This document shows, in pieces, positions 1 to 64,000 of a stretch of DNA of 64,000 bases. The stretch comes from an uncultured Succinivibrionaceae bacterium (GTDB lineage: Bacteria; Pseudomonadota; Gammaproteobacteria; Enterobacterales; Succinivibrionaceae), in NCBI GenBank assembly GCA_944393045.1, contig CALXYT010000007.1:1-64000 (forward strand). Direction: 5' to 3'. Under the pieces are notes generated by a model that saw only the letters and a list, made by a program, of their open reading frames with translations, did no database searches and was not told where the DNA came from. Both the position numbers and the translations under genes were made by a program. Position 1 is the first letter of the stretch. Every line of letters begins with the position of its first letter.

Positions 1-28
1 GCGGGTTCGAGTCCCGTCCGTTCCGCCA
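1..28 (+). tRNA. tRNA-Asp, 3' end only
   Basis: The first 28 bases are the T arm, the 3' side of the acceptor stem, discriminator G and CCA of a tRNA. A 5-bp T stem encloses TTCGAGT, and the acceptor strand CCGTTCC is followed by G and an encoded CCA. The stretch matches the end of E. coli tRNA-Asp as I remember it. The anticodon lies outside the window, so the amino acid rests on that match. Confidence 0.85.
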
Positions 29-37
29 CTGATTTTG

Positions 38-90
38 GGTCTTGTTGAGCATTGCTTGACAAGACCTTTACTTTTTTGTAATTTTTTTTT
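38..90 (+). terminator. Rho-independent terminator after the tRNA gene
   Basis: A 13-bp stem (38-50 with 54-66, two G.T pairs, 3-base loop) starts GGTCTTG and ends CAAGACC. It is followed by a T-rich tract to about position 90. It stands ten bases after the tRNA CCA end and closes that transcript. Confidence 0.85.
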
Positions 91-148
91 ATCTTTTCAT
101 ATACAATCTTTCGTATAGTCTTTATTTATTCCTTTTTGGTTATTAATC

Positions 149-177
149 TTGCTTGATTTAAATCAATAACATAGAAT
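149..177 (+). promoter_or_regulatory. Predicted metY promoter overlapping a perfect FNR-type palindrome
   Basis: TTGATTTAAATCAA at 153-166 is a perfect inverted repeat and fits the FNR consensus TTGAT-N4-ATCAA at every position. It overlaps a possible -35 (TTGCTT, 149-154) that lies 17 bases before TAGAAT (172-177). With this -10 the box would sit inside the promoter, which suggests anaerobic repression. If a weaker -10 near 186-191 is used, the box lies close to the -41.5 position where FNR activates. The sign of regulation is therefore open. Confidence 0.6.
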
Positions 178-257
178 AATACTGTTATCAAAATTTTAAT
201 TAGTAATAATTTTAACTTTCATGTTATTTTGTTTTGTTACCTAAAAGAAGAATATAA

Positions 258-1529
258 ATGAACGATCAGACTATTGAAGTACATGGTGGATATCAAACTG
301 AGCAGACAACACATGCTGTTATTCCACCTATTTATCAAACAGTAGCATATGAATTTGACGATGCTCAACATGCGGCAGATTTATTTAATTTGGCAAAGCC
401 TGGTAATATATATTCACGTTTAATGAATCCTACATCTCAAGTACTTGAAGAACGATTAGCTATGCTTGAACAAGGTAAAGCTGCTATTGTTACCGCCTCG
501 GGTCAGGCTGCTATTACATATGCAATAACAAATATTACTAAATATGGCGATAATATTGTTTCAGTTCCTCAATTATATGGCGGTACATATACCTTACTTA
601 CTTCGTTATTACCTGAATACGGTGTTGAAGGCAGACTTGCTGATTCTGATCAAGTTGCAGATTTAGAAGCTAAAATTGATGAAAATACCAAGGCAATTTA
701 TTGTGAATCAATTGGCAATCCTGCAGCTAATATTGTGGATATTGAGGCATTAGCAGCTTTAGCCCATAAACATGGTATTCCGTTAATTGTGGATAATACC
801 GTTGCTTCCCCTGCTTTATGTAAACCAATTTTACACGGTGCAGATATAGTAGTTCATTCTCTTACTAAGTTCTGTGCTGGTCACGGCACTACACTTGGAG
901 GTGTTGTAGTCGATAGTGGTAAGTTTCCTTGGGCTAAATATCCTGAGAAATTCCCTCAGTTCTCAGTTCCTGAAAAGTCATATCATGGCGTAGTATATAA
1001 TGAGCAATTTGGTGACCTTTCTTATATTGCTCGTATTAGAACTGTTGCCATGAGAAATACTGGTGCAGTATTACCTGCTTTAAGCTCATTCTTAATTTTA
1101 ATGGGATTAGAAACTCTTTCTTTAAGAATGCAGCAACATGTAAAGAATACTTTTGCTATTGCTGATTATTTAAAAGCTCATCCAAAGGTTGCTTGGGTTA
1201 ATTGCGCTAAATATGAAGATAGTAAGTATCACGCCTTAGCCCAAAAATATACAAAGGGTACACAAAGTGGCTTACTTACCTTTGGTTTAAAGGGGGGCCT
1301 TGAGGATGGTATTAAATTCTTTGATTCCTTAAAGTTATTTAAACGAGTTGTTAATGTAGGTGATGCTAGATCTTGTTGCTGTCATCCAGCAAGTACAACC
1401 CATAGACAATTAACTGAAGAACAATTGATTGGTGCAGGTATTACACCAGAATTAATACGTTTAACAATTGGTATTGAAGATACTGAAGATTTAATCGCAG
1501 ATATTGAGCAGGCTTTAGCAAAGATCTAA
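258..1529 (+). CDS. metY: O-acetylhomoserine sulfhydrylase-type PLP enzyme (MetY)
   Basis: This 423-residue enzyme belongs to the Cys/Met-metabolism PLP family. Family members of this length condense O-acetyl-L-homoserine with sulfide to give homocysteine in the cytoplasm. The PLP lysine lies in HSLTKFCAGHGTTLGG near residue 204. The GHG and GKFPW elements after it are typical of O-acetylhomoserine sulfhydrylases rather than of cystathionine gamma-synthase. The upstream SxRLMNPT phosphate-binding segment is present. The gene stands alone between a tRNA terminator and its own terminator, behind a predicted FNR-box promoter. The ribosome site (AAGAAG) is weak. Methionine gamma-lyase activity is a less likely alternative. 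Confidence 0.88.
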   Translation: MNDQTIEVHGGYQTEQTTHAVIPPIYQTVAYEFDDAQHAADLFNLAKPGNIYSRLMNPTSQVLEERLAMLEQGKAAIVTASGQAAITYAITNITKYGDNIVSVPQLYGGTYTLLTSLLPEYGVEGRLADSDQVADLEAKIDENTKAIYCESIGNPAANIVDIEALAALAHKHGIPLIVDNTVASPALCKPILHGADIVVHSLTKFCAGHGTTLGGVVVDSGKFPWAKYPEKFPQFSVPEKSYHGVVYNEQFGDLSYIARIRTVAMRNTGAVLPALSSFLILMGLETLSLRMQQHVKNTFAIADYLKAHPKVAWVNCAKYEDSKYHALAQKYTKGTQSGLLTFGLKGGLEDGIKFFDSLKLFKRVVNVGDARSCCCHPASTTHRQLTEEQLIGAGITPELIRLTIGIEDTEDLIADIEQALAKI

Positions 1530-1554
1530 ATTTGTAACTGTTTAATTTATTCTT

Positions 1555-1600
1555 AAGGGGAAAACTATTGATGTTATCGTAGTATTTCCCCTTTATTTTT
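1555..1600 (+). terminator. Terminator after metY
   Basis: AAGGGGAAA (1555-1563) pairs with TTTCCCCTT (1585-1593), and a T-rich run follows. It ends the metY transcript. The converging minus-strand gene ends exactly here, but the U tract on that side is poor. Confidence 0.75.
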
Positions 1601-2220
1601 TAGGCAAAGTCTGTTAAGAAAGTTGTATCTAATTTAACAACTTGGCAATTGGCAATATTTTTACCTTTACCTTGTGATAAAAAAAGTTCCATAAGTTTTT
1701 TATTAGATTTATCAGGATTATTTAGTAAAAGTATTAATCCCTCAATAAATTGCCCATGTGAAAAAACACAAATGTTTTCATATGGAAGAGCTGATAATTT
1801 TTTTAGTGTAATCTTAATTCTTGCTAAAAATTCGGAAAATGATTCAGCATTTTTACCATCTGAATAGTTAGGGTCTAAGCGTTCCCAGTATTGTTTTACA
1901 AGAGGTAAACGATCTTGTACTGTAGTGTTTGCACAGTGATCATGATTTAAATAAGTAAATTCATGTATACAATCCCACTCTTGGATTATTGCCCCTTGAT
2001 TTAAGTTAATTAAAGGAAGAGCTGTTTCATAAGTTCTTACAAAACTTGAGTAACAAATAAAGTCAATTTTATTAGGAAATTTAGTTACTAATTCTTTAGC
2101 CTGATTCATACCTTCTTCTGTAAGATGATTATCTTTAGGAGAGAAAGTTTTTTCACCAGCATTCGCTTTTGACTGAGCGTGTCTTATTAGATAAATATTT
2201 TTGTTTTTTAATCTGTTCAT
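1600..2220 (-). CDS. Histidine phosphatase family protein
   Basis: This 206-residue protein belongs to the phosphoglycerate mutase-like histidine phosphatase superfamily. The catalytic RHG-type motif appears as LIRHAQSKAN near residues 11-20, so Ala replaces the usual Gly. The second catalytic histidine is in VFSHGQF around residue 152. SSFVRTYETA supplies the phosphate-pocket arginine. There is no signal peptide, so it is probably a cytoplasmic small-molecule phosphatase of unknown substrate. It converges on metY and diverges from the prenyltransferase gene. It could be a broad-specificity sugar or nucleotide phosphatase; the substrate cannot be read from sequence. Confidence 0.8.
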   Translation of the reverse strand: MNRLKNKNIYLIRHAQSKANAGEKTFSPKDNHLTEEGMNQAKELVTKFPNKIDFICYSSFVRTYETALPLINLNQGAIIQEWDCIHEFTYLNHDHCANTTVQDRLPLVKQYWERLDPNYSDGKNAESFSEFLARIKITLKKLSALPYENICVFSHGQFIEGLILLLNNPDKSNKKLMELFLSQGKGKNIANCQVVKLDTTFLTDFA

Positions 2221-2314
2221 TTGTGTTATAAAGAAAACATAAAGTACATAGTTTAATTTATTATGTCACACATTTGGTGAAATGCAATATATTAAAATTT
2301 GAGAGTGTTTAGTT

Positions 2315-3322
2315 ATGGTTGTGATGTCACTCAATGCGCAGAGTGAGCATTTACAAAATGTTTCACGTACTTTTGCTTTAACAATACCTGTTTTACCAAA
2401 GCAACTTATGGATTGGGTTGGTAATGCATATTTGTTATGTAGAATAGCTGATACTATTGAAGATGATCCATCTTTATCTTCAGAATTAAAAGCTAAGCAT
2501 TTAGATAAATTTATTCAAACGCTTACTGATGCTACTTTAATTGACTCATGGTCGGATGAGATTTTCAATTTACTTAAAAGTACAGCTAAACCTAAAGAAG
2601 CTAAATTATTAAAAGATATTCCTGCTGTATTAGGTAGATATTATTCATACCCAGAGGATGTAAGAGCTATTTTGCGTCATGGTGTTGAGATTATGTGTAA
2701 AGGTATGGCTCAATTTAAGAGATGGGATAATATTTCATCTATCGATGATGTTGATCAATACTGTTATAGTGTAGCAGGGGTAGTAGGAGAAATACTTGTT
2801 CATTTATTTGCTGTGTATTCCCCAAAAATCAAAACTAAGCTTGAAAAACTATTACCTTTAGCAGTTTCTTTTGGGGAAGGGTTGCAATTAACTAATATTC
2901 TTAAAGATGTTTGGGATGATGCGGCAAGAGGTGTTAAGTGGTTACCTTTAGATTATTCTTCAGAAGAAGGTAAGATACAAACAACTAGAAACTATGTTAG
3001 TATCGCCTATGGTCATGTATTGCAAGCATGTGAGTTTATTTATATGCTACCACGTACTGAACCAAGAATTAGATCTTTCTGTTTATTAGCTAATGCTATG
3101 GCTGTATTAACGCTTAAAAATATTTATAAGAACCCTTTATTTAAGAGTGCTTGTGAGATAAAAATCACCAGGAAGGACGTTAAGAAAGTAATTGCAGAAA
3201 CAAACGTTTTATTGTACACTAATTGGGGTTTAAAGTTGCTTTTTGCACATTATGCTGAAAAGGATATGCAGTATAAAATGCGAGATGCAATGGTATTACG
3301 TAATAAGGTTAGTTATTGGTAA
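2315..3322 (+). CDS. Squalene/phytoene synthase family protein, squalene-synthase type
   Basis: This is a 335-residue head-to-head prenyltransferase. The first aspartate-rich motif is RIADTIEDDP near residue 48, and the second is NILKDVWDDAARG near residue 199. YCYSVAGVVGE lies between them. These match squalene synthase (two farnesyl diphosphates to squalene) better than phytoene synthase. The ATG at 2315 is followed in frame by another at 2324, and the ribosome site favours neither. DsbA follows after 15 bases, so the two may be cotranscribed. No hopanoid, carotenoid or squalene-cyclase gene is in the window, so the end product is unknown. Confidence 0.8.
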   Translation: MVVMSLNAQSEHLQNVSRTFALTIPVLPKQLMDWVGNAYLLCRIADTIEDDPSLSSELKAKHLDKFIQTLTDATLIDSWSDEIFNLLKSTAKPKEAKLLKDIPAVLGRYYSYPEDVRAILRHGVEIMCKGMAQFKRWDNISSIDDVDQYCYSVAGVVGEILVHLFAVYSPKIKTKLEKLLPLAVSFGEGLQLTNILKDVWDDAARGVKWLPLDYSSEEGKIQTTRNYVSIAYGHVLQACEFIYMLPRTEPRIRSFCLLANAMAVLTLKNIYKNPLFKSACEIKITRKDVKKVIAETNVLLYTNWGLKLLFAHYAEKDMQYKMRDAMVLRNKVSYW

Positions 3323-3337
3323 AGGGATTGGATTTCA

Positions 3338-4039
3338 ATGAAAAAAATCTCTAAGACACTTCTTTGTGCCCTTTTTATGTCTGCAATTGTGGTTGCTTCA
3401 TCTAGTTACGCAGCATCTATTAACGATGCAGAAATTATTAATACTCCACAAGAGTTAATTGCAAAATCATCAGAAATTACCACAGAATTTAAAGAAGGTG
3501 TTCATTATAAGGTTGTAGACGGTGCTACACTGTCTGATAAGAAAGAAGTTCGTGAGTTCTTTTCATTTTTCTGTGGACATTGTTATCATTTTTACTCTTA
3601 TATTAGTTTAATGCAGTTAGCTTTACCAAAAGATGTTGCTTTTGTGGGTAATCCTGTGCATTACTTAGGTGGTCCTATGGGGATTAAAACCATGAAAGCC
3701 TATGCTACTGCCGTAAGTTTACAAGTTACCGAGCAGTTTGTATCTGCACTTAATAAAAAGATTTTTGAAGAGAATAAGATTCCTCAAAATGAAGATGATT
3801 TAGCAACTGTTTTTGAAGAAATAGGAATTCCGAAGCATAAATTTTTAGCTCAATATAATTCATTCCCTGTGAATAATATGGCTAATCAGTATAAGCAAAA
3901 AACTGAAGATGCTAAGATTCAAGGTGTTCCATCAGTTGTTGTTAATAATAAATATCAGATTGTAACAGGTTCTGTGAAAGGCGAAGCAGAGTATTATGCT
4001 CTAGTTACTTATTTGTTGAATAAAGATGATAAAAAGTAG
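3338..4039 (+). CDS. dsbA: Thiol:disulfide interchange protein DsbA
   Basis: This 233-residue periplasmic oxidase has a clear signal peptide (KKISK, a hydrophobic stretch, cleavage after SSYA). The thioredoxin-fold active site is FFCGHCYHF near residue 79. CGHC replaces the CPHC of E. coli DsbA and is the dipeptide found in protein disulfide isomerase, which may shift the redox potential. The cis-proline loop is GVPSVVVN around residue 195. It introduces disulfides into exported proteins. As in E. coli, a LPLAT acyltransferase gene lies just downstream. A strong terminator follows, so that gene is a separate unit. Confidence 0.9.
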   Translation: MKKISKTLLCALFMSAIVVASSSYAASINDAEIINTPQELIAKSSEITTEFKEGVHYKVVDGATLSDKKEVREFFSFFCGHCYHFYSYISLMQLALPKDVAFVGNPVHYLGGPMGIKTMKAYATAVSLQVTEQFVSALNKKIFEENKIPQNEDDLATVFEEIGIPKHKFLAQYNSFPVNNMANQYKQKTEDAKIQGVPSVVVNNKYQIVTGSVKGEAEYYALVTYLLNKDDKK

Positions 4040-4075
4040 TAAACAAGATTGATTATATAATCATAGTTTTAAGTC

Positions 4076-4104
4076 AAAAAGGAAAGGTAACTTTCCTTTT
4101 TTTT
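4076..4104 (+). terminator. Rho-independent terminator after dsbA
   Basis: GGAAAG (4081-4086) and CTTTCC (4091-4096) enclose a GTAA loop. Five A residues precede the stem and eight T residues follow it. This is a strong terminator. Confidence 0.9.
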
Positions 4105-4166
4105 GTGCTTTAGCAAAGTGTTATTACCAAATGAACTATATTAGAAGCAAGTATTAATTGGAAATA

Positions 4167-4196
4167 TTGTTACTTTATTTTATCGGTAATTATGCT
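4167..4196 (+). promoter_or_regulatory. Possible promoter of the acyltransferase gene
   Basis: TTGTTA (4167-4172) and TATGCT (4191-4196) are 18 bases apart, about 100 bases before the start codon. The match to a sigma-70 promoter is moderate. Confidence 0.4.
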
Positions 4197-4295
4197 TTAA
4201 CACTTTAAGAAACAAAAAATTTTCCCTTCTAAAACTAAAAAATGCAAAAAGCAAATTACTATTTTATAATAGTAACTAATATTTGAGGGAAGGAT

Positions 4296-5189
4296 ATGCT
4301 CAGTTTTTTACCATCTATTGTTTTATTTTTCATAAATCTTGTAATTATTGGTTTATCTACAGTTTTAATAAGTTTGATTTTAACTTTGGTAGCTTTGATT
4401 CGCCTGTTATGTTTTGGGGTGGGGCGTAGTTTTTTTGCCATCATATCAAGTTTCTTTTTTAGAATTTGGCTTGATAGTATTTCATTTTCTATTGCTGTAA
4501 CTAATAAAGTTGATTGGCATATTACTAAAAACTTTAAAGGTGATAAGAAAAAATCGTATATTGTTGTAAGCAATCACGTAAGCTGGCTTGATACTTTTAT
4601 GGTAATAGTTTTATTACATAAAGAAATCCCAGTACCTAAGTTTTTTATGAAAAATTCCCTAAAGTATATTCCCTTTGCTGGACAAGCTTGCTGGGCCTTA
4701 GATATGCCTTTTTTACATCGTTATAGCTCTAAGTATTTATTGACTCATCCTGAGGCAAGAACAAAGGATATTGAAACAACTAAAAAAGCTTGTGCTAAAT
4801 TTAAAGGTATTCCTACTACTATGGTAAATTTTGTGGAAGGAACAAGAGCTACCCCTGAAAAAATTGCTTCATCTAAAAGTCCATATCAGAATTTATTAAC
4901 TCCCAAAACCATGAGTTTATCACTGGCGATTGAAAATTTAGGTGAGCAGTTTGACACCATTATCGATTTAACACTTTTTTACCCTGATAATAATACTGAT
5001 GCTTTTAAAGATATGTTGTTTGGTAGACTTAAAAGAGTTTATGCTCAAGCTAATGAGGTAAAAATTACTGATGACTTAAGAGGGAATTATCTGCATGATA
5101 AAGCTTTTAAACGTAATTTTACTTTATGGTTAAAAGAGCTATGGAATAAGAAGGACGCTATAATTAATAACTTTAAAGCTGATTTGTAA
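4296..5189 (+). CDS. LPLAT-family acyltransferase, YihG-like
   Basis: This 297-residue membrane protein has a long N-terminal hydrophobic segment followed by a 1-acylglycerol-phosphate acyltransferase domain. The catalytic HX4D block is SNHVSWLDT near residues 92-100, and the glycerophosphate-binding block is VEGTRATP near residue 183. Its place next to dsbA matches E. coli yihG, a lysophospholipid acyltransferase. It probably acylates a lysophospholipid at the inner membrane. The start is preceded by GAGGGAAGGAT, a good ribosome site. No terminator is obvious in the 240 bases after it. Confidence 0.8.
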   Translation: MLSFLPSIVLFFINLVIIGLSTVLISLILTLVALIRLLCFGVGRSFFAIISSFFFRIWLDSISFSIAVTNKVDWHITKNFKGDKKKSYIVVSNHVSWLDTFMVIVLLHKEIPVPKFFMKNSLKYIPFAGQACWALDMPFLHRYSSKYLLTHPEARTKDIETTKKACAKFKGIPTTMVNFVEGTRATPEKIASSKSPYQNLLTPKTMSLSLAIENLGEQFDTIIDLTLFYPDNNTDAFKDMLFGRLKRVYAQANEVKITDDLRGNYLHDKAFKRNFTLWLKELWNKKDAIINNFKADL

Positions 5190-5432
5190 ATTGCTTTAGG
5201 TAAATTCTAATTTGTAATAGTAATAACAATAACTGCAAAAGAGTTTTTTATCGATAGGGTGGTATTCTTATAAAAGTTTTGTGTAAAGATTTTCAAATAG
5301 GTTTTATTCTTAATATTTTCAAAAATATTTTATTAAAAATGTATTATCTTTATTTCATTGATGTAAAATAGAAAATGATAAGAATTTTTTATAGTTTGCC
5401 TAAGTGGCATCGTTACAATGGTGGAAAATAAA

Positions 5433-6362
5433 ATGCCTGTAAAAGCAACAACTAAGTATATATGGTTCAATGGTGAACTCGTACCTTGGGAAAATGCCAA
5501 GGTTCATGTTATGACACATGCTCTTCATTATGGTACATCTGTGTTTGAAGGAATGAGAGCGTATGATACCCCTAATGGAACAGTTATTTTTAGATTAAAA
5601 GATCATATGCAACGTTTAATCAATTCAGGTCACATTTACCGAATTGAAATTCCTTATACTGTACAAGAACTATGTGATGCATGTTGTAAGACTGTAAAGG
5701 AAAATGGCTTAAAGTCTGGTTATATTCGTCCTTTAGCTTTTATTGGTGATGTAGGTTTAGGTGTAAAGCCCCCAAAGGATGCCAAGATTGAAGTTATGAT
5801 TGGTGTTGTACCTTGGGGAGCTTATCTAGGTGAAGAAGGTATGAAGAAAGGTGTTAGCGTAGGTGTTTCTTCATGGCATAGATTAGCACCAAACACCATT
5901 CCAACTGGTGCAAAGGCTGGTGGTAATTACTTATCTTCACTTTTAATTTCTAATGAAGCTAAGCAACATGGTTATACTGAAGGTATAGCTTTAGATATTC
6001 ATGGTTATTTAGCTGAAGGCTCTGGGGAAAATATTTTCTTAGTTAAGGACGGCGTATTATATACCGCACCTATTACTTGTAGTATTCTTCCTGGTATTAC
6101 TCGTGATGTTATTATGAAATTAGCAACTGAGTTAGGTTATCAGGTAAGAGAAGAAAGAATTCCAAGAGAAGCTTTATATTTAGCAGATGAAATTTTTATG
6201 ACAGGTTCTGCTGCTGAAATCACTCCTGTACGTGAAGTTGATGGCTTTATTGTTGGTTGTGGTGAACGTGGTGAAGTTACTGAAAAACTTCAAAAAGCTT
6301 TCTTCGGTTTGTTTGATGGAACAACTAAAGATAAGTGGAATTGGTTATATCCAATAAATTAA
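5433..6362 (+). CDS. ilvE: Branched-chain amino acid aminotransferase IlvE
   Basis: This class IV PLP aminotransferase performs the last step of valine, leucine and isoleucine synthesis. E. coli-like landmarks run in order: YIWFNGELVPW at the N-terminus, HALHYGTSVFEG, the PLP lysine in TGAKAGGNYLSS, the EGSGENIF loop, and MTGSAAEITPV near the C-terminus. I place the start at 5433, giving 309 residues. GGTGG lies about eight bases upstream, and the product then begins where E. coli IlvE does. An in-frame ATG at 5418 has no ribosome site. It heads an ilvE-ilvD-ilvA cluster like that of enteric bacteria, but no acetohydroxyacid synthase gene is next to it. Confidence 0.92.
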   Translation: MPVKATTKYIWFNGELVPWENAKVHVMTHALHYGTSVFEGMRAYDTPNGTVIFRLKDHMQRLINSGHIYRIEIPYTVQELCDACCKTVKENGLKSGYIRPLAFIGDVGLGVKPPKDAKIEVMIGVVPWGAYLGEEGMKKGVSVGVSSWHRLAPNTIPTGAKAGGNYLSSLLISNEAKQHGYTEGIALDIHGYLAEGSGENIFLVKDGVLYTAPITCSILPGITRDVIMKLATELGYQVREERIPREALYLADEIFMTGSAAEITPVREVDGFIVGCGERGEVTEKLQKAFFGLFDGTTKDKWNWLYPIN

Positions 6363-6399
6363 GCTTAATAAAAAGCTTTTAAGATAGTATGTTTTTTGT

Positions 6400-6440
6400 A
6401 ACCAAAAGCCATAAAAAAGAAGTAAGGCTTTTGGTTTTTA
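6400..6440 (+). terminator. Terminator between ilvE and ilvD
   Basis: AACCAAAAGCC (6400-6410) pairs perfectly with GGCTTTTGGTT (6426-6436), and three more Ts follow. The 11-bp hairpin sits between two genes of one pathway. It should reduce read-through from ilvE into ilvD or act as a 3' end-processing structure. Confidence 0.7.
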
Positions 6441-6474
6441 TGTTTAAAGAGTTTTAAATACGTGGGAGTTTCAA

Positions 6475-8322
6475 ATGCCTAAGTATCGTTCAGCGGTTAC
6501 TACAGAAGGTCGTAATATGGCTGGTGCTCGTGCTTTGTGGCGAGCAACAGGTGTTAAAGATGGCGATTTTGGTAAACCAATTATTGCTGTAGCAAATTCA
6601 TTTACTCAGTTTGTACCTGGTCATGTTCATTTACACGATATTGGTCAGTTAGTAGTTAAAGAAATTGAAAAAGCAGGTGGTATTGCAAAGGAATTTAATA
6701 CTATTGCTGTTGATGATGGTATTGCAATGGGCCATTCAGGCATGCTTTATTCATTACCAAGTCGTGAAATAATTGCTGATAGTGTTGAGTATATGTGTAA
6801 TGCTCACAAAGCTGATGCTTTAGTGTGTATTTCTAACTGTGATAAAGTAACACCAGGTATGTTATTGGCAGCTATGCGTTTGAATATACCAACTATTTTT
6901 GTATCTGGCGGTCCTATGGAAGCTGGTAAGGTTGATAAACCAATAGCAGGTCATAGCAAATTAGACTTAATTGACGTAATGGTTATGGCTGCTGATAAGC
7001 ATATTTCTGATGAAGAAATTAATACAGCAGAAAACTTTGGGTGTCCAACTTGTGGTTCATGCTCTGGTATGTTTACTGCTAATTCTATGAACTGTTTAAC
7101 TGAGGCATTAGGTTTATCTCAACCTGGTAACGGTTCTTTATTGGCAACCCATATTTTTAGACGTGAATTGTTTGTTAATGCTGCTAAGCGTATTGTTGCT
7201 ATGGCTAAAGATTATTATGAAAATAATAATGAAGCTGTATTACCTAGAAGCATTGCAACTAAAGAAGCTTTTGAAAATGCTATGTCTTTAGATATTGCAA
7301 TGGGTGGTTCAACTAATACTGTATTACATTTATTAGCAGTAGCACAAGAAGCTGAAGTCGATTTTACTATGAGTGACATTGATAGATTATCTAGAAAGGT
7401 TCCTCATTTATGTAAAGTTGCTCCATCAACTGCAATCTACCATATGGAGGATGTACATAGAGCTGGTGGCGTAATGGCAATTTTAGCTCAGCTTGATAAT
7501 TTAGGTTTAATCAATCAAAATACTCATACTTGCTTAGGTTTAACTATGAAAGAACAACTTGATAAGTATGACGTGTTAAGAACTAAGTCTGAAGAAGTAT
7601 TAAATCTATATAAAGCAGCTCCTGGTGGTGTTGTAAGTCTATCTCCATTTAGTCAAAGCAAGACGTATGATTCACTTGATTTAGATCGTGTAAATGGTTG
7701 TATTAGAGATTATGATCATGCTTATAGTACTGATGGTGGTTTAGCAGTTCTTTATGGTAACTTAGCTGAAAAGGGATGTATCGTCAAGACCGCAGGTGTT
7801 GATTCATCTATATTAAAGTTTAGAGGTCCTGCTCGTGTATTTGAAAGTCAAGAAGATGCTGTAACTGCAATCCTTGGTGGCCAAATTGTAAAGGGTGATG
7901 TAGTTATTATTCGTTACGAAGGTCCAAAGGGTGGTCCTGGTATGCAGGAAATGTTATATCCAACTTCTTACTTAAAGTCCATGGGCTTAGGTAAGGAATG
8001 TGCGTTAATAACTGATGGTCGTTTCTCAGGTGGTACTAGTGGTTTATCAATTGGACACGCTTCTCCTGAAGCTGCTAATGGTGGTAATATTGGTTTAATC
8101 AATGAAGGTGATATGATTAACATTGATATTCCAAATAGAGCTATTAGTATTGAAGTTTCAGATGAAACATTAACTCAAAGAAGAGCAGAAATGGAAGCCA
8201 AAGGTGATAAAGCCTGGAAGCCTTTAACTCGTAAGAGAGATATTTCTTTTGCTTTAAGAGCATATGCTGCTTTAGCATCAAGTGCCGATAAAGGTGGCGC
8301 AAGAGATAAATCTAAGTTGTAA
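6475..8322 (+). CDS. ilvD: Dihydroxy-acid dehydratase IlvD
   Basis: This 615-residue iron-sulfur dehydratase converts dihydroxy-acid intermediates to the 2-oxo acids used by IlvE. The cluster cysteines are in [11 protein letters not shown] (around residue 122) and [12 protein letters not shown] (around residue 195). The C-terminal block [14 protein letters not shown] is intact. The length equals that of E. coli IlvD (616). The cluster is oxygen-sensitive in this family. The ribosome site is GTGGGAG. The gene follows the ilvE terminator and precedes ilvA, as in the enteric ilvGMEDA operon. Confidence 0.95.
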
Positions 8323-8337
8323 TATTTATGCAGTATA

Positions 8338-8357
8338 GGATCTATGTTAATAGATCC
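8338..8357 (+). other. Hairpin between ilvD and ilvA
   Basis: GGATCTAT (8338-8345) and ATAGATCC (8350-8357) form a perfect 8-bp stem with a four-base loop. Only CTTT follows, so it is a weak terminator at most. It may stabilise or process the mRNA between ilvD and ilvA. Confidence 0.5.
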
Positions 8358-8375
8358 CTTTAAGTGGTGAGAAGT

Positions 8376-9914
8376 ATGGAACAGCCAACTAAAGAAGAGT
8401 ATTTAAAAAAGATACTATTATCTCCAGTTTATGATGTCGCAAAAGTTACTCCATTACAGAAGCTTGATAAGATTAGTGAAAGATTAGGTGTTAATGTTTT
8501 AATAAAACGTGAAGACCTACAATATGTACATTCTTTTAAGCTCCGAGGGGCATATAATAAAATTTCTGGTTTATCTCAGGAATTATTAAATAAAGGTGTT
8601 ATTGCAGCTTCAGCTGGTAATCATGCGCAAGGTGTTGCTTTAACAGGTAAAAAACTTGGGATAAAAGCTACAATAGTAATGCCTAATTCAACTCCTGATA
8701 TAAAAATAGAAGCTGTAAGGAGATTAGGTGCTAATGCAGTTTTATTTGGTCAAAGCTTTGATGAGGCTTATGCTGAAAGCAGGCGTTTAGCAGAAGTTAA
8801 TGGTTATACATTAATTCCTCCATATGACGATCCTGATGTAATTGCAGGTCAAGGAACTATTGCCCAAGAATTATTAAAGCAAAATTGTCATATTACCCAT
8901 GTTTTTGTGCAGGTTGGTGGCGGTGGTTTAGCTGCTGGTATAGCTGTTTATATAAAACAACTTATGCCTAACATTAAAGTTATCGCTGTTGAGGCAGAAG
9001 GTAGTGCTTGCTTTAAAGCTGCTTTAGAACATGGTTCACCTGTTACCTTAGATAAAGTTTCATTATTTGCTGATGGCGTTGCTGTAAAGAGAGTAGGTAA
9101 CGAAACATTTAGAGTTTTAAAAGACAATATTGATGAGGCCATTACTTGCTCTAATGATCAAATCTGCGCAGCTATGAAGGACATCTTTGAGGATACTAGA
9201 GCAATTTCAGAACCTAGTGGTGCGTTATCATTAGCAGGTTTAAAGAAATATGTAAGAATGCATCCAGAATTACAAAACGATCCTAATGTAAATATGGTGA
9301 CTATTCTTACAGGTGCTAATCTTAAGTTCCACACTTTACGTTTTGTGTCAGAACGTTGCGAAGTTGGTGAATATGCTGAAGGCATCATCAGCGTTGAAAT
9401 TCCAGAGAAAAAAGGAGCTTTCTTAGAGTTCTGTAAGAAGCTAGGTGGTAGAACTGTTACAGAATTTAACTATCGTTATGATAACGATGAATCTGCTCAT
9501 GTATTCGTCAGCGTACACTTAACTAACGGTATTGAAGAATTACAATCAATTATAGATTCTTTAACCCATGCTGGTTATACTGTAACAAATATGACTGATA
9601 ATATCTTAGCGAAGAATCATGTTCGTTATATGATTGGTGGTCATTCTCCAAGAAAGTTGAATGAATATGCTATCGAGTTTGAGTTCCCTGAAGTTAAGGA
9701 CGCTCTTCTTAAGTTCTTAGAAACAATGGGTACAGAATATAATATAACAAGTTTCCATTACAGAACTAGAGGTTTAGAGTACGGTAGTGTGTTATGTTGC
9801 TTTGAATTACCAAATAATAATTATGAGGCATTTAAGCAACATCTAGCTGAATTAAATTATCAGTATAGAGATGTAACAGATGATATCGCATATCGTCAAT
9901 ACCTACGTCCTTAA
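8376..9914 (+). CDS. ilvA: Threonine ammonia-lyase, biosynthetic IlvA
   Basis: This PLP enzyme deaminates threonine to 2-oxobutanoate, the first step of isoleucine synthesis. The PLP lysine is in SFKLRGAYNK near residue 55. The glycine loop QVGGGGLAAG is near residue 182. Two ACT-like regulatory domains fill the last 180 residues, as in the isoleucine-inhibited enzyme, whereas the catabolic TdcB lacks them. I choose the ATG at 8376 (512 residues, close to the 514 of E. coli). GGTGAG is correctly spaced before it, while the GTG at 8364 has no ribosome site. The 3' end overlaps the next reading frame. Confidence 0.94.
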   Translation: MEQPTKEEYLKKILLSPVYDVAKVTPLQKLDKISERLGVNVLIKREDLQYVHSFKLRGAYNKISGLSQELLNKGVIAASAGNHAQGVALTGKKLGIKATIVMPNSTPDIKIEAVRRLGANAVLFGQSFDEAYAESRRLAEVNGYTLIPPYDDPDVIAGQGTIAQELLKQNCHITHVFVQVGGGGLAAGIAVYIKQLMPNIKVIAVEAEGSACFKAALEHGSPVTLDKVSLFADGVAVKRVGNETFRVLKDNIDEAITCSNDQICAAMKDIFEDTRAISEPSGALSLAGLKKYVRMHPELQNDPNVNMVTILTGANLKFHTLRFVSERCEVGEYAEGIISVEIPEKKGAFLEFCKKLGGRTVTEFNYRYDNDESAHVFVSVHLTNGIEELQSIIDSLTHAGYTVTNMTDNILAKNHVRYMIGGHSPRKLNEYAIEFEFPEVKDALLKFLETMGTEYNITSFHYRTRGLEYGSVLCCFELPNNNYEAFKQHLAELNYQYRDVTDDIAYRQYLRP

Positions 9915-10332
9915 ACGATTAGGTTTTATTTTTGGGTGTATGATGCTTTGTAGCATTACTAGTAATGTTAATGCCAAAGATTTTTATAAAGTAGATGAGG
10001 TATCAGGAAACTGGAAATTGGTTAAGAGTGAGCAAAATAAGGTTTTTTATGAGCATCAAACAAATAAGGCTCGTTTAAATATTGCTTTATCACCAAAAGC
10101 TAATATTACAGCAAGACAGTTTACTAATAATCTTATGGTGCTTTTTAAAGGACATGATTTAAGACCAATTCCAAAGGTAAAAGGATGGAGCTTTGTTTAT
10201 TCTTCTAATTTACCTTGTAGCATATTAGTAAGTTACTTTAATGATGAATATTATGAGGTGGTTGAATTATGTGGTAAGGCTTCAACGGAGGAAGTTGGAA
10301 AGTTAATTGAATCACTACATAACACTAAATAG
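9880..10332 (+). CDS. Small secreted protein of unknown function
   Basis: This is a 150-residue protein I do not recognise. Residues 1-32 look like a signal peptide: a Lys-Arg pair, a hydrophobic core and a VNA cleavage site before KDF. The mature part of about 118 residues has two cysteines that could form a disulfide. No membrane helix or known motif follows. If the ATG at 9880 is used, the gene overlaps ilvA by 35 bases in another frame. Later ATGs at 9940 and 9943 would remove most of the signal peptide. The overlap suggests cotranscription with ilvA, without implying a related function. Confidence 0.65.
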   Translation: MISHIVNTYVLKRLGFIFGCMMLCSITSNVNAKDFYKVDEVSGNWKLVKSEQNKVFYEHQTNKARLNIALSPKANITARQFTNNLMVLFKGHDLRPIPKVKGWSFVYSSNLPCSILVSYFNDEYYEVVELCGKASTEEVGKLIESLHNTK

Positions 10333-10360
10333 AAGCTAAGATTAAATTTAAGTTATTAAC

Positions 10361-10403
10361 AATCCCCTCAAGATAATGTTTTATGTTTGGGGGGATTTTT
10401 TTT
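10361..10403 (+). terminator. Terminator of the ilv cluster
   Basis: AATCCCCTCAA (10361-10371) pairs with TTGGGGGGATT (10387-10397), with one T.G pair, and eight Ts follow the last A. It closes the ilvEDA transcript. Confidence 0.9.
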
Positions 10404-10472
10404 GGAAATTAAAGTGCTACAAAAATAGTAATACCAAAACAAAAAAGAGAAATTATGAAGATGTTTTACCGT

Positions 10473-11162
10473 TTATTGATAACTAAAGAGTTTCTTTAGT
10501 CTAGTAAATCATCTTTCAATGATGAATGCTGTTAAAAATACTGGTAGGATACTTCCCCCAGTAATACCACACCAAGCAATAAGCTGAGATACAGCAGATG
10601 GTAATATAGCATATTAAAAATATTGATCATCTAGAGCTACCTGTGTATTCAAGAACTTCGATTATTTCATCTGGAATACTTTCAAAGCTTTGAGTCGAAG
10701 ACTTAGTAAAGAAAGCAGTTGTATGTACACATAAACATGCTGTAACTTGTGGCCCCATATCTAAGCATACGAGCATAAGTAGTGCCTAAATTGGTGTTAG
10801 AACGGCACGTAAAAAGGAAAAAATAGCCTGAGTTGTTGTTAAAAAGGTACTTTAAAGATGTTCTTGGTATCAAGAGCACCAAAGAAAAGACCTAATACCA
10901 TACTGTAAATAAGTGATAATACAGCAATGTAGATAGTCTCAAGTAAAGCTGCAAAAATAAGATCCTATTGAGTAAAGTCTAAATATGCAATTATAAAAAA
11001 TACTGATCCAATATTTGCTGATCGTATTAGAAGCTTTAAATAGTTAATATCTAAATACAAGAAACTTTTCATAGTAAGAATAAGCATACTTACTAAAAAT
11101 ATTAGTATAGGCTTATTGCCATCTTTACAGCGAATAGAGATTTTTTGAGTTGAAGTTTTCAT
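10473..11162 (-). pseudogene. Decayed PhnE-type phosphonate ABC permease, second copy
   Basis: Read from 11162 on the minus strand, the frame runs 65 codons to an in-frame TAG (10965-10967). It then continues with ALLETIYIAVLSLIYSM, which aligns with the first membrane helices of PhnE. A frameshift near 10845 leads into FLRAVLTPI, a further TAG, then MGPQVTACLC and a stretch ending EVLEYTGSSR, like the EAA-loop approach of PhnE. Another stop and shift follow, then YAILPSAVSQLIAW. The usual VRSATVVG segment seems to be missing. At least three stops and two frameshifts make it non-functional. Its start overlaps the stop of the upstream copy (TAATG), the relic of a coupled operon. Confidence 0.72.
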
Positions 11163-11919
11163 TATAAAAGCTCTATACGAAATTTATTGGTAATTTGATT
11201 AACTACAATAGCCATTACTGCAATAACTAAAATGATAGTACAAGCAATATCGTATCTAATAGTTTTAATGTAGTTAAATAGTGTTAAACCAATATCATCA
11301 CACATACCAACGATGGTTGAAGATCTAATTGCAACCTTAAGAGAATATAGGTATTAAGAAATTATCTTTGGTAAACATGAGGGGATAATAGATTGACCTA
11401 TTCTAGCCATGAATGGCGCACTAACAGCTTTTAAGCCTTCTAAAGAATTAGCTGATACATCTTCCATAGTTTCAAGAAAAGTTCTTACCATAAATGCAAA
11501 GCTTGTGATAAGTAAAGCGATAAAGTCACATTCAGTACCAAGTCCTAGTGAAGAAAAGAGAAGAAAAGCCCAAACTAATGCTGGATATTACGTAAGAATG
11601 TTGCAAAATAATGAATATACTTAGTAAATTCAGGGGATGGTGAAAATTTTTCTGCCCCAAAAGGTGCTACTACAAATGATAATACTGCCACTAAATAGGT
11701 ACTAGATATTGGAAGAGCAATGGTAACTAGTACGCTTTCAATAATAGTAACAATGCTATTAGACTTTGGTAAAGCAGGAGGTAAAAAGTCCTCTGTTATA
11801 AATTTAACAATAGCATCACTACTTGCAATTAGTGAAAAAAAATTAAATGGTGTTAGATGATTACTAATAATAAATAACACTATGGGTAAGATGAATTGTA
11901 TGTGGTGGGAATAAATCAT
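11162..11919 (-). pseudogene. Decayed PhnE-type phosphonate ABC permease, first copy
   Basis: The first 114 codons from 11919 are open and align with the N-terminal half of PhnE, including FLPPALP where PhnE has FFPPDFS. A one-base loss near 11583 breaks the frame at FLRNI. The next frame goes on at once with PALVWAFLLFSSLGLG, matching the PhnE signature of similar form. It continues through the EAA-type loop (NSLEGLKAVSAP, then SIIPSCLP). An in-frame TAA (11354-11356) interrupts it before SLKVAIRSSTIVGM and a last membrane helix. One frameshift and one nonsense codon thus kill an otherwise nearly complete gene. No phnC or phnD is nearby. Confidence 0.82.
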
Positions 11920-12239
11920 ATTGTTTAACTCAATCTAAGTTTAACTACTTTTTAATGTATTATTAGATTGTAGCAATTTCACGTTATATCTATGTAAAAC
12001 TTTGCATAAAACAGTTTGGGTTTATTAGATATCTATAATTAACACTGTAAGTTTAATAAAGTTTTATAATCTAAAGTTGGTGATTTTTTGAAAAAAAGCT
12101 TGGTAATACCTCTTTCATTAGTTTTAGGCTGTTAAGTTTAGTTATATATTTTTTATAAGCGACATAAATATGGCCAATATGATAAAATAAGAGTGGTTTT
12201 GCATTAGAGTTATATTTATATAGTGGAAACAATAATCAA
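11920..12239. other. Intergenic region before hemX
   Basis: These 320 bases separate the phnE relics from hemX. I see no intact gene. A TTG at 12088 with GGTG upstream opens a 15-codon frame whose product ends LVLGC and then a stop. It resembles a lipoprotein signal peptide cut off at its lipobox cysteine. No convincing promoter with good spacing was found for hemX. Confidence 0.4.
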
Positions 12240-13352
12240 ATGACAGAAAAAGAAAATATTAATGAGTCTGTGGCTTCTAAAAATGAGCAGACGACTTCGC
12301 ATAATCCTAATTTAACTCAAGATGTAGTAGAGTTAAATACACTTAAGCGAAAAGTATTGCGTAATACTATTTTGGTTATTTTTGTTATTCTGCTAGTGGT
12401 AAGTAATATGGCTTATTTAGTTTATTTATCTTTACAAGAAAAGCCTCAAATGCCGGTTATCCCAGATTATACGGCACAATTTAATGAATTAAAAAATACC
12501 ACTAATGCTCTAGGTCAGCTACAAGAACTAAATTTAAAAACTCAAGCAAAAAATGAAGAGTTCTCTAAGAAGATAGAGTTATTAACTAAGAAATTAGATA
12601 ACTTAGATGCCTCTCAAAGAGAGATTGAACTTAGGTTTGGAGATGAGGAAAGCGTCTCTATGTGGCAATTATCGGAGATTAAGTATTTAATTTCTTTAGC
12701 GCAAAGAAAAGTTGTAATAGATAAAGATGTTAATACTGCTATTGCTCTTTTAAAAGAAGCTGATAGCGTTGTTGTAGCACTAGATGACCCTAGAGCATTT
12801 AAATTACGCCAAACATTAGCAAGTGAGATAAATTTATTAGGTAACTTTAAGATTGTTGATGAAGAAAAAGTATTATTGCAGTTAAATGAAGTAATTAAAA
12901 ATGTTTACTACTTGCCTGTAAATGTTGCCCCAAGACAAGTTAAGCTTGAGCAAGAAGTATCTGCCAATATTAATGATTGGTATGAGAATTTAAAGATTTC
13001 ACTTAATAACTTTTTAGAGAAGTTTATTGTTATTAGAAAAGTAGAGGAAAGAAAAGATTTTATTCCTCCTACACAAGCTGAAATTTTAAAAGAAAATATA
13101 GTGTTAAAGTTAAGTTTGGCTCAAAAAGCTTATTATAATAGTGATATAAAAATATATAAAGAATTATTAAAAGATGCAAAATTATTAATCCAACATTATT
13201 TTGTGGCAAATTCTCAACTGGTAATTAATTCTCTTAAGATGTTAGATACATTAACAACTGAAAAGCACAAAGAATTAGTATTACCTAATTATCTTCAAAG
13301 TGCTGTTGAGGTTAGAGAGTTTATTAATACTGTTGAGACAGTTAAGAAGTAG
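12240..13352 (+). CDS. hemX: HemX family membrane protein
   Basis: This 370-residue protein has an acidic/polar N-terminus and one membrane helix at about residues 40-66. A long, mostly helical periplasmic part follows, with coiled-coil character around residues 80-130. This is the architecture of HemX, often annotated as uroporphyrinogen-III C-methyltransferase although it has no methyltransferase motif. MWQLSEIKYLISLAQRK near residue 140 matches the family core. In other gammaproteobacteria it follows hemC and hemD. Here it follows the phnE pseudogenes, and hemC/hemD are absent from the window. hemY starts eight bases after it. Confidence 0.8.
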   Translation: MTEKENINESVASKNEQTTSHNPNLTQDVVELNTLKRKVLRNTILVIFVILLVVSNMAYLVYLSLQEKPQMPVIPDYTAQFNELKNTTNALGQLQELNLKTQAKNEEFSKKIELLTKKLDNLDASQREIELRFGDEESVSMWQLSEIKYLISLAQRKVVIDKDVNTAIALLKEADSVVVALDDPRAFKLRQTLASEINLLGNFKIVDEEKVLLQLNEVIKNVYYLPVNVAPRQVKLEQEVSANINDWYENLKISLNNFLEKFIVIRKVEERKDFIPPTQAEILKENIVLKLSLAQKAYYNSDIKIYKELLKDAKLLIQHYFVANSQLVINSLKMLDTLTTEKHKELVLPNYLQSAVEVREFINTVETVKK

Positions 13353-13360
13353 GTCACATT

Positions 13361-14494
13361 ATGATAAAGTTTATTTTCTGTCTAGTAGTTTTAATTGGAT
13401 TATTAATAGCTGGTCCATATTTAAGTGGTAATCAAGGTTTTGTGCATATAGAAGTATTTAACTACATCATTGAGATGAGTGCTTTTACTTTTATTATTAG
13501 TGCTTTGTTATTATTTTTACTGCTTTTCATAGTAGTGTATTTAATCCTTAAATTATTGCATATTAAAACAGCAGTATTTTCTTTTTTATTAGATTATAAA
13601 ACTCATAAGATTAGCTCAGATCTAAAAGCAAGTATTTACGCCTTAGTAAGTGAGAATTATGTTGAAAGTGCAAAATATGCACGTAAAGTATTAGCTAAAC
13701 AAGAAGATGATGTATTTGCTAAATTTATTTATTTTCAGGCTACAGTAAACTCTTCTGATATTGATAATGCTGTAAAAATGTTAGAATCATTAGAGCAAGA
13801 AGGTTTTTCAGATGAGTTTATTAAGTTATTAAGAGTAAAGATGTATTTGCAAAATGAAGATTATCAAAGCTCTTTTAATATAGTAAGTGCGATGCGAGAG
13901 AGTGATACTAAAAATATCTTGCTTTCTAAGCTTTACTATAAGACTCTTATTGGTTTAAAAAGATATGACTTAATTGAAAAACATCGCCAAGAATTTTTAA
14001 AAAGTGGTGTAATGACCAATTCTGATTATTATCAATATGTAATTGAAAGAATCACTAAAGAAATCTCATACTTAAAAGATCCTTATGTAATTGAAAATCT
14101 TTATAAAAAATTACCAAAAGATATTTCTGAGCATACAGTAGCGATTATGGCTCTTGCTGATAAGCTCTATGAAATAGGGCAGAAAGATAAAGCTTTAAAA
14201 ATGTTTTTTAATTTAGTGAAAAAGAATCTTAATCATGCTTCAATTTACCAATCGTTATCACATTGGCGCAGTAGTGACCAAAAAATTATTGAATTTTTAG
14301 AGCAAGAGCGAGCTAAATTAAAAACTGATGACAGTATTGATATTGATTTAAATATTGCTTTAGCTCATATGTACGTTGGAGTGAAAAGAGTGGAAGAAGC
14401 TAGGGACATTTATAGTGATTTATTAGAGAAATATCCTTCGAAAGATCTTTATACACGCTATGGCTATTGCCAGTATATTGAAAATATAAAATAG
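13361..14494 (+). CDS. hemY: HemY family TPR membrane protein
   Basis: This 377-residue protein has two N-terminal membrane helices (about residues 1-20 and 40-65) and a cytoplasm-facing linker. TPR-like helical repeats such as YVESAKYARKVL and RVEEARDIYSDLL follow. This is HemY of the hemCDXY operon, a membrane protein of uncertain role in late porphyrin metabolism; it is unrelated to the oxidase also called HemY in Bacillus. It is eight bases from hemX and 40 bases from cyaA, so hemX-hemY-cyaA probably form one transcript. In E. coli, by contrast, cyaA is divergent from the hem genes. Confidence 0.82.
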   Translation: MIKFIFCLVVLIGLLIAGPYLSGNQGFVHIEVFNYIIEMSAFTFIISALLLFLLLFIVVYLILKLLHIKTAVFSFLLDYKTHKISSDLKASIYALVSENYVESAKYARKVLAKQEDDVFAKFIYFQATVNSSDIDNAVKMLESLEQEGFSDEFIKLLRVKMYLQNEDYQSSFNIVSAMRESDTKNILLSKLYYKTLIGLKRYDLIEKHRQEFLKSGVMTNSDYYQYVIERITKEISYLKDPYVIENLYKKLPKDISEHTVAIMALADKLYEIGQKDKALKMFFNLVKKNLNHASIYQSLSHWRSSDQKIIEFLEQERAKLKTDDSIDIDLNIALAHMYVGVKRVEEARDIYSDLLEKYPSKDLYTRYGYCQYIENIK

Positions 14495-14534
14495 CAGAAT
14501 TTATTAGTAGTAATTGATAAATAAAGGATAGTTT

Positions 14535-16970
14535 GTGCTTAATTTTAAGATTTACGAACAGCGTTATGAGGAATTAAATAAAAAAAGGCTTGAGCTTGCG
14601 TGGTCGGTAATGCCAGAGGAAACAAGAACCTTATTTGATTTAGTGCCAATTTTGCTCCATTATAACCATCCTTTATTATCAGGATATCAAGACCAAGACG
14701 TACCTCATGGGATATATGGTTTTAAAACTAATGAATCACAGCAAAAGTTTTTAGATAGACTATCTTCAATGTCTGGAAATCTTCGAGGTTTTCAGGCGTT
14801 AGATGAATCTATTTTAGCTTTATATTTTATGGGCAGTACCTCTTCTATTGGTCAAAGCCCAAAATCTGATATTGATTACTGGGTTTGTATTTCGCATCAT
14901 ATTAGTGATGAACGTATTAAGTTACTAGAACAAAAATGTAATTTTATTTCTACTATGGCCAAGAATAGAGGGGTAGAAATAAACTTTTTTATTGTAAAAG
15001 ATAATAAATTCAAAGAAGTTAATAATGATATTGCTAGCGAAGATAGTTGTGGTAGTACACAACATATGTTTTTGCTTGACGAATTTTATCGTAGTGCTGT
15101 AAGAGTTGCGGGTAAAAAACTTCTTTGGATGATTATTCCTTCACAATATGAAGCAAATTATCAGCAATGTGTAAAAGAGCTATATCAAAGTAAGCAAATC
15201 AATAAAGATGACTGGTTAGATTTTGGTAATATCGGTCAGATTCCTACCAAAGAATATTACGGTTCAGCTTTATGGTTAATGTATAAAGGTATAGACTCTC
15301 CATTTAAAGCAGTATTAAAAATCTTATTAATTGAGGCATATAGTGTTGAATACCCAAACACTAGGTTAATTTCTTTTCAGATAAAGGAATGGATGCAATC
15401 TCATGCTACTTACAGCTTAGAGTTAGATGCCTATTACATGGTTTTTCAGAAAGTATGTAATTATTTGATGAAAACCCAGGATTTTGAGCGCTTAGATTTG
15501 GTGCGTTTATGTTTTTATCAAAAACTTTATGATGGGCTAAAGAAAATGGATAACCATGATGCCATTTTGTACCGTAGAGGGGTAATTAAGCAGTTAATAG
15601 ATTCTTGGAACTGGACAGAAGATGATGTTAGTTTTATTGAAAACTCCCATCGTTGGCGTATTCCTGATGTTAGAAAAATTTATAACATGCTCTTTAATGC
15701 TCTGATGCAAAGTTATAGTTCCTTGCTTTCTTTTGGTATTACTAATAAGGTTTCAGATTCTATTCAGTCTGTTGATATTAGTGTATTAAGCCGTAAATTA
15801 TACGTAGCTTTTGATTCTGTTCCTGGAAAGATAAAAATATATAATTTAAATATTGGACATCTAATTGAAGAGACGCACTTAAGTTTTATTGAGGTAAGAG
15901 ACTCGCATATTTTTAGAGATGGCTGGTATTTATATTCCTCAACACTGCAAGCAGAAGATATTATTGGTAAAAAGCCGTTAAGTTATCATACCGATATTGG
16001 TACTATGCTCGTGTCTTGTTTTTTTAATGGGGTAATGAGTGTTAATACTAATGTTGAGTTATCTTCTCAATATAGCAATATTGCACCTCAAAGAATTTAT
16101 ATGTTCTTGCGCGATTTAACTGATTTGTTTAATGAACCACAAGTTAAAGCTACGAATGAGGATTTATTAAGCCCTGCTACTGTAACAAAATTAGGTATTT
16201 TTGTGAATTTTTCACAAGACCCAACTACCTCACCTGATTATAGACATGTTGGTAGATCAGAAAAAAATGTTAATGTATTTAGCGCTGGCGCCCGTATGTC
16301 AAGCATGGTAGGTTCTGTATTAGTAGTATTTACCAACTCTTGGAATGAGATATATTGTTATAATTATGAAGGTGATTTGGCTATATTTAACTTTATTCAT
16401 GAAATGAATTACTATTTTCATAGAGGCGATTGTGAACCTCCTGTTTGGCATTTATATAATTATAGCCAGCATATGAGAGCATATATTTCATCACAAACTT
16501 CAGAATTAGTTAAAAATTGTTTAAATGGTATTAGTTCTAAATTAAAATCTAGCTTTGAGTTAAAGTTAAATTCTGAGGATTATATTATTGCCTTTGATGA
16601 GCGATATTTTGATATAAGTTTAAAGGTATATTCCTCAGACGAAGATCCATTTGCTGATTTATATGCTGAAAGATTAAGAGACATTCCTTCTATTATAGAA
16701 TCTCATTCAACATATGGCTGTATTCAGTATTTCTTTGCGAAAAAAGATAATGGTTGTTATGATATTTTTGAGGTAGACGAAGGTAAAAACATTAAAGTTT
16801 ATCGTGGCTTTAATGGTGTTGTATACGATTTAGTTCATAACATAAATAATTACTATTCTAAGAAGTTAGATTTGGGTAATAAGAAATTTAAATATAAGCA
16901 GTATTTTAACTTACCTCAATTTTATGAAGTTGATATACAAAAAGAAGCTATCACTCCTTTAACTAACTAA
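14535..16970 (+). CDS. cyaA: Class I adenylate cyclase CyaA
   Basis: This 811-residue enzyme makes cyclic AMP from ATP for CRP-dependent control. The N-terminal half holds the nucleotidyltransferase core: FMGSTSSIGQSPKSDIDYW near residues 95-113, with the Ser and Asp-x-Asp residues of class I cyclases. The C-terminal half is the regulatory region, which in enterics senses the phosphotransferase system. The length is slightly less than the 848 of E. coli. The start is GTG, with AAAGGATAG at good spacing. The gene order cyaA, lptM, dapF, xerC, yigB is as in enteric bacteria, with lysA inserted. Confidence 0.93.
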   Translation: MLNFKIYEQRYEELNKKRLELAWSVMPEETRTLFDLVPILLHYNHPLLSGYQDQDVPHGIYGFKTNESQQKFLDRLSSMSGNLRGFQALDESILALYFMGSTSSIGQSPKSDIDYWVCISHHISDERIKLLEQKCNFISTMAKNRGVEINFFIVKDNKFKEVNNDIASEDSCGSTQHMFLLDEFYRSAVRVAGKKLLWMIIPSQYEANYQQCVKELYQSKQINKDDWLDFGNIGQIPTKEYYGSALWLMYKGIDSPFKAVLKILLIEAYSVEYPNTRLISFQIKEWMQSHATYSLELDAYYMVFQKVCNYLMKTQDFERLDLVRLCFYQKLYDGLKKMDNHDAILYRRGVIKQLIDSWNWTEDDVSFIENSHRWRIPDVRKIYNMLFNALMQSYSSLLSFGITNKVSDSIQSVDISVLSRKLYVAFDSVPGKIKIYNLNIGHLIEETHLSFIEVRDSHIFRDGWYLYSSTLQAEDIIGKKPLSYHTDIGTMLVSCFFNGVMSVNTNVELSSQYSNIAPQRIYMFLRDLTDLFNEPQVKATNEDLLSPATVTKLGIFVNFSQDPTTSPDYRHVGRSEKNVNVFSAGARMSSMVGSVLVVFTNSWNEIYCYNYEGDLAIFNFIHEMNYYFHRGDCEPPVWHLYNYSQHMRAYISSQTSELVKNCLNGISSKLKSSFELKLNSEDYIIAFDERYFDISLKVYSSDEDPFADLYAERLRDIPSIIESHSTYGCIQYFFAKKDNGCYDIFEVDEGKNIKVYRGFNGVVYDLVHNINNYYSKKLDLGNKKFKYKQYFNLPQFYEVDIQKEAITPLTN

Positions 16971-17000
16971 AGTTGTAACTGAAAAATTTATTGGTTTATT

Positions 17001-17204
17001 ATGGTGAATTTAAGAAAAACAACATTGCTTTATATTGTAGCTATAAGTTTAGGATTATTAACGCTTACCTCTTGTGGTCTAAAGTCTGATTTATATTATC
17101 CTAAAGATAAGAGTATTATTGATGAAGAAGTTTCAAGTAATGATAAAGCGCAAGATGATAAAGCTATTACTGAACCTAGTAAACAGGAAGAACTGTCAGA
17201 GTAG
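17001..17204 (+). CDS. lptM: Small lipoprotein LptM (YifL)
   Basis: This 67-residue lipoprotein has a hydrophobic signal peptide and the lipobox LTSCGLK, with the lipidated cysteine near residue 26. The conserved GLKSDLYYP directly after the cysteine corresponds to the CGLKGPLYFP of E. coli LptM. That protein assists maturation of the LptD LPS translocon by promoting its disulfide arrangement. The acidic, low-complexity tail is typical. It lies 30 bases after cyaA and just before lysA and dapF, its usual position. Confidence 0.85.
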   Translation: MVNLRKTTLLYIVAISLGLLTLTSCGLKSDLYYPKDKSIIDEEVSSNDKAQDDKAITEPSKQEELSE

Positions 17205-17276
17205 TATAGGCAGTTAATTGGTAGCACGATAAGATTGAAATTGGAATTGTAATTTTTAGTAATGCATGGAGTTTAA

Positions 17277-18521
17277 ATGGAATATTTTGATTATATTGGT
17301 GGATCTTTTGTAGCAGAAAAGGTAAAGGTTGAAGATTTAGCTAAGCAATATGGCACACCATTATATGTATATTCTAGAACTTGTCTAGAAGATACGTTTA
17401 AAGCTTTTGATTCTTCTTTTGGGGATACTCCTCATTTAGTATGTTACGCAGTTAAGGCTAATAGCAATATTGCAGTATTAAATGTAATGGCCAAGTTAGG
17501 TGCTGGTTTTGACATTGTTTCAGGTGGTGAATTAGCTAGAGTTATTAAGGCTGGTGGCGATCCTGCTAAGGTTGTGTATTCAGGCGTTGCTAAAAGTAAA
17601 GATGAAATTATCTACGCTCTTGAGAAGGGGATTAAATGCTTTAATGTTGAATCTGAAGCAGAAATGCAGCGTATAAGTGAAATAGCAACCTCTTTAAAGA
17701 AAGAAGCTCCTGTTTCAATTCGTGTAAATCCAGATGTTGATGCAGGAACTCACCCTTATATTTCAACTGGTTTAAAGAAAAATAAGTTTGGTGTAACTAT
17801 TGATAAAGCTTATGATTTATACTTAGCAGCTAGCAAAATGCCTGGTATTGCTATTAAAGGTATAGATTGTCATATCGGTTCACAGCTTACTACTATTACT
17901 CCATTTACTGATGCTATTGATAGAGTTTTATGTTTAGTTGATAGACTTGAAAAAGTTGGTATCAATTTCTCCCATATTGATGTTGGTGGTGGTTTAGGTG
18001 TTGTTTACGATGATGAAACACCTCCATCAATTAAGGAATATGTAGAGGCAATTAAAGATAAGTTAGTTCATAAGAAGCTAACTATTATTTGCGAACCTGG
18101 TAGAGCAATGGTAGCTAATGCAGGTGTGTTAGTTGCAAAATGTGAGTACTTAAAAGAAGGTGAAATTTCTAATTTCTGTATAGTTGATACTGCTATGAAC
18201 GACCTTATTCGTCCAAGTCTTTATGAGGCGTGGATGAAGATTGAGGAAGTTAATAAGAATTTAGATCGTCCCCAAAAAGAATACGATGTTGTAGGTCCAA
18301 TATGCGAAACTGGCGATTTTCTTGGTAAAGGTAGAAAGTTAAAAGTAGCAAGTGGAGATTATTTAGTAGTTAGAGGCGCTGGTGCATATGGTTTTGCAAT
18401 GAGTTCTAACTATAATTCAAGACCTAGAGCAGCAGAAATTTTAGTAAGTGCAGATAAGACATATGTAATCAGAGCAAGAGAAACTATTGATGACTTATAT
18501 GCTCTCGAGACACTAGTGTAA
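17277..18521 (+). CDS. lysA: Diaminopimelate decarboxylase LysA
   Basis: This 414-residue PLP enzyme of the alanine racemase fold converts meso-diaminopimelate to lysine. The PLP lysine is in CYAVKANSN near residue 60. HIGSQ is near residue 201, and CEPGRAMVANAG is near residue 276. The C-terminal active-site cysteine is in GPICETGDFLG. The gene precedes dapF by 18 bases, joining the last two steps of lysine synthesis. This order is common in Vibrio and Pseudomonas; in E. coli lysA is elsewhere. Confidence 0.95.
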   Translation: MEYFDYIGGSFVAEKVKVEDLAKQYGTPLYVYSRTCLEDTFKAFDSSFGDTPHLVCYAVKANSNIAVLNVMAKLGAGFDIVSGGELARVIKAGGDPAKVVYSGVAKSKDEIIYALEKGIKCFNVESEAEMQRISEIATSLKKEAPVSIRVNPDVDAGTHPYISTGLKKNKFGVTIDKAYDLYLAASKMPGIAIKGIDCHIGSQLTTITPFTDAIDRVLCLVDRLEKVGINFSHIDVGGGLGVVYDDETPPSIKEYVEAIKDKLVHKKLTIICEPGRAMVANAGVLVAKCEYLKEGEISNFCIVDTAMNDLIRPSLYEAWMKIEEVNKNLDRPQKEYDVVGPICETGDFLGKGRKLKVASGDYLVVRGAGAYGFAMSSNYNSRPRAAEILVSADKTYVIRARETIDDLYALETLV

Positions 18522-18539
18522 GAAATAACGAGGTATTGC

Positions 18540-19370
18540 GTGATTCTAAAGTTTTCTAAAATGCAGGGGTTAGGCAATGACTTTATGGTTGTTGATGCCG
18601 TAACACAAAAGGTATTTTTTACTCCAGCAAAAATTAGAATGTTAGCAGACCGTCATTTTGGGATAGGGTTTGATCAATTATTGGTAGTTGAACCACCTTA
18701 TGACCCAGAAATAGATTTTCATTATCGTATTTTTAATGCTGATGGTTCTGAGGTGCAGCAATGTGGTAATGGTGCACGTTGTTTTATGCGTTTTGTTACC
18801 ATGAAAGGATTAATTAATAAAAAGGTGGTAAAGGTTAGCACTGTAAGTGGTACTATAACATTAACATTAACAGCAGATGATCAAGTTATTGTTAATATGG
18901 GAGTGCCTGTTTTTACCCCAGATAAAATTCCATTTAAAGCACCAAAACAAGAAAAAACTTATTTGCTTCAAGTTGATGATGTAAGTTTATTATGTGGCTG
19001 CGTTTCTATGGGGAATCCTCATTGCGTTATAGAGGTAGAAAATACTGCGACGGCTGATGTGGCAAAGTTGGGGCCGAAGATTGAGAACCATGAACGTTTT
19101 CCAGAACGAGTAAATGTTGGTTTTATGCAAGTCTTAAATGATCATGAGATCAATTTACGTGTTTATGAACGTGGCGCTCAAGAAACTTTAGCTTGTGGAA
19201 CTGGAGCTTGCGCGGCTACTGTAACCGGTATAACGCAAGGAAAAATCAAGTCTCCTGTAAAAGTACATTTAACAGGTGGTGATTTAAATATTTCTTGGGA
19301 TGGTCCTAATACTCCTGTTATGATGACAGGGCCCGCTGTCTTAGTATACGATGGTGAGATCTACATCTAA
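18540..19370 (+). CDS. dapF: Diaminopimelate epimerase DapF
   Basis: This 276-residue cofactor-independent racemase converts LL- to meso-diaminopimelate for peptidoglycan and lysine. The two catalytic cysteines are in [10 protein letters not shown] (near residue 74) and ACGTGACAAT (near residue 221). The N-terminal MQGLGNDFM is the family signature. The start is GTG, preceded by GAGG. The length matches the family (274 in E. coli). xerC follows after eight bases. Confidence 0.95.
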
Positions 19371-19378
19371 GGAAATAT

Positions 19379-20344
19379 ATGGCTAGGAATGAAGAGAATA
19401 AACAACCGTCAGCTAACTTTAAGAAGTTATATGATGTAGCAGTAGAGTTCTTAGAGTACCTAGCCGTTGAAAGATTTTATAGTAAATATACTGTTAAAAG
19501 TTACAATTATACCCTTAGAAGTTTTGTGGAGCTTATTACTGAAACTTATCCTAATGTTGAGAAGTGGCAAGATATATCTGATGATATGTTAAGACACGTT
19601 ATTAGAGCCACTAAAGGTAAAAATACCGAGTTAAAAAATCGTTCACGAGCCCATTTAGTTTCCGTATTAAAAAGTTTTTATAAGTTTTTAATAAGAAATA
19701 AGTACGTAGCAGAAAACGTTATGGAGCTAATAAAGCTCCCAAAATTTGGTAAAAAACTGCCTCAATATTTAACTTATGAGCAAATTACTAAATTATTGAC
19801 CTTGCCTAAAAATCCAACCGATAAAGAAATAAGATTAAATGCAATTATTGAATTGTTGTTTTCAAGTGGGATGCGTATTTCTGAATTATGCAATATAAGA
19901 CTTTCAGATATTGATATTAATAATCAAGAAGTTAGGGTTATTGGTAAGGGTAATAAAGAGCGTATTGTTCCTTTTGGTACTTATGCATTAGTTGCCCTAA
20001 ACCGCTGGATGGAAGTAAGATCGCACTATAATCCTGAGTGTGATTATCTTTTTTTAAATCGTTTTGGTAATAAATTATCTGTAAGAGCCGTACAAATAGA
20101 GTTAGCAAAATCTGGCGAGGCGTTAAATTTACCAATAGGGTTATCACCACATAAGTTGCGTCATTCCTTTGCTACTGAAATGCTTGCTGGTGGAGCCGAT
20201 TTACGTGTAGTTCAGGAGTTATTAGGTCATACCACTTTAGGAGTAACGCAAGTTTATTTACACCTTGATGAAAATAGATTACGTAAAACTTATGTTAAAG
20301 CTCATCCTCTTGAGGTTGATGACGATTTCAGTCATATGGAATAA
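19379..20344 (+). CDS. xerC: Tyrosine recombinase XerC
   Basis: This 321-residue site-specific recombinase acts with XerD at dif to resolve chromosome dimers. An N-terminal SAM-like DNA-binding domain (about residues 15-110) precedes the catalytic domain. The catalytic residues are all visible: Arg in SSGMRISEL, Lys in GKGNKERIVP, HxxR in PHKLRHSFA, His in LLGHTTLG, and the tyrosine in TQVYLHLD. It is about 20 residues longer than E. coli XerC, mostly at the N-terminus. Its place between dapF and yigB is conserved and separates it from phage integrases of similar length. Confidence 0.92.
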   Translation: MARNEENKQPSANFKKLYDVAVEFLEYLAVERFYSKYTVKSYNYTLRSFVELITETYPNVEKWQDISDDMLRHVIRATKGKNTELKNRSRAHLVSVLKSFYKFLIRNKYVAENVMELIKLPKFGKKLPQYLTYEQITKLLTLPKNPTDKEIRLNAIIELLFSSGMRISELCNIRLSDIDINNQEVRVIGKGNKERIVPFGTYALVALNRWMEVRSHYNPECDYLFLNRFGNKLSVRAVQIELAKSGEALNLPIGLSPHKLRHSFATEMLAGGADLRVVQELLGHTTLGVTQVYLHLDENRLRKTYVKAHPLEVDDDFSHME

Positions 20345-20347
20345 CTT

Positions 20348-21058
20348 ATGATATTTTATCGGTCCTGGCATAAGCCATTAGTTTTATCGTTTGATCTTGA
20401 TGATACTCTTTATGATAATCAACCAATAATTGATTTTGCTGAAAAATATACTGCTAAACTTTTGGGTATAGCGTTTTTAGGTGGTAAGCGTTTATTTGAG
20501 CAAGATATTGTTCAGGTTAAAAAAGATTTATTTGCTGAAAATCCATTACTTATTAATGATGTAACCAAAACTAGATATTTAGTATTTAAAAAGTTACTAC
20601 GGGATTTTGGATATCATGATAAAGCGCAGGACGTGATAGCGCAAAAAATGATGGAATGCTTTTTACATGTTCGTTCTAATAGAGTACAAATCCAAAAAAG
20701 GGTAATAGATATTTTATATACTTTAAAAAAGCGTTATCCTTTGATAGCTATTAGTAATGGTAATATGGATGTAAAGCAAACATCTTTGGCAGGGATTTTT
20801 GAGAAAGTTTATAATCCTAATGTTAATGTTTTTGCTAAACCGAGTGCTGATTTATTTAATCAGGCGATAAAAGATTATCACATAGCACCTAATATGTTAT
20901 GTCATATTGGAGATAGCGGTTATACTGATATTTTAGGTGGATTAAATGCAGGATCTCAAACGGTGTTAGTAACATCTTTTAGAGTAGATTCATACTTATT
21001 ATTACCACATGTTGAGGTTAAAGATATAGAAGAGTTACTTACACTTTTTACCTCATAA
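20348..21058 (+). CDS. yigB: HAD-superfamily hydrolase, YigB-like
   Basis: This 236-residue HAD phosphatase has motif I SFDLDDTLYDN near residue 15, with the nucleophile and acid aspartates. Motif II is AISNGNMD near residue 136. Motif III and IV are FAKPSADLF and HIGDSGYTDILG. The E. coli counterpart, next to xerC, dephosphorylates FMN and other small phosphates. The gene begins three bases after the xerC stop, so translation is probably coupled. No terminator was found before the rho promoter. Confidence 0.85.
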   Translation: MIFYRSWHKPLVLSFDLDDTLYDNQPIIDFAEKYTAKLLGIAFLGGKRLFEQDIVQVKKDLFAENPLLINDVTKTRYLVFKKLLRDFGYHDKAQDVIAQKMMECFLHVRSNRVQIQKRVIDILYTLKKRYPLIAISNGNMDVKQTSLAGIFEKVYNPNVNVFAKPSADLFNQAIKDYHIAPNMLCHIGDSGYTDILGGLNAGSQTVLVTSFRVDSYLLLPHVEVKDIEELLTLFTS

Positions 21059-21102
21059 ATCCTTATGTTTAAGCGATTTATGCGTAAAAAAACGTTATAA
21101 AT

Positions 21103-21131
21103 TTGGCAATAATCAAAAAAAATGATATACT
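21103..21131 (+). promoter_or_regulatory. Predicted rho promoter
   Basis: TTGGCA (21103-21108) and TATACT (21126-21131) are exactly 17 bases apart. Transcription would begin near 21138, leaving a leader of about 90 bases before rho. It is one of the best sigma-70 matches in the window. Confidence 0.75.
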
Positions 21132-21229
21132 CCTAACATTCTAGTTTTATTCTCTTGTTCTTGAGAATTTTTACATCCCTTAAAAATCAATAAACACTTA
21201 TCGTTAGTGTATTCTAATTATTTACTCAT

Positions 21230-22498
21230 ATGAATTTAACAGATCTTAAAAACATGCAAACGCCTGATTTAGTAGCCCTGGGTGAAAAAATGGGACTAGA
21301 TAATATAGGTCGTTTAGCAAGAAAAGATATTATTTTTAATATATTAAAGGCTCATGCCAAGAATGGTGAGGATATTTTTGGTGGTGGAGTCTTACAAATT
21401 CTTCAAGATGGATTTGGTTTTCTTCGCAGTGCGGATAGTTCTTACTTAGCAGGACCTGATGATATTTATGTATCTCAAAATCAAATCAGAAAATTAAATT
21501 TGCATACAGGTGACACTATTGTAGGAAAAATACGTCCACCAAAAGCTGAAAATGAACGATATTTTGCTCTCCTACGTGTAGATTCCATAAATCAAGATAA
21601 ACCTGAAAATGCTAGAAATAAGATCCTGTTTGAAAATTTAACTCCATTACACCCAACTGAAAGAATCCGTTTAGAGCGTGGCAATGGTTCAAAAGAAGAT
21701 ATTACAGCTCGAGTAGTAGATTTATCTTCTCCAATAGGTAAAGGGCAAAGAGGTTTAATAGTTGCACCTCCAAAAGCTGGTAAAACCATGCTTTTACAAA
21801 ACATAGCTCAAAGTATTCATGCTAATAATCCTGAATGTGTATTGATAGTACTTCTTATTGACGAACGCCCTGAAGAAGTAACTGAAATGAAGCGACTCGT
21901 TCAGGGGGAGGTTGTGGCTTCAACATTCGATGAACCTCCAACAAGACATGTACAAGTAGCTGAAATGGTAATTGAAAAAGCTAAGCGTTTAGTTGAGCAT
22001 AAGAATGATGTGGTAATTTTACTTGATTCAATTACTCGTTTAGCTAGAGCATATAATACGGTAATTCCATCATCAGGTAAGGTGTTATCTGGTGGTGTTG
22101 ATGCTAATGCATTACAAGGTCCTAAGAGATTATTCGGTGCTGCACGTAATGTTGAAGAAGGTGGCTCTTTAACAATTATTGGTACAGCGTTAATCGATAC
22201 TGGTTCTAAGATGGATGAAGTTATTTACGAAGAATTTAAAGGAACAGGTAATCTTGAATTACAACTAAGCCGTAAGATAGCTGAAAAGAGAGTATTCCCT
22301 GCTATTGATATTACCAAATCAGGTACTCGTCACGAGGAATTACTCACAAGCCCTGAAGAATTACAAAAAATGTGGATTTTACGTAAATTTGTACATCCTA
22401 TGGGTGAAATTGAGGCAATGGAATTTCTTATCAACCAACTTTCTCTTACAAAGACTAATGAAGAGTTCTTTGATGTTATGAAAGGTAATAAGTCATAA
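21230..22498 (+). CDS. rho: Transcription termination factor Rho
   Basis: This 422-residue hexameric RNA helicase ends untranslated transcripts. The N-terminal RNA-binding domain contains DGFGFLRS near residue 61 (RNP1-like). The Walker A motif is [11 protein letters not shown] near residue 180, and the Walker B region is [16 protein letters not shown] near residue 262. The Q- and R-loop region [25 protein letters not shown] is close to invariant in Rho, and only its first and last parts are needed to recognise it. The length matches E. coli (419). In E. coli trxA lies directly upstream; here trxA is 2 kb downstream on the other strand. Confidence 0.97.
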
Positions 22499-22526
22499 AC
22501 TTATTATTTTAAAGTGTTGATTCATA

Positions 22527-22593
22527 GGTAGAGTAGTTTATAAAACTACACTACCTTAAATATCATTAAAGGAGAAATTTCCTTTAGTGATAT
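22527..22593. terminator. Two hairpins between convergent rho and ddl
   Basis: The first hairpin (22527-22555) pairs GGTAG with CTACC and GTAGTTT with AAACTAC around one mismatch. The second (22560-22593) has a 14-bp stem starting ATATCA and ending TGATAT, with one T.G pair. Neither has a good T tract on either side, so they may be weak bidirectional terminators or 3'-end stabilisers. Confidence 0.5.
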
Positions 22594-22605
22594 TATCTAA
22601 GAGCA

Positions 22606-23595
22606 TTACTTATTTAATGATTTAGCAATACGATCCTTAATAAAATCTAGCATGTTTTCCCCATGATGGGCTAGCATCTTAGGGAACATGGATATTGGTG
22701 TCATACCTGGGAAAGTATTTATTTCATTTAAATAAATTTTTCCGTCTTCTGTTAAGAAGAAATCAATGCGTGAAAGATCTTTTAGTTTAAATAATTTGAA
22801 TGCTTGTAGTGCATAATTGCGGATAGCTTCTTTAATATCCTCAGGTAAATAAGCCTCTGTTACTGTTTCAGACTTAGAAGAAGAATTATATTTTTCTTCG
22901 TAAGTGTAGAATTTGTTATTTGGGGTAATGATTTCACCAGGGAAAGTAGCAATAAGCTTATTATTAAATTCGTAAGTAGCTACCTCAAGTTCACGAGGAT
23001 TTAAAGACTGTTCAATAAGAACGGAGTTACTATAGGTAAATGCTTTTTCAATAGCAGGTAGTAATTCATCAATAGTATGTACTTGATAACAACCTACAGA
23101 TGAGCCTTGAGAGGCAGCTTTAACAAAGACTTTCTTATACTTATTAAAAAATTCTTGTGCTTTAGTTAAGTTTGCACTTGATTGAGTATCAAGATAGATA
23201 TATGGAGTATTAGGAATATGGCAACTATCCATATAAAGCTTGGTGGTTATTTTATTAAAACAAGCCTTTGATGCCCAAGAATCACAACCAAAATATGGTA
23301 TATGATAAATTTCTAGTAAAGATTGGATATCACCTGTTTCTCCTGGGAAACCATGGATGCAAGGGATAACGTAATCAACTTTAAATTCTTCAGTACCAAT
23401 AAGTAAAGTTTTATTTTGTTGTAAAGAGCAGTTTGTTCCTTCACAATCCCAATAATCATTGTGTATAACAACGTGTTTTACATTATAAGAAGGTTCTTCT
23501 TGTAAGACTTTGCGTAAAAAATCAGCGGTAATAAGCGAAATCTCGTGTTCTGATCCGTCGCCTCCACAAAGAAGAAGGATGTTTATTTTGTTCAT
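22606..23595 (-). CDS. ddl: D-alanine--D-alanine ligase family protein
   Basis: This ATP-grasp enzyme of about 329 residues should join two D-alanines for peptidoglycan. The N-terminus has LLCGGDGSEHEISL, the Ddl serine-loop signature. SQGSSVGCYQV in the middle is the ATP-grasp loop, and EINTFPGMTPISMFPK near the C-terminus is the metal- and substrate-binding block. I place the start at the ATG ending at 23595; a further 20 codons upstream are an unlikely hydrophobic extension. The gene stands between rho and a lipoprotein gene, not in the mur cluster where ddlB usually lies. D-Ala-D-lactate or other X-group ligases cannot be excluded. Confidence 0.85.
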   Translation of the reverse strand: MNKINILLLCGGDGSEHEISLITADFLRKVLQEEPSYNVKHVVIHNDYWDCEGTNCSLQQNKTLLIGTEEFKVDYVIPCIHGFPGETGDIQSLLEIYHIPYFGCDSWASKACFNKITTKLYMDSCHIPNTPYIYLDTQSSANLTKAQEFFNKYKKVFVKAASQGSSVGCYQVHTIDELLPAIEKAFTYSNSVLIEQSLNPRELEVATYEFNNKLIATFPGEIITPNNKFYTYEEKYNSSSKSETVTEAYLPEDIKEAIRNYALQAFKLFKLKDLSRIDFFLTEDGKIYLNEINTFPGMTPISMFPKMLAHHGENMLDFIKDRIAKSLNK

Positions 23596-23766
23596 GAAAA
23601 TTTTCTCGATTAATTTGCAAATTAAAAAAATAAAAAGCAAAGATATTATAAACATTGTTTATTTGTTTTAATATCTCAGTTAAAGATTTTTGTCCTTTAA
23701 ATAGGATAAAATTTTTGATAGATTATAAAAAAATTGAAGATGAAGAATAAAGAGGATGTGCAAATT

Positions 23767-24465
23767 ATGAAATATTTCCTTTTAGCAATGTTGAGTATTG
23801 GTTTTATTTTATCAGGTTGCGTGCAAGTAACTCAGGATGGTAAGCCAATTAAAGCTACCCCAAGTAATAAATCAGTTCATCTTGAATTAAATAAGGCTTT
23901 AACCTCATTTAAAGGCGAATATGCTCAACTTAAATATGAAGAAACCAATAAAATTATTAGTGAAATATTTCAAGGTAATATTGATACTATAAAGTCTGTT
24001 TTAGAGGAACCTAATAAATATGAACCACCTGTATTATTTGCTTATGCTGATCAGGTATTTTTAGCAGGTCAGCCAGAGGTGGCTATGTTTTGGTATTATA
24101 CAGCGCAATTACGTGCTCGCTCTGATGCTAATAAATCACTAGATAGTAGTGTTCAAGAAGGTGTTACTAATTTAAGTAATAAATATGGTAATGCTATTGG
24201 TCAATATGCGTTAGCTAATCTTGATAAGTTACAAAATGTAATGGTAAAAGTTATTGAATGGGATGAAAGTTCTACTCGTGAATATGATCCTAAATGGGTA
24301 GCTATTTTAGGTCAAGAAGCCAAATTTAGTAATAAAATTCGTTTTAGATCTGAATCAGAATATAAGAAAATCAATGATTCTGTGCGTGAAGGGTGGAAAT
24401 TAGGTTTTAAGAATGCCATTTATCAGCTAAGAAAGGAGCAGGCAGAAAGAATGCTTGAAGAATAG
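23767..24465 (+). CDS. Lipoprotein of unknown function
   Basis: This predicted lipoprotein of about 232 residues has a short signal peptide and the lipobox ILSGCVQV (cysteine near residue 18). The mature part is helical and hydrophilic. It contains AMFWYYTAQLRARSD around residue 110, which resembles a TPR or Sel1-like helix pair. No enzyme motif is visible. I choose the ATG at 23767, since earlier in-frame TTG and ATG codons would put a charged tail before the signal peptide. It is divergent from ddl and convergent with trxA. The exported location is clear; the function is unknown. Confidence 0.7.
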   Translation: MKYFLLAMLSIGFILSGCVQVTQDGKPIKATPSNKSVHLELNKALTSFKGEYAQLKYEETNKIISEIFQGNIDTIKSVLEEPNKYEPPVLFAYADQVFLAGQPEVAMFWYYTAQLRARSDANKSLDSSVQEGVTNLSNKYGNAIGQYALANLDKLQNVMVKVIEWDESSTREYDPKWVAILGQEAKFSNKIRFRSESEYKKINDSVREGWKLGFKNAIYQLRKEQAERMLEE

Positions 24466-24470
24466 AAAAA

Positions 24471-24512
24471 TAAGTAAAAATGCAATTCTATTAAGAATTG
24501 CATTTTTACTTA
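24471..24512. terminator. Bidirectional terminator between the lipoprotein gene and trxA
   Basis: A perfect 19-bp stem (24471-24489 with 24494-24512) surrounds the loop ATTA. Runs of A and T at the base give a T-rich side for each direction. It serves both converging genes. Confidence 0.85.
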
Positions 24513-24539
24513 TAGTTTGCTTCAGAAATTATGTGTTTT

Positions 24540-24869
24540 TTATTGTTTTAAAGCTTTTTCAATAAATTCTGTTAACTGTGCTTTGTTTAATGCTCCAATT
24601 TGACGAGCAACCACTTCGCCATTTTTGAAAACTAGTAAAAGAGGAATACTACGAACACCAAACTTTGCAGCATAGGCAGTTGCTTTATCCACATTTATCT
24701 TACAGAATTTCATATCAGTCATTTCGTTAGCAACTTCATGTAGTACAGGTGCAAATGCTTGGCAAGGACCACACCAGGTAGCCCAGAAATCAACGAGAAC
24801 AGGAGTTGTGCTATTAAGAACTGTAGCTTCAAAATTGGAGTCATCAATTTCAATAATATTTTCGCTCAT
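24540..24869 (-). CDS. trxA: Thioredoxin TrxA
   Basis: This 109-residue cytoplasmic disulfide reductase has the invariant active site WATWCGPCQAF near residues 28-38. The cis-proline loop is VRSIPLLLVFKNG near residue 75. The length equals that of E. coli thioredoxin 1. AGGGGA is a strong ribosome site seven bases before the ATG. It maintains reduced ribonucleotide reductase and other enzymes. It is near rho, as in E. coli, but on the opposite strand with two genes between. Confidence 0.95.
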   Translation of the reverse strand: MSENIIEIDDSNFEATVLNSTTPVLVDFWATWCGPCQAFAPVLHEVANEMTDMKFCKINVDKATAYAAKFGVRSIPLLLVFKNGEVVARQIGALNKAQLTEFIEKALKQ

Positions 24870-25312
24870 ATTTTCCCCTAAATAATCAAAGACAAAATAA
24901 AAGTGTATGTGAATACTTTCATATAGATTATTATATATGAAAAAACGTTTTAATAATTAATAATCACTCATATTTGGCTTTATATGGAAATTTTTTTCAG
25001 TTAATGTAGGTTAGGTCAAAAAATTAGACGTTAAAAGTGTGAGTCAAAGGAAAAAATTGGGTAATTTTAGAGTATTTTTAAAGTGCTTTACCAATGAAAA
25101 GGTTAAAGATTAAAAAATTACCTGTACCAAGTTCATAAAGAACAATTCTTTCAATACCAAATATGTCATACTTTTGCTAACATTTGTTATTTATTAGCAA
25201 AAGTATTTATATCATTAAAGCCATTTGAGTATTATGCCAAACAAGATTGATAGTAAAAAGTAAAATTGATATACGAATTGATTTTACGGTCATAACAAGG
25301 AGCAAATAAGGG
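24870..25312. other. Intergenic region between trxA and polA
   Basis: These 443 bases lie between divergent trxA and polA and hold no gene I can support. The part next to trxA is very AT-rich and probably holds its promoter. An inverted repeat pairs GGTAATTTT (25060-25068) with AAAATTACC (25114-25122). A perfect 13-bp inverted repeat lies at 25168-25206. A small RNA read toward polA is possible but unproven. Confidence 0.4.
25168..25206. repeat. Perfect 13-bp inverted repeat upstream of polA
   Basis: ATACTTTTGCTAA (25168-25180) is repeated inverted at 25194-25206 with a 13-base spacer. No T run follows on either side, so it is not a standard terminator. It could be an operator or an RNA stem. 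It lies 107 bases before the polA start. Confidence 0.55.
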
Positions 25313-28195
25313 ATGCAAGTTAAACCAATTATCTTAGTAGATGGGAGCAACTTTTTATTTAGAGCATATCATAGCGTAATTAAGAGTCAGCTTACTAATA
25401 AAAGAAATGAACCTACTGGCGCTACTAAAATCTATATTAATATGCTCAATAGCTTAAAAAAGGAATATAAAGATTCCGTTATTGCTATCGTCTTTGATGC
25501 TCACGCTAAAACTTTTAGACATGAAAAGTACCCTGAGTATAAAGCAATTCGTAAGCCTATGGATATGGAATTAAGGGTACAGATCCCAATTATTAAAGGC
25601 ATTATTAGAGCTATGGGCTTTATGATATTTGAAATAGAAGGTGTTGAGGCTGATGATGTTTTAGGATCTTATGCTCAAGCTGCTAAGAACGAGGGGCGAG
25701 ATTTAATAATTGCAACTGGTGATAAAGACTTATGTGTACTTATTGATAATCATATTTCTATTATCGATACTATGAAGAAAAAGGTTTTAGATAGGGATTA
25801 TGTTATTGAAAAATTTGGGGTAGAACCAAAGTTAATCAGTGATTATTTAGCTCTTTGTGGTGATAGCGTAGATAATATCCCTGGAATGCGTGGCATAGGT
25901 CAGAAAACTGCTCAACTTTTAATTAATCGTTATGGTACTATTGATAATATAAAAGCAAACTTAGACGATGTAGCTAATATTAATTTTAGAAAATCTAAAT
26001 CCTTTAAAGAAGATTTCTTAGCGCAAGAAGAAGATATAGCACTATATCGATTCTTAACCAAGATTAAAACTGATGTGCCACTACCTGTTGCGCTTGATGA
26101 ACTAAAATTTAATGAACCTGATCATAAGACCCTTTATGATTATTACACTAGATTAGACTTTGAGGGATTAAAACAAAAAGAAGAGGCTATGTTAGCCAAA
26201 TTAGCTCTGCCATTAGAGAGTCAAGGATCAAAAGCTGATTTTTCTTCTTTTAATATGTGGAGTGATTACTTAAAAGAAAATGCTAGTGTTAATAATGAGG
26301 CTAGTGAGGAGATACCTTTAAAGAGAGTTACTAATAAAGAATTCTGTGAAATAAAGGAAAACACCTTGCGAAATTGTCAGATTAATGAACTTAATACTGT
26401 GCAATTATACCATTATGAAACCAGTGAAGAGCTAGCTAATCTTAAAGATTTACTACTTAAAGAAGAAAGTTATGCGATAAATATTTTAGTTACAAAAGAT
26501 CATTATTTAGAAAGTAAAATAGTTGGCATAAGCTTCTTAGGTGTAAATGCTGCAGGCTATGTAGATTTTTTAGATCCGTTATTTTTAGTATTAGATAAAG
26601 AGCAAGCAAAAGCAAAGTTAAGTATTTTAGAGCCTCTTTTTTTAAGCGAAAAAGTAAAATTTATTTATGACTTAAAGGCTATTATGCATACTTTAGCTAA
26701 CTATGGCCTTAGTATAAATCCTCCATATGAAGATATTACTTTACTTACTCATATCAATAATTCCGATGATTCATTAGATGTAAAATTTTTAGCGCAAAAA
26801 TATTTAGATAGAGCTATTAAGACTGAGGTAGATATATTAGGTAAAGGTGCTAAAGCTTTAGGTTATGAAGAGTTACCAGTAGATAAGGTAATAGTTTATC
26901 AGAGTGAGTATGTAACTACGCTTTATAATCTAGCAAAAACTTTACTGGCTAAAGTAAAGGCTACACCATGTGCTTATGAGATTTATCAAAATGAAGAGCT
27001 TCCATTAGTAAAAGTTTTATGTGCTATGGAACGAGTTGGGGTAAAGATTAATAACCAAACTCTTGAAGAGCAAAGTAGTAAATTACATGAGCAATTAGAT
27101 GCTATTGTGCTAGATATTTATAATAAAGCAGGTGAGAAGTTTAATATTAATTCTCCAATGCAAATTGCTGAACTTTTATATACCAAGCTTCAATTGCCAG
27201 TTGTTACCAAAACTGCCAAAGGTGAACCTTCAACTTCAGAAGAAGCTTTACAAGAATTAGTAACGTACTCTCCTTTACCTCAAAAGATATTAGAGTATCG
27301 TGAATTATCTAAGTTACTTAATACCTATGTAGATAAACTAGGTAATTATATTAATGAATTTACAGGGCGATTACATGCTAAGTTTAATCAATGTGGAACA
27401 AACACTGGTAGATTATCTTCATCTGAGCCAAATCTACAAAATATTCCAATTAGAACAGCAGAAGGCAAAGCTGTGCGGAAAGCTTTTGATGCTCGCAAGG
27501 GGTATAAAATAGTAGCTGCCGATTATTCACAAATAGAACTGCGAATCATGGCGCATATCGCTCATGTGACTAATATGTTTAAAGCATTTAAAGAAAGGCT
27601 TGATATTCATAAAAATACAGCCTCTGAGATGTTTAATATACCACTTGATAAAGTTGATGCTAGCGAGCGTAGAAAAGCCAAAGCTATAAATTTTGGTTTA
27701 ATTTATGGTATGAGTAATCATGGTTTAGCAAAGCAAATTGGGGTAAGTAGAGATACTGCTAAGGATTATATTCAGGCATATTTTGCTAAGTATCCCGAGG
27801 TAAATATTTACATGAAAGAAGTAGTAGAGTTTGCGAAAGAACATAGTTATGTAACTACTTTTAATGGTAAGAGAATAGATTTCTCAGGGTTTAAATATGA
27901 AAAAGGACCTAAAAAAGTAGCATTACAAAGAGCTGCTATAAACGCACCTATTCAAGGAACGGCTGCGCAAATAATAAAATTAGCCATGATAAAAATCTAT
28001 GACTATATAAAAGATAAACCAGAGGAAGCGCAATTACTTATGCAAGTACACGATGAATTAGTGTTTGAGATTCGTGAAGATAAGGTTTTAGAATATAAGA
28101 AAATCATTAATGATATTATGGTAGGGGTAGTTAATTTGAGCGTTCCTTTAGAGGTTGAGGTTGGTGTTGGTGATAATTGGAGTGAGGCACATTAA
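25313..28195 (+). CDS. polA: DNA polymerase I, proofreading domain apparently inactive
   Basis: This 960-residue repair and Okazaki-fragment polymerase has a complete 5' nuclease domain (LVDGSNFLFRAYHS at the start, EGVEADDVLG, GDKDL, GDSVDNIPG). The polymerase domain is also complete: DYSQIELRIMAH motif A, RRKAKAINFGLIYG motif B, and QVHDELVFE motif C. The middle 3'-5' exonuclease domain has lost its metal ligands. Aligned to E. coli, D355 is Asn390, E357 is Leu392, D424 is Ile457 and D501 is Tyr533; only the tyrosine (Tyr529) remains. It would copy DNA without editing, like Taq polymerase. The stop overlaps the start of a secreted protein gene. Confidence 0.95.
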   Translation: MQVKPIILVDGSNFLFRAYHSVIKSQLTNKRNEPTGATKIYINMLNSLKKEYKDSVIAIVFDAHAKTFRHEKYPEYKAIRKPMDMELRVQIPIIKGIIRAMGFMIFEIEGVEADDVLGSYAQAAKNEGRDLIIATGDKDLCVLIDNHISIIDTMKKKVLDRDYVIEKFGVEPKLISDYLALCGDSVDNIPGMRGIGQKTAQLLINRYGTIDNIKANLDDVANINFRKSKSFKEDFLAQEEDIALYRFLTKIKTDVPLPVALDELKFNEPDHKTLYDYYTRLDFEGLKQKEEAMLAKLALPLESQGSKADFSSFNMWSDYLKENASVNNEASEEIPLKRVTNKEFCEIKENTLRNCQINELNTVQLYHYETSEELANLKDLLLKEESYAINILVTKDHYLESKIVGISFLGVNAAGYVDFLDPLFLVLDKEQAKAKLSILEPLFLSEKVKFIYDLKAIMHTLANYGLSINPPYEDITLLTHINNSDDSLDVKFLAQKYLDRAIKTEVDILGKGAKALGYEELPVDKVIVYQSEYVTTLYNLAKTLLAKVKATPCAYEIYQNEELPLVKVLCAMERVGVKINNQTLEEQSSKLHEQLDAIVLDIYNKAGEKFNINSPMQIAELLYTKLQLPVVTKTAKGEPSTSEEALQELVTYSPLPQKILEYRELSKLLNTYVDKLGNYINEFTGRLHAKFNQCGTNTGRLSSSEPNLQNIPIRTAEGKAVRKAFDARKGYKIVAADYSQIELRIMAHIAHVTNMFKAFKERLDIHKNTASEMFNIPLDKVDASERRKAKAINFGLIYGMSNHGLAKQIGVSRDTAKDYIQAYFAKYPEVNIYMKEVVEFAKEHSYVTTFNGKRIDFSGFKYEKGPKKVALQRAAINAPIQGTAAQIIKLAMIKIYDYIKDKPEEAQLLMQVHDELVFEIREDKVLEYKKIINDIMVGVVNLSVPLEVEVGVGDNWSEAH

Positions 28196-28647
28196 TGAAA
28201 AGTCTTAAAATATGTTTAATGTTATTAGGTGTTGGTCTATTTGTTAATGCTAATGCTCAATCTCCTTGGTGGAATTTACCCTTAGCAGAAGCCGAGCAAG
28301 ATATTAAGGTGTTAGTAGATATTTCTAACCAAAAAGAACAGCGAGAGTTATTGTCTAATAGCTTTTTATCTATGGAATCAGTTTCTTTCGATGATAAAGA
28401 AAAGTTGGTTAAATACGTGCTAAGAATGCGTACTAATGAGAATCCTCAGTCCTTGGTAGAATTTTATAATAAACAGTCAGAAGATTTTGGGAAAATAGAT
28501 TGTATGCAGAATAATTTTTATCATCCTCAAATTGGTAATCAGTACGAATTACAAGATGTTTATGGTAATGTTGTTGGTAGAACTATTACAAAATACAGTA
28601 AATGTAGTTTTGAGAATAGTATTTTAAGGCGCCCTAAAGAAGATTAA
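28195..28647 (+). CDS. Small secreted protein coupled to polA
   Basis: This 150-residue protein has a typical signal peptide (KSLK, a hydrophobic core, cleavage after VNANA). The mature part begins QSPWW and has two cysteines, in KIDCMQ and YSKCSF, that could pair. The pattern of a VKYVLRM strand followed by a late cysteine faintly recalls CNP1-like or adhesin-E-like periplasmic domains, but this is a weak resemblance. Its ATG overlaps the polA stop (TAATG), so translation is probably coupled. A link in function to DNA repair is unlikely; it may simply use the polA transcript. Confidence 0.7.
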   Translation: MKSLKICLMLLGVGLFVNANAQSPWWNLPLAEAEQDIKVLVDISNQKEQRELLSNSFLSMESVSFDDKEKLVKYVLRMRTNENPQSLVEFYNKQSEDFGKIDCMQNNFYHPQIGNQYELQDVYGNVVGRTITKYSKCSFENSILRRPKED

Positions 28648-28666
28648 ATCGTAAGTATAAATGAAT

Positions 28667-28707
28667 AAAGGGAGGTTACTATACTTTTAGTATCCTCCTT
28701 TTGTTTT
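28667..28707 (+). terminator. Terminator after the polA transcript
   Basis: GGAGG (28671-28675) pairs with CCTCC (28694-28698), with an inner ATAC/GTAT helix, and a T-rich stretch follows. The converging lpxH gene ends just beyond. Confidence 0.7.
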
Positions 28708-28721
28708 TGGGGATTTAGTGG

Positions 28722-29438
28722 TTAGATTTTTTCAGAATGTAATTCAATTCCATTAGTATCGGAAAGGGAAATATAGCTAAATGTCTCTGTTTGCCAATTA
28801 CCAGTATCATAGATAGCTATACCATTTATTTTAGTCTCTGAAAAACTATGAGTATGACCGTGAATTAAAATTTGGGCTTTATGCTTATATAGAAGCGCTA
28901 GAGCTTTAGGAAGTGATATTTTTACTTTTTTAAAGTTTCTTTTTTCAAATTTTAACTTACTTTGTTCACGCATTTGCAGGGCAATTTTTACTTTTTGCTC
29001 TTTAGTAGTAACGGTATTGAAAATAACTTGTAAGCATTTTATACGGCTAAACCATCTAAAAAATTGATAATTAAATTTTTCAGGGCAAATTTCATCTCCA
29101 TGTGCCAAAACTATTTTTTTCTCATAGGCGGTAAGTACATGTATATCTTTTAGTAGCTCAAAACCAAAGTACTGAGCATCTTTCTTAGATAGTAAAAAGT
29201 CTCTATTACCATGAATAAAATAGACTGAAACTTGTTGTTCTTTAAGGAATAAAACAATCTTTTTTAATTCATTTTGGGCCTCATCATGGATGTTTATTCC
29301 AACATAGTAATCAAATAGATCACCCAGGATATAAAGTTTATCGCCAGGAATTAAACTTTTAGAGAAATTACTAAACCCTGCAGTTATCTCAGGTGTTTGC
29401 GATGATAAATGTAAATCAGCAATAAAATATAAAGCCAT
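28722..29438 (-). CDS. lpxH: UDP-2,3-diacylglucosamine diphosphatase LpxH
   Basis: This 238-residue metallophosphoesterase hydrolyses UDP-2,3-diacylglucosamine to lipid X in lipid A synthesis. The metal ligands are in order: ADLHL near residue 8, GDLFDYYVG near residue 40, HGNRDFLL near residue 77, HGDEICPE near residue 113, and LIHGHTHS near residue 194. The length is close to the 240 of E. coli LpxH. It follows ppiB with no gap, and cysS is divergent, as in enteric genomes. Confidence 0.93.
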   Translation of the reverse strand: MALYFIADLHLSSQTPEITAGFSNFSKSLIPGDKLYILGDLFDYYVGINIHDEAQNELKKIVLFLKEQQVSVYFIHGNRDFLLSKKDAQYFGFELLKDIHVLTAYEKKIVLAHGDEICPEKFNYQFFRWFSRIKCLQVIFNTVTTKEQKVKIALQMREQSKLKFEKRNFKKVKISLPKALALLYKHKAQILIHGHTHSFSETKINGIAIYDTGNWQTETFSYISLSDTNGIELHSEKI

Positions 29439-29933
29439 TTAATCCACAATAACATCTAAAATGGTAACAGGTTCTTCTGGAAGATCGGAAAACGGGTTTT
29501 TATTAATAGTTTTTACTTGACCAATTTTATCAACTACATCAAAGCCATCTACTACTTTTCCAAAAACTGTATATCCCCAACCCGCAAGGTGTTTACCAGT
29601 AAAGTCTAGGTGGTTATTATTATCAAGATTGATATAAAACTGAGAAGTTGCAGAGTCTGGGTGACGAGAACGAGCCATACCTATAGTATATTTTAAATTA
29701 TGTAGTCCGTTATCTGACTCGTTTTTAATTGGGGGTAAAGCACCAGGTTTGTTTTCTAAATTTGCAAAAAAAGCACCTGCCTGAATAACAAATGATTTTA
29801 CTATTCTATGGAAAATTAAGTCTTTGTAGAAACCACTATTACAATATTTAAGAAAATTTTCACATGAAATAGGGGCTTTATCAGTAAATAGTTCGATTTT
29901 GATATCACCAAGTGTTGTTTTTACAGTAACCAT
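29439..29933 (-). CDS. ppiB: Peptidyl-prolyl cis-trans isomerase B (cyclophilin)
   Basis: This 164-residue cytoplasmic cyclophilin speeds proline isomerisation during folding. It has FHRIVKSFVIQAG near residue 41, with the catalytic arginine. IGMARSRHPDSATSQFYIN near residue 88 carries the family glutamine and phenylalanine. There is no signal peptide, so it is PpiB and not the periplasmic PpiA. Its stop touches the lpxH start. cysS lies divergent, the arrangement known from E. coli. Confidence 0.94.
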   Translation of the reverse strand: MVTVKTTLGDIKIELFTDKAPISCENFLKYCNSGFYKDLIFHRIVKSFVIQAGAFFANLENKPGALPPIKNESDNGLHNLKYTIGMARSRHPDSATSQFYINLDNNNHLDFTGKHLAGWGYTVFGKVVDGFDVVDKIGQVKTINKNPFSDLPEEPVTILDVIVD

Positions 29934-30101
29934 AAAAGCCTCTTATCGTAAAATTGATTCTTGTTAAGGATTGTAACATATAATTACTAAAAGATTAATG
30001 TCTATAGAATTTTAAATGTTGTTAAGTTGTCAATTTAGCACTAAAATAACTTACTTTAGGCTCTGTATTCGTAGTTTAATAAAATTTATAGGTTTACAAA
30101 A

Positions 30102-31481
30102 ATGCTAGAAATATACAACTCATTAACCCATAAAAAAGAAGTGTTTTCGCCATTAGTGGCTGGAAAAGTTGGCATGTATGTTTGTGGGGTGACCATTTAT
30201 GACTTGTGTCATATTGGTCATGGCAGAACATTTGTATGTTTTGATGTGGTTGTAAGATATTTAAGGTATTTAGGTTATGACGTTACTTATGTACGTAATA
30301 TTACCGATGTTGATGATAAAATCATTAAACGTGCGAATGAAAATAAAGAGAGCTGTGAATCTTTAACTAAACGTTTAACCCAAGATATGTATACTGATTT
30401 TGATGCATTAGGTTTGTTAAGACCGGATATTGAACCAAAAGCAACAGAACATATTGCTGATATTATTAGTTTAGTGCAAGAATTAATTGATAATGGCAAT
30501 GCTTATCAAGCAGAAAATGGCGATGTGATGTTTTCTATTGATTCTTTCCCTGAGTATGGGGCTCTCTCTGGCCAAAAGCTTGATGATCTTAAGGCAGGAA
30601 TTAGAGTAAGTGTTGAGGAAAGTAAGCGCAATCCTTATGACTTTGTGTTATGGAAAATGTCTAAACCTAATGAACCTATGTGGGATTCACCTTGGGGGAA
30701 GGGGCGTCCTGGTTGGCATATTGAATGTTCTGCTATGAACTCACACTATCTAGGTAATGTTTTTGACATTCATGGTGGTGGATCTGATTTAATTTTCCCT
30801 CACCATGAAAATGAAATCGCGCAAAGCCGTTGTGCTTTCCATACCGATTACGTTAAGTATTGGATGCATTCTGGTATGGTAATGATAAATAAGGAAAAAA
30901 TGTCTAAATCTTTAGGCAATTTCTTTACTGTTCGTGATTTATTAGCTAAATATGACGGTGAGACATTACGCTTTTTCTTAATGAGTGCACAATATAGAGG
31001 TCAGTTAAATTATTCTGTGGAGAATCTTGAACAAGCAAGAGCAGCACTATCACGTTTATATACAGCGCTTAGAGGTATTGATATTGCTACACCATTAGCT
31101 GATAGCGATTATGAAAAACGTTTTAAAGAAGCTATGGATGATGATTTTAATACGCCTCTTGCTTATGCAGTATTTTTTGATATGGCAAAAGAAATCAATA
31201 ACTTACGTACTACTGATATAGATACTGCTGCTCATTTAGCTGGTTTATTGAAAAAGCTTGGTGGGGTGTTAGGTATTTTACAGCAAGATCCTCAAGAATA
31301 TTTGAAATCAGGTGCTGGTTCATCAGATGATGTAGCATTGATTGAAGATTTAATTAAAGCACGAAATGATGCTAGAAAAGCTAAGGATTGGGCAAAAGCT
31401 GATGAAGCTCGTAATAAATTAACTCAAATGGGTATTGTTATTGAAGACGGCCCAAATGGTACTACATGGCGTAGAAAGTAG
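30102..31481 (+). CDS. cysS: Cysteinyl-tRNA synthetase CysS
   Basis: This 459-residue class I synthetase charges tRNA-Cys. The HIGH motif is LCHIGHGRT near residue 36, the zinc-binding cysteine is in YVCGVTIYD, and [11 protein letters not shown] near residue 266 is the KMSKS loop. The length matches E. coli (461). pyrE follows by eight bases and is probably cotranscribed. Confidence 0.96.
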
Positions 31482-31489
31482 GAAATAGT

Positions 31490-32134
31490 ATGCAAGAATA
31501 TAAGAAGCGTTTTATAGAGTTAGCTCTTAAAAAAAATGTATTACGTTTTGGGGATTTTACCTTAAAATCAGGTAGAAAGAGTCCTTATTTCTTTAATGCA
31601 GGATTATTTTGCACAGGGGCTGATTTAAAACTCTTAGGTGAGTTTTATGCACAGGCTTTGCATGAGGCTAACATCAATTTTGATGTGCTTTTTGGACCTG
31701 CATATAAAGGTATCCCAATTGTGGCAGCCACCTCAATTGCTTATTCTTCATTGTATAATACTGAAGCTCCTTGGGTATTTAACCGTAAAGAGGCTAAAGA
31801 TCATGGAGAAGGTGGTAATTTAGTAGGTTCACCTTTAGCTGGGAAAGTGGTGTTAATTGATGATGTTATCACAGCTGGCACAGCAATTAGAGAATCTATG
31901 GAGATTATTAAAAAAGCCAACGCAACTTTAAAGGGTGTTCTTATTGCTCTTGATCGTAAAGAAAGAGGACAAGGCAAACTAAGCGCTATACAAGAGATTG
32001 AGAGAGATTATAATACTAAGGTAGTATCAATTATTACTTTAAATGATTTAATTTCTTATTTAGAAACTAACGATGACTTAAAAATACATATTGAAAGTGT
32101 AAAAAATTATCGTAAAGAGTATGGCGTAGAATAA
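31490..32134 (+). CDS. pyrE: Orotate phosphoribosyltransferase PyrE
   Basis: This 214-residue enzyme converts orotate and PRPP to orotidine 5'-phosphate in pyrimidine synthesis. [16 protein letters not shown] near residue 20 binds orotate. [13 protein letters not shown] near residue 96 is the flexible loop, and [13 protein letters not shown] near residue 119 binds PRPP. The length equals that of E. coli PyrE (213). It shares a transcript with cysS, an unusual neighbour for pyrE. No pyrE attenuator is visible, as expected for an internal operon position. Confidence 0.95.
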
Positions 32135-32157
32135 GTTAAATAATACTATTTTGCTAA

Positions 32158-32190
32158 ATAGGCTCCTAAATTAGCGGAGCCTGTTTTATT
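32158..32190 (+). terminator. Terminator after pyrE
   Basis: AGGCTCC (32160-32166) pairs with GGAGCCT (32176-32182), followed by GTTTTATTTA. The converging mscS gene ends at the same place. Confidence 0.75.
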
Positions 32191-33050
32191 TACTGTTTAT
32201 TGATAATAGTGTAGGTGGTGTAAGGAATACCGATATTAGCTTTAGTTAAAACTTCTACCGATTTTTCGAGGTTATCATTGTAAACTCCCCAATAATCTTC
32301 AGTTTTTGCCCAAACTCGGCAGACAATATTAATAGAACTTGAATTTAAAGCTCCAATGATAACAGTAATACCTTTATCTTTTAATACTCTATTATCTTCT
32401 TCAAACATTTGAGTTAATACTTCTTTTGCTTTCTTAAGATCTGAGCCATATTCCACACCAAAGGTAAAATCTACTCTGCGAACTGGCATTCTTGAGTAAT
32501 TAGTGATTACACTTGAGCTAATATTACTATTTGGAATAACTACCATTTTATTATCAGCGCTAAGCATGGTAGTAGTAAAGATAGTAATTTCTTCAATAGT
32601 ACCAGTTTTGCCTGCTACTTCAACTAATTCACCAACTTTAATTGGACGGAATATTAACAGTAAAATACCTGAAGCAAAGTTTGATAAAGAACCTTGTAAG
32701 GACATACCAACTGCAAATGATGCGGCACCAAGAATTGCAATAAATGAAGCAGTTTGAATACCAATTTGACTTAAAGCGGCAATGATGAAAAAGATAATAA
32801 AGGTATACTTTATAATATTGGCAATGAAATGAGAAATAGTCATTTCAATGCAAGCTTTAGTCATAAGTTTATAAGTTACTGAAGAGATTATTTTTGCAAG
32901 GATATAACCAATTGCCAGAATAATAATTGCGTAAATAATATTCCAGCTAAAGTTAAAAATAATCTCTTGGTTTTTAGTGATATAACCAATTGGATCGCTT
33001 AGGAGCATAGGATCTAATATATCCGTTGTTTTAGTTGTTTCTGTGGCCAT
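32190..33050 (-). CDS. mscS: Small-conductance mechanosensitive channel MscS
   Basis: This 286-residue inner-membrane channel releases solutes on osmotic downshock. It has three membrane helices in the first 130 residues. The pore helix TM3 reads AASFAVGMSLQGSLSNFASG near residue 105, with the alanine-glycine pattern of MscS. FRPIKVGELVEV marks the beta domain, and a mixed C-terminal domain follows. The length equals that of E. coli MscS (286). It lies 36 bases after coaBC on the same strand, with AAGGAA as ribosome site, so it may be cotranscribed with it. Confidence 0.93.
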   Translation of the reverse strand: MATETTKTTDILDPMLLSDPIGYITKNQEIIFNFSWNIIYAIIILAIGYILAKIISSVTYKLMTKACIEMTISHFIANIIKYTFIIFFIIAALSQIGIQTASFIAILGAASFAVGMSLQGSLSNFASGILLLIFRPIKVGELVEVAGKTGTIEEITIFTTTMLSADNKMVVIPNSNISSSVITNYSRMPVRRVDFTFGVEYGSDLKKAKEVLTQMFEEDNRVLKDKGITVIIGALNSSSINIVCRVWAKTEDYWGVYNDNLEKSVEVLTKANIGIPYTTYTIINKQ

Positions 33051-33086
33051 AAATAATTCCTTTTTTATGGTTTATTGATGTTTGTA

Positions 33087-34331
33087 TTAGTTTGTTATAC
33101 CTTTAGTGCAAATAGTAAAAATCTTTTCCGCAATTTCTGATTTTGGAGATTTTTCAAGTTCTATTTTATCACCATTTTTTCCAAGAATTGTTACCTTGTT
33201 ATAATCGCTATTAAATCCTTTATCAGAATTTGATACATCATTTAATATAATGTAGTCAGCGTTCTTTTTTTCAAGTTTCTTTAGGGCATTGAGTTCTAAG
33301 TCATTAGTTTCAGCAGCAAAGCCAATTACTAATGGTGGTCTAGAAATATGGTGTCCTACTGTTTGTAATATATCAGGATTTTTTATTAGCTCAATAGTAA
33401 GGGAGTCTGTATTTTCTTTTTTGATTTTTGTGGCGTTTACTTCTTTTACTCGGTAATCGGCAACAGCTGCACAGCCAATAAAAATATCTGCACTAGGTAA
33501 AGTTTCAGTAACAGCTTCAAGCATTTGCTCCGCAGTATCAACTTTAATTAAATTTACATTGTTAGGAGCTTCGATATTAACTTGTCCACTAATTAAGAAA
33601 ACATTAGCTCCACGTTTTTGAGCCTCATTTGCAAGAGCATATCCCATCTTACCTGAGCTTTTATTAGTAATAAATCTAACAGGGTCAATAGGTTCTTGAG
33701 TTGGACCAGCGGTTATAATTACTTTTTTACCAAGTAAATCCTGCTTTACTAAAGGTTTTTCATTGCTCTGGGAAGAATTAGCATCTTCCTTGGTAAAAGA
33801 TGCGCAAATATATTTACATAGTTCCTCAGGACTACTCATTTTGCCTTTACCAGTAATTCCACAAGCAAGTGAGCCACATTCAGGTCCAAGAAATTGCCAA
33901 TTATATTCCTTTAAAGTCTTAAGGTTTTTAGCAGTAGCTATGTTGTTATACATATTAACATTCATGGCAGGTGCTATAAAGAGTTTGGCTTTGGTTGCCA
34001 AGACAATGCTAGTAAGTAAATTATCGGCAATGCCGTTGGCTATTTTAGCAATAGTATTAGCAGTTGCAGGAGCGATAACTAAAGCATCAGCCATTTGCGC
34101 AAGTTTAATATGAATAATAGTGCCGTTGTCAGAGGTAAGAAGATCGGAATAAACAACATGTTCTGAAATAGCTTCAAGTGTTAAAGGAGAGATAAAAGCT
34201 TTAGCACTTTCGGTCATTACAACATAAACATCAGCGCCTTCACTTTTTAATAATCTAACTAAAGACGGGATTTTATAAGCAGCAATTCCACCAGTAATGC
34301 CAAGTACTATTTTTTTGTTAGCTAACTTCAT
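33087..34331 (-). CDS. coaBC: Bifunctional CoaBC (Dfp)
   Basis: This 414-residue enzyme joins cysteine to 4'-phosphopantothenate and decarboxylates the product in coenzyme A synthesis. The N-terminal flavoprotein half (CoaC) has GGIAAYK, IHIKLAQMADALVIAPATAN, PAMNVNMY and the active-site cysteine in CGSLACGITGKG near residue 158. The C-terminal half (CoaB) has IITAGPTQEPIDPVRF near residue 210, SSGKMGYALA and GFAAETND. In E. coli the gene is likewise divergent from the rpmBG-mutM cluster. Confidence 0.95.
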   Translation of the reverse strand: MKLANKKIVLGITGGIAAYKIPSLVRLLKSEGADVYVVMTESAKAFISPLTLEAISEHVVYSDLLTSDNGTIIHIKLAQMADALVIAPATANTIAKIANGIADNLLTSIVLATKAKLFIAPAMNVNMYNNIATAKNLKTLKEYNWQFLGPECGSLACGITGKGKMSSPEELCKYICASFTKEDANSSQSNEKPLVKQDLLGKKVIITAGPTQEPIDPVRFITNKSSGKMGYALANEAQKRGANVFLISGQVNIEAPNNVNLIKVDTAEQMLEAVTETLPSADIFIGCAAVADYRVKEVNATKIKKENTDSLTIELIKNPDILQTVGHHISRPPLVIGFAAETNDLELNALKKLEKKNADYIILNDVSNSDKGFNSDYNKVTILGKNGDKIELEKSPKSEIAEKIFTICTKGITN

Positions 34332-34491
34332 AGTAAATCCTTATTGAGTGTTAAATACGATATTGTTTATATAATAATACAAACTAATTCATCTTGGTTT
34401 TATAAAACGTAATAAATTTAGCAAAAGATAAAGTTAAGAGATAATTAACGCTTACCTAAGCTTATAAAAGATAAATATTTTTAAATAACTA

Positions 34492-34519
34492 TTGAATTTG
34501 AAAATTTATGTGCTATAAT
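34492..34519 (+). promoter_or_regulatory. Predicted upstream promoter P1 of rpmB-rpmG
   Basis: TTGAAT (34492-34497) and TATAAT (34514-34519) are 16 bases apart. The -10 is extended by TG at 34511-34512. It is a strong match, and transcription would start near 34526. Confidence 0.75.
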
Positions 34520-34525
34520 GCGCCA

Positions 34526-34752
34526 ATTGTGTAGTATATGAGCAGTTCGGTAACTGCTTTCTTGTTGTATAATAGTTATCTAAAAAGTATAAATTATTAT
34601 GAATAAATGAATCTCATTGTTCATTATAGTGAGGTTTTCGTTGCTTTTTATGTAATTATATTGTATAAAGACGCGCTAAAATATTAAGCACACCTTGAAG
34701 GTTGGCTTCTAGGTTGTTAAAGTTTTTGAATTTAAAATTTGGAGTGACTGAC
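34526..34752 (+). promoter_or_regulatory. Long rpmB leader with hairpins and a second promoter
   Basis: About 227 bases separate the P1 start from the rpmB ATG and encode nothing I recognise. AGCAGTT (34541-34547) and AACTGCT (34552-34558) form a perfect stem with loop CGGT near the 5' end. A weaker hairpin follows around 34612-34632. A second promoter candidate, TTGCTT (34641-34646) with TATAAA (34664-34669) at 17 bases, would give a shorter leader. The length and structure suggest ribosomal-protein feedback, or a separate small RNA. Confidence 0.5.
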
Positions 34753-34989
34753 ATGTCAAGAGTTTGCCAAGTTACGGGGAAGGGGCCTGCAGTAGGGAAC
34801 AATCGTTCTCATGCAAAGAACGCAACTCGTCGTCGTTTTCTCCCAAATCTTCACACTCATAAGTTTTGGGTAGAATCTGAAAATAGATTTGTTAAAATAC
34901 GTTTAACTGCTAAAGCTATGCGTATTATCGATAAGGTTGGTATTGATCAAGTATTAGCAGATATGCGTGCTAATGGTCAAACCATTTAA
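34753..34989 (+). CDS. rpmB: 50S ribosomal protein L28
   Basis: This 78-residue ribosomal protein begins [17 protein letters not shown], as in E. coli, and has [16 protein letters not shown] in the middle. An upstream in-frame TTG at 34702 would add 17 residues, but the ATG at 34753 has GGAG eight bases before it and gives the family length of 78. rpmG follows after 11 bases. The order rpmB-rpmG-mutM is the usual gammaproteobacterial one. Confidence 0.96.
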
Positions 34990-35000
34990 GGAGATAGAAT

Positions 35001-35171
35001 ATGGCTTCTAAAGGTGGACGTGAAAAAATTCGCTTAAATTCAACAGCTGGTACAGGTCATTTCTATACCACTACTAAGAATAAGCGTACTATGCCAGAAA
35101 AGATGGAAATCAAGAAGTTTGATCCAGTTGTTAGAAAACATGTTATCTACAAGGAAGGTAAGATCAAGTAA
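35001..35171 (+). CDS. rpmG: 50S ribosomal protein L33
   Basis: This short 56-residue gene encodes L33. It starts [20 protein letters not shown] and contains [16 protein letters not shown], very close to E. coli L33. It has no cysteine pairs, so it is the zinc-free form. AAGGAG lies ten bases before the ATG. It is cotranscribed with rpmB, and a terminator follows before mutM. Confidence 0.96.
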
Positions 35172-35211
35172 TTCGATCTTATAAAATCAAACTTTTTATA
35201 CATAGATACAC

Positions 35212-35251
35212 GAAAGGCTCAAGGAAATATTTTTCTTGGGTCTTTCTTTTT
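35212..35251 (+). terminator. Terminator after rpmG
   Basis: GAAAGGCTCAAG (35212-35223) pairs with CTTGGGTCTTTC (35235-35246), with two G.T pairs, followed by five Ts. It lies just before the mutM start, so mutM needs read-through or its own promoter. Confidence 0.8.
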
Positions 35252-35262
35252 GAGATTGCTAT

Positions 35263-36075
35263 ATGCCAGAATTACCAGAGGTTGAGGTTACTGTACGCGA
35301 AATCCGTGACAGTATAGTACATCAGACCATTAAATTTATTAAGATCAATAATTTTAAATTACGCTCTCCTATACCTTCAGAAATTGCAACTTTATCCAAT
35401 TTAAAAGTTTTAGATGTCTGTCGGAGGGCAAAATATATCATTATCTCTACTGACAAAGGATATTTTCTTATCCATTTGGGAATGAGTGGTAAATTATGGC
35501 TTACTAAAAAAGATTTACCATTACGTAAACATGATCATGTTGAAATAATATTAGATAAGTGTGATTTACGCTTAAATGATGCAAGAAGATTTGGCTTATT
35601 TTTATATTTTAAGACGAAAGAAGAGCTTAATGCTTGTAAATTCATTGCTAATTTAGGGATAGAGCCTTTAGATGAGGCCTTTGATGCTAATTATTTACTC
35701 AGTCATTTGCATAAAAACACTCTAATAAAAATAGATTTAATGAATGGTAAAATTGTAGTTGGCATAGGAAATATCTACGCATCAGAAGTGCTTTTTAAGG
35801 CAGGTGTCTTACCTACTCATAAGGGGGGAGCAATAACTTTAGATCAAGCTAAAAAAATAGTACAAGCTATTAAAGATATCTTACCTAAAGCTATTGCTAT
35901 GGGTGGAACTACTATTAGAGACTTTAGTGGGGCAGATGGTAAAGCAGGCGAGTTTGCGACATTTCTGCAAGTATATAACCGTAAAGGAGAGAGTTGTCCA
36001 AAATGTGGCGCTACAATTGAACAACTAGTTATATCTAATAGAAGTACGTATTTTTGTCCTAATTGTCAGCATTAA
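35263..36075 (+). CDS. mutM: Formamidopyrimidine-DNA glycosylase MutM (Fpg)
   Basis: This 270-residue base-excision repair enzyme removes 8-oxoguanine. The catalytic N-terminal proline and glutamate are in MPELPEVEV. A lysine follows in the LGMSGKLW loop. The helix-two-turn-helix NIYASEVLF is near residue 170. The C-terminal zinc finger is CPKC and CPNC near residues 246-268. The length matches E. coli (269). The 3' end overlaps the convergent coaD gene by four bases, so no terminator separates them. Confidence 0.95.
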   Translation: MPELPEVEVTVREIRDSIVHQTIKFIKINNFKLRSPIPSEIATLSNLKVLDVCRRAKYIIISTDKGYFLIHLGMSGKLWLTKKDLPLRKHDHVEIILDKCDLRLNDARRFGLFLYFKTKEELNACKFIANLGIEPLDEAFDANYLLSHLHKNTLIKIDLMNGKIVVGIGNIYASEVLFKAGVLPTHKGGAITLDQAKKIVQAIKDILPKAIAMGGTTIRDFSGADGKAGEFATFLQVYNRKGESCPKCGATIEQLVISNRSTYFCPNCQH

Positions 36076-36554
36076 TTGCGCTTAGTTTTATGCTGCTCAA
36101 TATATTCATAGACAATTTTTGGGACAAATGGGGAAGTGTCGCCTTTATGTTCTATTACATCTCTTACTAAAGTTGAGGAAATAAATGCGATATTTGGTGA
36201 TGACTGAAGTAATACAACCTCAAGTTCTGGCATAAGCATTTTATACATTCCTTGTAGAGATAATTCAAATTCGCAATCTATCATATTGCGAATTCCTCTA
36301 ATGAGAATATCGGCATTATGTTCGCGTAGAAAGTCTATTAGCATACCAGTAAAGCCATAGACCTCAACATTTTTTAAATGTGCAACACTAGCACGAGTCA
36401 TATTAACTCGCTCTTCTAAAGAAAATATCGGTTTTTTCGCAGGACTATTTGATACAGCTATGATAACTTTGTCAAATAGTTTAGCTGATCTAGTAAGGAC
36501 ATCTAAATGTCCAATAGTAAAAGGATCATACGTTCCAGGGTAAACTGCAAGCAT
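36072..36554 (-). CDS. coaD: Phosphopantetheine adenylyltransferase CoaD
   Basis: This 160-residue nucleotidyltransferase makes dephospho-coenzyme A. It has AVYPGTYDPFTIGHLDVL at the start, with the T/HxGH motif, RGIRNMIDCEFE near residue 88, and the ISSTLVRD signature near residue 128. The length equals that of E. coli (159). It is three bases from the heptosyltransferase gene on the same strand and probably cotranscribed. In E. coli coaD follows waaA. Confidence 0.95.
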   Translation of the reverse strand: MLAVYPGTYDPFTIGHLDVLTRSAKLFDKVIIAVSNSPAKKPIFSLEERVNMTRASVAHLKNVEVYGFTGMLIDFLREHNADILIRGIRNMIDCEFELSLQGMYKMLMPELEVVLLQSSPNIAFISSTLVRDVIEHKGDTSPFVPKIVYEYIEQHKTKRN

Positions 36555-36557
36555 GTG

Positions 36558-37625
36558 TTACTCCAAATGATAATCACTCATTATTTCATCAAATTTTTCA
36601 CGCACCATAGCAGAGGTTATTTTTAACATAGCTTGTTTATCTTTTACTCTTGTACGCCATTTTATGGTGCTGCTATCAGGGTGCTCTAATTTTACACATT
36701 CATCATAGATAGAGACAACATATTTAAGAAAGTTATAAGGTCCTACTCGTAATGGATTATGGTGAGCGTAAATACCAATAACAGGAACGTTTAGAGCGTT
36801 TGCCATGTGCACAGGTCCTGAGTCAGGAGAAATGACCATAGTTGCCTTACTTATTAAGGCAAGTAGTTGCCTTAATGAAGTTTGACCTACTAAATTAAAG
36901 ATATTGTTGCTATTAGTCGCTTCGTGTTCGCATAATCCATGAATAATTTCCTCGGCTGTATCTTTTTCATATTGGGAAGGCCCTCCACAAAGGTAGATGT
37001 TAAATCCTTTAGAAATAGCATAACGGCAGATTTCAGTATATCCATGAATAGACCAATTTTTAAAATCTTTTGAGGAGCATGGTGTTAAGATTAAGTTGCG
37101 ATTGCCTTTAAGGTGCTCTTTTACAAAAGCAAGCTCTTTTTCAGTAAAAGTAAAGTTCCATTGAGGCTTTAACTTTGGACAACCAATAGCTTGGATAAAA
37201 GCCATAAAACCATCTATTACATGAGGTGAACTTGGAGAGGGGACCTTAATATTAGTAAAGTATTTTTGCCCATCGGATGATCTTTCTTCATCAAAGCCTA
37301 ATTTCTTAGGGGCTTTAATACCGAGTGTTAATAGACTTGCTCTAATAGAGGTGTGTAAATCTAAGAGTACATCAAATTCTTTTTGCTTAAGTAATTTGAT
37401 TACTCTAAATAGTTCTTTAAAACCTCCTTTTTTATTAAAAGGAATTAATTCTATACCAGGGCAATTCGTAAAGAGGGTGGCTTCATTTTTGCCTATCACC
37501 CAAGAAATTTGTGCATCTTTATATGTTTTTTGTAGAAGGCAAATTGCTGCATAGGCGTTAATACAATCACCAATAGCCGATAAGCGTAATACACAGATTC
37601 TTTTTATATTAATATCGGAATGCAT
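36558..37625 (-). CDS. opsX: Heptosyltransferase, OpsX-like (GT9)
   Basis: This 355-residue GT-B enzyme of family 9 should add the first L-glycero-D-manno-heptose to Kdo at the cytoplasmic face. It has RLSAIGDCINAYAAI at the N-terminus. SPDSGPVHMANALNVPVIG near residue 270 is the ADP-heptose site. Segments such as WVIGKNEATLF, PSSPHVIDGFMAF and YAHHNPLR look like OpsX of Haemophilus, which uses phosphorylated Kdo, rather than WaaC. kdkA lies divergent next to it, which supports this. WaaC or RfaQ remain possible. Confidence 0.7.
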   Translation of the reverse strand: MHSDINIKRICVLRLSAIGDCINAYAAICLLQKTYKDAQISWVIGKNEATLFTNCPGIELIPFNKKGGFKELFRVIKLLKQKEFDVLLDLHTSIRASLLTLGIKAPKKLGFDEERSSDGQKYFTNIKVPSPSSPHVIDGFMAFIQAIGCPKLKPQWNFTFTEKELAFVKEHLKGNRNLILTPCSSKDFKNWSIHGYTEICRYAISKGFNIYLCGGPSQYEKDTAEEIIHGLCEHEATNSNNIFNLVGQTSLRQLLALISKATMVISPDSGPVHMANALNVPVIGIYAHHNPLRVGPYNFLKYVVSIYDECVKLEHPDSSTIKWRTRVKDKQAMLKITSAMVREKFDEIMSDYHLE

Positions 37626-37932
37626 TAGATAATCCCTCTTAAGGTAGTTACTACTTAAATTATATCTAAAAATCTTATAATCCTAAAGATAAATGAACTA
37701 ATTTACTATAAGGCGAACATAAATTCCAAGGTTTTATAGTTTTTAATGGTAAATTTGGTAGGTGTAACAAGTAACTATAAAAATGCAATGATGTTCTCAT
37801 TATTGTGAAAAAGTTGGTGTAAAAGTGAAAAAACATTATGTTTAACAAAAGAAGATTGTCATAATTGTTGTAGAAATCAATATTAATTATCTTAAATTTA
37901 CAAAAATAGATAAAAACTGAGGAAAGATTGAC
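37626..37932. other. Intergenic region between opsX and kdkA
   Basis: These 307 bases between two divergent LPS genes are very AT-rich. I see no gene, clear promoter with good spacing, or stable hairpin. A 99-codon minus-strand frame here has no ribosome site and no family likeness. Confidence 0.4.
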
Positions 37933-38697
37933 ATGGCTCGAGAGCTTGAAAGAGTAATCGTTAGGGATAAACATGTAACTTATATCGTTAATCCTGCTTT
38001 TTTTAAAGAGGATGATATGAAAGCTGAGACTCTAGCAGATTATTTTGATATTGAAAAATATCAATTAGCTGGAAAGGTTATTCACGAATATTCTGGACGA
38101 GGTAAAGCTTATTTGCTTTCTGATATGTATAAAAACAGAATCTTACTAAGACATTATTGGCGTGGTGGGATGATGTTTAAACTATTAAAAGATAAGTTTT
38201 TTGCTTATTTTGATACAGCCAAGCGTTCTGATTTAGAGTTTAGTTTATTACAAACTATGAGAAAGATGGGACTGTCTGTACCAAAGCCAATTGCTGCACG
38301 ATATGTTAAAAAAGGTATGTTTATTACTAATGATATTATCTTGCAAGAAATACCAGGAGCAAAAACTTTGCTTAAAATTTTGACGGAGCGCACTCTTTCT
38401 AACGAAGAATTTGCTAAAATAGGAGATGCAGTAGGTAAGATGATGCTTGCTGGCATTTATCATACAGACTTGAATATTAGCAATATTTTAATCGATGGAG
38501 CTAATAACGTTTGGCTTATTGATTTTGATAAATGTTTTTTAAAAAATATCAATCAAAAGCTTTACGCAAAAATGGTAGATAGACTTGCTCGTTCTTTTGA
38601 GAAAGAGTTAGAAAATACACCAGAACTCCATTGGTCAAAGTCAGACTTTGATAAATTAGAACCTGTTATTAGGAACGCTTTTTTGCGTTCATATTAG
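37933..38697 (+). CDS. kdkA: 3-deoxy-D-manno-octulosonic acid kinase KdkA
   Basis: This 254-residue kinase phosphorylates O-4 of the Kdo residue attached to lipid A. It has RILLRHYWRGGMM near residue 62, the KdkA signature. The protein-kinase-like catalytic pieces are IYHTDLNISNILID near residue 180 and WLIDFDKC near residue 198. The length matches Haemophilus KdkA. GAGGAAA lies eight bases before the ATG. Its neighbours are opsX and waaA, so it works in LPS inner-core assembly. Confidence 0.88.
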   Translation: MARELERVIVRDKHVTYIVNPAFFKEDDMKAETLADYFDIEKYQLAGKVIHEYSGRGKAYLLSDMYKNRILLRHYWRGGMMFKLLKDKFFAYFDTAKRSDLEFSLLQTMRKMGLSVPKPIAARYVKKGMFITNDIILQEIPGAKTLLKILTERTLSNEEFAKIGDAVGKMMLAGIYHTDLNISNILIDGANNVWLIDFDKCFLKNINQKLYAKMVDRLARSFEKELENTPELHWSKSDFDKLEPVIRNAFLRSY

Positions 38698-38717
38698 GTT
38701 TTTTATGTAACCATCCT

Positions 38718-38750
38718 AAACCCCATATAGGTCCACATTTGGGGTTTTTT
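38718..38750 (+). terminator. Terminator after kdkA
   Basis: AAACCCCA (38718-38725) pairs with TGGGGTTT (38740-38747), and further Ts follow. It closes kdkA; the converging waaA ends just beyond. Confidence 0.85.
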
Positions 38751-38763
38751 AATTTCTGGAAAC

Positions 38764-40035
38764 TTATCTTTTAGTAAGATGTAAGATTTTCTCAAGAATT
38801 TGCAATGTTCTTTGGTTAGCACCTTTTTGGGTAGTGAAATAATTATAGGCATTAGCGCAAAGAGTATTAGTTATGTTAGGTTCTTTTAGTAATTTTGTTA
38901 AAGTTGCTACTATTGATGTGGTATCTAAAGTAATAGCCCCTTCAATTTTAAGTAGTTCATTATAAATTTCTTTAAAATTAAAAAAGTGTGGTCCCGTAAG
39001 TACAGGTTTATTTAAGGCAATAGCCTCAAGTGGGTTATGACCTCCTACCTCGGTAAAGCTCCCACCCATAATAATTAAATCGCTCATACCAAAGTACATT
39101 TCAAGTTCTCCCATAGAATTACCAATTATTACCTCAGTATTATCTGAGTAATTATTTTCAGAACGTAAGGCGATATTAAATTTAAAACTTGATGCCAAAT
39201 TTATAACTTCATTAAAGCGTTCAGGATGGCGAGGAACTAGTAGAAGGACAGCATCCGCTATCTCTTTCTTAAGTTTACTAAAAGCCTCAAGGAAGATGCG
39301 TTCTTCTTGCTCATGAGAACTTGCAAGACAAATGATTTTTTTATTAGGGAGTAATTGTTTTAAGTTTTCACCTGCTAATTTGTTAGTTATGGCAGGTTCT
39401 ATATCGTATTTTAATGACCCAGTGATTGATAGCTTAGTTTTAGGGATTCCTAACTCACTATAAGCGTCATAATCACTTTGATGCTGACAAATTATATGCG
39501 TTAAGTGATTAGCGATAAGAGTATTAAAGGTCGCACCAAGTTTTTTATAGCGATTTTTAGAGCGTAAGGATAAACGGGCATTAATTAAGATTACAGGAAT
39601 CTGGTGCTTATGGGCATATGCAAGGATATTAGGCCATAGTTCTGTTTCCATAATAATTAGCGCCTGAGGTTTTACTTTCTTAAAAAAGCGAGCAATATAA
39701 AAAGGAGAGTCTATTGGTGCAAAAGAGTGACAAGAGGTAGGCATAGCATCTGCGTAGATTTTTTTTGCAGTAGTAGTTGAGGTAGTAACAATTACATTTT
39801 GGGTAAAATGCTTAGTTAGCTCTTTTATTAAAGGAATTGCTCCTCTTGATTCACCAACACTTACTGTATGAAACCATATAGGATTAGATGGTAAATTTTT
39901 GTTAATTACACCCTTTAACTGCGTAATATCATTGCCATATGGTGGAATAGTCTTTTTATATTTTAAGTAGCAATAAACTAAAGGCGCACATATTAGGGTA
40001 AATACGTAATAAATACTCTTTAAAAGGTATGGCAT
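38764..40035 (-). CDS. waaA: Kdo transferase WaaA (KdtA)
   Basis: This 423-residue GT-B enzyme links Kdo to lipid IVA at the inner membrane. It has an N-terminal membrane anchor and then FHTVSVGESRGAIPL near residue 57, with the catalytic glutamate. METELWPN is near residue 134, and the C-terminal GGHNPLEA block is near residue 328. The length equals that of E. coli WaaA (425). Sequence alone does not say whether it adds one or two Kdo residues; kdkA nearby favours one. It overlaps waaF by one base. Confidence 0.93.
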   Translation of the reverse strand: MPYLLKSIYYVFTLICAPLVYCYLKYKKTIPPYGNDITQLKGVINKNLPSNPIWFHTVSVGESRGAIPLIKELTKHFTQNVIVTTSTTTAKKIYADAMPTSCHSFAPIDSPFYIARFFKKVKPQALIIMETELWPNILAYAHKHQIPVILINARLSLRSKNRYKKLGATFNTLIANHLTHIICQHQSDYDAYSELGIPKTKLSITGSLKYDIEPAITNKLAGENLKQLLPNKKIICLASSHEQEERIFLEAFSKLKKEIADAVLLLVPRHPERFNEVINLASSFKFNIALRSENNYSDNTEVIIGNSMGELEMYFGMSDLIIMGGSFTEVGGHNPLEAIALNKPVLTGPHFFNFKEIYNELLKIEGAITLDTTSIVATLTKLLKEPNITNTLCANAYNYFTTQKGANQRTLQILEKILHLTKR

Positions 40036-41069
40036 TAAAAACTTCCCCAGGTATCTTTAATCTTGGTTATTACATCTTGTGGTTTTAAGTTAGTTAAACA
40101 TTGGTAAGTATTTAATTTACATTCACGTTTAAAGCATGGATGACATGGTTCATTAGATTCGATAATAATAGCCTTTGAGGTTTGAGGGGGGGTGTAGTTG
40201 GTACTAGTAGACCCAAAAATTGCTACTACTTTACAATTAACAGCAGCTGCAATATGCATTAGTCCCGAATCATTACAAATAACCATGGCACATAGTGATA
40301 AAAGATCAATAGCTTGGGTTAATGATGTTTTACCAGTTAGCACGATAGTATTCTTTTTAGCAGTATCGCTAAGATGCGCTAATATCTCATTAGCAGTTGT
40401 AAGATCCTTTTGGGAGCCAAATATTAAAGCCTGACCATCAGGAAAATCTGTTAAAAACTCATCTATAACCTTAGCATAGTATTTTGGAGGCCATTTCTTT
40501 GCAGGACCATACTCAGCTCCTGGGCAGATACCTAAAAGTTTTGTGGAGGTTATATTAAAAGCAGTTAATTCTTCTTTACTTAAAGCATGGGTAATTAAAG
40601 ATGGAATGGCAATTTTTGGGAGATCTTGCGCTTTTTTTACTTTATTTATTTCAAACGCTAAAGAGCAATACCGTTCTACTAATAACGGAAAATCTTGTTT
40701 ATTAGTACGTAGATGATTTATTACTAAATATCTGCTTTCGCCTTTAAAACCATAACGATCTGGTATTTTGGCAAATAAGGGGATTAATGCGCTTTTCCAG
40801 GAATTAGGAAGGATATAAGCTTTATCAAAATTATAAGCTTTAAGTCCTTTGCCTATTTGATAGCGTTTTTTTAAGTTAAATTCTCCATGACCAATAGGCA
40901 TTGTGATAGTTTGATATACCTCAGGCATACGTGATAGTACATCGATACACCATTTGGGAGCTAATACGTAAATTTGGCAGTTGGCATAAATATCCTGTAA
41001 TTGCTTATAAAGAGTTTGGCTCATTACTACATCACCAATCCAAGATGGGGCAATTACTAAAATTTTCAT
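40035..41069 (-). CDS. waaF: ADP-heptose:LPS heptosyltransferase II WaaF
   Basis: This 344-residue GT9 enzyme adds the second heptose. The N-terminus is APSWIGDVVMSQTLY. LGICPGAEYGPAKKWPPKYYA near residue 186 is typical of WaaF, and CNDSGLMHIAAA near residue 266 binds the ADP-heptose. CHPCFKRECKLNTYQC near the C-terminus holds the family cysteines. The length is close to E. coli WaaF (348). Its stop overlaps the waaA start by one base, so the pair is coupled. Confidence 0.93.
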   Translation of the reverse strand: MKILVIAPSWIGDVVMSQTLYKQLQDIYANCQIYVLAPKWCIDVLSRMPEVYQTITMPIGHGEFNLKKRYQIGKGLKAYNFDKAYILPNSWKSALIPLFAKIPDRYGFKGESRYLVINHLRTNKQDFPLLVERYCSLAFEINKVKKAQDLPKIAIPSLITHALSKEELTAFNITSTKLLGICPGAEYGPAKKWPPKYYAKVIDEFLTDFPDGQALIFGSQKDLTTANEILAHLSDTAKKNTIVLTGKTSLTQAIDLLSLCAMVICNDSGLMHIAAAVNCKVVAIFGSTSTNYTPPQTSKAIIIESNEPCHPCFKRECKLNTYQCLTNLKPQDVITKIKDTWGSF

Positions 41070-41759
41070 AAAGAATCCTTGAAGATTTGATATTAAAATG
41101 CATTGTTAGAAGAGTTTGCGTATTGGGGAGTGCTTTTTTCACTACACCTTATAAACATTATGCTAACAGTGGTAAACACATAATAATAAACTAAAACTGT
41201 TAATTTAGACTTATTGTAGCAGTTTTCTTAGTTTAAAAATTGCTATGGCTTAAGAAAGTCCATAATTTTATGCAAAATAATTATTGTTAAATATTTTTTC
41301 TCTGCAACTCATCAACATTATATACCCAGTTCTCCTACATTGTTATAGGAAAAAACTGTGATCTAGTAAGAACTTATTTGCACAGAATGAGTTAAGATAA
41401 AATTATATTACCTAAAAAACACCTTTATTAAGATAATGTAAAGAAGCTAGAAATAGCTTACTTACAGCTTTCGCACATTTTTTTGTGGATAACATAGCAA
41501 AAATGGCTAATATTTTGTTTATAAATGATATTTTTTATTTTTTAGCAATTAAAGTATAGTTATAAACTTCGTTAAACAATTTTTCTACAAAATCATATCT
41601 GTTTAGCAACAGTTGGTAAGTACAAAAGAAAGTTTAAGCAATAACATTTAAAATTTGTAAGCTACTGGGTGATAAGTATCTTTCTTAAGAAAATAATATT
41701 CTTTTTATTAAGCTAAAGGTGTTAAAATTACTTAAGAGTTCTATTTTAAAGAGGTTATT
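41070..41759. other. Long AT-rich intergenic region between waaF and hldD
   Basis: These 690 bases between divergent genes have no open frame I can support and no pseudogene I can recognise. Structure is present: CAGTT/TCCTA pairs with TAGGA/AACTG at 41328-41358. AAGCTA-GAAA-TAGCTT (41444-41459) is a hairpin with a GNRA tetraloop and an outer GTAA/TTAC helix. One perfect DnaA box lies at 41484-41492. A non-coding RNA is possible. Confidence 0.4.
41484..41492 (-). promoter_or_regulatory. Perfect DnaA box
   Basis: TGTGGATAA on the plus strand is TTATCCACA on the minus strand, the E. coli consensus DnaA-binding sequence. I found no second clear box in the same gap, so it is a single site and may be chance in an AT-rich region. 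Confidence 0.4.
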
Positions 41760-42713
41760 ATGATTATTGTTACAGGTGGCGCAGGTTTTATAGGCAGCAA
41801 TTTAGTAAAACTCCTTAATGAGCGAGGACATAAAGATATTATCGTGGTCGATGACCTTGAGGATGGAACTAAATTTAAAAATATAGTAGATTTAGATATC
41901 TATGATTATATGGATAAAGATGACTTCCTAGAGCGCATTAAAAGCAATGATAATTTTCTTGATTGGGGGAAAATAGAAGGGATATTCCACGAAGGAGCTT
42001 GCTCTTCTACTACTGAATGGAATGGTAAGTACATCATGAAAGTTAATTATGAGTACACTAAAGCTTTATTCCATTATTGTATTGCTCGTCAGATTCCATT
42101 TATTTATGCCTCATCAGCTGCAACTTACGGTGGTAGAACATCTGATTTTATTGAAGGTAGAGAATATGAATGTCCATTAAATGTATATGGTTATACTAAG
42201 TTCTTATTTGATGAGTATATGCGTAAGTTTTTACCAAAGCTGACCTCTCCAGTTATTGGGTTAAAATATTTTAATGTGTATGGTCCTCGTGAAAGCCATA
42301 AAGGTTCTATGGCAAGTGTTGCTTTTCATTTAAATAATCAAGTATTACGAGGTGAAAATCCAAAGCTATTTGAAGGTACCGATGGTTATCCTAATGGTGG
42401 TCATATGCGTGACTTTGTATATGTGGAAGATGTGTGCAAAGTTAATCTATGGTTTTTAGAGCATAAGGCACCGTCTGGTGTTTATAATTGTGGTACAGGT
42501 CGCGCTGAACCATTTTTAAATATTGCTAAAGCTGTATTAGATTATCATAAGAAGGGGCAAATTGAGTTCATTCCATTCCCAGAACATCTAAGGGGAAGAT
42601 ATCAAAGTTTTACTCAAGCTGATCTAACAAAATTGAGGGCAGCAGGGTGCGATGTGCAATTTAAGTCCGTCGCTGAGGGGGTGGCAGAGTATATGAAGTG
42701 GTTAAATAAGTGA
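41760..42713 (+). CDS. hldD: ADP-L-glycero-D-manno-heptose-6-epimerase HldD
   Basis: This 317-residue extended short-chain dehydrogenase makes the ADP-heptose used by the neighbouring heptosyltransferases. The NADP-binding [10 protein letters not shown] is at the start. The catalytic SSAATYG and [13 protein letters not shown] (Tyr-x3-Lys) are near residues 118-145. [13 protein letters not shown] is a HldD signature. The length equals that of E. coli (310) within a few residues. The GTG of glpG overlaps its stop. Confidence 0.95.
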
Positions 42714-43543
42714 TTCTATTAATTAAAACAAACGATGAAAAATTTGCTAAAGAATCTTGTCAGTTTTTATCTGAGCACGATGTCAAGTGTGATTATGTAA
42801 AAGAGGATAAGCGCACCTGTTTGCTTATCCTAATGAATGATGATGATTTGCCAAAAGCTAAGGAGTTATTAAAAGAATTTTATAAAGATGGCGCTGATGT
42901 CTATGATATTATCTGTGATGACAAACATATAACCATTATGGATGTTGGTTTTACAGAGATAATTGTGGCATATCCTATGGTCACAATCATAACTTTATTA
43001 TGTATCATCATCTCCTCTGTTCAAGCCTTTATTCCTCAAGAAGTTTTCGGGTTGTTACATTTTAATGCAGGATTAATTGAGCAAGGGGAAGTTTGGCGTA
43101 TTTTTACCCCTGCTTTTATGCATGGTGGTTTTTGGCATATCGCCTTTAATCTTGTGATATTTTTTTACTTTGCAAGATTAATTGAACGATATATGGGAGC
43201 TACTAGAGTGCTACTGCTTTTTATAGCTGCCACATCTTTAGGTAATATCGCTCAGTACTGGCTTAATGATTTTCAGGGTAACTTTTTAGGGTTATCAGGT
43301 GTAGTAAATGCTACTATAGGTTATACCTGGATTCTTAGTAAGGTTAAGGATGGTCCTGAGGGGTTTGTTATTCCTAAAGGTATATTTGCCTTTACCGTAT
43401 TGTATATAGTTCTTACTATTGTACTTAGTGCTAATACCGCAAATGGTTGTCATGTTGTAGGGCTGTTAGCAGGGTTACTTATAGGATTTGTTGACTATAT
43501 TGCTTTCACTAAGGGCAAGATAGAGTTTAAAAAGTATGATTAA
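42710..43543 (+). CDS. glpG: Rhomboid intramembrane serine protease GlpG
   Basis: This 277-residue membrane protease has a cytoplasmic N-terminal domain (about residues 1-80) and six membrane helices. The catalytic serine is in [10 protein letters not shown] near residue 203, and the catalytic histidine is in [11 protein letters not shown] near residue 248. [19 protein letters not shown] is the conserved L1-helix 2 region with its oxyanion-hole HxxxN. The start is GTG inside the hldD stop, so translation is coupled. It cleaves membrane proteins within the bilayer; its targets here are unknown. Confidence 0.9.
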
Positions 43544-43548
43544 ATAAA

Positions 43549-43580
43549 TTAAGGAGTAGGTAACTACTCCTTAACTTTAT
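43549..43580. terminator. Bidirectional terminator between glpG and the fliL-like gene
   Basis: TTAAGGAGTAG (43549-43559) and CTACTCCTTAA (43564-43574) form a perfect 11-bp stem with loop GTAA. It lies between converging genes and is symmetric. Confidence 0.75.
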
Positions 43581-43582
43581 CT

Positions 43583-44038
43583 TTACTGCACCAAATAAGA
43601 GGTGAACATTACATTTTTAACTATACGCCTGCCAATAATCTGATCGGTTATTTCTGTAACACTCTTTTTACATGATTCAATGAGCTTAGTTCTACCACTA
43701 TCTTGAGAAGCTTCAGCATAAGTTGCACTACCTAAGGTAGTTACAATAGCATTTTTAATTAGCGCCTCATGTTCTTCTAAAAGAGGAATGTCTCTTGAGT
43801 CGAGTAAAACTATTACTACTTGCGCTTTAATGTAGTTTAATTTATTACCTGTGCTTGAAAGATTAGTTATAAACGGATCTTTTATCTCATAGTAACCTGT
43901 AACTGCTACTGCCTGTGCAACTTGTTCCTGCGATTCTTCAGAAGTTGCCTCTTCACTAGCAAGGGCAATAGAGGGCAGAATAAAAAATGGTAGAACAATA
44001 CAGGAGTTACGTAAAAAACTTAATAATGGATTTCTCAT
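43583..44038 (-). CDS. FliL-like secreted protein
   Basis: This 151-residue protein resembles FliL: YYEIKDPFITNLSS, YIKAQVVIVLLDSRDIPLLEEHEALIKN (in part) and the FTSYLVQ end follow the FliL periplasmic domain. FliL proper has an N-terminal membrane anchor. Here the N-terminus reads as a cleavable signal peptide ending ALAS, followed by a Glu-rich linker. No other flagellar gene is in the window. Its ATG overlaps the plsB stop (ATGA), so it is translated with phospholipid synthesis. Related fliL-like genes outside flagellar clusters are known in gammaproteobacteria, but their role is unclear to me. Confidence 0.75.
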   Translation of the reverse strand: MRNPLLSFLRNSCIVLPFFILPSIALASEEATSEESQEQVAQAVAVTGYYEIKDPFITNLSSTGNKLNYIKAQVVIVLLDSRDIPLLEEHEALIKNAIVTTLGSATYAEASQDSGRTKLIESCKKSVTEITDQIIGRRIVKNVMFTSYLVQ

Positions 44039-46497
44039 TTTATTTCCTCGGTATCACCAATACTTTTTAATATAGCCTCAGGTAAAAGAGGACTTACGGC
44101 ATTAAGTAATTTTAAGAGTTTAGTTTTATTTTTACTAAAGGTCTTAGTTTCTTCATCAATAAACATATATTGATGTTTAATAAATGTTTCGCTCATAACC
44201 TTAAAGGTAACTGGATCGTAAAATTCAGGGGAATTATCAGTTATCTCAATTGGTAATTGTTTACTCTTTTGTACGCATAAATCAATAAATTCATTTAAGG
44301 TTATTGTGTTATCTTGGGTAGAGTTCATTACTACAAAGCCTACAATATATCTAACAAGATTAGCATGAATACAATTACTTAAGATAATAAAATCTTCACG
44401 ATCTCTAGTACCAATAGAATAAAGATTATTAACTACCTTTACGTATTCCTCTAGCTGAAAAGCATGTAAATAATCAGCAATTGTTTGGTTAAGTACATCT
44501 TCACGCACTGGGCAAAATAACTCATGGCGCAAAAAATAAAATACATTACGAGTATGTGTCACAATATCCTCAAAACTAATTTTATTATGCACTATGATGA
44601 TAGTAGCAATTAGTGCTGGTAGCGCAAAGAAGTGTAAAATATTATTCCTAAAATATGCTAAATAAATAACTTGCTTAATGGAAGGATTAGCATATTCTTG
44701 GTTATCGATTTTTTCGATATTAAAAGGTTTAAGTTCTAAGGCTTGTTTTAATAGTAAATTACCAGGTAGGTCAGGAATAGAACCTTGCATACCTACAGGA
44801 GTACTTTTTAAGATAAAAATATAAAAGTTAAGTAATCTTGCTAGGTGATTAAGATTTAATTTATGATTAAAACTTGATAATAAGGCAAGAGCACAAAGGT
44901 TTAATCCATTAAGAGATGCTGCGCTATTTAAACGTTTAACAATTTCGTCAGAAAGCATATTTACTGTTTTAAAAAGCCATTGAGGTTTAGCAGTGCCTGT
45001 TGGGTCAATATCATCACGCCAATTAGGAACACAATCACGTAAGAAGGTAGGTAAGCTAATAGGTTCAGCAAAACCAACATAACCACGACCGTAATATTTA
45101 AAACGTTTAAAAATATTAAATAATTGCCAAGCGTTTTCTTTTTCTTTTTTACCTCCTTTTAGTTCATTCATATAAGAACTAACTTCCATAACTTTTTCAT
45201 AGCCAAGATATACAGGCACAAAAGAAATTGGACGATCAATTCCTCGCAGCTGTGTTTGTACTGCCATAGCTACAATACCTGTTCTTGGAGGAAGAGTGCG
45301 TCCTGTTCGCGATCTACCACCTTCAATATAGAACTCAGTACTATAACCTTTCATAAAGAGAGTTGAGAGGTATTCACGAAAAATTGTAGTATAAAGTAAA
45401 TCGCCTTTAAATTTTCGGCGCATATAAAAGGCACCACAGCGAGGTAGAAAGTAATTTATCGGGAAGAAATTAAGATTATTACCAGCCGCAATATGTGGTA
45501 CTACTAGTCCTTCATGAAAGAGCATATACATAAGTAGTAAATAGTCCATATGCGATCTATGACAGGGAATATAGACAATTTCATGACCTGTTCTAATAAG
45601 CTCACGAACTCTTTGTGCACCATGAATCTTAATACCTTGATAAAGTTTATTCCAGATTAGATGCAAGATAGTATCAATACATTTTAAGAGGTGATATGAG
45701 GTATTACTAACAATCTCATTAAGAATGTTATAAGCTTCTTTTTGTACAAGTTTTTCACTTTTATTACTTTCTTGGGCTTGTTTTTTAATAGCATTAACAA
45801 TATTAGGAGAATGTAATAATTCGTCAATTAATTTTTTGCGATTAGGTAATTTTGGTCCAATAAATTCTTTTCTACGGCGCTCAAAATGCGCAGAGGCAGC
45901 ACGAGCAAGAATCTCAACACAAGATTTATTTTGAGGGTGATCAATTAATTTTTTAATAGAAATTGGACCTGAAACAATAGTAAGATTATCAAAACCAAAA
46001 AAGAGTAATCTAAAAAACTTGCGAAATGAACTACGAATAACAGGTCTTGAAGGCTCATCTTCGTGTCCTGGATTACGTGACCAGAGAATAGTAACCGGTA
46101 ATACTTCAATATCAATATTTTCAGAGTGAGCAAGATTTATCCACTGTTTCATCGTTTGTTCATATTCATACCCCTGGTGATTAGTGGAAGAAAAGAACTT
46201 CACTTTCTTTAAGAAGGTAACACGTGGAATTGCTTTATTTTCATAGACAAGTTTAGCAAAAGGGTTAGGTAATCTTTTTTTACGTGTAAGTTTTTCTAAG
46301 GTTAAAATGTCACTTATAGAATTAGATTCAAGAATATAGACCACAGGTGAATCTGGGTTTAATCCAAGGTCTTTATGTGGATCGACAGGGCGAGCATGGC
46401 AACTGGCAAAAATTTTTACCGGCCAATAGCATAAAATTCTTTTTAAAAATAATAACCACATAATTATTTCATTTCCACTTATTTTGCTACGTAACAT
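44035..46497 (-). CDS. plsB: Glycerol-3-phosphate acyltransferase PlsB
   Basis: This 820-residue inner-membrane enzyme acylates glycerol-3-phosphate, the first step of phospholipid synthesis. The catalytic block PCHRSHMDYLLLMYML near residue 315 has the HX4D motif. FYIEGGRSRTGRTLPPRTG near residue 396 is the glycerol-phosphate site. Further blocks include ISFVPVYLGYEKV. The length is near the 807 of E. coli. A start at 46461 (MWLLFLKR) is also possible and would remove 12 residues; neither start has a strong ribosome site. The fliL-like gene overlaps its stop. Confidence 0.94.
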   Translation of the reverse strand: MLRSKISGNEIIMWLLFLKRILCYWPVKIFASCHARPVDPHKDLGLNPDSPVVYILESNSISDILTLEKLTRKKRLPNPFAKLVYENKAIPRVTFLKKVKFFSSTNHQGYEYEQTMKQWINLAHSENIDIEVLPVTILWSRNPGHEDEPSRPVIRSSFRKFFRLLFFGFDNLTIVSGPISIKKLIDHPQNKSCVEILARAASAHFERRRKEFIGPKLPNRKKLIDELLHSPNIVNAIKKQAQESNKSEKLVQKEAYNILNEIVSNTSYHLLKCIDTILHLIWNKLYQGIKIHGAQRVRELIRTGHEIVYIPCHRSHMDYLLLMYMLFHEGLVVPHIAAGNNLNFFPINYFLPRCGAFYMRRKFKGDLLYTTIFREYLSTLFMKGYSTEFYIEGGRSRTGRTLPPRTGIVAMAVQTQLRGIDRPISFVPVYLGYEKVMEVSSYMNELKGGKKEKENAWQLFNIFKRFKYYGRGYVGFAEPISLPTFLRDCVPNWRDDIDPTGTAKPQWLFKTVNMLSDEIVKRLNSAASLNGLNLCALALLSSFNHKLNLNHLARLLNFYIFILKSTPVGMQGSIPDLPGNLLLKQALELKPFNIEKIDNQEYANPSIKQVIYLAYFRNNILHFFALPALIATIIIVHNKISFEDIVTHTRNVFYFLRHELFCPVREDVLNQTIADYLHAFQLEEYVKVVNNLYSIGTRDREDFIILSNCIHANLVRYIVGFVVMNSTQDNTITLNEFIDLCVQKSKQLPIEITDNSPEFYDPVTFKVMSETFIKHQYMFIDEETKTFSKNKTKLLKLLNAVSPLLPEAILKSIGDTEEIK

Positions 46498-46585
46498 TAT
46501 CTATTGTAACAAATATAATAAAAGAGATCGTGATTATTGACCATATCTTAAAATAAATTAAATTAAATGCTGCTTGATAAGAGAA

Positions 46586-46599
46586 TTGATAACGATCTA
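46586..46599 (+). promoter_or_regulatory. FNR-like site with one mismatch before fieF
   Basis: TTGATAACGATCTA differs from TTGAT-N4-ATCAA at one base. It lies 41 bases before the fieF start codon and between divergent plsB and fieF. One mismatch in AT-rich DNA can easily be chance. Confidence 0.25.
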
Positions 46600-46639
46600 G
46601 CTTTTTATGGTAATATATGATCGATTGGGAATTGGGATT

Positions 46640-47548
46640 ATGAATGATAAAGAATTACCAGAGGTTATGCCTCTTGATAGCAATTATGCAAGATTAGTTA
46701 AGTTAGCAACTTTTGCCTCAATAGCAGTAGCTTTTTTATTAATCTTAACTAAGTTCTTAGTGTTAGCCTTAACAGAATCTTCTACCATGTTAGCATCATT
46801 AACAGATTCTGTAATGGATTTATTAGCTTCCTTAATTAACTTTATTGCCATAAGATATGCTATGCAACCTGCTGATAGCGATCATCGTTATGGTCATTTT
46901 AAAGCTGAAAGTTTAGCAAGTCTTGCGCAATGTACCTTTATTTTAGGTTCTTCCTTGTTTTTAATTATGCATGGAGCTAAAAGCATTATTAACCCAAGTC
47001 AATTAGAAAATCTAGATTTTGGTATAATAGTTTCGCTTATTGCATTAGTGGTAACTGCAATTCTTACCTTTTTTCAAGGGTATGTTATTAAAAAAACTAA
47101 AAGTAGTATTATAGAGGCTGATAGGTTACATTATTTAAGTGATATTTTCTTTAATGTAGTAGTATTGCTGTCATTAGTATTATCTAATTATGGAATACTC
47201 CGTGCTGATGGTATTTTCTCTGTAATCTTAGGTTTATATATAGCTTTTGGTGCTTTACGAATCGGTAAAAGAGCATTAAATGAATTATTAGATAAAGAAT
47301 TACCACAAGAGCATATTGATGCGATATTAGCGCTAATAATAAGTACCGATGGGGTATTAGGTATTCATGACTTAAGAACTAGAAGTTCAGGTCCAAAAAT
47401 CTTTATTCAAGGTCATCTTGAGATTTATAAGTTAGCAACTTTAGAAGAAGCTCATCATATTGCTGATAAAGCAGAAGAAACAATATTATCTAAATATCCT
47501 AATGCTGACATAACTTTACATATGGAACCAACTAATAAGGAAAATTAA
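46640..47548 (+). CDS. fieF: Cation diffusion facilitator FieF
   Basis: This 302-residue CDF transporter exports divalent metals such as iron and zinc by proton exchange. It has six membrane helices. The metal site is DSVMDLLAS near residue 51 and DRLHYLSDIFFNV near residue 155 (Asp-x3-His/Asp-x3-Asp types). A cytoplasmic C-terminal domain ends HMEPTN. SDHRYGHFKAESLASLAQ is the family loop. I choose the ATG at 46640, with GGGA near it. cysE starts two bases after its stop. Confidence 0.88.
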   Translation: MNDKELPEVMPLDSNYARLVKLATFASIAVAFLLILTKFLVLALTESSTMLASLTDSVMDLLASLINFIAIRYAMQPADSDHRYGHFKAESLASLAQCTFILGSSLFLIMHGAKSIINPSQLENLDFGIIVSLIALVVTAILTFFQGYVIKKTKSSIIEADRLHYLSDIFFNVVVLLSLVLSNYGILRADGIFSVILGLYIAFGALRIGKRALNELLDKELPQEHIDAILALIISTDGVLGIHDLRTRSSGPKIFIQGHLEIYKLATLEEAHHIADKAEETILSKYPNADITLHMEPTNKEN

Positions 47549-47549
47549 C

Positions 47550-48323
47550 ATGATTGTTAATGACATATGGAATAATTTGCGTACTGAAGCCTTAGAAATG
47601 AAAGAAAGGGAACCTATTTTAGGAACATTCTTTCTGCAAGCTATTTTAAATCAAAAAAGTTTTGCTCATGCATTGAGTTTTCATTTAGCTAATAGACTTA
47701 GTTCCCCTGTTATGCCTGCTATTGTGTTACGTGAAATCTTTATGGAGGCTTTTAATGCCGATAAAGGGATTATTGAATCGGCAGTAATTGATTTGCAGGC
47801 ATTTGTTGAACGAGACCCGGCTGTTACCTCTTATGTCACTCCGTTATTATATTTAAAGGGGTATCAGGCAATAGAATCATATAGAATTGCCCATCAGTTA
47901 TGGTTAGAAGGAAGAAGGGAATTAGCTTATTTCATACAAAATCAAATCTCTGTAACTTTTGGGGTAGATATTCATCCTGCTGCTAAAATTGGTAGTGGTA
48001 TTATGTTTGACCATGCAACAGGGATTGTTATCGGTGAAACTGCTGTTGTTGGTGATAATGTATCAATGCTACATAATGTAACTTTAGGTGGTACAGGTCA
48101 TGAACAGGGGGATCGTCATCCTAAAATTGGTAGTGGCGTTATGATTGGAGCTGGAGCTAGTATTTTAGGTAATATTACAATTGGTAACGGTGCAAAAATT
48201 GGAGCCGGTAGCGTAGTGTTACATAAGGTTGAACCACACACAACAGTTGCAGGAGTTCCTGCAAAGGTAATAGGTGCTTGTAAATGCGCTATGCCATCAG
48301 TTGAAATGGATCAACAGTTATAA
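47550..48323 (+). CDS. cysE: Serine acetyltransferase CysE
   Basis: This 257-residue enzyme makes O-acetylserine for cysteine synthesis. The N-terminal helical domain is followed by a left-handed beta helix of hexapeptide repeats (IGSGIMFDHATGIVIGETAVV near residue 150, given only in part). The catalytic Asp-His pair is in FDHATG and LGGTGH. The C-terminus is shorter and less acidic than that of E. coli CysE, but GVPAKVIG is present. It begins two bases after fieF. Confidence 0.93.
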   Translation: MIVNDIWNNLRTEALEMKEREPILGTFFLQAILNQKSFAHALSFHLANRLSSPVMPAIVLREIFMEAFNADKGIIESAVIDLQAFVERDPAVTSYVTPLLYLKGYQAIESYRIAHQLWLEGRRELAYFIQNQISVTFGVDIHPAAKIGSGIMFDHATGIVIGETAVVGDNVSMLHNVTLGGTGHEQGDRHPKIGSGVMIGAGASILGNITIGNGAKIGAGSVVLHKVEPHTTVAGVPAKVIGACKCAMPSVEMDQQL

Positions 48324-48407
48324 AAACTTAACGTAATCATATTCAAGATTGTACAATACATATGCTAAGATGTGGAATAGAACTAAACACCTTTTAAGGA
48401 GAATTTT

Positions 48408-48902
48408 ATGGTAGTTGATACTTCTAGAATATGCGATGCATACTTTGACCTTGTTGATGTTATGGATCCCATTTTAAAACATTACACTCCAAGTAATAAC
48501 TTTTTTGGTAAAGTAGTAACAGTTAAATGCTTTGAGCAAAAGGGATTAATCATTGATGTATTACGTGAAGTAGGGGAAGGTAGGGTCTTGGTAATCGATG
48601 CAGGTGGATCACTTCGCTCAGCTGTTGTTGATGAAGAAACTGTAGCATTAGCTCAGCAAAATGGTTGGGAGGCAATAGTAGTATATGGAGCAATTAGAGA
48701 TGTTGCTAGATTACAAAAATATGATATTCCTGTTATGGCCTTAGGTTCTATTCCTGTATTAGCAGAAGATGAGCATGAAGGTGCCATTGAGGTACCAGTG
48801 CATTTTGCAGGGGTAAGTATTTACTCAGATGATTATCTTTATGCTGATAGTACAGGTACTTTAATAGCTTCAGAGCAGCTTGATTTAGGTATTTTGGAAT
48901 AA
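48408..48902 (+). CDS. rraA: Ribonuclease E activity regulator RraA
   Basis: This 164-residue trimeric protein binds RNase E and inhibits it. VLVIDAGGSLRSAVVD near residue 63 and WEAIVVYGAIRDVA near residue 86 are family signatures, with the GA-RD motif. The length is close to the 161 of E. coli. It has its own ribosome site AAGGAG. The next gene, convergent, is the zapB candidate; rraA and zapB are also neighbours in E. coli. Confidence 0.93.
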   Translation: MVVDTSRICDAYFDLVDVMDPILKHYTPSNNFFGKVVTVKCFEQKGLIIDVLREVGEGRVLVIDAGGSLRSAVVDEETVALAQQNGWEAIVVYGAIRDVARLQKYDIPVMALGSIPVLAEDEHEGAIEVPVHFAGVSIYSDDYLYADSTGTLIASEQLDLGILE

Positions 48903-48982
48903 AAGATAGATAACACTTTGGTGTATAATACTTTATTATGATTTTATATAATAAAATAACTGCATGGTAAAACAAGTATATA

Positions 48983-49213
48983 TTAAAATTTGTTTATTAT
49001 AATCTTCGCTCTTTCTTGAAAGTTCTTATACTTTGTTTCAAGTAGCTCGATATTATTTCTTAATTGGCGATTTTCTTCTTGTATTTTAGCAAGAGTATCT
49101 TTTAAATTGGTAATTTCTTCTTTTAGTGCTGAGTTTTCAGATTGATAACTCTGGCATTTATTGAGCACAACTTGTGTGTTATCAAGAAAGTTTTGTAATT
49201 CATCAATCGTCAT
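48983..49213 (-). CDS. zapB: ZapB-like cell division coiled-coil protein
   Basis: This 76-residue protein is one continuous coiled coil: heptads run from TIDELQNFL to the C-terminus, with ENSALKEEI and EENRQLRNNIE. It has no signal peptide. The length and form match ZapB (81 residues in E. coli), which joins ZapA and MatP at the FtsZ ring. Direct sequence identity is low, as in all short coiled coils. The position next to rraA and ftsN is the main support. Confidence 0.6.
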   Translation of the reverse strand: MTIDELQNFLDNTQVVLNKCQSYQSENSALKEEITNLKDTLAKIQEENRQLRNNIELLETKYKNFQERAKIIINKF

Positions 49214-49307
49214 AACTACTCCTTAATAATTTTTTCAATTGTAATAGAATATTACAACTACGATATGACAAAAATTAAAAAAGGAGAGGTTATTCAAAAT
49301 AATATTA

Positions 49308-50099
49308 CTATTGAATCTTACAAACCTTAGCAAGTTTGGAGTTAATAATTTCCGCCCGTGAGGCCTGAGCGTCTTTAAGAGTGTTATATGGTCCAATAGA
49401 AATGGTATAGACGTAACCGCCACCCATATTTTTTGAAATGATTTTTGATTCCTTTCCTAAAAAAGCTAGTTTAGCTTTTTGGGCTTCAGCTTCTTTTACG
49501 GTGCGATAATTTTGGTGTTCGCAAAAAATATACTTTTTCCCTTTTTCAAGTTTAGAGGTAGTAAGTACTTGGGAGTTAGTATTTTTATTAAGTCTTGCTA
49601 AACGTCTTTCTTCACGTAATCTTTTTTGCTCAGCAATTTTTCGCTGTTTTTCAGCAAGAGCTTCTTGGGCTTTTTTACGCTTTAGGGCTAATTCTTTACG
49701 ATATGCCTTTTCTTTGGCTAATTTCTCCGCTTCATAATTACGTGTAACCTTGACACCTGAACCAGAGTCAACCTCTTCATTCTCTAAGATTTCAGCGTAA
49801 TTATAGGTAGTATTATTAATTTTACTGCGAGGAGTAGTTTCTTTTTTAGGTTTACTTACTTTCTTATGTTCTTCTTTAGCGACTTGAGTATTATCAGTAT
49901 CAACTTGTGATAAAGTAAATATTGAAAAAGCTCCTGATATTAAGACAAGTATAGCAGCACCGAGCATAAAAAACTCAGTGCTTTTAAAAAAACTTTTTTT
50001 AGAAGCTGCAGATTTTTTACTTGTTGATTTTGATCTGCTCGTCGCAGTCCTTGTAGTGCGTCGACGAGTAGTTGTTGGTCGAGGAGGTTGTGTAACCAT
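49308..50099 (-). CDS. ftsN: SPOR-domain cell division protein, FtsN-like
   Basis: This 263-residue bitopic protein has a basic N-terminus with TTRRRTTR, one membrane helix (about residues 46-66), and a long Lys/Glu-rich coiled region (residues 120-180). The C-terminal SPOR domain is about residues 187-262 (ENQNYRT-like start, IISKNMGGGYVYTISIGPY). This is FtsN, which binds denuded peptidoglycan and activates septal synthesis. Its stop end lies after zapB and its start touches argS. ftsN, priA and rpmE are also neighbours in E. coli. Confidence 0.85.
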   Translation of the reverse strand: MVTQPPRPTTTRRRTTRTATSRSKSTSKKSAASKKSFFKSTEFFMLGAAILVLISGAFSIFTLSQVDTDNTQVAKEEHKKVSKPKKETTPRSKINNTTYNYAEILENEEVDSGSGVKVTRNYEAEKLAKEKAYRKELALKRKKAQEALAEKQRKIAEQKRLREERRLARLNKNTNSQVLTTSKLEKGKKYIFCEHQNYRTVKEAEAQKAKLAFLGKESKIISKNMGGGYVYTISIGPYNTLKDAQASRAEIINSKLAKVCKIQ

Positions 50100-51844
50100 T
50101 ACATCCTATCCAATACATTAATACCTAAAAGTGATAAACCCTGTTTTAGCACATCTCTTGTTGCTTTACAGAGAGATAATCTACTTGCCTTGGTGCTACT
50201 TTCTACCTCAGGCTTATTGATTGGACAAGCCTCATAAAAGCGCATAAATAAGGTAGCAAGCTCATAAAGGTAAGCACAAAGTAAATGTGGCATTGCCTTT
50301 TGGGCAACAGCATTTATCACCTCATTAAATTTTAAGAGCTTTTGCGCTAACTCTTCTTCTTGCTCATTAGTAATTACAATATTGCCAGGCTCGGTATCGG
50401 CTTTTCTAAAGATAGCCTGAATTCTGCTATACGCATATTGTAAATATGGAGAGGTATTACCTTCAAAGGTTAGCATATTATCCCAATCAAAAATGTAATC
50501 AGTAGTACGATTCTTAGAGAGATCAGCATATTTAACTGCGCCCATAGCAATAGTAGTGATGACATTTTCTTTTTCATCATCAGGGATGTCAGAATTGCGT
50601 TCTTCTAATAGTTTACGAGAGCGAGCTTCTGCTTCATTTAATAATTCTTTAAGTTTTACAGTACCACCTGAACGAGTCTTAAATGGTTTACCATCTTTAC
50701 CAAGCATCATACCAAAAGCCCCATGTTCAAGGGAAACATCTTGAGGAACATAACCTGCTAATCGAGCAATTTCCCATGCCATAAGTAGATGTTCATGTTG
50801 GCGAGAATCCGCAAAACAAATCATTCTGTTCATCCCAAAGTGTTCACATCTATACTTGGTACATGCAATATCGGTAGTGGTATAAAGAAAACCACCATCT
50901 TTTTTCTGCACAATAACACCACGAGGATTGCCATCTTTATCGGTGAAGCTATTTAAATAAACAACCATAGCTCCATCATCTTTTACAGCTAAGCCTTTAT
51001 TAGTTAAATCTTCTACTAAAGGTTTAAGCATTGGGTTATAAAGGCTTTCCCCCATGATATCTTTTTCGGTTAAGGAAATATTTAATCTACGGTAAATTTC
51101 CTGATTTTGATCCATGGTGATTTTTACTAGTTTTTTCCACATGCTTAAGCAATATTCATCACCACTTTGAAGTTTTACTACATAAAAACGTGCTTTTTCT
51201 GCAAACTGAGGATCTTCATCGTAACATACTTTAGCTTCACGATAGAAAGCTTCTAAGTCGCTTAATTCTAAAGCATTAGCATGTTCATTTTCTTTTTTCT
51301 CAAGGTAAGCGATAAGCATACCAAACTGAGTACCCCAATCGCCGATGTGGTTAGCTCGAATTACTTTATTACCTAAAAACTCTAAAATACGTACTATAGC
51401 ATCACCTATTACGGTAGAGCGAATATGATGCACTGCCATTTCTTTAGCAACATTTGGGGAGGAGTAGTCAATTACAATAGTTTGAGGATTGGAAGTAAGT
51501 GCTACACCTAAGCGAGGATCATTACATAGTTCATTAATTTGTTTAGCTAAAAAGTCTTTACGTACAAAGAAATTAATGAACCCAGGTCCTGCAATTTCAG
51601 TATTGGCAATACGGTCATCTTGTGCAAGTCGTTCAATGATTAAATTAGCAATTTCCTGAGGCTTTTTCTTCATAGGTTTTGCTAAGAGCATAGCTAAATT
51701 AGTAGCAAAATCACCATGAGCTTTATCTTTAGTATTTTCAACTATAATTCTAACATTGACCTCATGGTCAAGTAGTCCTTCATTTTTAAATTGGGTAACA
51801 ATATTGGCTAATTCTTCTTGAATACTTGCTTTCATAATGCTCAT
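50099..51844 (-). CDS. argS: Arginyl-tRNA synthetase ArgS
   Basis: This 581-residue class I synthetase charges tRNA-Arg. The HIGH-like motif is [16 protein letters not shown] near residue 128, with the arginyl form HHIRS. The KMSKS loop is replaced by [10 protein letters not shown] near residue 376, as in most ArgS proteins. The C-terminal DALR anticodon-binding domain starts near residue 460. The length equals that of E. coli ArgS (577). It overlaps ftsN by one base. Four codons before the second Met (MKASIQ) make the exact start uncertain. Confidence 0.95.
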
Positions 51845-51924
51845 TTTCCTAGATAAATTTTGTTGAATTTTACCTTGTTAGATAAAATTTTTCCACTAGT
51901 AAAGTGATTTTTATCATCTTTAAC

Positions 51925-52797
51925 TTAAAAGTAATCAATAGCAGTCAGCTTCTTTAGTAAAAAAGGAAGCACGTTATACTCTGGCTTAAAAAATTTAAGA
52001 GTATCGGTTCCTACGGCTGGTAATTTATGCTGATAAGCTAATTTTTCAAGATAAGTTATCCCAACTATGCTTTCAAAAGAGGATGATAGTATAACGTTAG
52101 AAGGAGTGGTAATTAACCCTTTAATGGTGGGTTTATGGATTATAGCATAAGGTTTTGTGACCTTTTTAGATTTTGTAAAAGTTGTTGGTTTTAATTCATC
52201 AATGGCAATGGCAACATCAAGGTTTATGGCATCAGCAAAATTATCACAAGGATCCTCAAAGTAAAGTAAATTTCTACAAGCTTTACTATAAACTTTGGCA
52301 TCTTTATAAGATAAAGTCCTATTAGCATCAAGGATTAGGGTTAAATTAGGATTTAAGGAAAGTTTAGTAAGTAAGTTTAGTTCCTCATTTATATCATATA
52401 ACCCAACTTTTATTTTATAAGTCCCATGAGCACTAGAGATTTTTTGGTAAACCTCCAAAGGAGAGCCTAAAACAAATTTATACGGTGTTAAACGTTTTTG
52501 GCAAGTTATGATATTAGTTAATTGGTAGTATCCAAAAGATAGTGCTGGGGAAATTTTACATAACTTTTGGGCGGTAATACTATCAAACTCGGAAAGTTTA
52601 CCTTCCACTAATTTAGTAAATAAAGGCAATAACTTAATAATATCAGCAATAGATTCTAATGAAAAATTAGGCAGTGGAGAAATATCTGCGAAAGTATCTT
52701 TACTTTCACAGATTAGACCTCTTTTTACACTTAAAATCCCTCCTTTAAGCTTAATAGGCTTAATTAAGGGAATTTCATATTGATATAATTTAAGCAT
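51925..52797 (-). CDS. menC: o-Succinylbenzoate synthase MenC
   Basis: This 290-residue enolase-superfamily enzyme dehydrates SHCHC to o-succinylbenzoate in menaquinone synthesis. The catalytic lysine lies in YKIKVGLYD near residue 120. The metal ligands are in LILDANR, YFEDPCD and AIDELKP. The second lysine is in IIHKPTIKG near residue 212. It is shorter than E. coli MenC (320) but has the full residue set. It lies 15 bases after menB and is the last gene of a menH-menB-menC unit. Confidence 0.85.
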   Translation of the reverse strand: MLKLYQYEIPLIKPIKLKGGILSVKRGLICESKDTFADISPLPNFSLESIADIIKLLPLFTKLVEGKLSEFDSITAQKLCKISPALSFGYYQLTNIITCQKRLTPYKFVLGSPLEVYQKISSAHGTYKIKVGLYDINEELNLLTKLSLNPNLTLILDANRTLSYKDAKVYSKACRNLLYFEDPCDNFADAINLDVAIAIDELKPTTFTKSKKVTKPYAIIHKPTIKGLITTPSNVILSSSFESIVGITYLEKLAYQHKLPAVGTDTLKFFKPEYNVLPFLLKKLTAIDYF

Positions 52798-52812
52798 TAT
52801 CTGTAAAAAGAC

Positions 52813-53667
52813 TTAAGGATTACGTGGGAATTTTGAGAAATCAGGTTTTCTTTTCTCTAAAAATGCATTACGTCCTTCTTGACCTTCTTTGGTCATATAA
52901 AAGAGCATTGTGGCATTGCCTGCAAGTTCTTGCAGACCTGTTTGCCCATCGCAATCAGCATTAAGAGCTGATTTTAAACATCTTAAGGCAATAGGGCTTT
53001 GGCAGAGCATTTCACGGCACCAAGCAACAGTTTCTTTTTCAAGATCCTTTAATGGAACAACTGTATTTACCAGGCCCATATCTAAAGCTTCCTGGGCATT
53101 GTATTGACGGCATAAGAACCAAATTTCCCTTGCTTTCTTTTGCCCTACAATTCTGGCCATATATGAGGCTCCAAATCCACCATCAAAAGATCCTACTTTT
53201 GGACCTGTTTGACCAAAGATAGCATTATCAGCACAAATTGTTAAGTCGCACACTAGATGAAGAACATGTCCTCCTCCAATAGCATAACCTGCAACCATAG
53301 CAACTACTGGCTTTGGGCAAGTACGAATTTGACGCTGTAAATCTAAAACATTAAGGTGATGCACACCACTATCATCTTTATACCCTCCATAATCACCTCG
53401 AATTTTTTGGTCACCTCCTGAGCAAAATGCTAAATCACCAGCTCCAGTAAAGATGATAACCCCGATATTTGCATCAAAACGAGCATCACTAAGAGCCTGC
53501 TCCATTTCAATTACTGTTTGTGGTCGAAAAGCATTGCGAACCTGAGGGCGATTGATAGTGATTTTAGCGATGCCATCAGCTGATTTATGATAAAGAATAT
53601 CAGTAAAATTCTTAGAATGATCATGCCAAATTACTGGCTTATATAAGGTTGGATCGTTCTTTTTCAT
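52813..53667 (-). CDS. menB: 1,4-dihydroxy-2-naphthoyl-CoA synthase MenB
   Basis: This 284-residue crotonase-family enzyme closes the naphthoquinone ring in menaquinone synthesis. [15 protein letters not shown] near residue 83 is the MenB signature. [17 protein letters not shown] near residue 125 gives the oxyanion hole, and [19 protein letters not shown] near residue 155 has the bicarbonate-site residues in the MenB form. The length equals that of E. coli MenB (285). It sits between menC and menH, the enteric order. Confidence 0.95.
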
Positions 53668-53683
53668 GTAGGCTCCATTAAGT

Positions 53684-54406
53684 TTATGCGATAAATTTTG
53701 ATATTATATTACATATATCACTTGAATTTGTAAGATGACAATTATGAGAGGCTCCTGCAATTTCTTGTACGCTGATTTGTGGATTATGGTAAGAGGTAAT
53801 TTTTGTAGCAATTTTCTTAAATTTTTCATCTTCGCTACCATAAAGATATAAAGTAGGGATAGTTATTTTTTTAAGTCCTTCACCTAAAAAAGGCATTTTT
53901 GCTAGGGAGAGATTTTCTAATACTTGGGCAATGCGTTTTGGATTATTTTTAGAACGCTTTTTAATTAACAGTTCTTTATCTTCATCACTTAATTTATTAA
54001 AAATAGGTTGGTTATACCAATCTTTTAATACTTTGGTAATATCTTCTTCTTTAAAGCGCTTACTCCATAAGAGATCTTGAGCTAAACGTTCTTTTTTTTG
54101 TAAAGCATCAGCTAAACCGATATTTACGCTTTCGAGAATAAGTGTTTGAGGCTTCTTTTTAGTGTTAAGAGCATAATTGAGCGCAATTCTGCCCCCCAGT
54201 GAGTAGCCATAAAGAATATAATCTTTTACTTTTAGTCCTGCAAGTTCTTCAGTCAGCCAATCATTAGCAGTAGTAAAGTCTACATTGGCATCAGAACAAC
54301 CATGTCCAGGTAGGGTAATCATGTCAGTTTTAAATGGTAATCTAAAGGCAAGCGACATAAAATCTTGTGGTGTTCCTAAAAATCCATGTAAAAATACAAT
54401 ATGCAT
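53684..54406 (-). CDS. menH: MenH, SHCHC synthase (alpha/beta hydrolase)
   Basis: This alpha/beta hydrolase of about 240 residues eliminates pyruvate from SEPHCHC to give SHCHC in menaquinone synthesis. It has [13 protein letters not shown] at the start, the nucleophile in [12 protein letters not shown] near residue 82, aspartate in YGSEDEKF and histidine in GASHNCHL. I start at the ATG ending at 54406; upstream codons have no ribosome site. The length and the menB neighbour fit MenH. menD, menF and menE are not in this window. Confidence 0.88.
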
Positions 54407-54419
54407 ATAAGTACTTTCC

Positions 54420-56651
54420 TTAAAAAATCTCAATAGGATCAACATCGATTACTTGATGAAAATCAGAGGTCCCAACTTTAATATTAGGAATTTCCTTTTC
54501 CAGTATTTCTAATACCTGATGTAAGATTTTACGTTCTGAACTTTCAACTAATAAAATCATGTGAAATCTTTTTTGCCTGCGCTCAACAGTAGAAGTGTAA
54601 GGCAAGGTAAAGCTAAAATAGCTAATTTTTTGCTGAATTTTTTCTAAAATATTATAAATATTATTTAAAAAATTCTGCACTGTTTCTCTTTTATAAGCAT
54701 CTGCTCTAATTAGTGCCTGATAAGAAAAAGGTGGTAAGAAATTCATTTTTCTTTGAGTTAAATTTGCTTGGGCAAAATAATTATAATCATGTTTTAGCAG
54801 TAACTTAAGTAGCGGATGATCGATATTATGGGTTTGTAGTATCGTCTTACCTTGAAGTTCTGCTCTACCTGCACGCCCTGATACTTGCGTTATAAGCTGC
54901 GCTAGTTTTTCAGGGGCTCTATAATCATTGGAATAGAGATAAGAATCAATATTAAGAATACCTACTAAAGTTACTAAGGGAAAGTGATGTCCTTTAGCTA
55001 ACATTTGTGTTCCTACTAAGATTTGGTATTTATTATTGTTGATATCTTCTATAAACTTTTCAAGTTCCCCTTTACGAGCTGTAGAATCGCGATCGATTCT
55101 AGCTAAATGAGCCTCAGGAAATAGCATTGCCAATTGTTCAATAACATTTTCAGTTCCTACACCTTCTGGCACAATATTATGCCCATGACAGTTTGGGCAA
55201 GTTTTAGGTAGTGGATATTGTCGTTCGCAGTGGTGGCAAATGAGCGTCTTAGTTTCTTTGTGATAGCAAAGATTAGCATCACAGTCTTGACATTTAAAAA
55301 CATAGCCACAATCATGACAAATTTGAGCTGGTGCATAGCCTCGTCTATTTAGAAATAATAAAACTTGTTCTCCTTTAGCTAAAGTATTTTGTATTTCAGT
55401 AAGTAATTTTTGGGAAAAAATATCATCTTTGTGAGTTTTACGCATATCAACAACATAGCTAGTTACATTGGCCGCATTACCAGCTCGCACTGGAAGAATA
55501 AGCTGATGATATTTACCTTTTAATACATTGGCTAAACTTTCAAATGACGGAGTAGCAGATCCTAAAATAATTGGGATATTATTGATATGAGCGCGCATTA
55601 CTGCACAATCTCGAGCATGATAGATTACTCCTTGTGTTTGGCGATAAGATTGATCGTGTTCTTCATCAACTACAATAAGTCCAAGATTATTAAAGTTTGC
55701 AAAAAGAGCGCTACGAGTACCTATTAAAATAGCTGCTTTATTATCACGTAATTTTATAAATGATGATAATTTTTCATCATCACGTAAGGAAGAATGGATA
55801 CAGACAATAGGAACTTTAAATCGTTCATAAAAGCGAGTTATTGTTTGAGGTGTTAAATTTATTTCAGGAATTAACACCATTACTTGCTTACCTTGAGCCA
55901 GTGTTTTAGCAATAAGCTGTAGGTAAATTTCAGTTTTTCCAGAACCTGTAACTCCGTTGATTAAAAACACCTTAAAACCTGATTGTGCCTCTTTGGTAAT
56001 ATAATCAATAGCTTGTTTTTGTGCCTCATTAGGGGGTAATTCTTTACCTATAAAATCTTGCACCAGCCAGTTATTATTGCTAGAGTCATAATCTTTTAAT
56101 GGCGCAATATACCCTTTATTAGCTAAGGACTTTAAGGTGGTAGATAAAATACCAAGTTCTTTAAATTCTTGGGTGCTTAAGGTTCTTCCTTCAAGGAACT
56201 CTAGTGCCTTAAGTGCTTTTTCAGATAGCTTGTCTTTTGAGGAGACTTTATCTTTAGCTGTTTTAGTCCAATAGCTAATAAGTGGAACTGGAGTTTGGGT
56301 ATCTTTGCGTAATAAGATAGGAAGGGCTGTATAAAATACCTCACCAATAGGCTGATGGTAATATGTAGCTATCCATAAAAGAAGCTTTATGATATCACCT
56401 GAGAATATAGCTGTTTTATCTAAAAAAGAGATAACTTCTTTAATTTTTATATTTTGAGATTCAAGCTCTCTAGGTAGTTCATTAGATTCATTTACTACTA
56501 TGGCAATCACATTGCGATGATGAAAATTCACTAAAACTCTAAACCCTACAAGAGTAAGCTCCTGCTTAGCTAAAGGGCATTTATTATCTGTTACCTTATA
56601 AAGGAAAGTTTTATGCAAAGGTGAGTTTATTGCAACTTGGATATAGGACAT
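54420..56651 (-). CDS. priA: Primosomal helicase PriA
   Basis: This 743-residue 3'-5' helicase restarts stalled replication forks. The N-terminal 3'-end binding domain is about residues 1-110. Walker A is NGVTGSGKTEIYL near residue 235, and the DEEH box is VVDEEHDQSYRQ near residue 335. The zinc-binding insert starts CHDCGYVFKCQDC and ends CPNCHG (residues 446-490). The length matches E. coli PriA (732). It is divergent from rpmE, as in E. coli. menH follows downstream in the same direction. Confidence 0.96.
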   Translation of the reverse strand: MSYIQVAINSPLHKTFLYKVTDNKCPLAKQELTLVGFRVLVNFHHRNVIAIVVNESNELPRELESQNIKIKEVISFLDKTAIFSGDIIKLLLWIATYYHQPIGEVFYTALPILLRKDTQTPVPLISYWTKTAKDKVSSKDKLSEKALKALEFLEGRTLSTQEFKELGILSTTLKSLANKGYIAPLKDYDSSNNNWLVQDFIGKELPPNEAQKQAIDYITKEAQSGFKVFLINGVTGSGKTEIYLQLIAKTLAQGKQVMVLIPEINLTPQTITRFYERFKVPIVCIHSSLRDDEKLSSFIKLRDNKAAILIGTRSALFANFNNLGLIVVDEEHDQSYRQTQGVIYHARDCAVMRAHINNIPIILGSATPSFESLANVLKGKYHQLILPVRAGNAANVTSYVVDMRKTHKDDIFSQKLLTEIQNTLAKGEQVLLFLNRRGYAPAQICHDCGYVFKCQDCDANLCYHKETKTLICHHCERQYPLPKTCPNCHGHNIVPEGVGTENVIEQLAMLFPEAHLARIDRDSTARKGELEKFIEDINNNKYQILVGTQMLAKGHHFPLVTLVGILNIDSYLYSNDYRAPEKLAQLITQVSGRAGRAELQGKTILQTHNIDHPLLKLLLKHDYNYFAQANLTQRKMNFLPPFSYQALIRADAYKRETVQNFLNNIYNILEKIQQKISYFSFTLPYTSTVERRQKRFHMILLVESSERKILHQVLEILEKEIPNIKVGTSDFHQVIDVDPIEIF

Positions 56652-56730
56652 AATAGAAACCAGCTAAATCAATATGGTTAATACTATAATATATTAAGGC
56701 AATTTATTTAAATAATTTTTTAATAATTAC

Positions 56731-56758
56731 TTGCTAAATAAAAAATATTAATTATAAT
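56731..56758 (+). promoter_or_regulatory. Predicted rpmE promoter
   Basis: TTGCTA (56731-56736) and TATAAT (56753-56758) are 16 bases apart. Transcription would begin near 56765, giving a leader of about 127 bases that contains TGTT/AACA pairing around GGGCGCT near 56840. Confidence 0.65.
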
Positions 56759-56891
56759 AAGCGTCTATTATTTCACCAAAGACTTTAAAAATTTGTTAAG
56801 TCGCAAAGCTTTGGTTTTGTTTTTTTTCATTGTGTGGTGTTGGGCGCTAACAGTGGTTCAATGGCGACACAATATTTTGTTGAGGTTTTCC

Positions 56892-57107
56892 ATGAAAAAA
56901 GATATACACCCAGCCTATGAAACTATCACAGTAAAGTGTTCATGTGGCAACACTTTCCAGACTCGTTCAACTTTATGTCATGACATTACAGTCGATGTAT
57001 GCTCTGCATGTCATCCGTTCTACACTGGTAAGCAGAAGATTGTTGATACTGGTGGACGTGTTGAACGTTTCAACAAGCGTTTTGGTGCAATTTCTTCTAA
57101 GAAGTAA
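56892..57107 (+). CDS. rpmE: 50S ribosomal protein L31
   Basis: This 71-residue ribosomal protein begins [12 protein letters not shown]. It has the zinc-binding cysteines CSC (residues 16-18) and CSAC (residues 37-40) of the zinc form. [11 protein letters not shown] near the C-terminus is typical. Upstream in-frame codons exist from 56793, but the product from the ATG at 56892 has exactly the family start and length (70 in E. coli). priA is divergent, as in E. coli. Confidence 0.96.
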
Positions 57108-57124
57108 TTTGCTAAGAACAAATC

Positions 57125-57148
57125 CCCCACCTTATGGTGGGGTTTTTG
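57125..57148 (+). terminator. Terminator after rpmE
   Basis: CCCCACC (57125-57131) pairs with GGTGGGG (57136-57142), loop TTAT, followed by TTTTTG. Confidence 0.9.
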
Positions 57149-57682
57149 TTGTCTAACCACAAACCATAAAAACAAACTAAAAACTACAAAACACTAACCT
57201 CAAAATAATAAATAATTGTCATAAGCATTACCATTTATCTTCTTAGGTTCAATCCTTTCATTGTAAAAACTGCTCATTTAACCATAAAATCAAAGCCTTA
57301 AAGTTATTCGTTCTATGCTTTATAAGTAAGGTTTACTCTAAAAGTTTTTACAGTAATTAAAAACATTATTGTTTTACATAGATTTTTTTGTACAAAAAAA
57401 GTTTTACAGCCTATAATTAAAGGATAGAGTAGTAAATTTAAGATATAATATCCAATAGGTTCTTTTGCCTTATAAATTTTTGTAGTGTTTTTTAATAAGT
57501 TTTTTTAGTATTTATTGATTTTTTTAAAAAGCTCACTACTAAAATTTTAATTCTGCATTATTCTATAAAATTATGTGGTACTTTTAGCTGTATTTAAAGT
57601 AACTGCAAATGTATTAACAGTAGGTTGCATTAAAACCATACAAATTAAAAAAAGTCGTAGAGATATTTTTGGAGATTGCCTT
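57149..57682 (+). other. Long intergenic region and leader before malic enzyme
   Basis: These 534 bases hold no gene I can support. A promoter candidate, TTGTAC (57388-57393) with TATAAT (57412-57417) at 18 bases, would start transcription near 57424 and leave a leader of about 260 bases. GTAGTG (57482-57487) and CACTAC (57534-57539), with T and A runs just inside, could form a long hairpin in that leader. Confidence 0.4.
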
Positions 57683-58939
57683 ATGGCTGATATTAAGTTG
57701 CATAATGATGCGTTGTATTATCACGCACATCCAATACCTGGGAAAATTTCAATTGAAATTACCAAACCAGCTGAAACCGCCCATGATTTAACTTTAGCAT
57801 ATAGTCCTGGTGTTGCTGAGCCGGTTCGTGAAATTGCTGCCTCTCCAGAAACCGCTTATGATTATACTATTAAGGGAAATCTTGTAGCAGTTATATCTAA
57901 TGGTACTGCAATTTTAGGTTTAGGTAATTTAGGTCCTTTAGCGTCTAAGCCAGTAATGGAGGGTAAAGCTCTATTATTTAAGAGATTTGCTAATGTAAAT
58001 GCAATTGATATTGAAGTTAAACATAAAGATATTGATGATTTTGTCAATACCGTTGCTAATATCGCTGATACTTTTGGTGGTATAAATCTAGAAGATATCA
58101 AAGCTCCTGAATGTTTTGAGATTGAAAGACGTTTAAAGGCAATTTGTGATATTCCTGTATTCCATGATGACCAGCATGGTACTGCAATTGTAACTACTGC
58201 TGGTATTCTTAACGCTTTACAAATTCAAGGAAAGAAGATTGAAGATTGTAAAGTAGTGTGCTTAGGTGCAGGTGCTGCTGGTGTAGCATGTTCAGATTTA
58301 CTTTTAGCATGTGGCGCTAAGAGAGAAAACTTCTACATGCTAGATCGTCATGGTGTAGTATGTTCAGCACGTACTGACCTTAACGGTGAAAAACCAAGAT
58401 TTGTTAATGATAGTGGTATTAGAACACTTGATGAAGCTATTAAAGATGCTGATGTATTCTTAGGGGTATCAGGATCTAACTTGGTTAATGAAGAACAAGT
58501 TAAGAGTATGGCTCCAAAGGCAGTAATTTTTGCATGTTCAAATCCTGATCCTGAAGTAGCTCCAGATGTTGTTAAGAGAGTTCGTCCAGATATTATTATG
58601 GGTACTGGTCGTTCAGATTATCCAAACCAAATCAATAACGTAATTTGCTTCCCATTCCTCTTTAGAGGTGCTTTAGATGTTCGTGCTAAAGAAATCAATC
58701 TTGAGATGAAGAAAGCTGCTATGAATGCTATTAGATTATTAGCTCAAGAGCCAGTTCCTCAGGAAGTGGTTGTAGCATCAAGTGCTGATCATCTTGAATT
58801 TGGTAAGGATTATATTATGCCAAAAGCAATGGACCATAGATTATTCTTCTGGGTATCTAAGGCAGTAGCGCAAGCAGCTGTTGATTCAGGGGTTGCTCGT
58901 AAGCCAATGCCAAGTCATTACTTAGAAGATGAAAAGTAA
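57683..58939 (+). CDS. Malic enzyme (oxaloacetate-decarboxylating)
   Basis: This 418-residue enzyme oxidatively decarboxylates malate to pyruvate, or runs in reverse. TAHDLTLAYSPGVAEP near residue 27 is the malic signature. GTAILGLGNLG, EDIKAPECFEIE, FHDDQHGTAIVTTAG and the nucleotide fold CLGAGAAG follow in order. It corresponds to the malic half of E. coli MaeB, without the C-terminal phosphotransacetylase-like domain. I start at the ATG at 57683, with GGAG eight bases upstream, not at the earlier in-frame codon at 57575. NAD or NADP use cannot be read with confidence. Confidence 0.9.
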   Translation: MADIKLHNDALYYHAHPIPGKISIEITKPAETAHDLTLAYSPGVAEPVREIAASPETAYDYTIKGNLVAVISNGTAILGLGNLGPLASKPVMEGKALLFKRFANVNAIDIEVKHKDIDDFVNTVANIADTFGGINLEDIKAPECFEIERRLKAICDIPVFHDDQHGTAIVTTAGILNALQIQGKKIEDCKVVCLGAGAAGVACSDLLLACGAKRENFYMLDRHGVVCSARTDLNGEKPRFVNDSGIRTLDEAIKDADVFLGVSGSNLVNEEQVKSMAPKAVIFACSNPDPEVAPDVVKRVRPDIIMGTGRSDYPNQINNVICFPFLFRGALDVRAKEINLEMKKAAMNAIRLLAQEPVPQEVVVASSADHLEFGKDYIMPKAMDHRLFFWVSKAVAQAAVDSGVARKPMPSHYLEDEK

Positions 58940-58971
58940 GCAAGTAAACAATAATTACATTTCTTGTTAGA

Positions 58972-59004
58972 AAAAAGGATCATGCTAAAAACATGATCCT
59001 TTTT
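58972..59004. terminator. Bidirectional terminator between malic enzyme gene and trmA
   Basis: AAAAAGGATCATG (58972-58984) pairs perfectly with CATGATCCTTTTT (58992-59004). A and T runs at the base serve both converging genes. Confidence 0.9.
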
Positions 59005-59033
59005 GTGCTTTATTTTTATGAACTAAAACCCTA

Positions 59034-60167
59034 TTATTTCTTAGTTAAGATACAACCTGTTTCCACATGTCCTGTATAAGGGAATTGATCAAAGAAAGCT
59101 AACTTTACTAAAGAATGAGTTTGCAAAAGTTCTTTTAAGTTAGTAGCTAAGGAATCAATACCACAGGAAATGTAGATAATATTATCAAATCTTGCAATAA
59201 GTTTTAAGGTATCAGGATCTAATCCCGCACGAGGTGGATCAACTAATACCGCTTTAATATCATAGGCATCTAAATTAACATTAGCATGTTTTAAGCGTTT
59301 AAATTCACGTTCTTTATTGATAGCTTGAGTAAATTCTTCAGCACTAAGGCGAATAATTTTAGTGTTAGTTATATGATTATTGCGTAAATTTATTTGTGCA
59401 GACTCTACTGAGGTGGCTGAAATTTCAGTAGCAAGAACTTGTCTGAAGTTTTGGGAGAGGGGGATAGAGAAATTGCCATTACCACAGTAGAGTTCTAATA
59501 AATCTCCTCCAAACTCTTTGGAGTTTTCACATGCCCAATTAAGCATATTAGTATTGGTGTAGTAGTTTGGCTGGGTAAAACTATTCTCTACATGCATCAT
59601 TTTATAAGAACGATTATTAACATTAAATTGTTCGTAGACATAATCTTTGGCAAGAACTACTTTTTGGTTTTTAGCCCGTCCTATAATCCCAAAATTAAGT
59701 TCTGGATGAAGTTTATGTAATTCGTCTTGTAATTCTAAGGCATCTTTTTCCCAAGTACTGTCTAGCTTTTTATGATAGATAAGAGTGATTAGCACCTCCC
59801 CAATAGTAGATACTAAAAACTCAGTTGCAAATAACTTATGAATAACTCTTAAATAATTAGGTAATAACGATTTTAGAGCATTCATAGAGGTGCTAATAAA
59901 GGGATGACCATCAGCAAAGAACTCTATTGGCTGAGCTGATTTTTGTTTAGTAATAGGGTCTTCTAAAGTCATGGTAAAAGCAGGTTTTTTATTAATCATT
60001 TTAAAAATAAACTCAGCTCTAACACGAAATCCTGTGGAGGGGGAGCAAAACATGGTAGGATTTGGTAAATCATCAGTTGCCTGTGATAACGTCTTTAGAG
60101 AGGTTTTTAAGAGCTCTGCATTGTAGGAATTATAGTAAACAGGTGCTCTAGTAGTGTCAATAATCAT
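59034..60167 (-). CDS. trmA: tRNA (uracil-5-)-methyltransferase TrmA
   Basis: This 377-residue enzyme makes ribothymidine at position 54 of tRNA. The SAM-binding motif is LLELYCGNGNFSIPL near residue 219. AVLVDPPRAGLDPDTL near residue 310 and the catalytic cysteine in IIYISCGIDS near residue 338 are typical. The length is near that of E. coli TrmA (366). There is no iron-sulfur cysteine set, so it is TrmA and not RlmC or RlmD. It is divergent from btuB, exactly as in E. coli. Confidence 0.94.
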   Translation of the reverse strand: MIIDTTRAPVYYNSYNAELLKTSLKTLSQATDDLPNPTMFCSPSTGFRVRAEFIFKMINKKPAFTMTLEDPITKQKSAQPIEFFADGHPFISTSMNALKSLLPNYLRVIHKLFATEFLVSTIGEVLITLIYHKKLDSTWEKDALELQDELHKLHPELNFGIIGRAKNQKVVLAKDYVYEQFNVNNRSYKMMHVENSFTQPNYYTNTNMLNWACENSKEFGGDLLELYCGNGNFSIPLSQNFRQVLATEISATSVESAQINLRNNHITNTKIIRLSAEEFTQAINKEREFKRLKHANVNLDAYDIKAVLVDPPRAGLDPDTLKLIARFDNIIYISCGIDSLATNLKELLQTHSLVKLAFFDQFPYTGHVETGCILTKK

Positions 60168-60277
60168 AAATCTTCCTATCTTGTCAATTAAGAGATTGAT
60201 GCTAAGTAAAGATTAGCTTAATAAGAGTATTGATGCAACATTTACTATCAAGAAAAAAGTAATTATAATACCTGCGT

Positions 60278-60429
60278 TTTAAGGTGCCATAGGCTTAATA
60301 AGGAAACTAGTGAGATTCTAGTACTGACGCGCAGCGGTATAGTAGGTCTTTCTACTTGTGATAACACTAAATGATAAATTTGGGAAGTTAAGTAGATATC
60401 AAGCTCTAAGTCCGAAGACTTGCCTTAAA
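60278..60429 (+). promoter_or_regulatory. Cobalamin riboswitch upstream of btuB
   Basis: The B12 box AAGTCCGAAGACTTGCCT is at 60408-60425. Upstream, AAGGTGCC, then GGAAACTAGTGAGATTCT and CTGACGCGCAGCGGT follow the order of the adenosylcobalamin riboswitch core. The closing helix pairs TTTAAGG (60278-60284) with CCTTAAA (60423-60429). The 3' side of that helix touches AAAGGTG, a ribosome site for a TTG at 60441. Ligand binding would hide it and lower BtuB when B12 is plentiful. Confidence 0.88.
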
Positions 60430-60464
60430 GGTGAATAACATTGATCTCGCGAATTGGATTAACA

Positions 60465-62306
60465 ATGAAAAAATTAAGTATTTTTGTTATGGCATCTTTC
60501 TTGCCATGGGTATCTTTTGCGCAAGAAGATACCGAGGTAGTAATTTCAGCTACTCGTCTTCCTCAATCAGCAGTTTCAGAATTAGCTAGTGTAGAGATTG
60601 TTACTAAGCAACAATTAGAATTACATAATGCTAAAACTTTAAAAGATGCTTTAGAGTTATTACCAGGTATTCAGTTTATTAGTAACGGAGGACGAGGCCA
60701 AAGTGCTAACTTTTATGTTAGAGGTTCTAAGGCAGAACATGTTTTAGTGTTGCTTGATGGGCAAGTTTTAAACTCTGCAGGTATTGCTGCAGTAACCCCA
60801 AATAGTATTCCTGCAAATGTAATTGAAAAGGTTGAATTTATCCGTGGGCAAAAAGCAACTTTATACGGTGCTAATGCCATGGTTGGGGTAATAAATATTA
60901 TTACTAAACCTGAGTATAAGAAGCAACAAAGTTTATCTTATACTTATTCAACTTATAACACTCATGATTTAAATTTTAAGAATATCTTTACCATTACTGA
61001 TACTGATGTGTTAAAAGTTTCAGGGGGAATAGCATCTTCTGATGGTTATAATGTTAGACCTCAAGCTGGGTTAAATGATGGTGATGAGCATGGTTTTAAG
61101 AATAGAAACTTTAATATTCAATACGCTCATTACTTTGCTAACGATTTAGAGCTTTGGGGTAGTTATAATTATATCTATACCAGAGGTGATTACGATAATT
61201 CTTATTATGATTACTTTATTGGCAGTCCAATTCATGAAATGGATCGTAATGAGGTTGAAAGAAATCTTTTTGCCTTAGGACTTCAGTATATTACTGATAC
61301 TTATAGCTTTAATATTTCAGGTATGTATTCAAGAAATAATGACTATAATTATCCAAAGTTAGCTGAGAAGTTAGGTCCAAGCTCAAGTGCGCTTAAAGTT
61401 GATGCTTTTACCTTTAATGCTATCAACAAGCTAAACTTCTTTAAATATTTTGAGGTAAGTTTTGGGGTAGATTTTGATAATAATATCTTAGATAGTAGCT
61501 CTAATTCTTATGGTTCTACTTTTGGTAATGATGATGTTTCTATTGTTAATCGAGGTGCATTTATTGGATTAAATGTGGAAAATGATTTACTGATTGGTGA
61601 TGTTTCATTTAGAGTAGATGATAACTCAGTTTATGGTACTAGAGGTTCATATTCTGTTGGGGCAGGTATTAAGCCTATAAAGGATCATCTATTAAGTGTT
61701 CGTTATGGTACATCATTTAGATCGCCTACAATGTCAGAGCTTTATTATCCATATTATGGCAATAAAAATCTTAGCGAAGAAGAGGCTGAAGGACTAGAAA
61801 TTTCTTTTAAAGGTCATGTGGATAATTTTAGATATTACTTAAATGGTTATTATAACGAGTATGAAGATTTAATCTCTTATGATTACAGTAAAGGATATGT
61901 AAATATTTCCAAGGCTGAAATTAAGGGAATAGAATTAGGCTTAGGATATTCATTTGATTATCTACAAGCCACTCTTTCAGCTGATTTATTAGATCCAAAG
62001 AATAAAGATAATAACGAGGTTATTACATATCGCTCTAAACAAAATTATAAAGCCCAGTTAAGTGGTCAATATCAGAGATTTGATTATGCGCTTTTATATA
62101 CCTTTAATTCTAAACGTTATACAAGTAGTGAGCCTTTAGGATCATACGGTGTGTTGAATATTGGTGCTGGTGTTACTTTAGCTGATAGAGTGCGCTTTAT
62201 GGTTAAAGTTGATAATTTATTTGATAAAGAATATGAGAATATGGCTGGTTACAAGACTGGTGGTCGAATCGTTTACGGTGGTATCGAGTTAAAGAACTTC
62301 TGGTAA
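60465..62306 (+). CDS. btuB: Vitamin B12 outer-membrane receptor BtuB
   Basis: This TonB-dependent receptor of about 613 residues takes up cobalamins. It has a signal peptide ending SFA, then a TonB box-like TEVVISATR and the plug domain (LKDALELLPGIQF, NFYVRGSKAEHVLVLLDGQ, VEFIRGQKATLYGANAMVGVINI in part). A 22-strand barrel ends in an aromatic residue. The riboswitch and the trmA-btuB-murI order confirm the identity. The ATG at 60465 has GGA upstream. The TTG at 60441, with the better ribosome site, would add eight residues and may be the real start. Confidence 0.92.
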   Translation: MKKLSIFVMASFLPWVSFAQEDTEVVISATRLPQSAVSELASVEIVTKQQLELHNAKTLKDALELLPGIQFISNGGRGQSANFYVRGSKAEHVLVLLDGQVLNSAGIAAVTPNSIPANVIEKVEFIRGQKATLYGANAMVGVINIITKPEYKKQQSLSYTYSTYNTHDLNFKNIFTITDTDVLKVSGGIASSDGYNVRPQAGLNDGDEHGFKNRNFNIQYAHYFANDLELWGSYNYIYTRGDYDNSYYDYFIGSPIHEMDRNEVERNLFALGLQYITDTYSFNISGMYSRNNDYNYPKLAEKLGPSSSALKVDAFTFNAINKLNFFKYFEVSFGVDFDNNILDSSSNSYGSTFGNDDVSIVNRGAFIGLNVENDLLIGDVSFRVDDNSVYGTRGSYSVGAGIKPIKDHLLSVRYGTSFRSPTMSELYYPYYGNKNLSEEEAEGLEISFKGHVDNFRYYLNGYYNEYEDLISYDYSKGYVNISKAEIKGIELGLGYSFDYLQATLSADLLDPKNKDNNEVITYRSKQNYKAQLSGQYQRFDYALLYTFNSKRYTSSEPLGSYGVLNIGAGVTLADRVRFMVKVDNLFDKEYENMAGYKTGGRIVYGGIELKNFW

Positions 62307-62373
62307 TTACCTTTAAATATCATTGAAAAAAAGAACCCATAAACATTATAATTGCAACAATTAAGGAAATTGT

Positions 62374-63177
62374 ATGACAGCAAGTTTTAAGGTTCTTTTT
62401 TTTGATTCTGGGATGGGTGGGCTTTCAGTATACCGTGAGGTAATGAATGTAAGCGCTCATTATATTTCTCCTATTTACTTATTTGATAACGCCTTTTGTC
62501 CTTTTGGCAATAAACCAGATGAGTTTGTGTGTGAACGCGTAACTAATCTAATGAAGTTTGTCGCAGAAACTTTATCCCCTGATTTAATTGTTATTGCTTG
62601 TAATACTGCAAGTACTGTTGCCTTAGAGGCTGTACGCAAAGCTATTAAGATACCAGTAGTTGGAGTAGTACCTGCAATAAAACCTGCCGCTAAATTAACG
62701 CTAAATAAAACTATTGCCTTACTTGCAACCCCTGCCACCATTGGTCGAGAATATACTAAAAAACTAATTGAGGATTTTGCGCAAGGGGTAGATGTGTTAA
62801 AGATTGGCTCAACTGAGCTTGTAGAACTTGCAGAACAAAAAATAAGAGGGGAAAGTATTGATAGGCAAGTGGTAGTAAATGTGGTAAAACCATGGCTTGA
62901 ATTAAGTAAAAAGCCTGATGTAATCGTACTTGGTTGTACTCATTTTCCACTTATTAGAGAAGAGATTGAAGCGCTATTTCCTAATTCTTTATTAGTTGAT
63001 TCAGGAGCTGCCATTGCAAGAAGAGTTAAAACGCTCTTAGCTAATATGACCTCAAATAAAGAAGAGCATCAGATGCCTATTTGTTATTGCACCAAGCTCT
63101 CAGAAGTACCAGTAGCACTAATTTCTGCGTTAAAAAATCGTGGGTTTAGTGATGTCATAGAATTAACAAAAGCCTAA
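62374..63177 (+). CDS. murI: Glutamate racemase MurI
   Basis: This 267-residue racemase makes D-glutamate for peptidoglycan. It has FFDSGMGGLSVYREV at the start, with the conserved aspartate and serine. The catalytic cysteines are in IACNTAST near residue 75 and LGCTHFPL near residue 188. The length is close to other MurI proteins. It follows btuB by 67 bases, as in E. coli, and may be cotranscribed. Confidence 0.94.
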   Translation: MTASFKVLFFDSGMGGLSVYREVMNVSAHYISPIYLFDNAFCPFGNKPDEFVCERVTNLMKFVAETLSPDLIVIACNTASTVALEAVRKAIKIPVVGVVPAIKPAAKLTLNKTIALLATPATIGREYTKKLIEDFAQGVDVLKIGSTELVELAEQKIRGESIDRQVVVNVVKPWLELSKKPDVIVLGCTHFPLIREEIEALFPNSLLVDSGAAIARRVKTLLANMTSNKEEHQMPICYCTKLSEVPVALISALKNRGFSDVIELTKA

Positions 63178-63206
63178 TGCCTAATTAGGCATCGGCCTTT
63201 TGTTAA
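63163..63206. terminator. Terminator at the murI end
   Basis: TTAACAAAAG (63163-63172) pairs with CTTTTGTTAA (63197-63206). Between them ATGCCTAATTAGGCAT is itself a palindrome. The stem includes the murI stop and could serve both converging genes. Confidence 0.7.
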
Positions 63207-63223
63207 TAAAGGAATTTTTTAAA

Positions 63224-64000
63224 CTATTCTTTTATAGTTTCAGGTTCATTATTAGCTAATGCTTCCTCGTTTTCAGCTCGTTCATTAGCTATTTTTACCA
63301 CGATTTCTCTCCCTCCAAGTTCTGAGCCATTAAGAGTCTTGATAGCCTTAAGACCAGCATCTTTGGAGATTTTAATAAAAGCTACCCCTTTATGTAACCT
63401 TGAATTTGGGTTTCGAAGTAAATGAATAAAATAAATCTTTCCCCCAAAAGGAGCCATAGTATTTCTTAATTTATTAGCATTAAAACGGTAAGGAATATTT
63501 CCAACATAAAGAGTAACTGTATCTTCAAGTTCTTCAGTAGAATCATGAACCTCCAGAGGAGCGTTACTACCTGTTTTACTTTTTAAAGTATGCATGTTAT
63601 CAGATAAGTTGTCTTTTTTAGGTTCGACTTTAAGAGTGTTGTGAGAAGCACCTTTTGTAGCTTCTTTAATATTAGCAACTTTAGCACTTCTTGCTTTAGT
63701 AGGTGGGTTTTCGGAGATGGCCTGATTAACTTTTTCAGAAAGCTTGCGTTTTTGTTCCTGCAAAGCAAAACCGGCATCCGGATTAATATCAGGTCGAGCA
63801 AGTTCTTTAGTGGTAACTACTTTTCCAGAAAGGAAAAATGGTAGAGGTGAAACTATCCCAACAAAAATTATATAAATAGTAGTGAAAATTTTTAAGGTTA
63901 AGGGTTCAAAGAAAGTTGAAGACTTTAAGATTACTGCATAAAGAAGTGCTAAAAAGACTGTAATGCATACAGAGATAAGATAATTAAATTTATAAGAAGG
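63224..64000 (-). CDS. Membrane-anchored RRM RNA-binding protein, 5' end cut by the window
   Basis: The frame is open from 63224 to the window edge, at least 258 residues. The N-terminal part visible has two hydrophobic segments (YLISVCITVFLALLYAVIL and IFTTIYIIFVGIVSPLPFF). A Lys-rich linker of about 80 residues follows, then a single RRM domain. RNP2 is LYVGNIPY and RNP1 is KGVAFIKI. The tail is acidic. A TTG near 63763 is not the start, since the codons before it are open and encode the membrane part. It should hold RNA at the inner membrane; the RNA is unknown. Confidence 0.8.
   Translation of the reverse strand, partial: PSYKFNYLISVCITVFLALLYAVILKSSTFFEPLTLKIFTTIYIIFVGIVSPLPFFLSGKVVTTKELARPDINPDAGFALQEQKRKLSEKVNQAISENPPTKARSAKVANIKEATKGASHNTLKVEPKKDNLSDNMHTLKSKTGSNAPLEVHDSTEELEDTVTLYVGNIPYRFNANKLRNTMAPFGGKIYFIHLLRNPNSRLHKGVAFIKISKDAGLKAIKTLNGSELGGREIVVKIANERAENEEALANNEPETIKE

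Follow-up and report, generated by a model that had tools for sequence, protein, structure and literature searches.

Loss of the proofreading-site carboxylates from DNA polymerase I in an uncultured Succinivibrionaceae bacterium and, genus by genus, across its family

The stretch of DNA analysed here (64,000 nucleotides, hereafter the window) carries polA, the gene for DNA polymerase I (Pol I), on the forward strand at 25313..28195, stop codon included. The open reading frame encodes 960 aa and was assigned with Pfam and NCBIfam, passing the Pol I equivalog models over its full length (NF004397, 968.7 bits against a cut-off of 720; TIGR00593, 847.1 against 600). At the N-terminus lies a FEN-like 5′-3′ exonuclease/flap endonuclease domain (residues 6-271; 25328..26125, + strand; PF02739 and PF01367), whilst a polymerase domain occupies residues 582-958 (27056..28186, + strand; PF00476, E 6.5e-146). 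Alignment to the E. coli enzyme found 9/9 catalytic acids present in the 5′ nuclease and 6/6 catalytic residues (D705, R754, K758, F762, D882 and E883) intact in the polymerase, in keeping with a sequence-only reading of this DNA that had called both domains normal. The same residues are also intact in relatives wherever they could be read. Between these domains is a degenerate 3′-5′ exonuclease domain (residues 360-552, bounds transferred from E. coli 326-520; 26390..26968, + strand). The mid-protein Pfam match is to PF22619 ('DNA polymerase I, ribonuclease H-like domain'; residues 393-516); the Pfam search returned no match of the window Pol I to PF01612 (3′-5′ exonuclease), a family to which E. 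coli PolA scores 148.6 bits. Elsewhere in the window we observed an L31 ribosomal protein leader of the Gammaproteobacteria type (56831-56886, + strand, 35.4 bits) and a cobalamin riboswitch (60265-60441, + strand) directly upstream of a 621-aa ORF at 60441.

To read the exonuclease site, Pol I sequences of 76 genomes were aligned with PolA of E. coli K-12 MG1655, which gives the reference numbering. In the window Pol I, D355 is replaced by N390 (codon aat at 26480), E357 by L392 (tta, 26486), D424 by I457 (att, 26681-26683) and D501 by Y533 (tat, 26909), whereas Y497 is retained as Y529. Hence the DEDDy set D355, E357, D424, Y497, D501 reads N, L, I, Y, Y and the residues of an active exonuclease are absent. 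The sequence-only reading had named these four substitutions; alignment and codons agree with it, and its coordinates were exact to the base. In motif 1, N390-I-L392 replaces D355-T-E357 (26480..26488, + strand). This motif aligns free of gaps between 'FDTETDSLDNISANLVGLSF' and 'INILVTKDHYLESKIVGISF', on the conserved VG(L/I)SF strand, which rules out an alignment slip. In motif 2, Asp-Leu-Lys-Ala-I457 (26672..26683, + strand; 'YDLK' at about 26666-26677) replaces N420-L-K422-Y-D424, the Asp at the N420 position being the codon that precedes L-K. In motif 3, Y529-Q-S-E532-Y533 replaces Y497-A-A-E500-D501 (26897..26911, + strand). Moreover, the positions of E. coli L361, F473 and R455, which we take to be single-strand pocket residues of that enzyme, are also substituted (D, E and S, respectively). 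Chance or sequencing error was considered as the source of the loss and rejected, since in related genera the site is likewise lost but to other residues, and the reading frame is uninterrupted.

Residues 300-960 were modelled with AlphaFold on the basis of 61 relatives, giving a mean pLDDT of 88.9 and values above 90 in most of the exonuclease domain. The model places N390 and L392 in a strand (386-393), I457 in a helix (454-462) and Y529 and Y533 in another helix (523-549), as in the DEDDy fold. Its best PDB match is E. coli Klenow (1kfs), with Z 46.2 across 587 residues that include the exonuclease domain; after the Klenow chains, the closest solved structures are human Pol theta, M. smegmatis Pol1, Bst and Taq. 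The RNase H-like exonuclease fold of the Klenow type is therefore predicted to be kept in the window Pol I. Modelling had been proposed as a check by the sequence-only reading, and it found the four positions where they were expected. Just two acids lie close by: an Asp that aligns with N420 and opens the second-motif helix, and E532, the counterpart of E. coli E500. By sequence and secondary structure we saw no Asp or Glu in the window exonuclease domain able to rebuild the two-metal site, though the two acids aligned to N420 and E500 may in principle retain some metal binding.

Residues, predicted fold, the match to PF22619 and not PF01612, and the evolution of the domain (below) all support the earlier suggestion that this Pol I is proofreading-dead, and we regard it as very probably so, like Bst and Taq. 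Put more fully, it is highly likely that this is a working Pol I, with 5′ nuclease and polymerase, whose 3′-5′ exonuclease domain persists as a structural scaffold and nothing more. The large fragment of Bst Pol I likewise keeps a vestigial exonuclease domain as a scaffold, and the model of the window Pol I aligns with Bst chains at Z scores of 37-39. However, the loss in Bst is independent and occurred in another phylum, and the window enzyme is nearer to E. coli Klenow in both sequence and fold score. Taq Pol I, a non-editing enzyme with three domains, is the top match of the full-length window Pol I sequence, but in the sequence search its alignment to the window Pol I is confined to regions outside the exonuclease domain. 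E. coli Pol I is the ortholog and the best structural match, with the same fold throughout the model; it has all four exonuclease carboxylates, whereas the window Pol I has none of them.

We then asked how the site is distributed in the family. All 57 Succinivibrionaceae genomes returned by our search were sampled, of which 54 have a readable polA. The exonuclease site is kept in 26/54 and lost in 28/54. All four carboxylates are retained in 26 genomes, one in 9 and none in 19; no genome retains two or three. Moreover, the state of the site is uniform within each sampled genus, being kept in g4, g7, g9, g12 and g14 and lost in g1 (the genus of the window), g2, g3, g5, g6, g8, g10, g11 and g13. 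The replacement residues differ from genus to genus, for example N-L-I-Y in the window, Y-L-L-H in Ruminobacter and Q-Q-A-N in one g13 genome, as is expected of decay. In one genome (G005, locus L041) polA is split into two frames (2830-3006 and near 4100). Gene fission was rejected here as the breaks fall at lysine-rich (A-run) codons, and they are probably assembly frameshifts.

We also searched 395 genomes of the order with a profile built from intact exonuclease domains. Nearly every genome outside the family matches it, at roughly 1e-50 to 1e-96. Clear exceptions were G056 (family f22), the four f19/g32 genomes, genomes of very small size (0.2-1.0 Mb) and two that are incomplete. The match is absent or weak in G056 and in the f19/g32 genomes G053, G097, G116 and G133; the two whose residues were read, G053 and G056, are without the site, and these groups are candidates for additional losses. 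Matches near 1e-55 in family f8 are in two pieces, probably owing to an insertion. The expectation of the sequence-only reading, that the site is retained in the majority of Pol I of the class, is thus true of the order-wide sample but fails in the bacterium's own family, where 28/54 have lost it.

For a polA core tree, the exonuclease domain was excluded and only the 5′ nuclease and polymerase domains were used. In this tree g2, g3 and g13 fall among the keeping genera, whilst g1, g5, g8, g10 and g11 are grouped apart, and four state changes are required within the family. Forcing all genomes without the site into one clade lowers the log-likelihood by 57.8 units (AU p = 0.029), and the nesting recurs in a MutS tree. 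These gene trees imply at least four separate losses in Succinivibrionaceae. On the window's side of the family there may have been one or two, with low support. In the scenario we propose, the site would have been lost in the common ancestor of Ruminobacter and its relatives, the clade to which the window belongs, with at least three further independent losses in other genera. The intermixing of genomes with and without the site could also follow from a single loss in the family ancestor and later regain or horizontal replacement in those that now keep it, and the AU test rejects a single clade only at p = 0.029. Against this, the main groups agree between the polA core and MutS trees, giving no sign of polA transfer, and the regain of four acids together with the pocket residues is implausible; we consider such a history quite improbable.

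Repeated loss is accompanied by a change in how the domain evolves. The median ratio of exonuclease to polymerase dN is 2.4-4.0 in genera that lost the site versus 1.6-1.8 in those that keep it, and the 5′ nuclease shows no comparable rate shift in the former. In close pairs, dN/dS of the lost exonuclease domains is 0.03-0.35, although these ratios are rough because synonymous sites are near saturation in several pairs. Values this low indicate that the domain is still constrained as part of the protein. Judged by these rates, the dead exonuclease domains evolve faster yet under purifying selection, as a retained scaffold.

The second motif shows a recurrent change. An Asp occupies the E. coli N420 position in 20/28 family genomes that lost the site and in 0/26 that keep it. 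Among 80 named sequences from outside the family, it is found in 52/71 exonuclease-dead and 0/9 intact enzymes, with K422 kept in all; these outsiders are related to one another, so the counts do not represent independent events. N420-to-D recurs in exonuclease-dead Pol I across phyla and was never found in the intact ones examined. Such recurrence is what might be seen if proofreading persisted with its acids moved elsewhere, for instance to the N420 or E500 position. However, N to D at 420 is conservative and lies at a helix start in the model, 8/28 of the family genomes without the site have no D there, motif 1 is entirely without an acid and the pocket residues are gone. Persistence of proofreading by this route is extremely improbable. 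It is plausible that a working site needs a neutral N beside the metals, and that in a dead site D would cap the helix better. Taken together, we think it probable that this one gammaproteobacterial family has undergone at least four complete losses, with no half-lost intermediates sampled and with a recurrent N420-to-D change stabilising the dead scaffold.

Other fidelity genes were considered alongside Pol I. The window genome has a DnaQ above NCBI cut-offs with readable DEDDh residues (LDTET, HNAKFD, SHGALLD), carries MutS and MutL, and encodes a UmuC-like polymerase that scores slightly below its cut-off. In our reading, the window Pol I would fill in Okazaki and repair gaps but leave the primer end unedited, its errors would presumably be left to MutS/MutL, and bulk replication would still be edited by Pol III epsilon (DnaQ). 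Given Pol III epsilon and MutS/MutL, the effect on fidelity genome-wide that might be expected of the Pol I loss is less likely. Across the family, none of the other fidelity genes tested distinguishes genomes that lost the site from those that keep it. Loss of mismatch repair as a companion trait was rejected, as nearly all genomes of both kinds have a full MutL model and a MutS match. The C-terminal MutL domain (MutL_C, PF08676) had no match in 10/10 g2 genomes or the window genome, although the N-terminal part of MutL is strong, and MutL frames in g2 are long, most of them 885-1125 aa. Since full MutL and MutS matches are found nearly everywhere, this domain has probably only diverged.

Two further observations concern nucleases and polymerases elsewhere in the genome. 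At least one PF01612 match was found in 55/57 family genomes, the profile having no match anywhere in the window genome, which thus has no recognisable RNase D, nor in one genome of the Ruminobacter group (G032, g11). A second, phage-like family A polymerase of 646 aa is encoded on contig C96 of the window genome (L159:2062-4002, + strand). It matches PF00476 only, has an apparently intact exonuclease motif (LDVES ... YNRRDVE) and is probably prophage-borne.

A survey of more than 3000 species published in 2026 found DEDDy substitutions in about half of Pol I orthologs (PMC12926913). The loss was largely phylum-specific (Firmicutes, Tenericutes and Actinobacteria), and exonuclease-dead Pol I was enriched in anaerobes. 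Its authors suggest that Pol I proofreading is often dispensable and raise a role in error-prone repair, with a translesion-type role argued from the H. pylori and B. subtilis enzymes. The exonuclease-inactive PolA1 described there has the same three-domain layout as the window Pol I, which on sequence grounds fits this known kind, having a substituted DEDDy site with intact polymerase and 5′ nuclease. Dispensability of Pol I proofreading in these gut anaerobes would be the likely cause of the losses. Selection could have acted in the other direction, favouring rather than tolerating a non-editing Pol I that extends mismatched or lesion ends and so supports translesion synthesis, as PMC12926913 proposes for exonuclease-dead enzymes. 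The repetition of complete losses within one family, the UmuC-like polymerase of the window genome and the continued purifying selection on the dead domain are all consistent with this. Yet Y-family genes occur in most genomes that lost the site and in most that keep it, several of the former have none detected, and faster evolution of the exonuclease domain is a prediction of relaxed constraint. We therefore view adaptive loss as rather unlikely and favour dispensability.

In summary, the single protein is ordinary and the family-level pattern is the interesting part. Our literature search found no publication on Pol I proofreading in Succinivibrionaceae. The loss surveyed in PMC12926913 is largely at the level of phyla, whereas in Succinivibrionaceae it forms a mosaic between genera of one family. 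New here are this genus-by-genus mosaic in a gammaproteobacterial family, its all-or-none pattern and the recurrence of N420-to-D. These data caution that proofreading cannot be assigned to a Pol I from class membership, and they bear on why about half of bacteria keep Pol I proofreading and half discard it. Between sister genera that differ in the site, mutation spectra, repair genes and lifestyle can be compared with little phylogenetic confounding. If the pattern is true, such matched sister genera would offer a test of the natural role of Pol I proofreading.

Follow-up and report, generated by a model that had tools for sequence, protein, structure and literature searches.

Does the open frame at the edge of this stretch of DNA encode an RNA-binding protein held at the membrane, and is such a protein peculiar to one genome? 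The stretch (the window) comprises bases 1–64,000 of contig C7, from a draft genome of 2.33 Mb in 96 contigs, and the ORF listing showed a minus-strand frame open from 64000 down to a stop at 63224. A sequence-only reading had followed this frame past a misleading TTG into two hydrophobic segments, and had joined a membrane anchor, a charged linker and an RRM in one protein. The contig extends to 64,334, 334 bases past the window. When the sequence was followed past 64000, an ATG was found upstream of the helices, occupying the first three bases beyond the window (contig 64003–64001). It is directly preceded by tatAGGAtttcgt, and an AGGA motif resembling a ribosome site lies 5′ of it (upstream sequence tatAGGAtttcgtATG). 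No ATG, GTG or TTG occurs farther upstream in the same frame, and this ATG is the sole start codon ahead of the hydrophobic segments. The product of the gene, here termed the 2TM-RRM gene, is 259 aa long.

A soluble RRM protein might instead be made from an internal start, either TTG 63763, which yields a frame of 179 aa within the window, or ATG 63597. We regard this as scarcely credible and rejected it. The TTG falls after the helices and is not favoured by the relatives, in which the helices are conserved and a start codon stands at the equivalent place, and the ATG with its AGGA motif is the earliest start available. The window's genome was checked for a frameshift and for a convincing start codon beyond the helices, and showed neither. 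The frame, the hydrophobic segments, the RRM and the relatives thus bear out the reading of anchor, charged linker and RRM as one continuous gene. The features are listed in Table 1.

Table 1. Features of the 2TM-RRM gene and its convergent neighbour, in window coordinates
Feature	Position	Strand	Basis
2TM-RRM gene, codons 2–259 and stop	63224..64000	-	ATG at contig 64003–64001, just outside the window
First hydrophobic helix, residues 8–26	63926..63982	-	Kyte–Doolittle; model helix 3–28
Second hydrophobic helix, residues 39–57	63833..63889	-	Kyte–Doolittle; model helices 34–51, 54–58
Charged, largely disordered linker (about 100 residues), residues 61–161	63521..63823	-	AlphaFold2 model
RRM domain, residues 162–238	63290..63520	-	Pfam RRM_1; model pLDDT blocks 93–97; Foldseek match to solved RRMs
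RNP2 LYVGNI, residues 165–170	63494..63511	-	Sequence and alignment with relatives
RNP1 KGVAFIKI, residues 205–212; third position V, not aromatic	63368..63391	-	Sequence and alignment with relatives
Glutamate racemase murI, convergent neighbour	62374..63177	+	NCBIfam TIGR00067, 216.8 bits against a cut-off of 146.65
Terminator-like hairpin between the convergent stops, overlapping the murI 3′ end	63172..63193	-	L002 3173–3194; 2 found against 0.7 expected, weak

The two hydrophobic segments have mean Kyte–Doolittle values of 2.63 and 2.04 over 19 residues. When the protein was shuffled 2000 times, 54 shuffles gave at least two segments with a mean of at least 1.6. Composition alone therefore yields them rarely, yet not never; stronger evidence for helices comes from their conservation in relatives. 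An AlphaFold2 model built on a 24-row alignment predicted helices 3–28 and 34–51 with pLDDT blocks of 87–89 over most of their length. The linker was predicted to contain one helix (residues 75–98), and residues 108–155 had pLDDT below 50. With a pTM of 0.41 for the whole model, how the parts are placed relative to one another is not predicted. Among 24 proteins examined for charge pattern, the loop was free of K/R in 18, at least one K/R stood before helix 1 in 21, and at least one followed helix 2 in 21. Loops that are mainly uncharged, with positive flanks, fit a protein with both ends in the cytoplasm, which would place the RRM there; the pattern is consistent with an N-in/C-in topology for the anchored proteins. 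The window protein has one K/R before the helices, two in the loop and three after, a weak charge bias.

The C-terminal domain matched Pfam RRM_1 (PF00076) with 32.5 bits against a cut-off of 20.7, over positions 1–69 of the 70 in the domain. The model has the predicted order beta-alpha-beta-beta-alpha-beta, with strands at 162–168, 190–197, 204–213 and 235–238 and helices at 176–186 and 214–224. RRMs were top-ranked when this model was compared with the PDB by Foldseek (for example RBM39 RRM2, rmsd 1.2 Å). A sequence search likewise returned RRM proteins, the first being a poly(A)-binding protein (7.5e-15), with no single stretch passing alone. The RRM consensus has aromatic residues at RNP2-2, RNP1-3 and RNP1-5, and RNP1-3 is normally F or Y. 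Two of these three usual RNA-contacting positions are kept in the window protein (Y166 and F209); RNP1-3 is V207, where most of the aligned relatives have F. In a 15-row order-level alignment the RNP2 Y and the second RNP1 F were invariant, and the first RNP1 F was nearly so. The domain had been called canonical, a description that is only partly right in view of the third position of RNP1.

The protein matched 15 of 41 genomes, the window's own included, and seven order-level members read as short proteins that combine a hydrophobic N-terminus with an RRM. RRM_1 matches were found in 148 of the 247 genomes of the order, and the 15-row alignment matched 148 of 247 at E ≤ 1e-10. Among the matches listed, those of 124 of the 247 genomes included the anchor; this number counts HMM matches that begin at model position 12 or before in genomes checked to be distinct, not hydrophobic segments measured genome by genome, and the window's own family lies outside it, its three matching genomes not being among the matches listed. 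At class level 220 of 369 genomes were matched. Outside the order, the matches listed included 16 genomes with a match starting at or before position 12. Thirteen of their loci had a frame encoding an RRM and two hydrophobic segments; of the remainder, L200 had one segment, L197 gave no frame by motif and G583 had no locus. A motif search detected no murI in the loci examined for these outside-order genomes.

Among named genomes, the best 80 of 575 confirmed matches included Vibrio, Photobacterium, Aeromonas, Pseudoalteromonas and Colwellia, together with Moritella, Psychromonas, Agarivorans, Oceanimonas and others. Within these best 80 of 575, which are conditional on retrieval with a 2TM-RRM alignment, 77 loci had at least two hydrophobic segments ahead of RNP2, and murI was convergent within 600 bases in 63. 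The presence of aromatic RNP residues in 80 of 80 loci is not evidence, as such motifs were required or preferred by both the retrieval patterns and the regular expression. A compact homologue (L062) was modelled as helices 5–28 and 32–49 followed by an RRM, with a mean pLDDT of 85.4 and RRM blocks of 95–97. Two helices and an RRM thus recur in many relatives. The accompanying remark that RRM proteins are uncommon in bacteria finds no support in this order, given the counts above for RRM_1 and for the anchored type. An oddity of one genome was also considered, and was rejected on the anchored matches in many genomes of the order and many named ones. On these sequence comparisons the 2TM-RRM architecture is a conserved gammaproteobacterial family, of which the window protein is a diverged member. 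It is ordinary as an RRM and unusual in its anchor and its place.

The gene order in the window is trmA (-), btuB (+), murI (+) and the 2TM-RRM gene (-); TrmA passes its NCBIfam cut-off, and the BtuB-like protein falls below its own (373.5 bits against 599.7). To compare neighbourhoods, 40 regions (L062–L101) were selected by hand from genome listings, in most cases because the frame reached about 150 aa. Seven of these were set aside, five with only a soluble RRM or no motif match (L081, L097, L098, L099, L101) and two without an RRM (L092, L093), leaving 33 anchored regions. murI was convergent and adjacent in 27 of the 33, another gene intervened in L088, and murI was absent from five, namely four f11 loci with lepA and L084 with trmA. 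A rule that the gene always lies beside murI was not adopted in view of these five. On the opposite side there were 16S rRNA motifs in 13 regions, a contig end in 15, masked sequence in one (L076) and lepA in four. In Psychromonas, four of the five murI-less loci and four fetched f11 regions were divergent from lepA, which encodes elongation factor 4 (L066, L067, L085, L100, L125, L128, L134 and L142); in L066 the next gene after lepA is that of signal peptidase I. A fifth Psychromonas locus, L152, had no lepA motif within about 1.1 kb upstream. The murI-less loci L146 and L171 (Litorilituus, Thalassomonas) had 16S at the locus edge. In these comparisons the anchored gene usually converges on murI and, on its other side, diverges from an rRNA operon or, in Psychromonas, from lepA.

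The window's own assembly yielded no assembled 16S rRNA when searched. Exact copies of its contig's last 46–77 bases are present at three further contig ends, of which one follows gmhB; the repeated end is contig 64258–64334 (L002 4259–4335). In E. coli, murI and gmhB each precede rRNA operons. The repeated ends are probably promoters of unassembled rRNA operons, such exact repeats being expected where an assembler fails to pass rRNA promoters.

Among known families, the closest in plan is NF058537, 'RNA-binding regulator' (the Rbp family of bacterial and cyanobacterial single-RRM proteins), which has the single RRM in common with the window protein. The window protein scored 46.3 bits against it and order homologues 97.0, 95.3 and 83.9, all below the cut-off of 100. 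Known members of NF058537 are, we take it, short and soluble; the window protein differs from the Rbp proteins by its two N-terminal membrane helices. The accessible part of one paper implicates the RRM-family proteins Synechocystis Rbp3 and Anabaena RbpG in placing membrane-protein mRNAs at the membrane (PMC11500504). They resemble the window protein in domain family and in a proposed membrane role, theirs being at thylakoids; they have a longer C-terminal extension, and that part of the text mentions no membrane helices (PMC11500504). AB-Elavl of Acinetobacter baumannii, an RRM protein that binds AU-rich RNA, is likewise a gammaproteobacterial single RRM, with homologues that include Shewanella (PMC9313427, as far as its text was available). 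It differs from the predicted membrane proteins of the anchored family in that the recombinant protein came from the soluble fraction, and the word 'transmembrane' is absent from the main text as available (PMC9313427). Bacteroides RbpB, an RRM-1 protein from another phylum, is a global RNA binder by CLIP-seq, and the available portion of that paper mentions no membrane anchor (PMC11697453). Searches of an open-access library, a scope outside which most subscription papers and all bioRxiv preprints fall, listed no description of a membrane-anchored RRM protein in these bacteria. The anchored family appears to be widespread and so far without published study. Database annotations presumably list its members as RRM or RNA-binding proteins.

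What might such a protein do? We give an even chance to its being an inner-membrane protein with a cytoplasmic RRM that binds single-stranded RNA and holds or regulates RNAs at the membrane surface. The two N-terminal transmembrane helices would anchor it in the inner membrane, with both ends cytoplasmic, and the flexible linker would carry the RRM. A single RRM binds short single-stranded RNA with modest affinity. Since tethering such a domain would raise the local RNA concentration at the membrane, holding or regulating RNA there would be the best-supported function. The bound RNAs would most likely be mRNAs that encode membrane or exported proteins, possibly with ribosomes still attached, and once captured they would be kept or regulated at the membrane surface. 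The position of the gene next to loci of translation, whether an rRNA operon or lepA, favours this explanation and lends some weight to a putative service to membrane-protein synthesis. The neighbourhood may, however, reflect inherited gene order and not function, and against the explanation stand the weak charge bias of the window protein, its lost RNP1 aromatic residue, the absence of the gene from most genomes of its family and the two relatives there (G007, G018) whose anchor has no recognisable RRM. A broader proposal is possible but doubtful: a widely conserved gammaproteobacterial inner-membrane RNA receptor, its gene divergent to an rRNA operon or, when relocated, to lepA, which would recruit transcripts or ribosomes and would have decayed in the window's family. 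If true, the tethered RRM would be a dedicated membrane recruiter of transcripts or translating ribosomes, one small protein that links an RNA-binding domain with the membrane and that occurs in bacteria as tractable as Vibrio and Aeromonas. How mRNAs of bacteria come to the membrane, whether ahead of translation or while it proceeds, is to our knowledge largely open outside cyanobacteria.

The same neighbours could point to the ribosome: the protein would bind ribosomes or precursors of rRNA at the membrane, and the divergent position relative to an rRNA operon or lepA would couple expression of the gene to growth rate. The tally of upstream sequences in the 33 anchored regions and the elongation factor 4 and signal peptidase I genes of L066 agree with this, but the argument is one of gene order, and promoter-like sites around the window gene were no commoner than in shuffles (five found against 4.5 expected). 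We hold it to be unlikely. Some eukaryotic RRMs act as protein–protein docking domains, and the substitution in RNP1 would suit an RRM that tethers a cytoplasmic machine, such as an RNA-decay complex, without binding RNA. The invariant or nearly invariant aromatic residues of the order-level alignment argue against docking, which we consider very unlikely.

RNA holding at the membrane could also have lapsed in the window's lineage alone, so that the RRM no longer usefully binds RNA, the gene is decaying and at most the membrane part is selected. We rate this as unlikely for the window protein, whose frame is intact over 259 codons and whose RRM keeps two aromatic positions and is modelled with high confidence. 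It has lost one RNP1 aromatic residue, however, and its RRM_1 score compares with 78.8, 68.5, 67.8, 57.3, 42.6 and 29.7 bits in six relatives. The window's family resembles Succinivibrionaceae in gene content. Across the family, RRM_1 matches occurred in 11 of 56 genomes, nine of them above the cut-off, and an alignment of five anchored proteins matched 12 of 56. One genome (G051) has an anchored protein whose C-terminus gives no RRM_1 match. In two others, G007 and G018, the anchor lies next to murI and is joined to no Pfam domain and no recognisable RRM; the RRM is therefore dispensable there. In G005 the frame is broken between anchor and RRM by three in-frame TAA codons within an A-rich stretch (L004 1851–1897, contig C3), which may reflect indel errors, a pseudogene, slippage or an assembly error. 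MurI was found in 44 of the 56 genomes, and one of 30 murI loci examined lacked murI by motif. In many of the loci that lack the anchored gene, no more than a few hundred bases separate murI from a contig end, as though the gene were just absent from the interval that leads to the rRNA operon. By these comparisons the 2TM-RRM gene appears patchy and decaying in the window's family.

Two loci beside murI (L016 1294–1875 and L017 1162–1731) encode a two-helix anchor and a shared C-terminal TPEELAVIRQKNRVKVI-like stretch, with no recognisable RRM. In G009 an open frame of 410 codons follows the RRM gene and lies between it and murI (L011 183–1139, 1264–2493).
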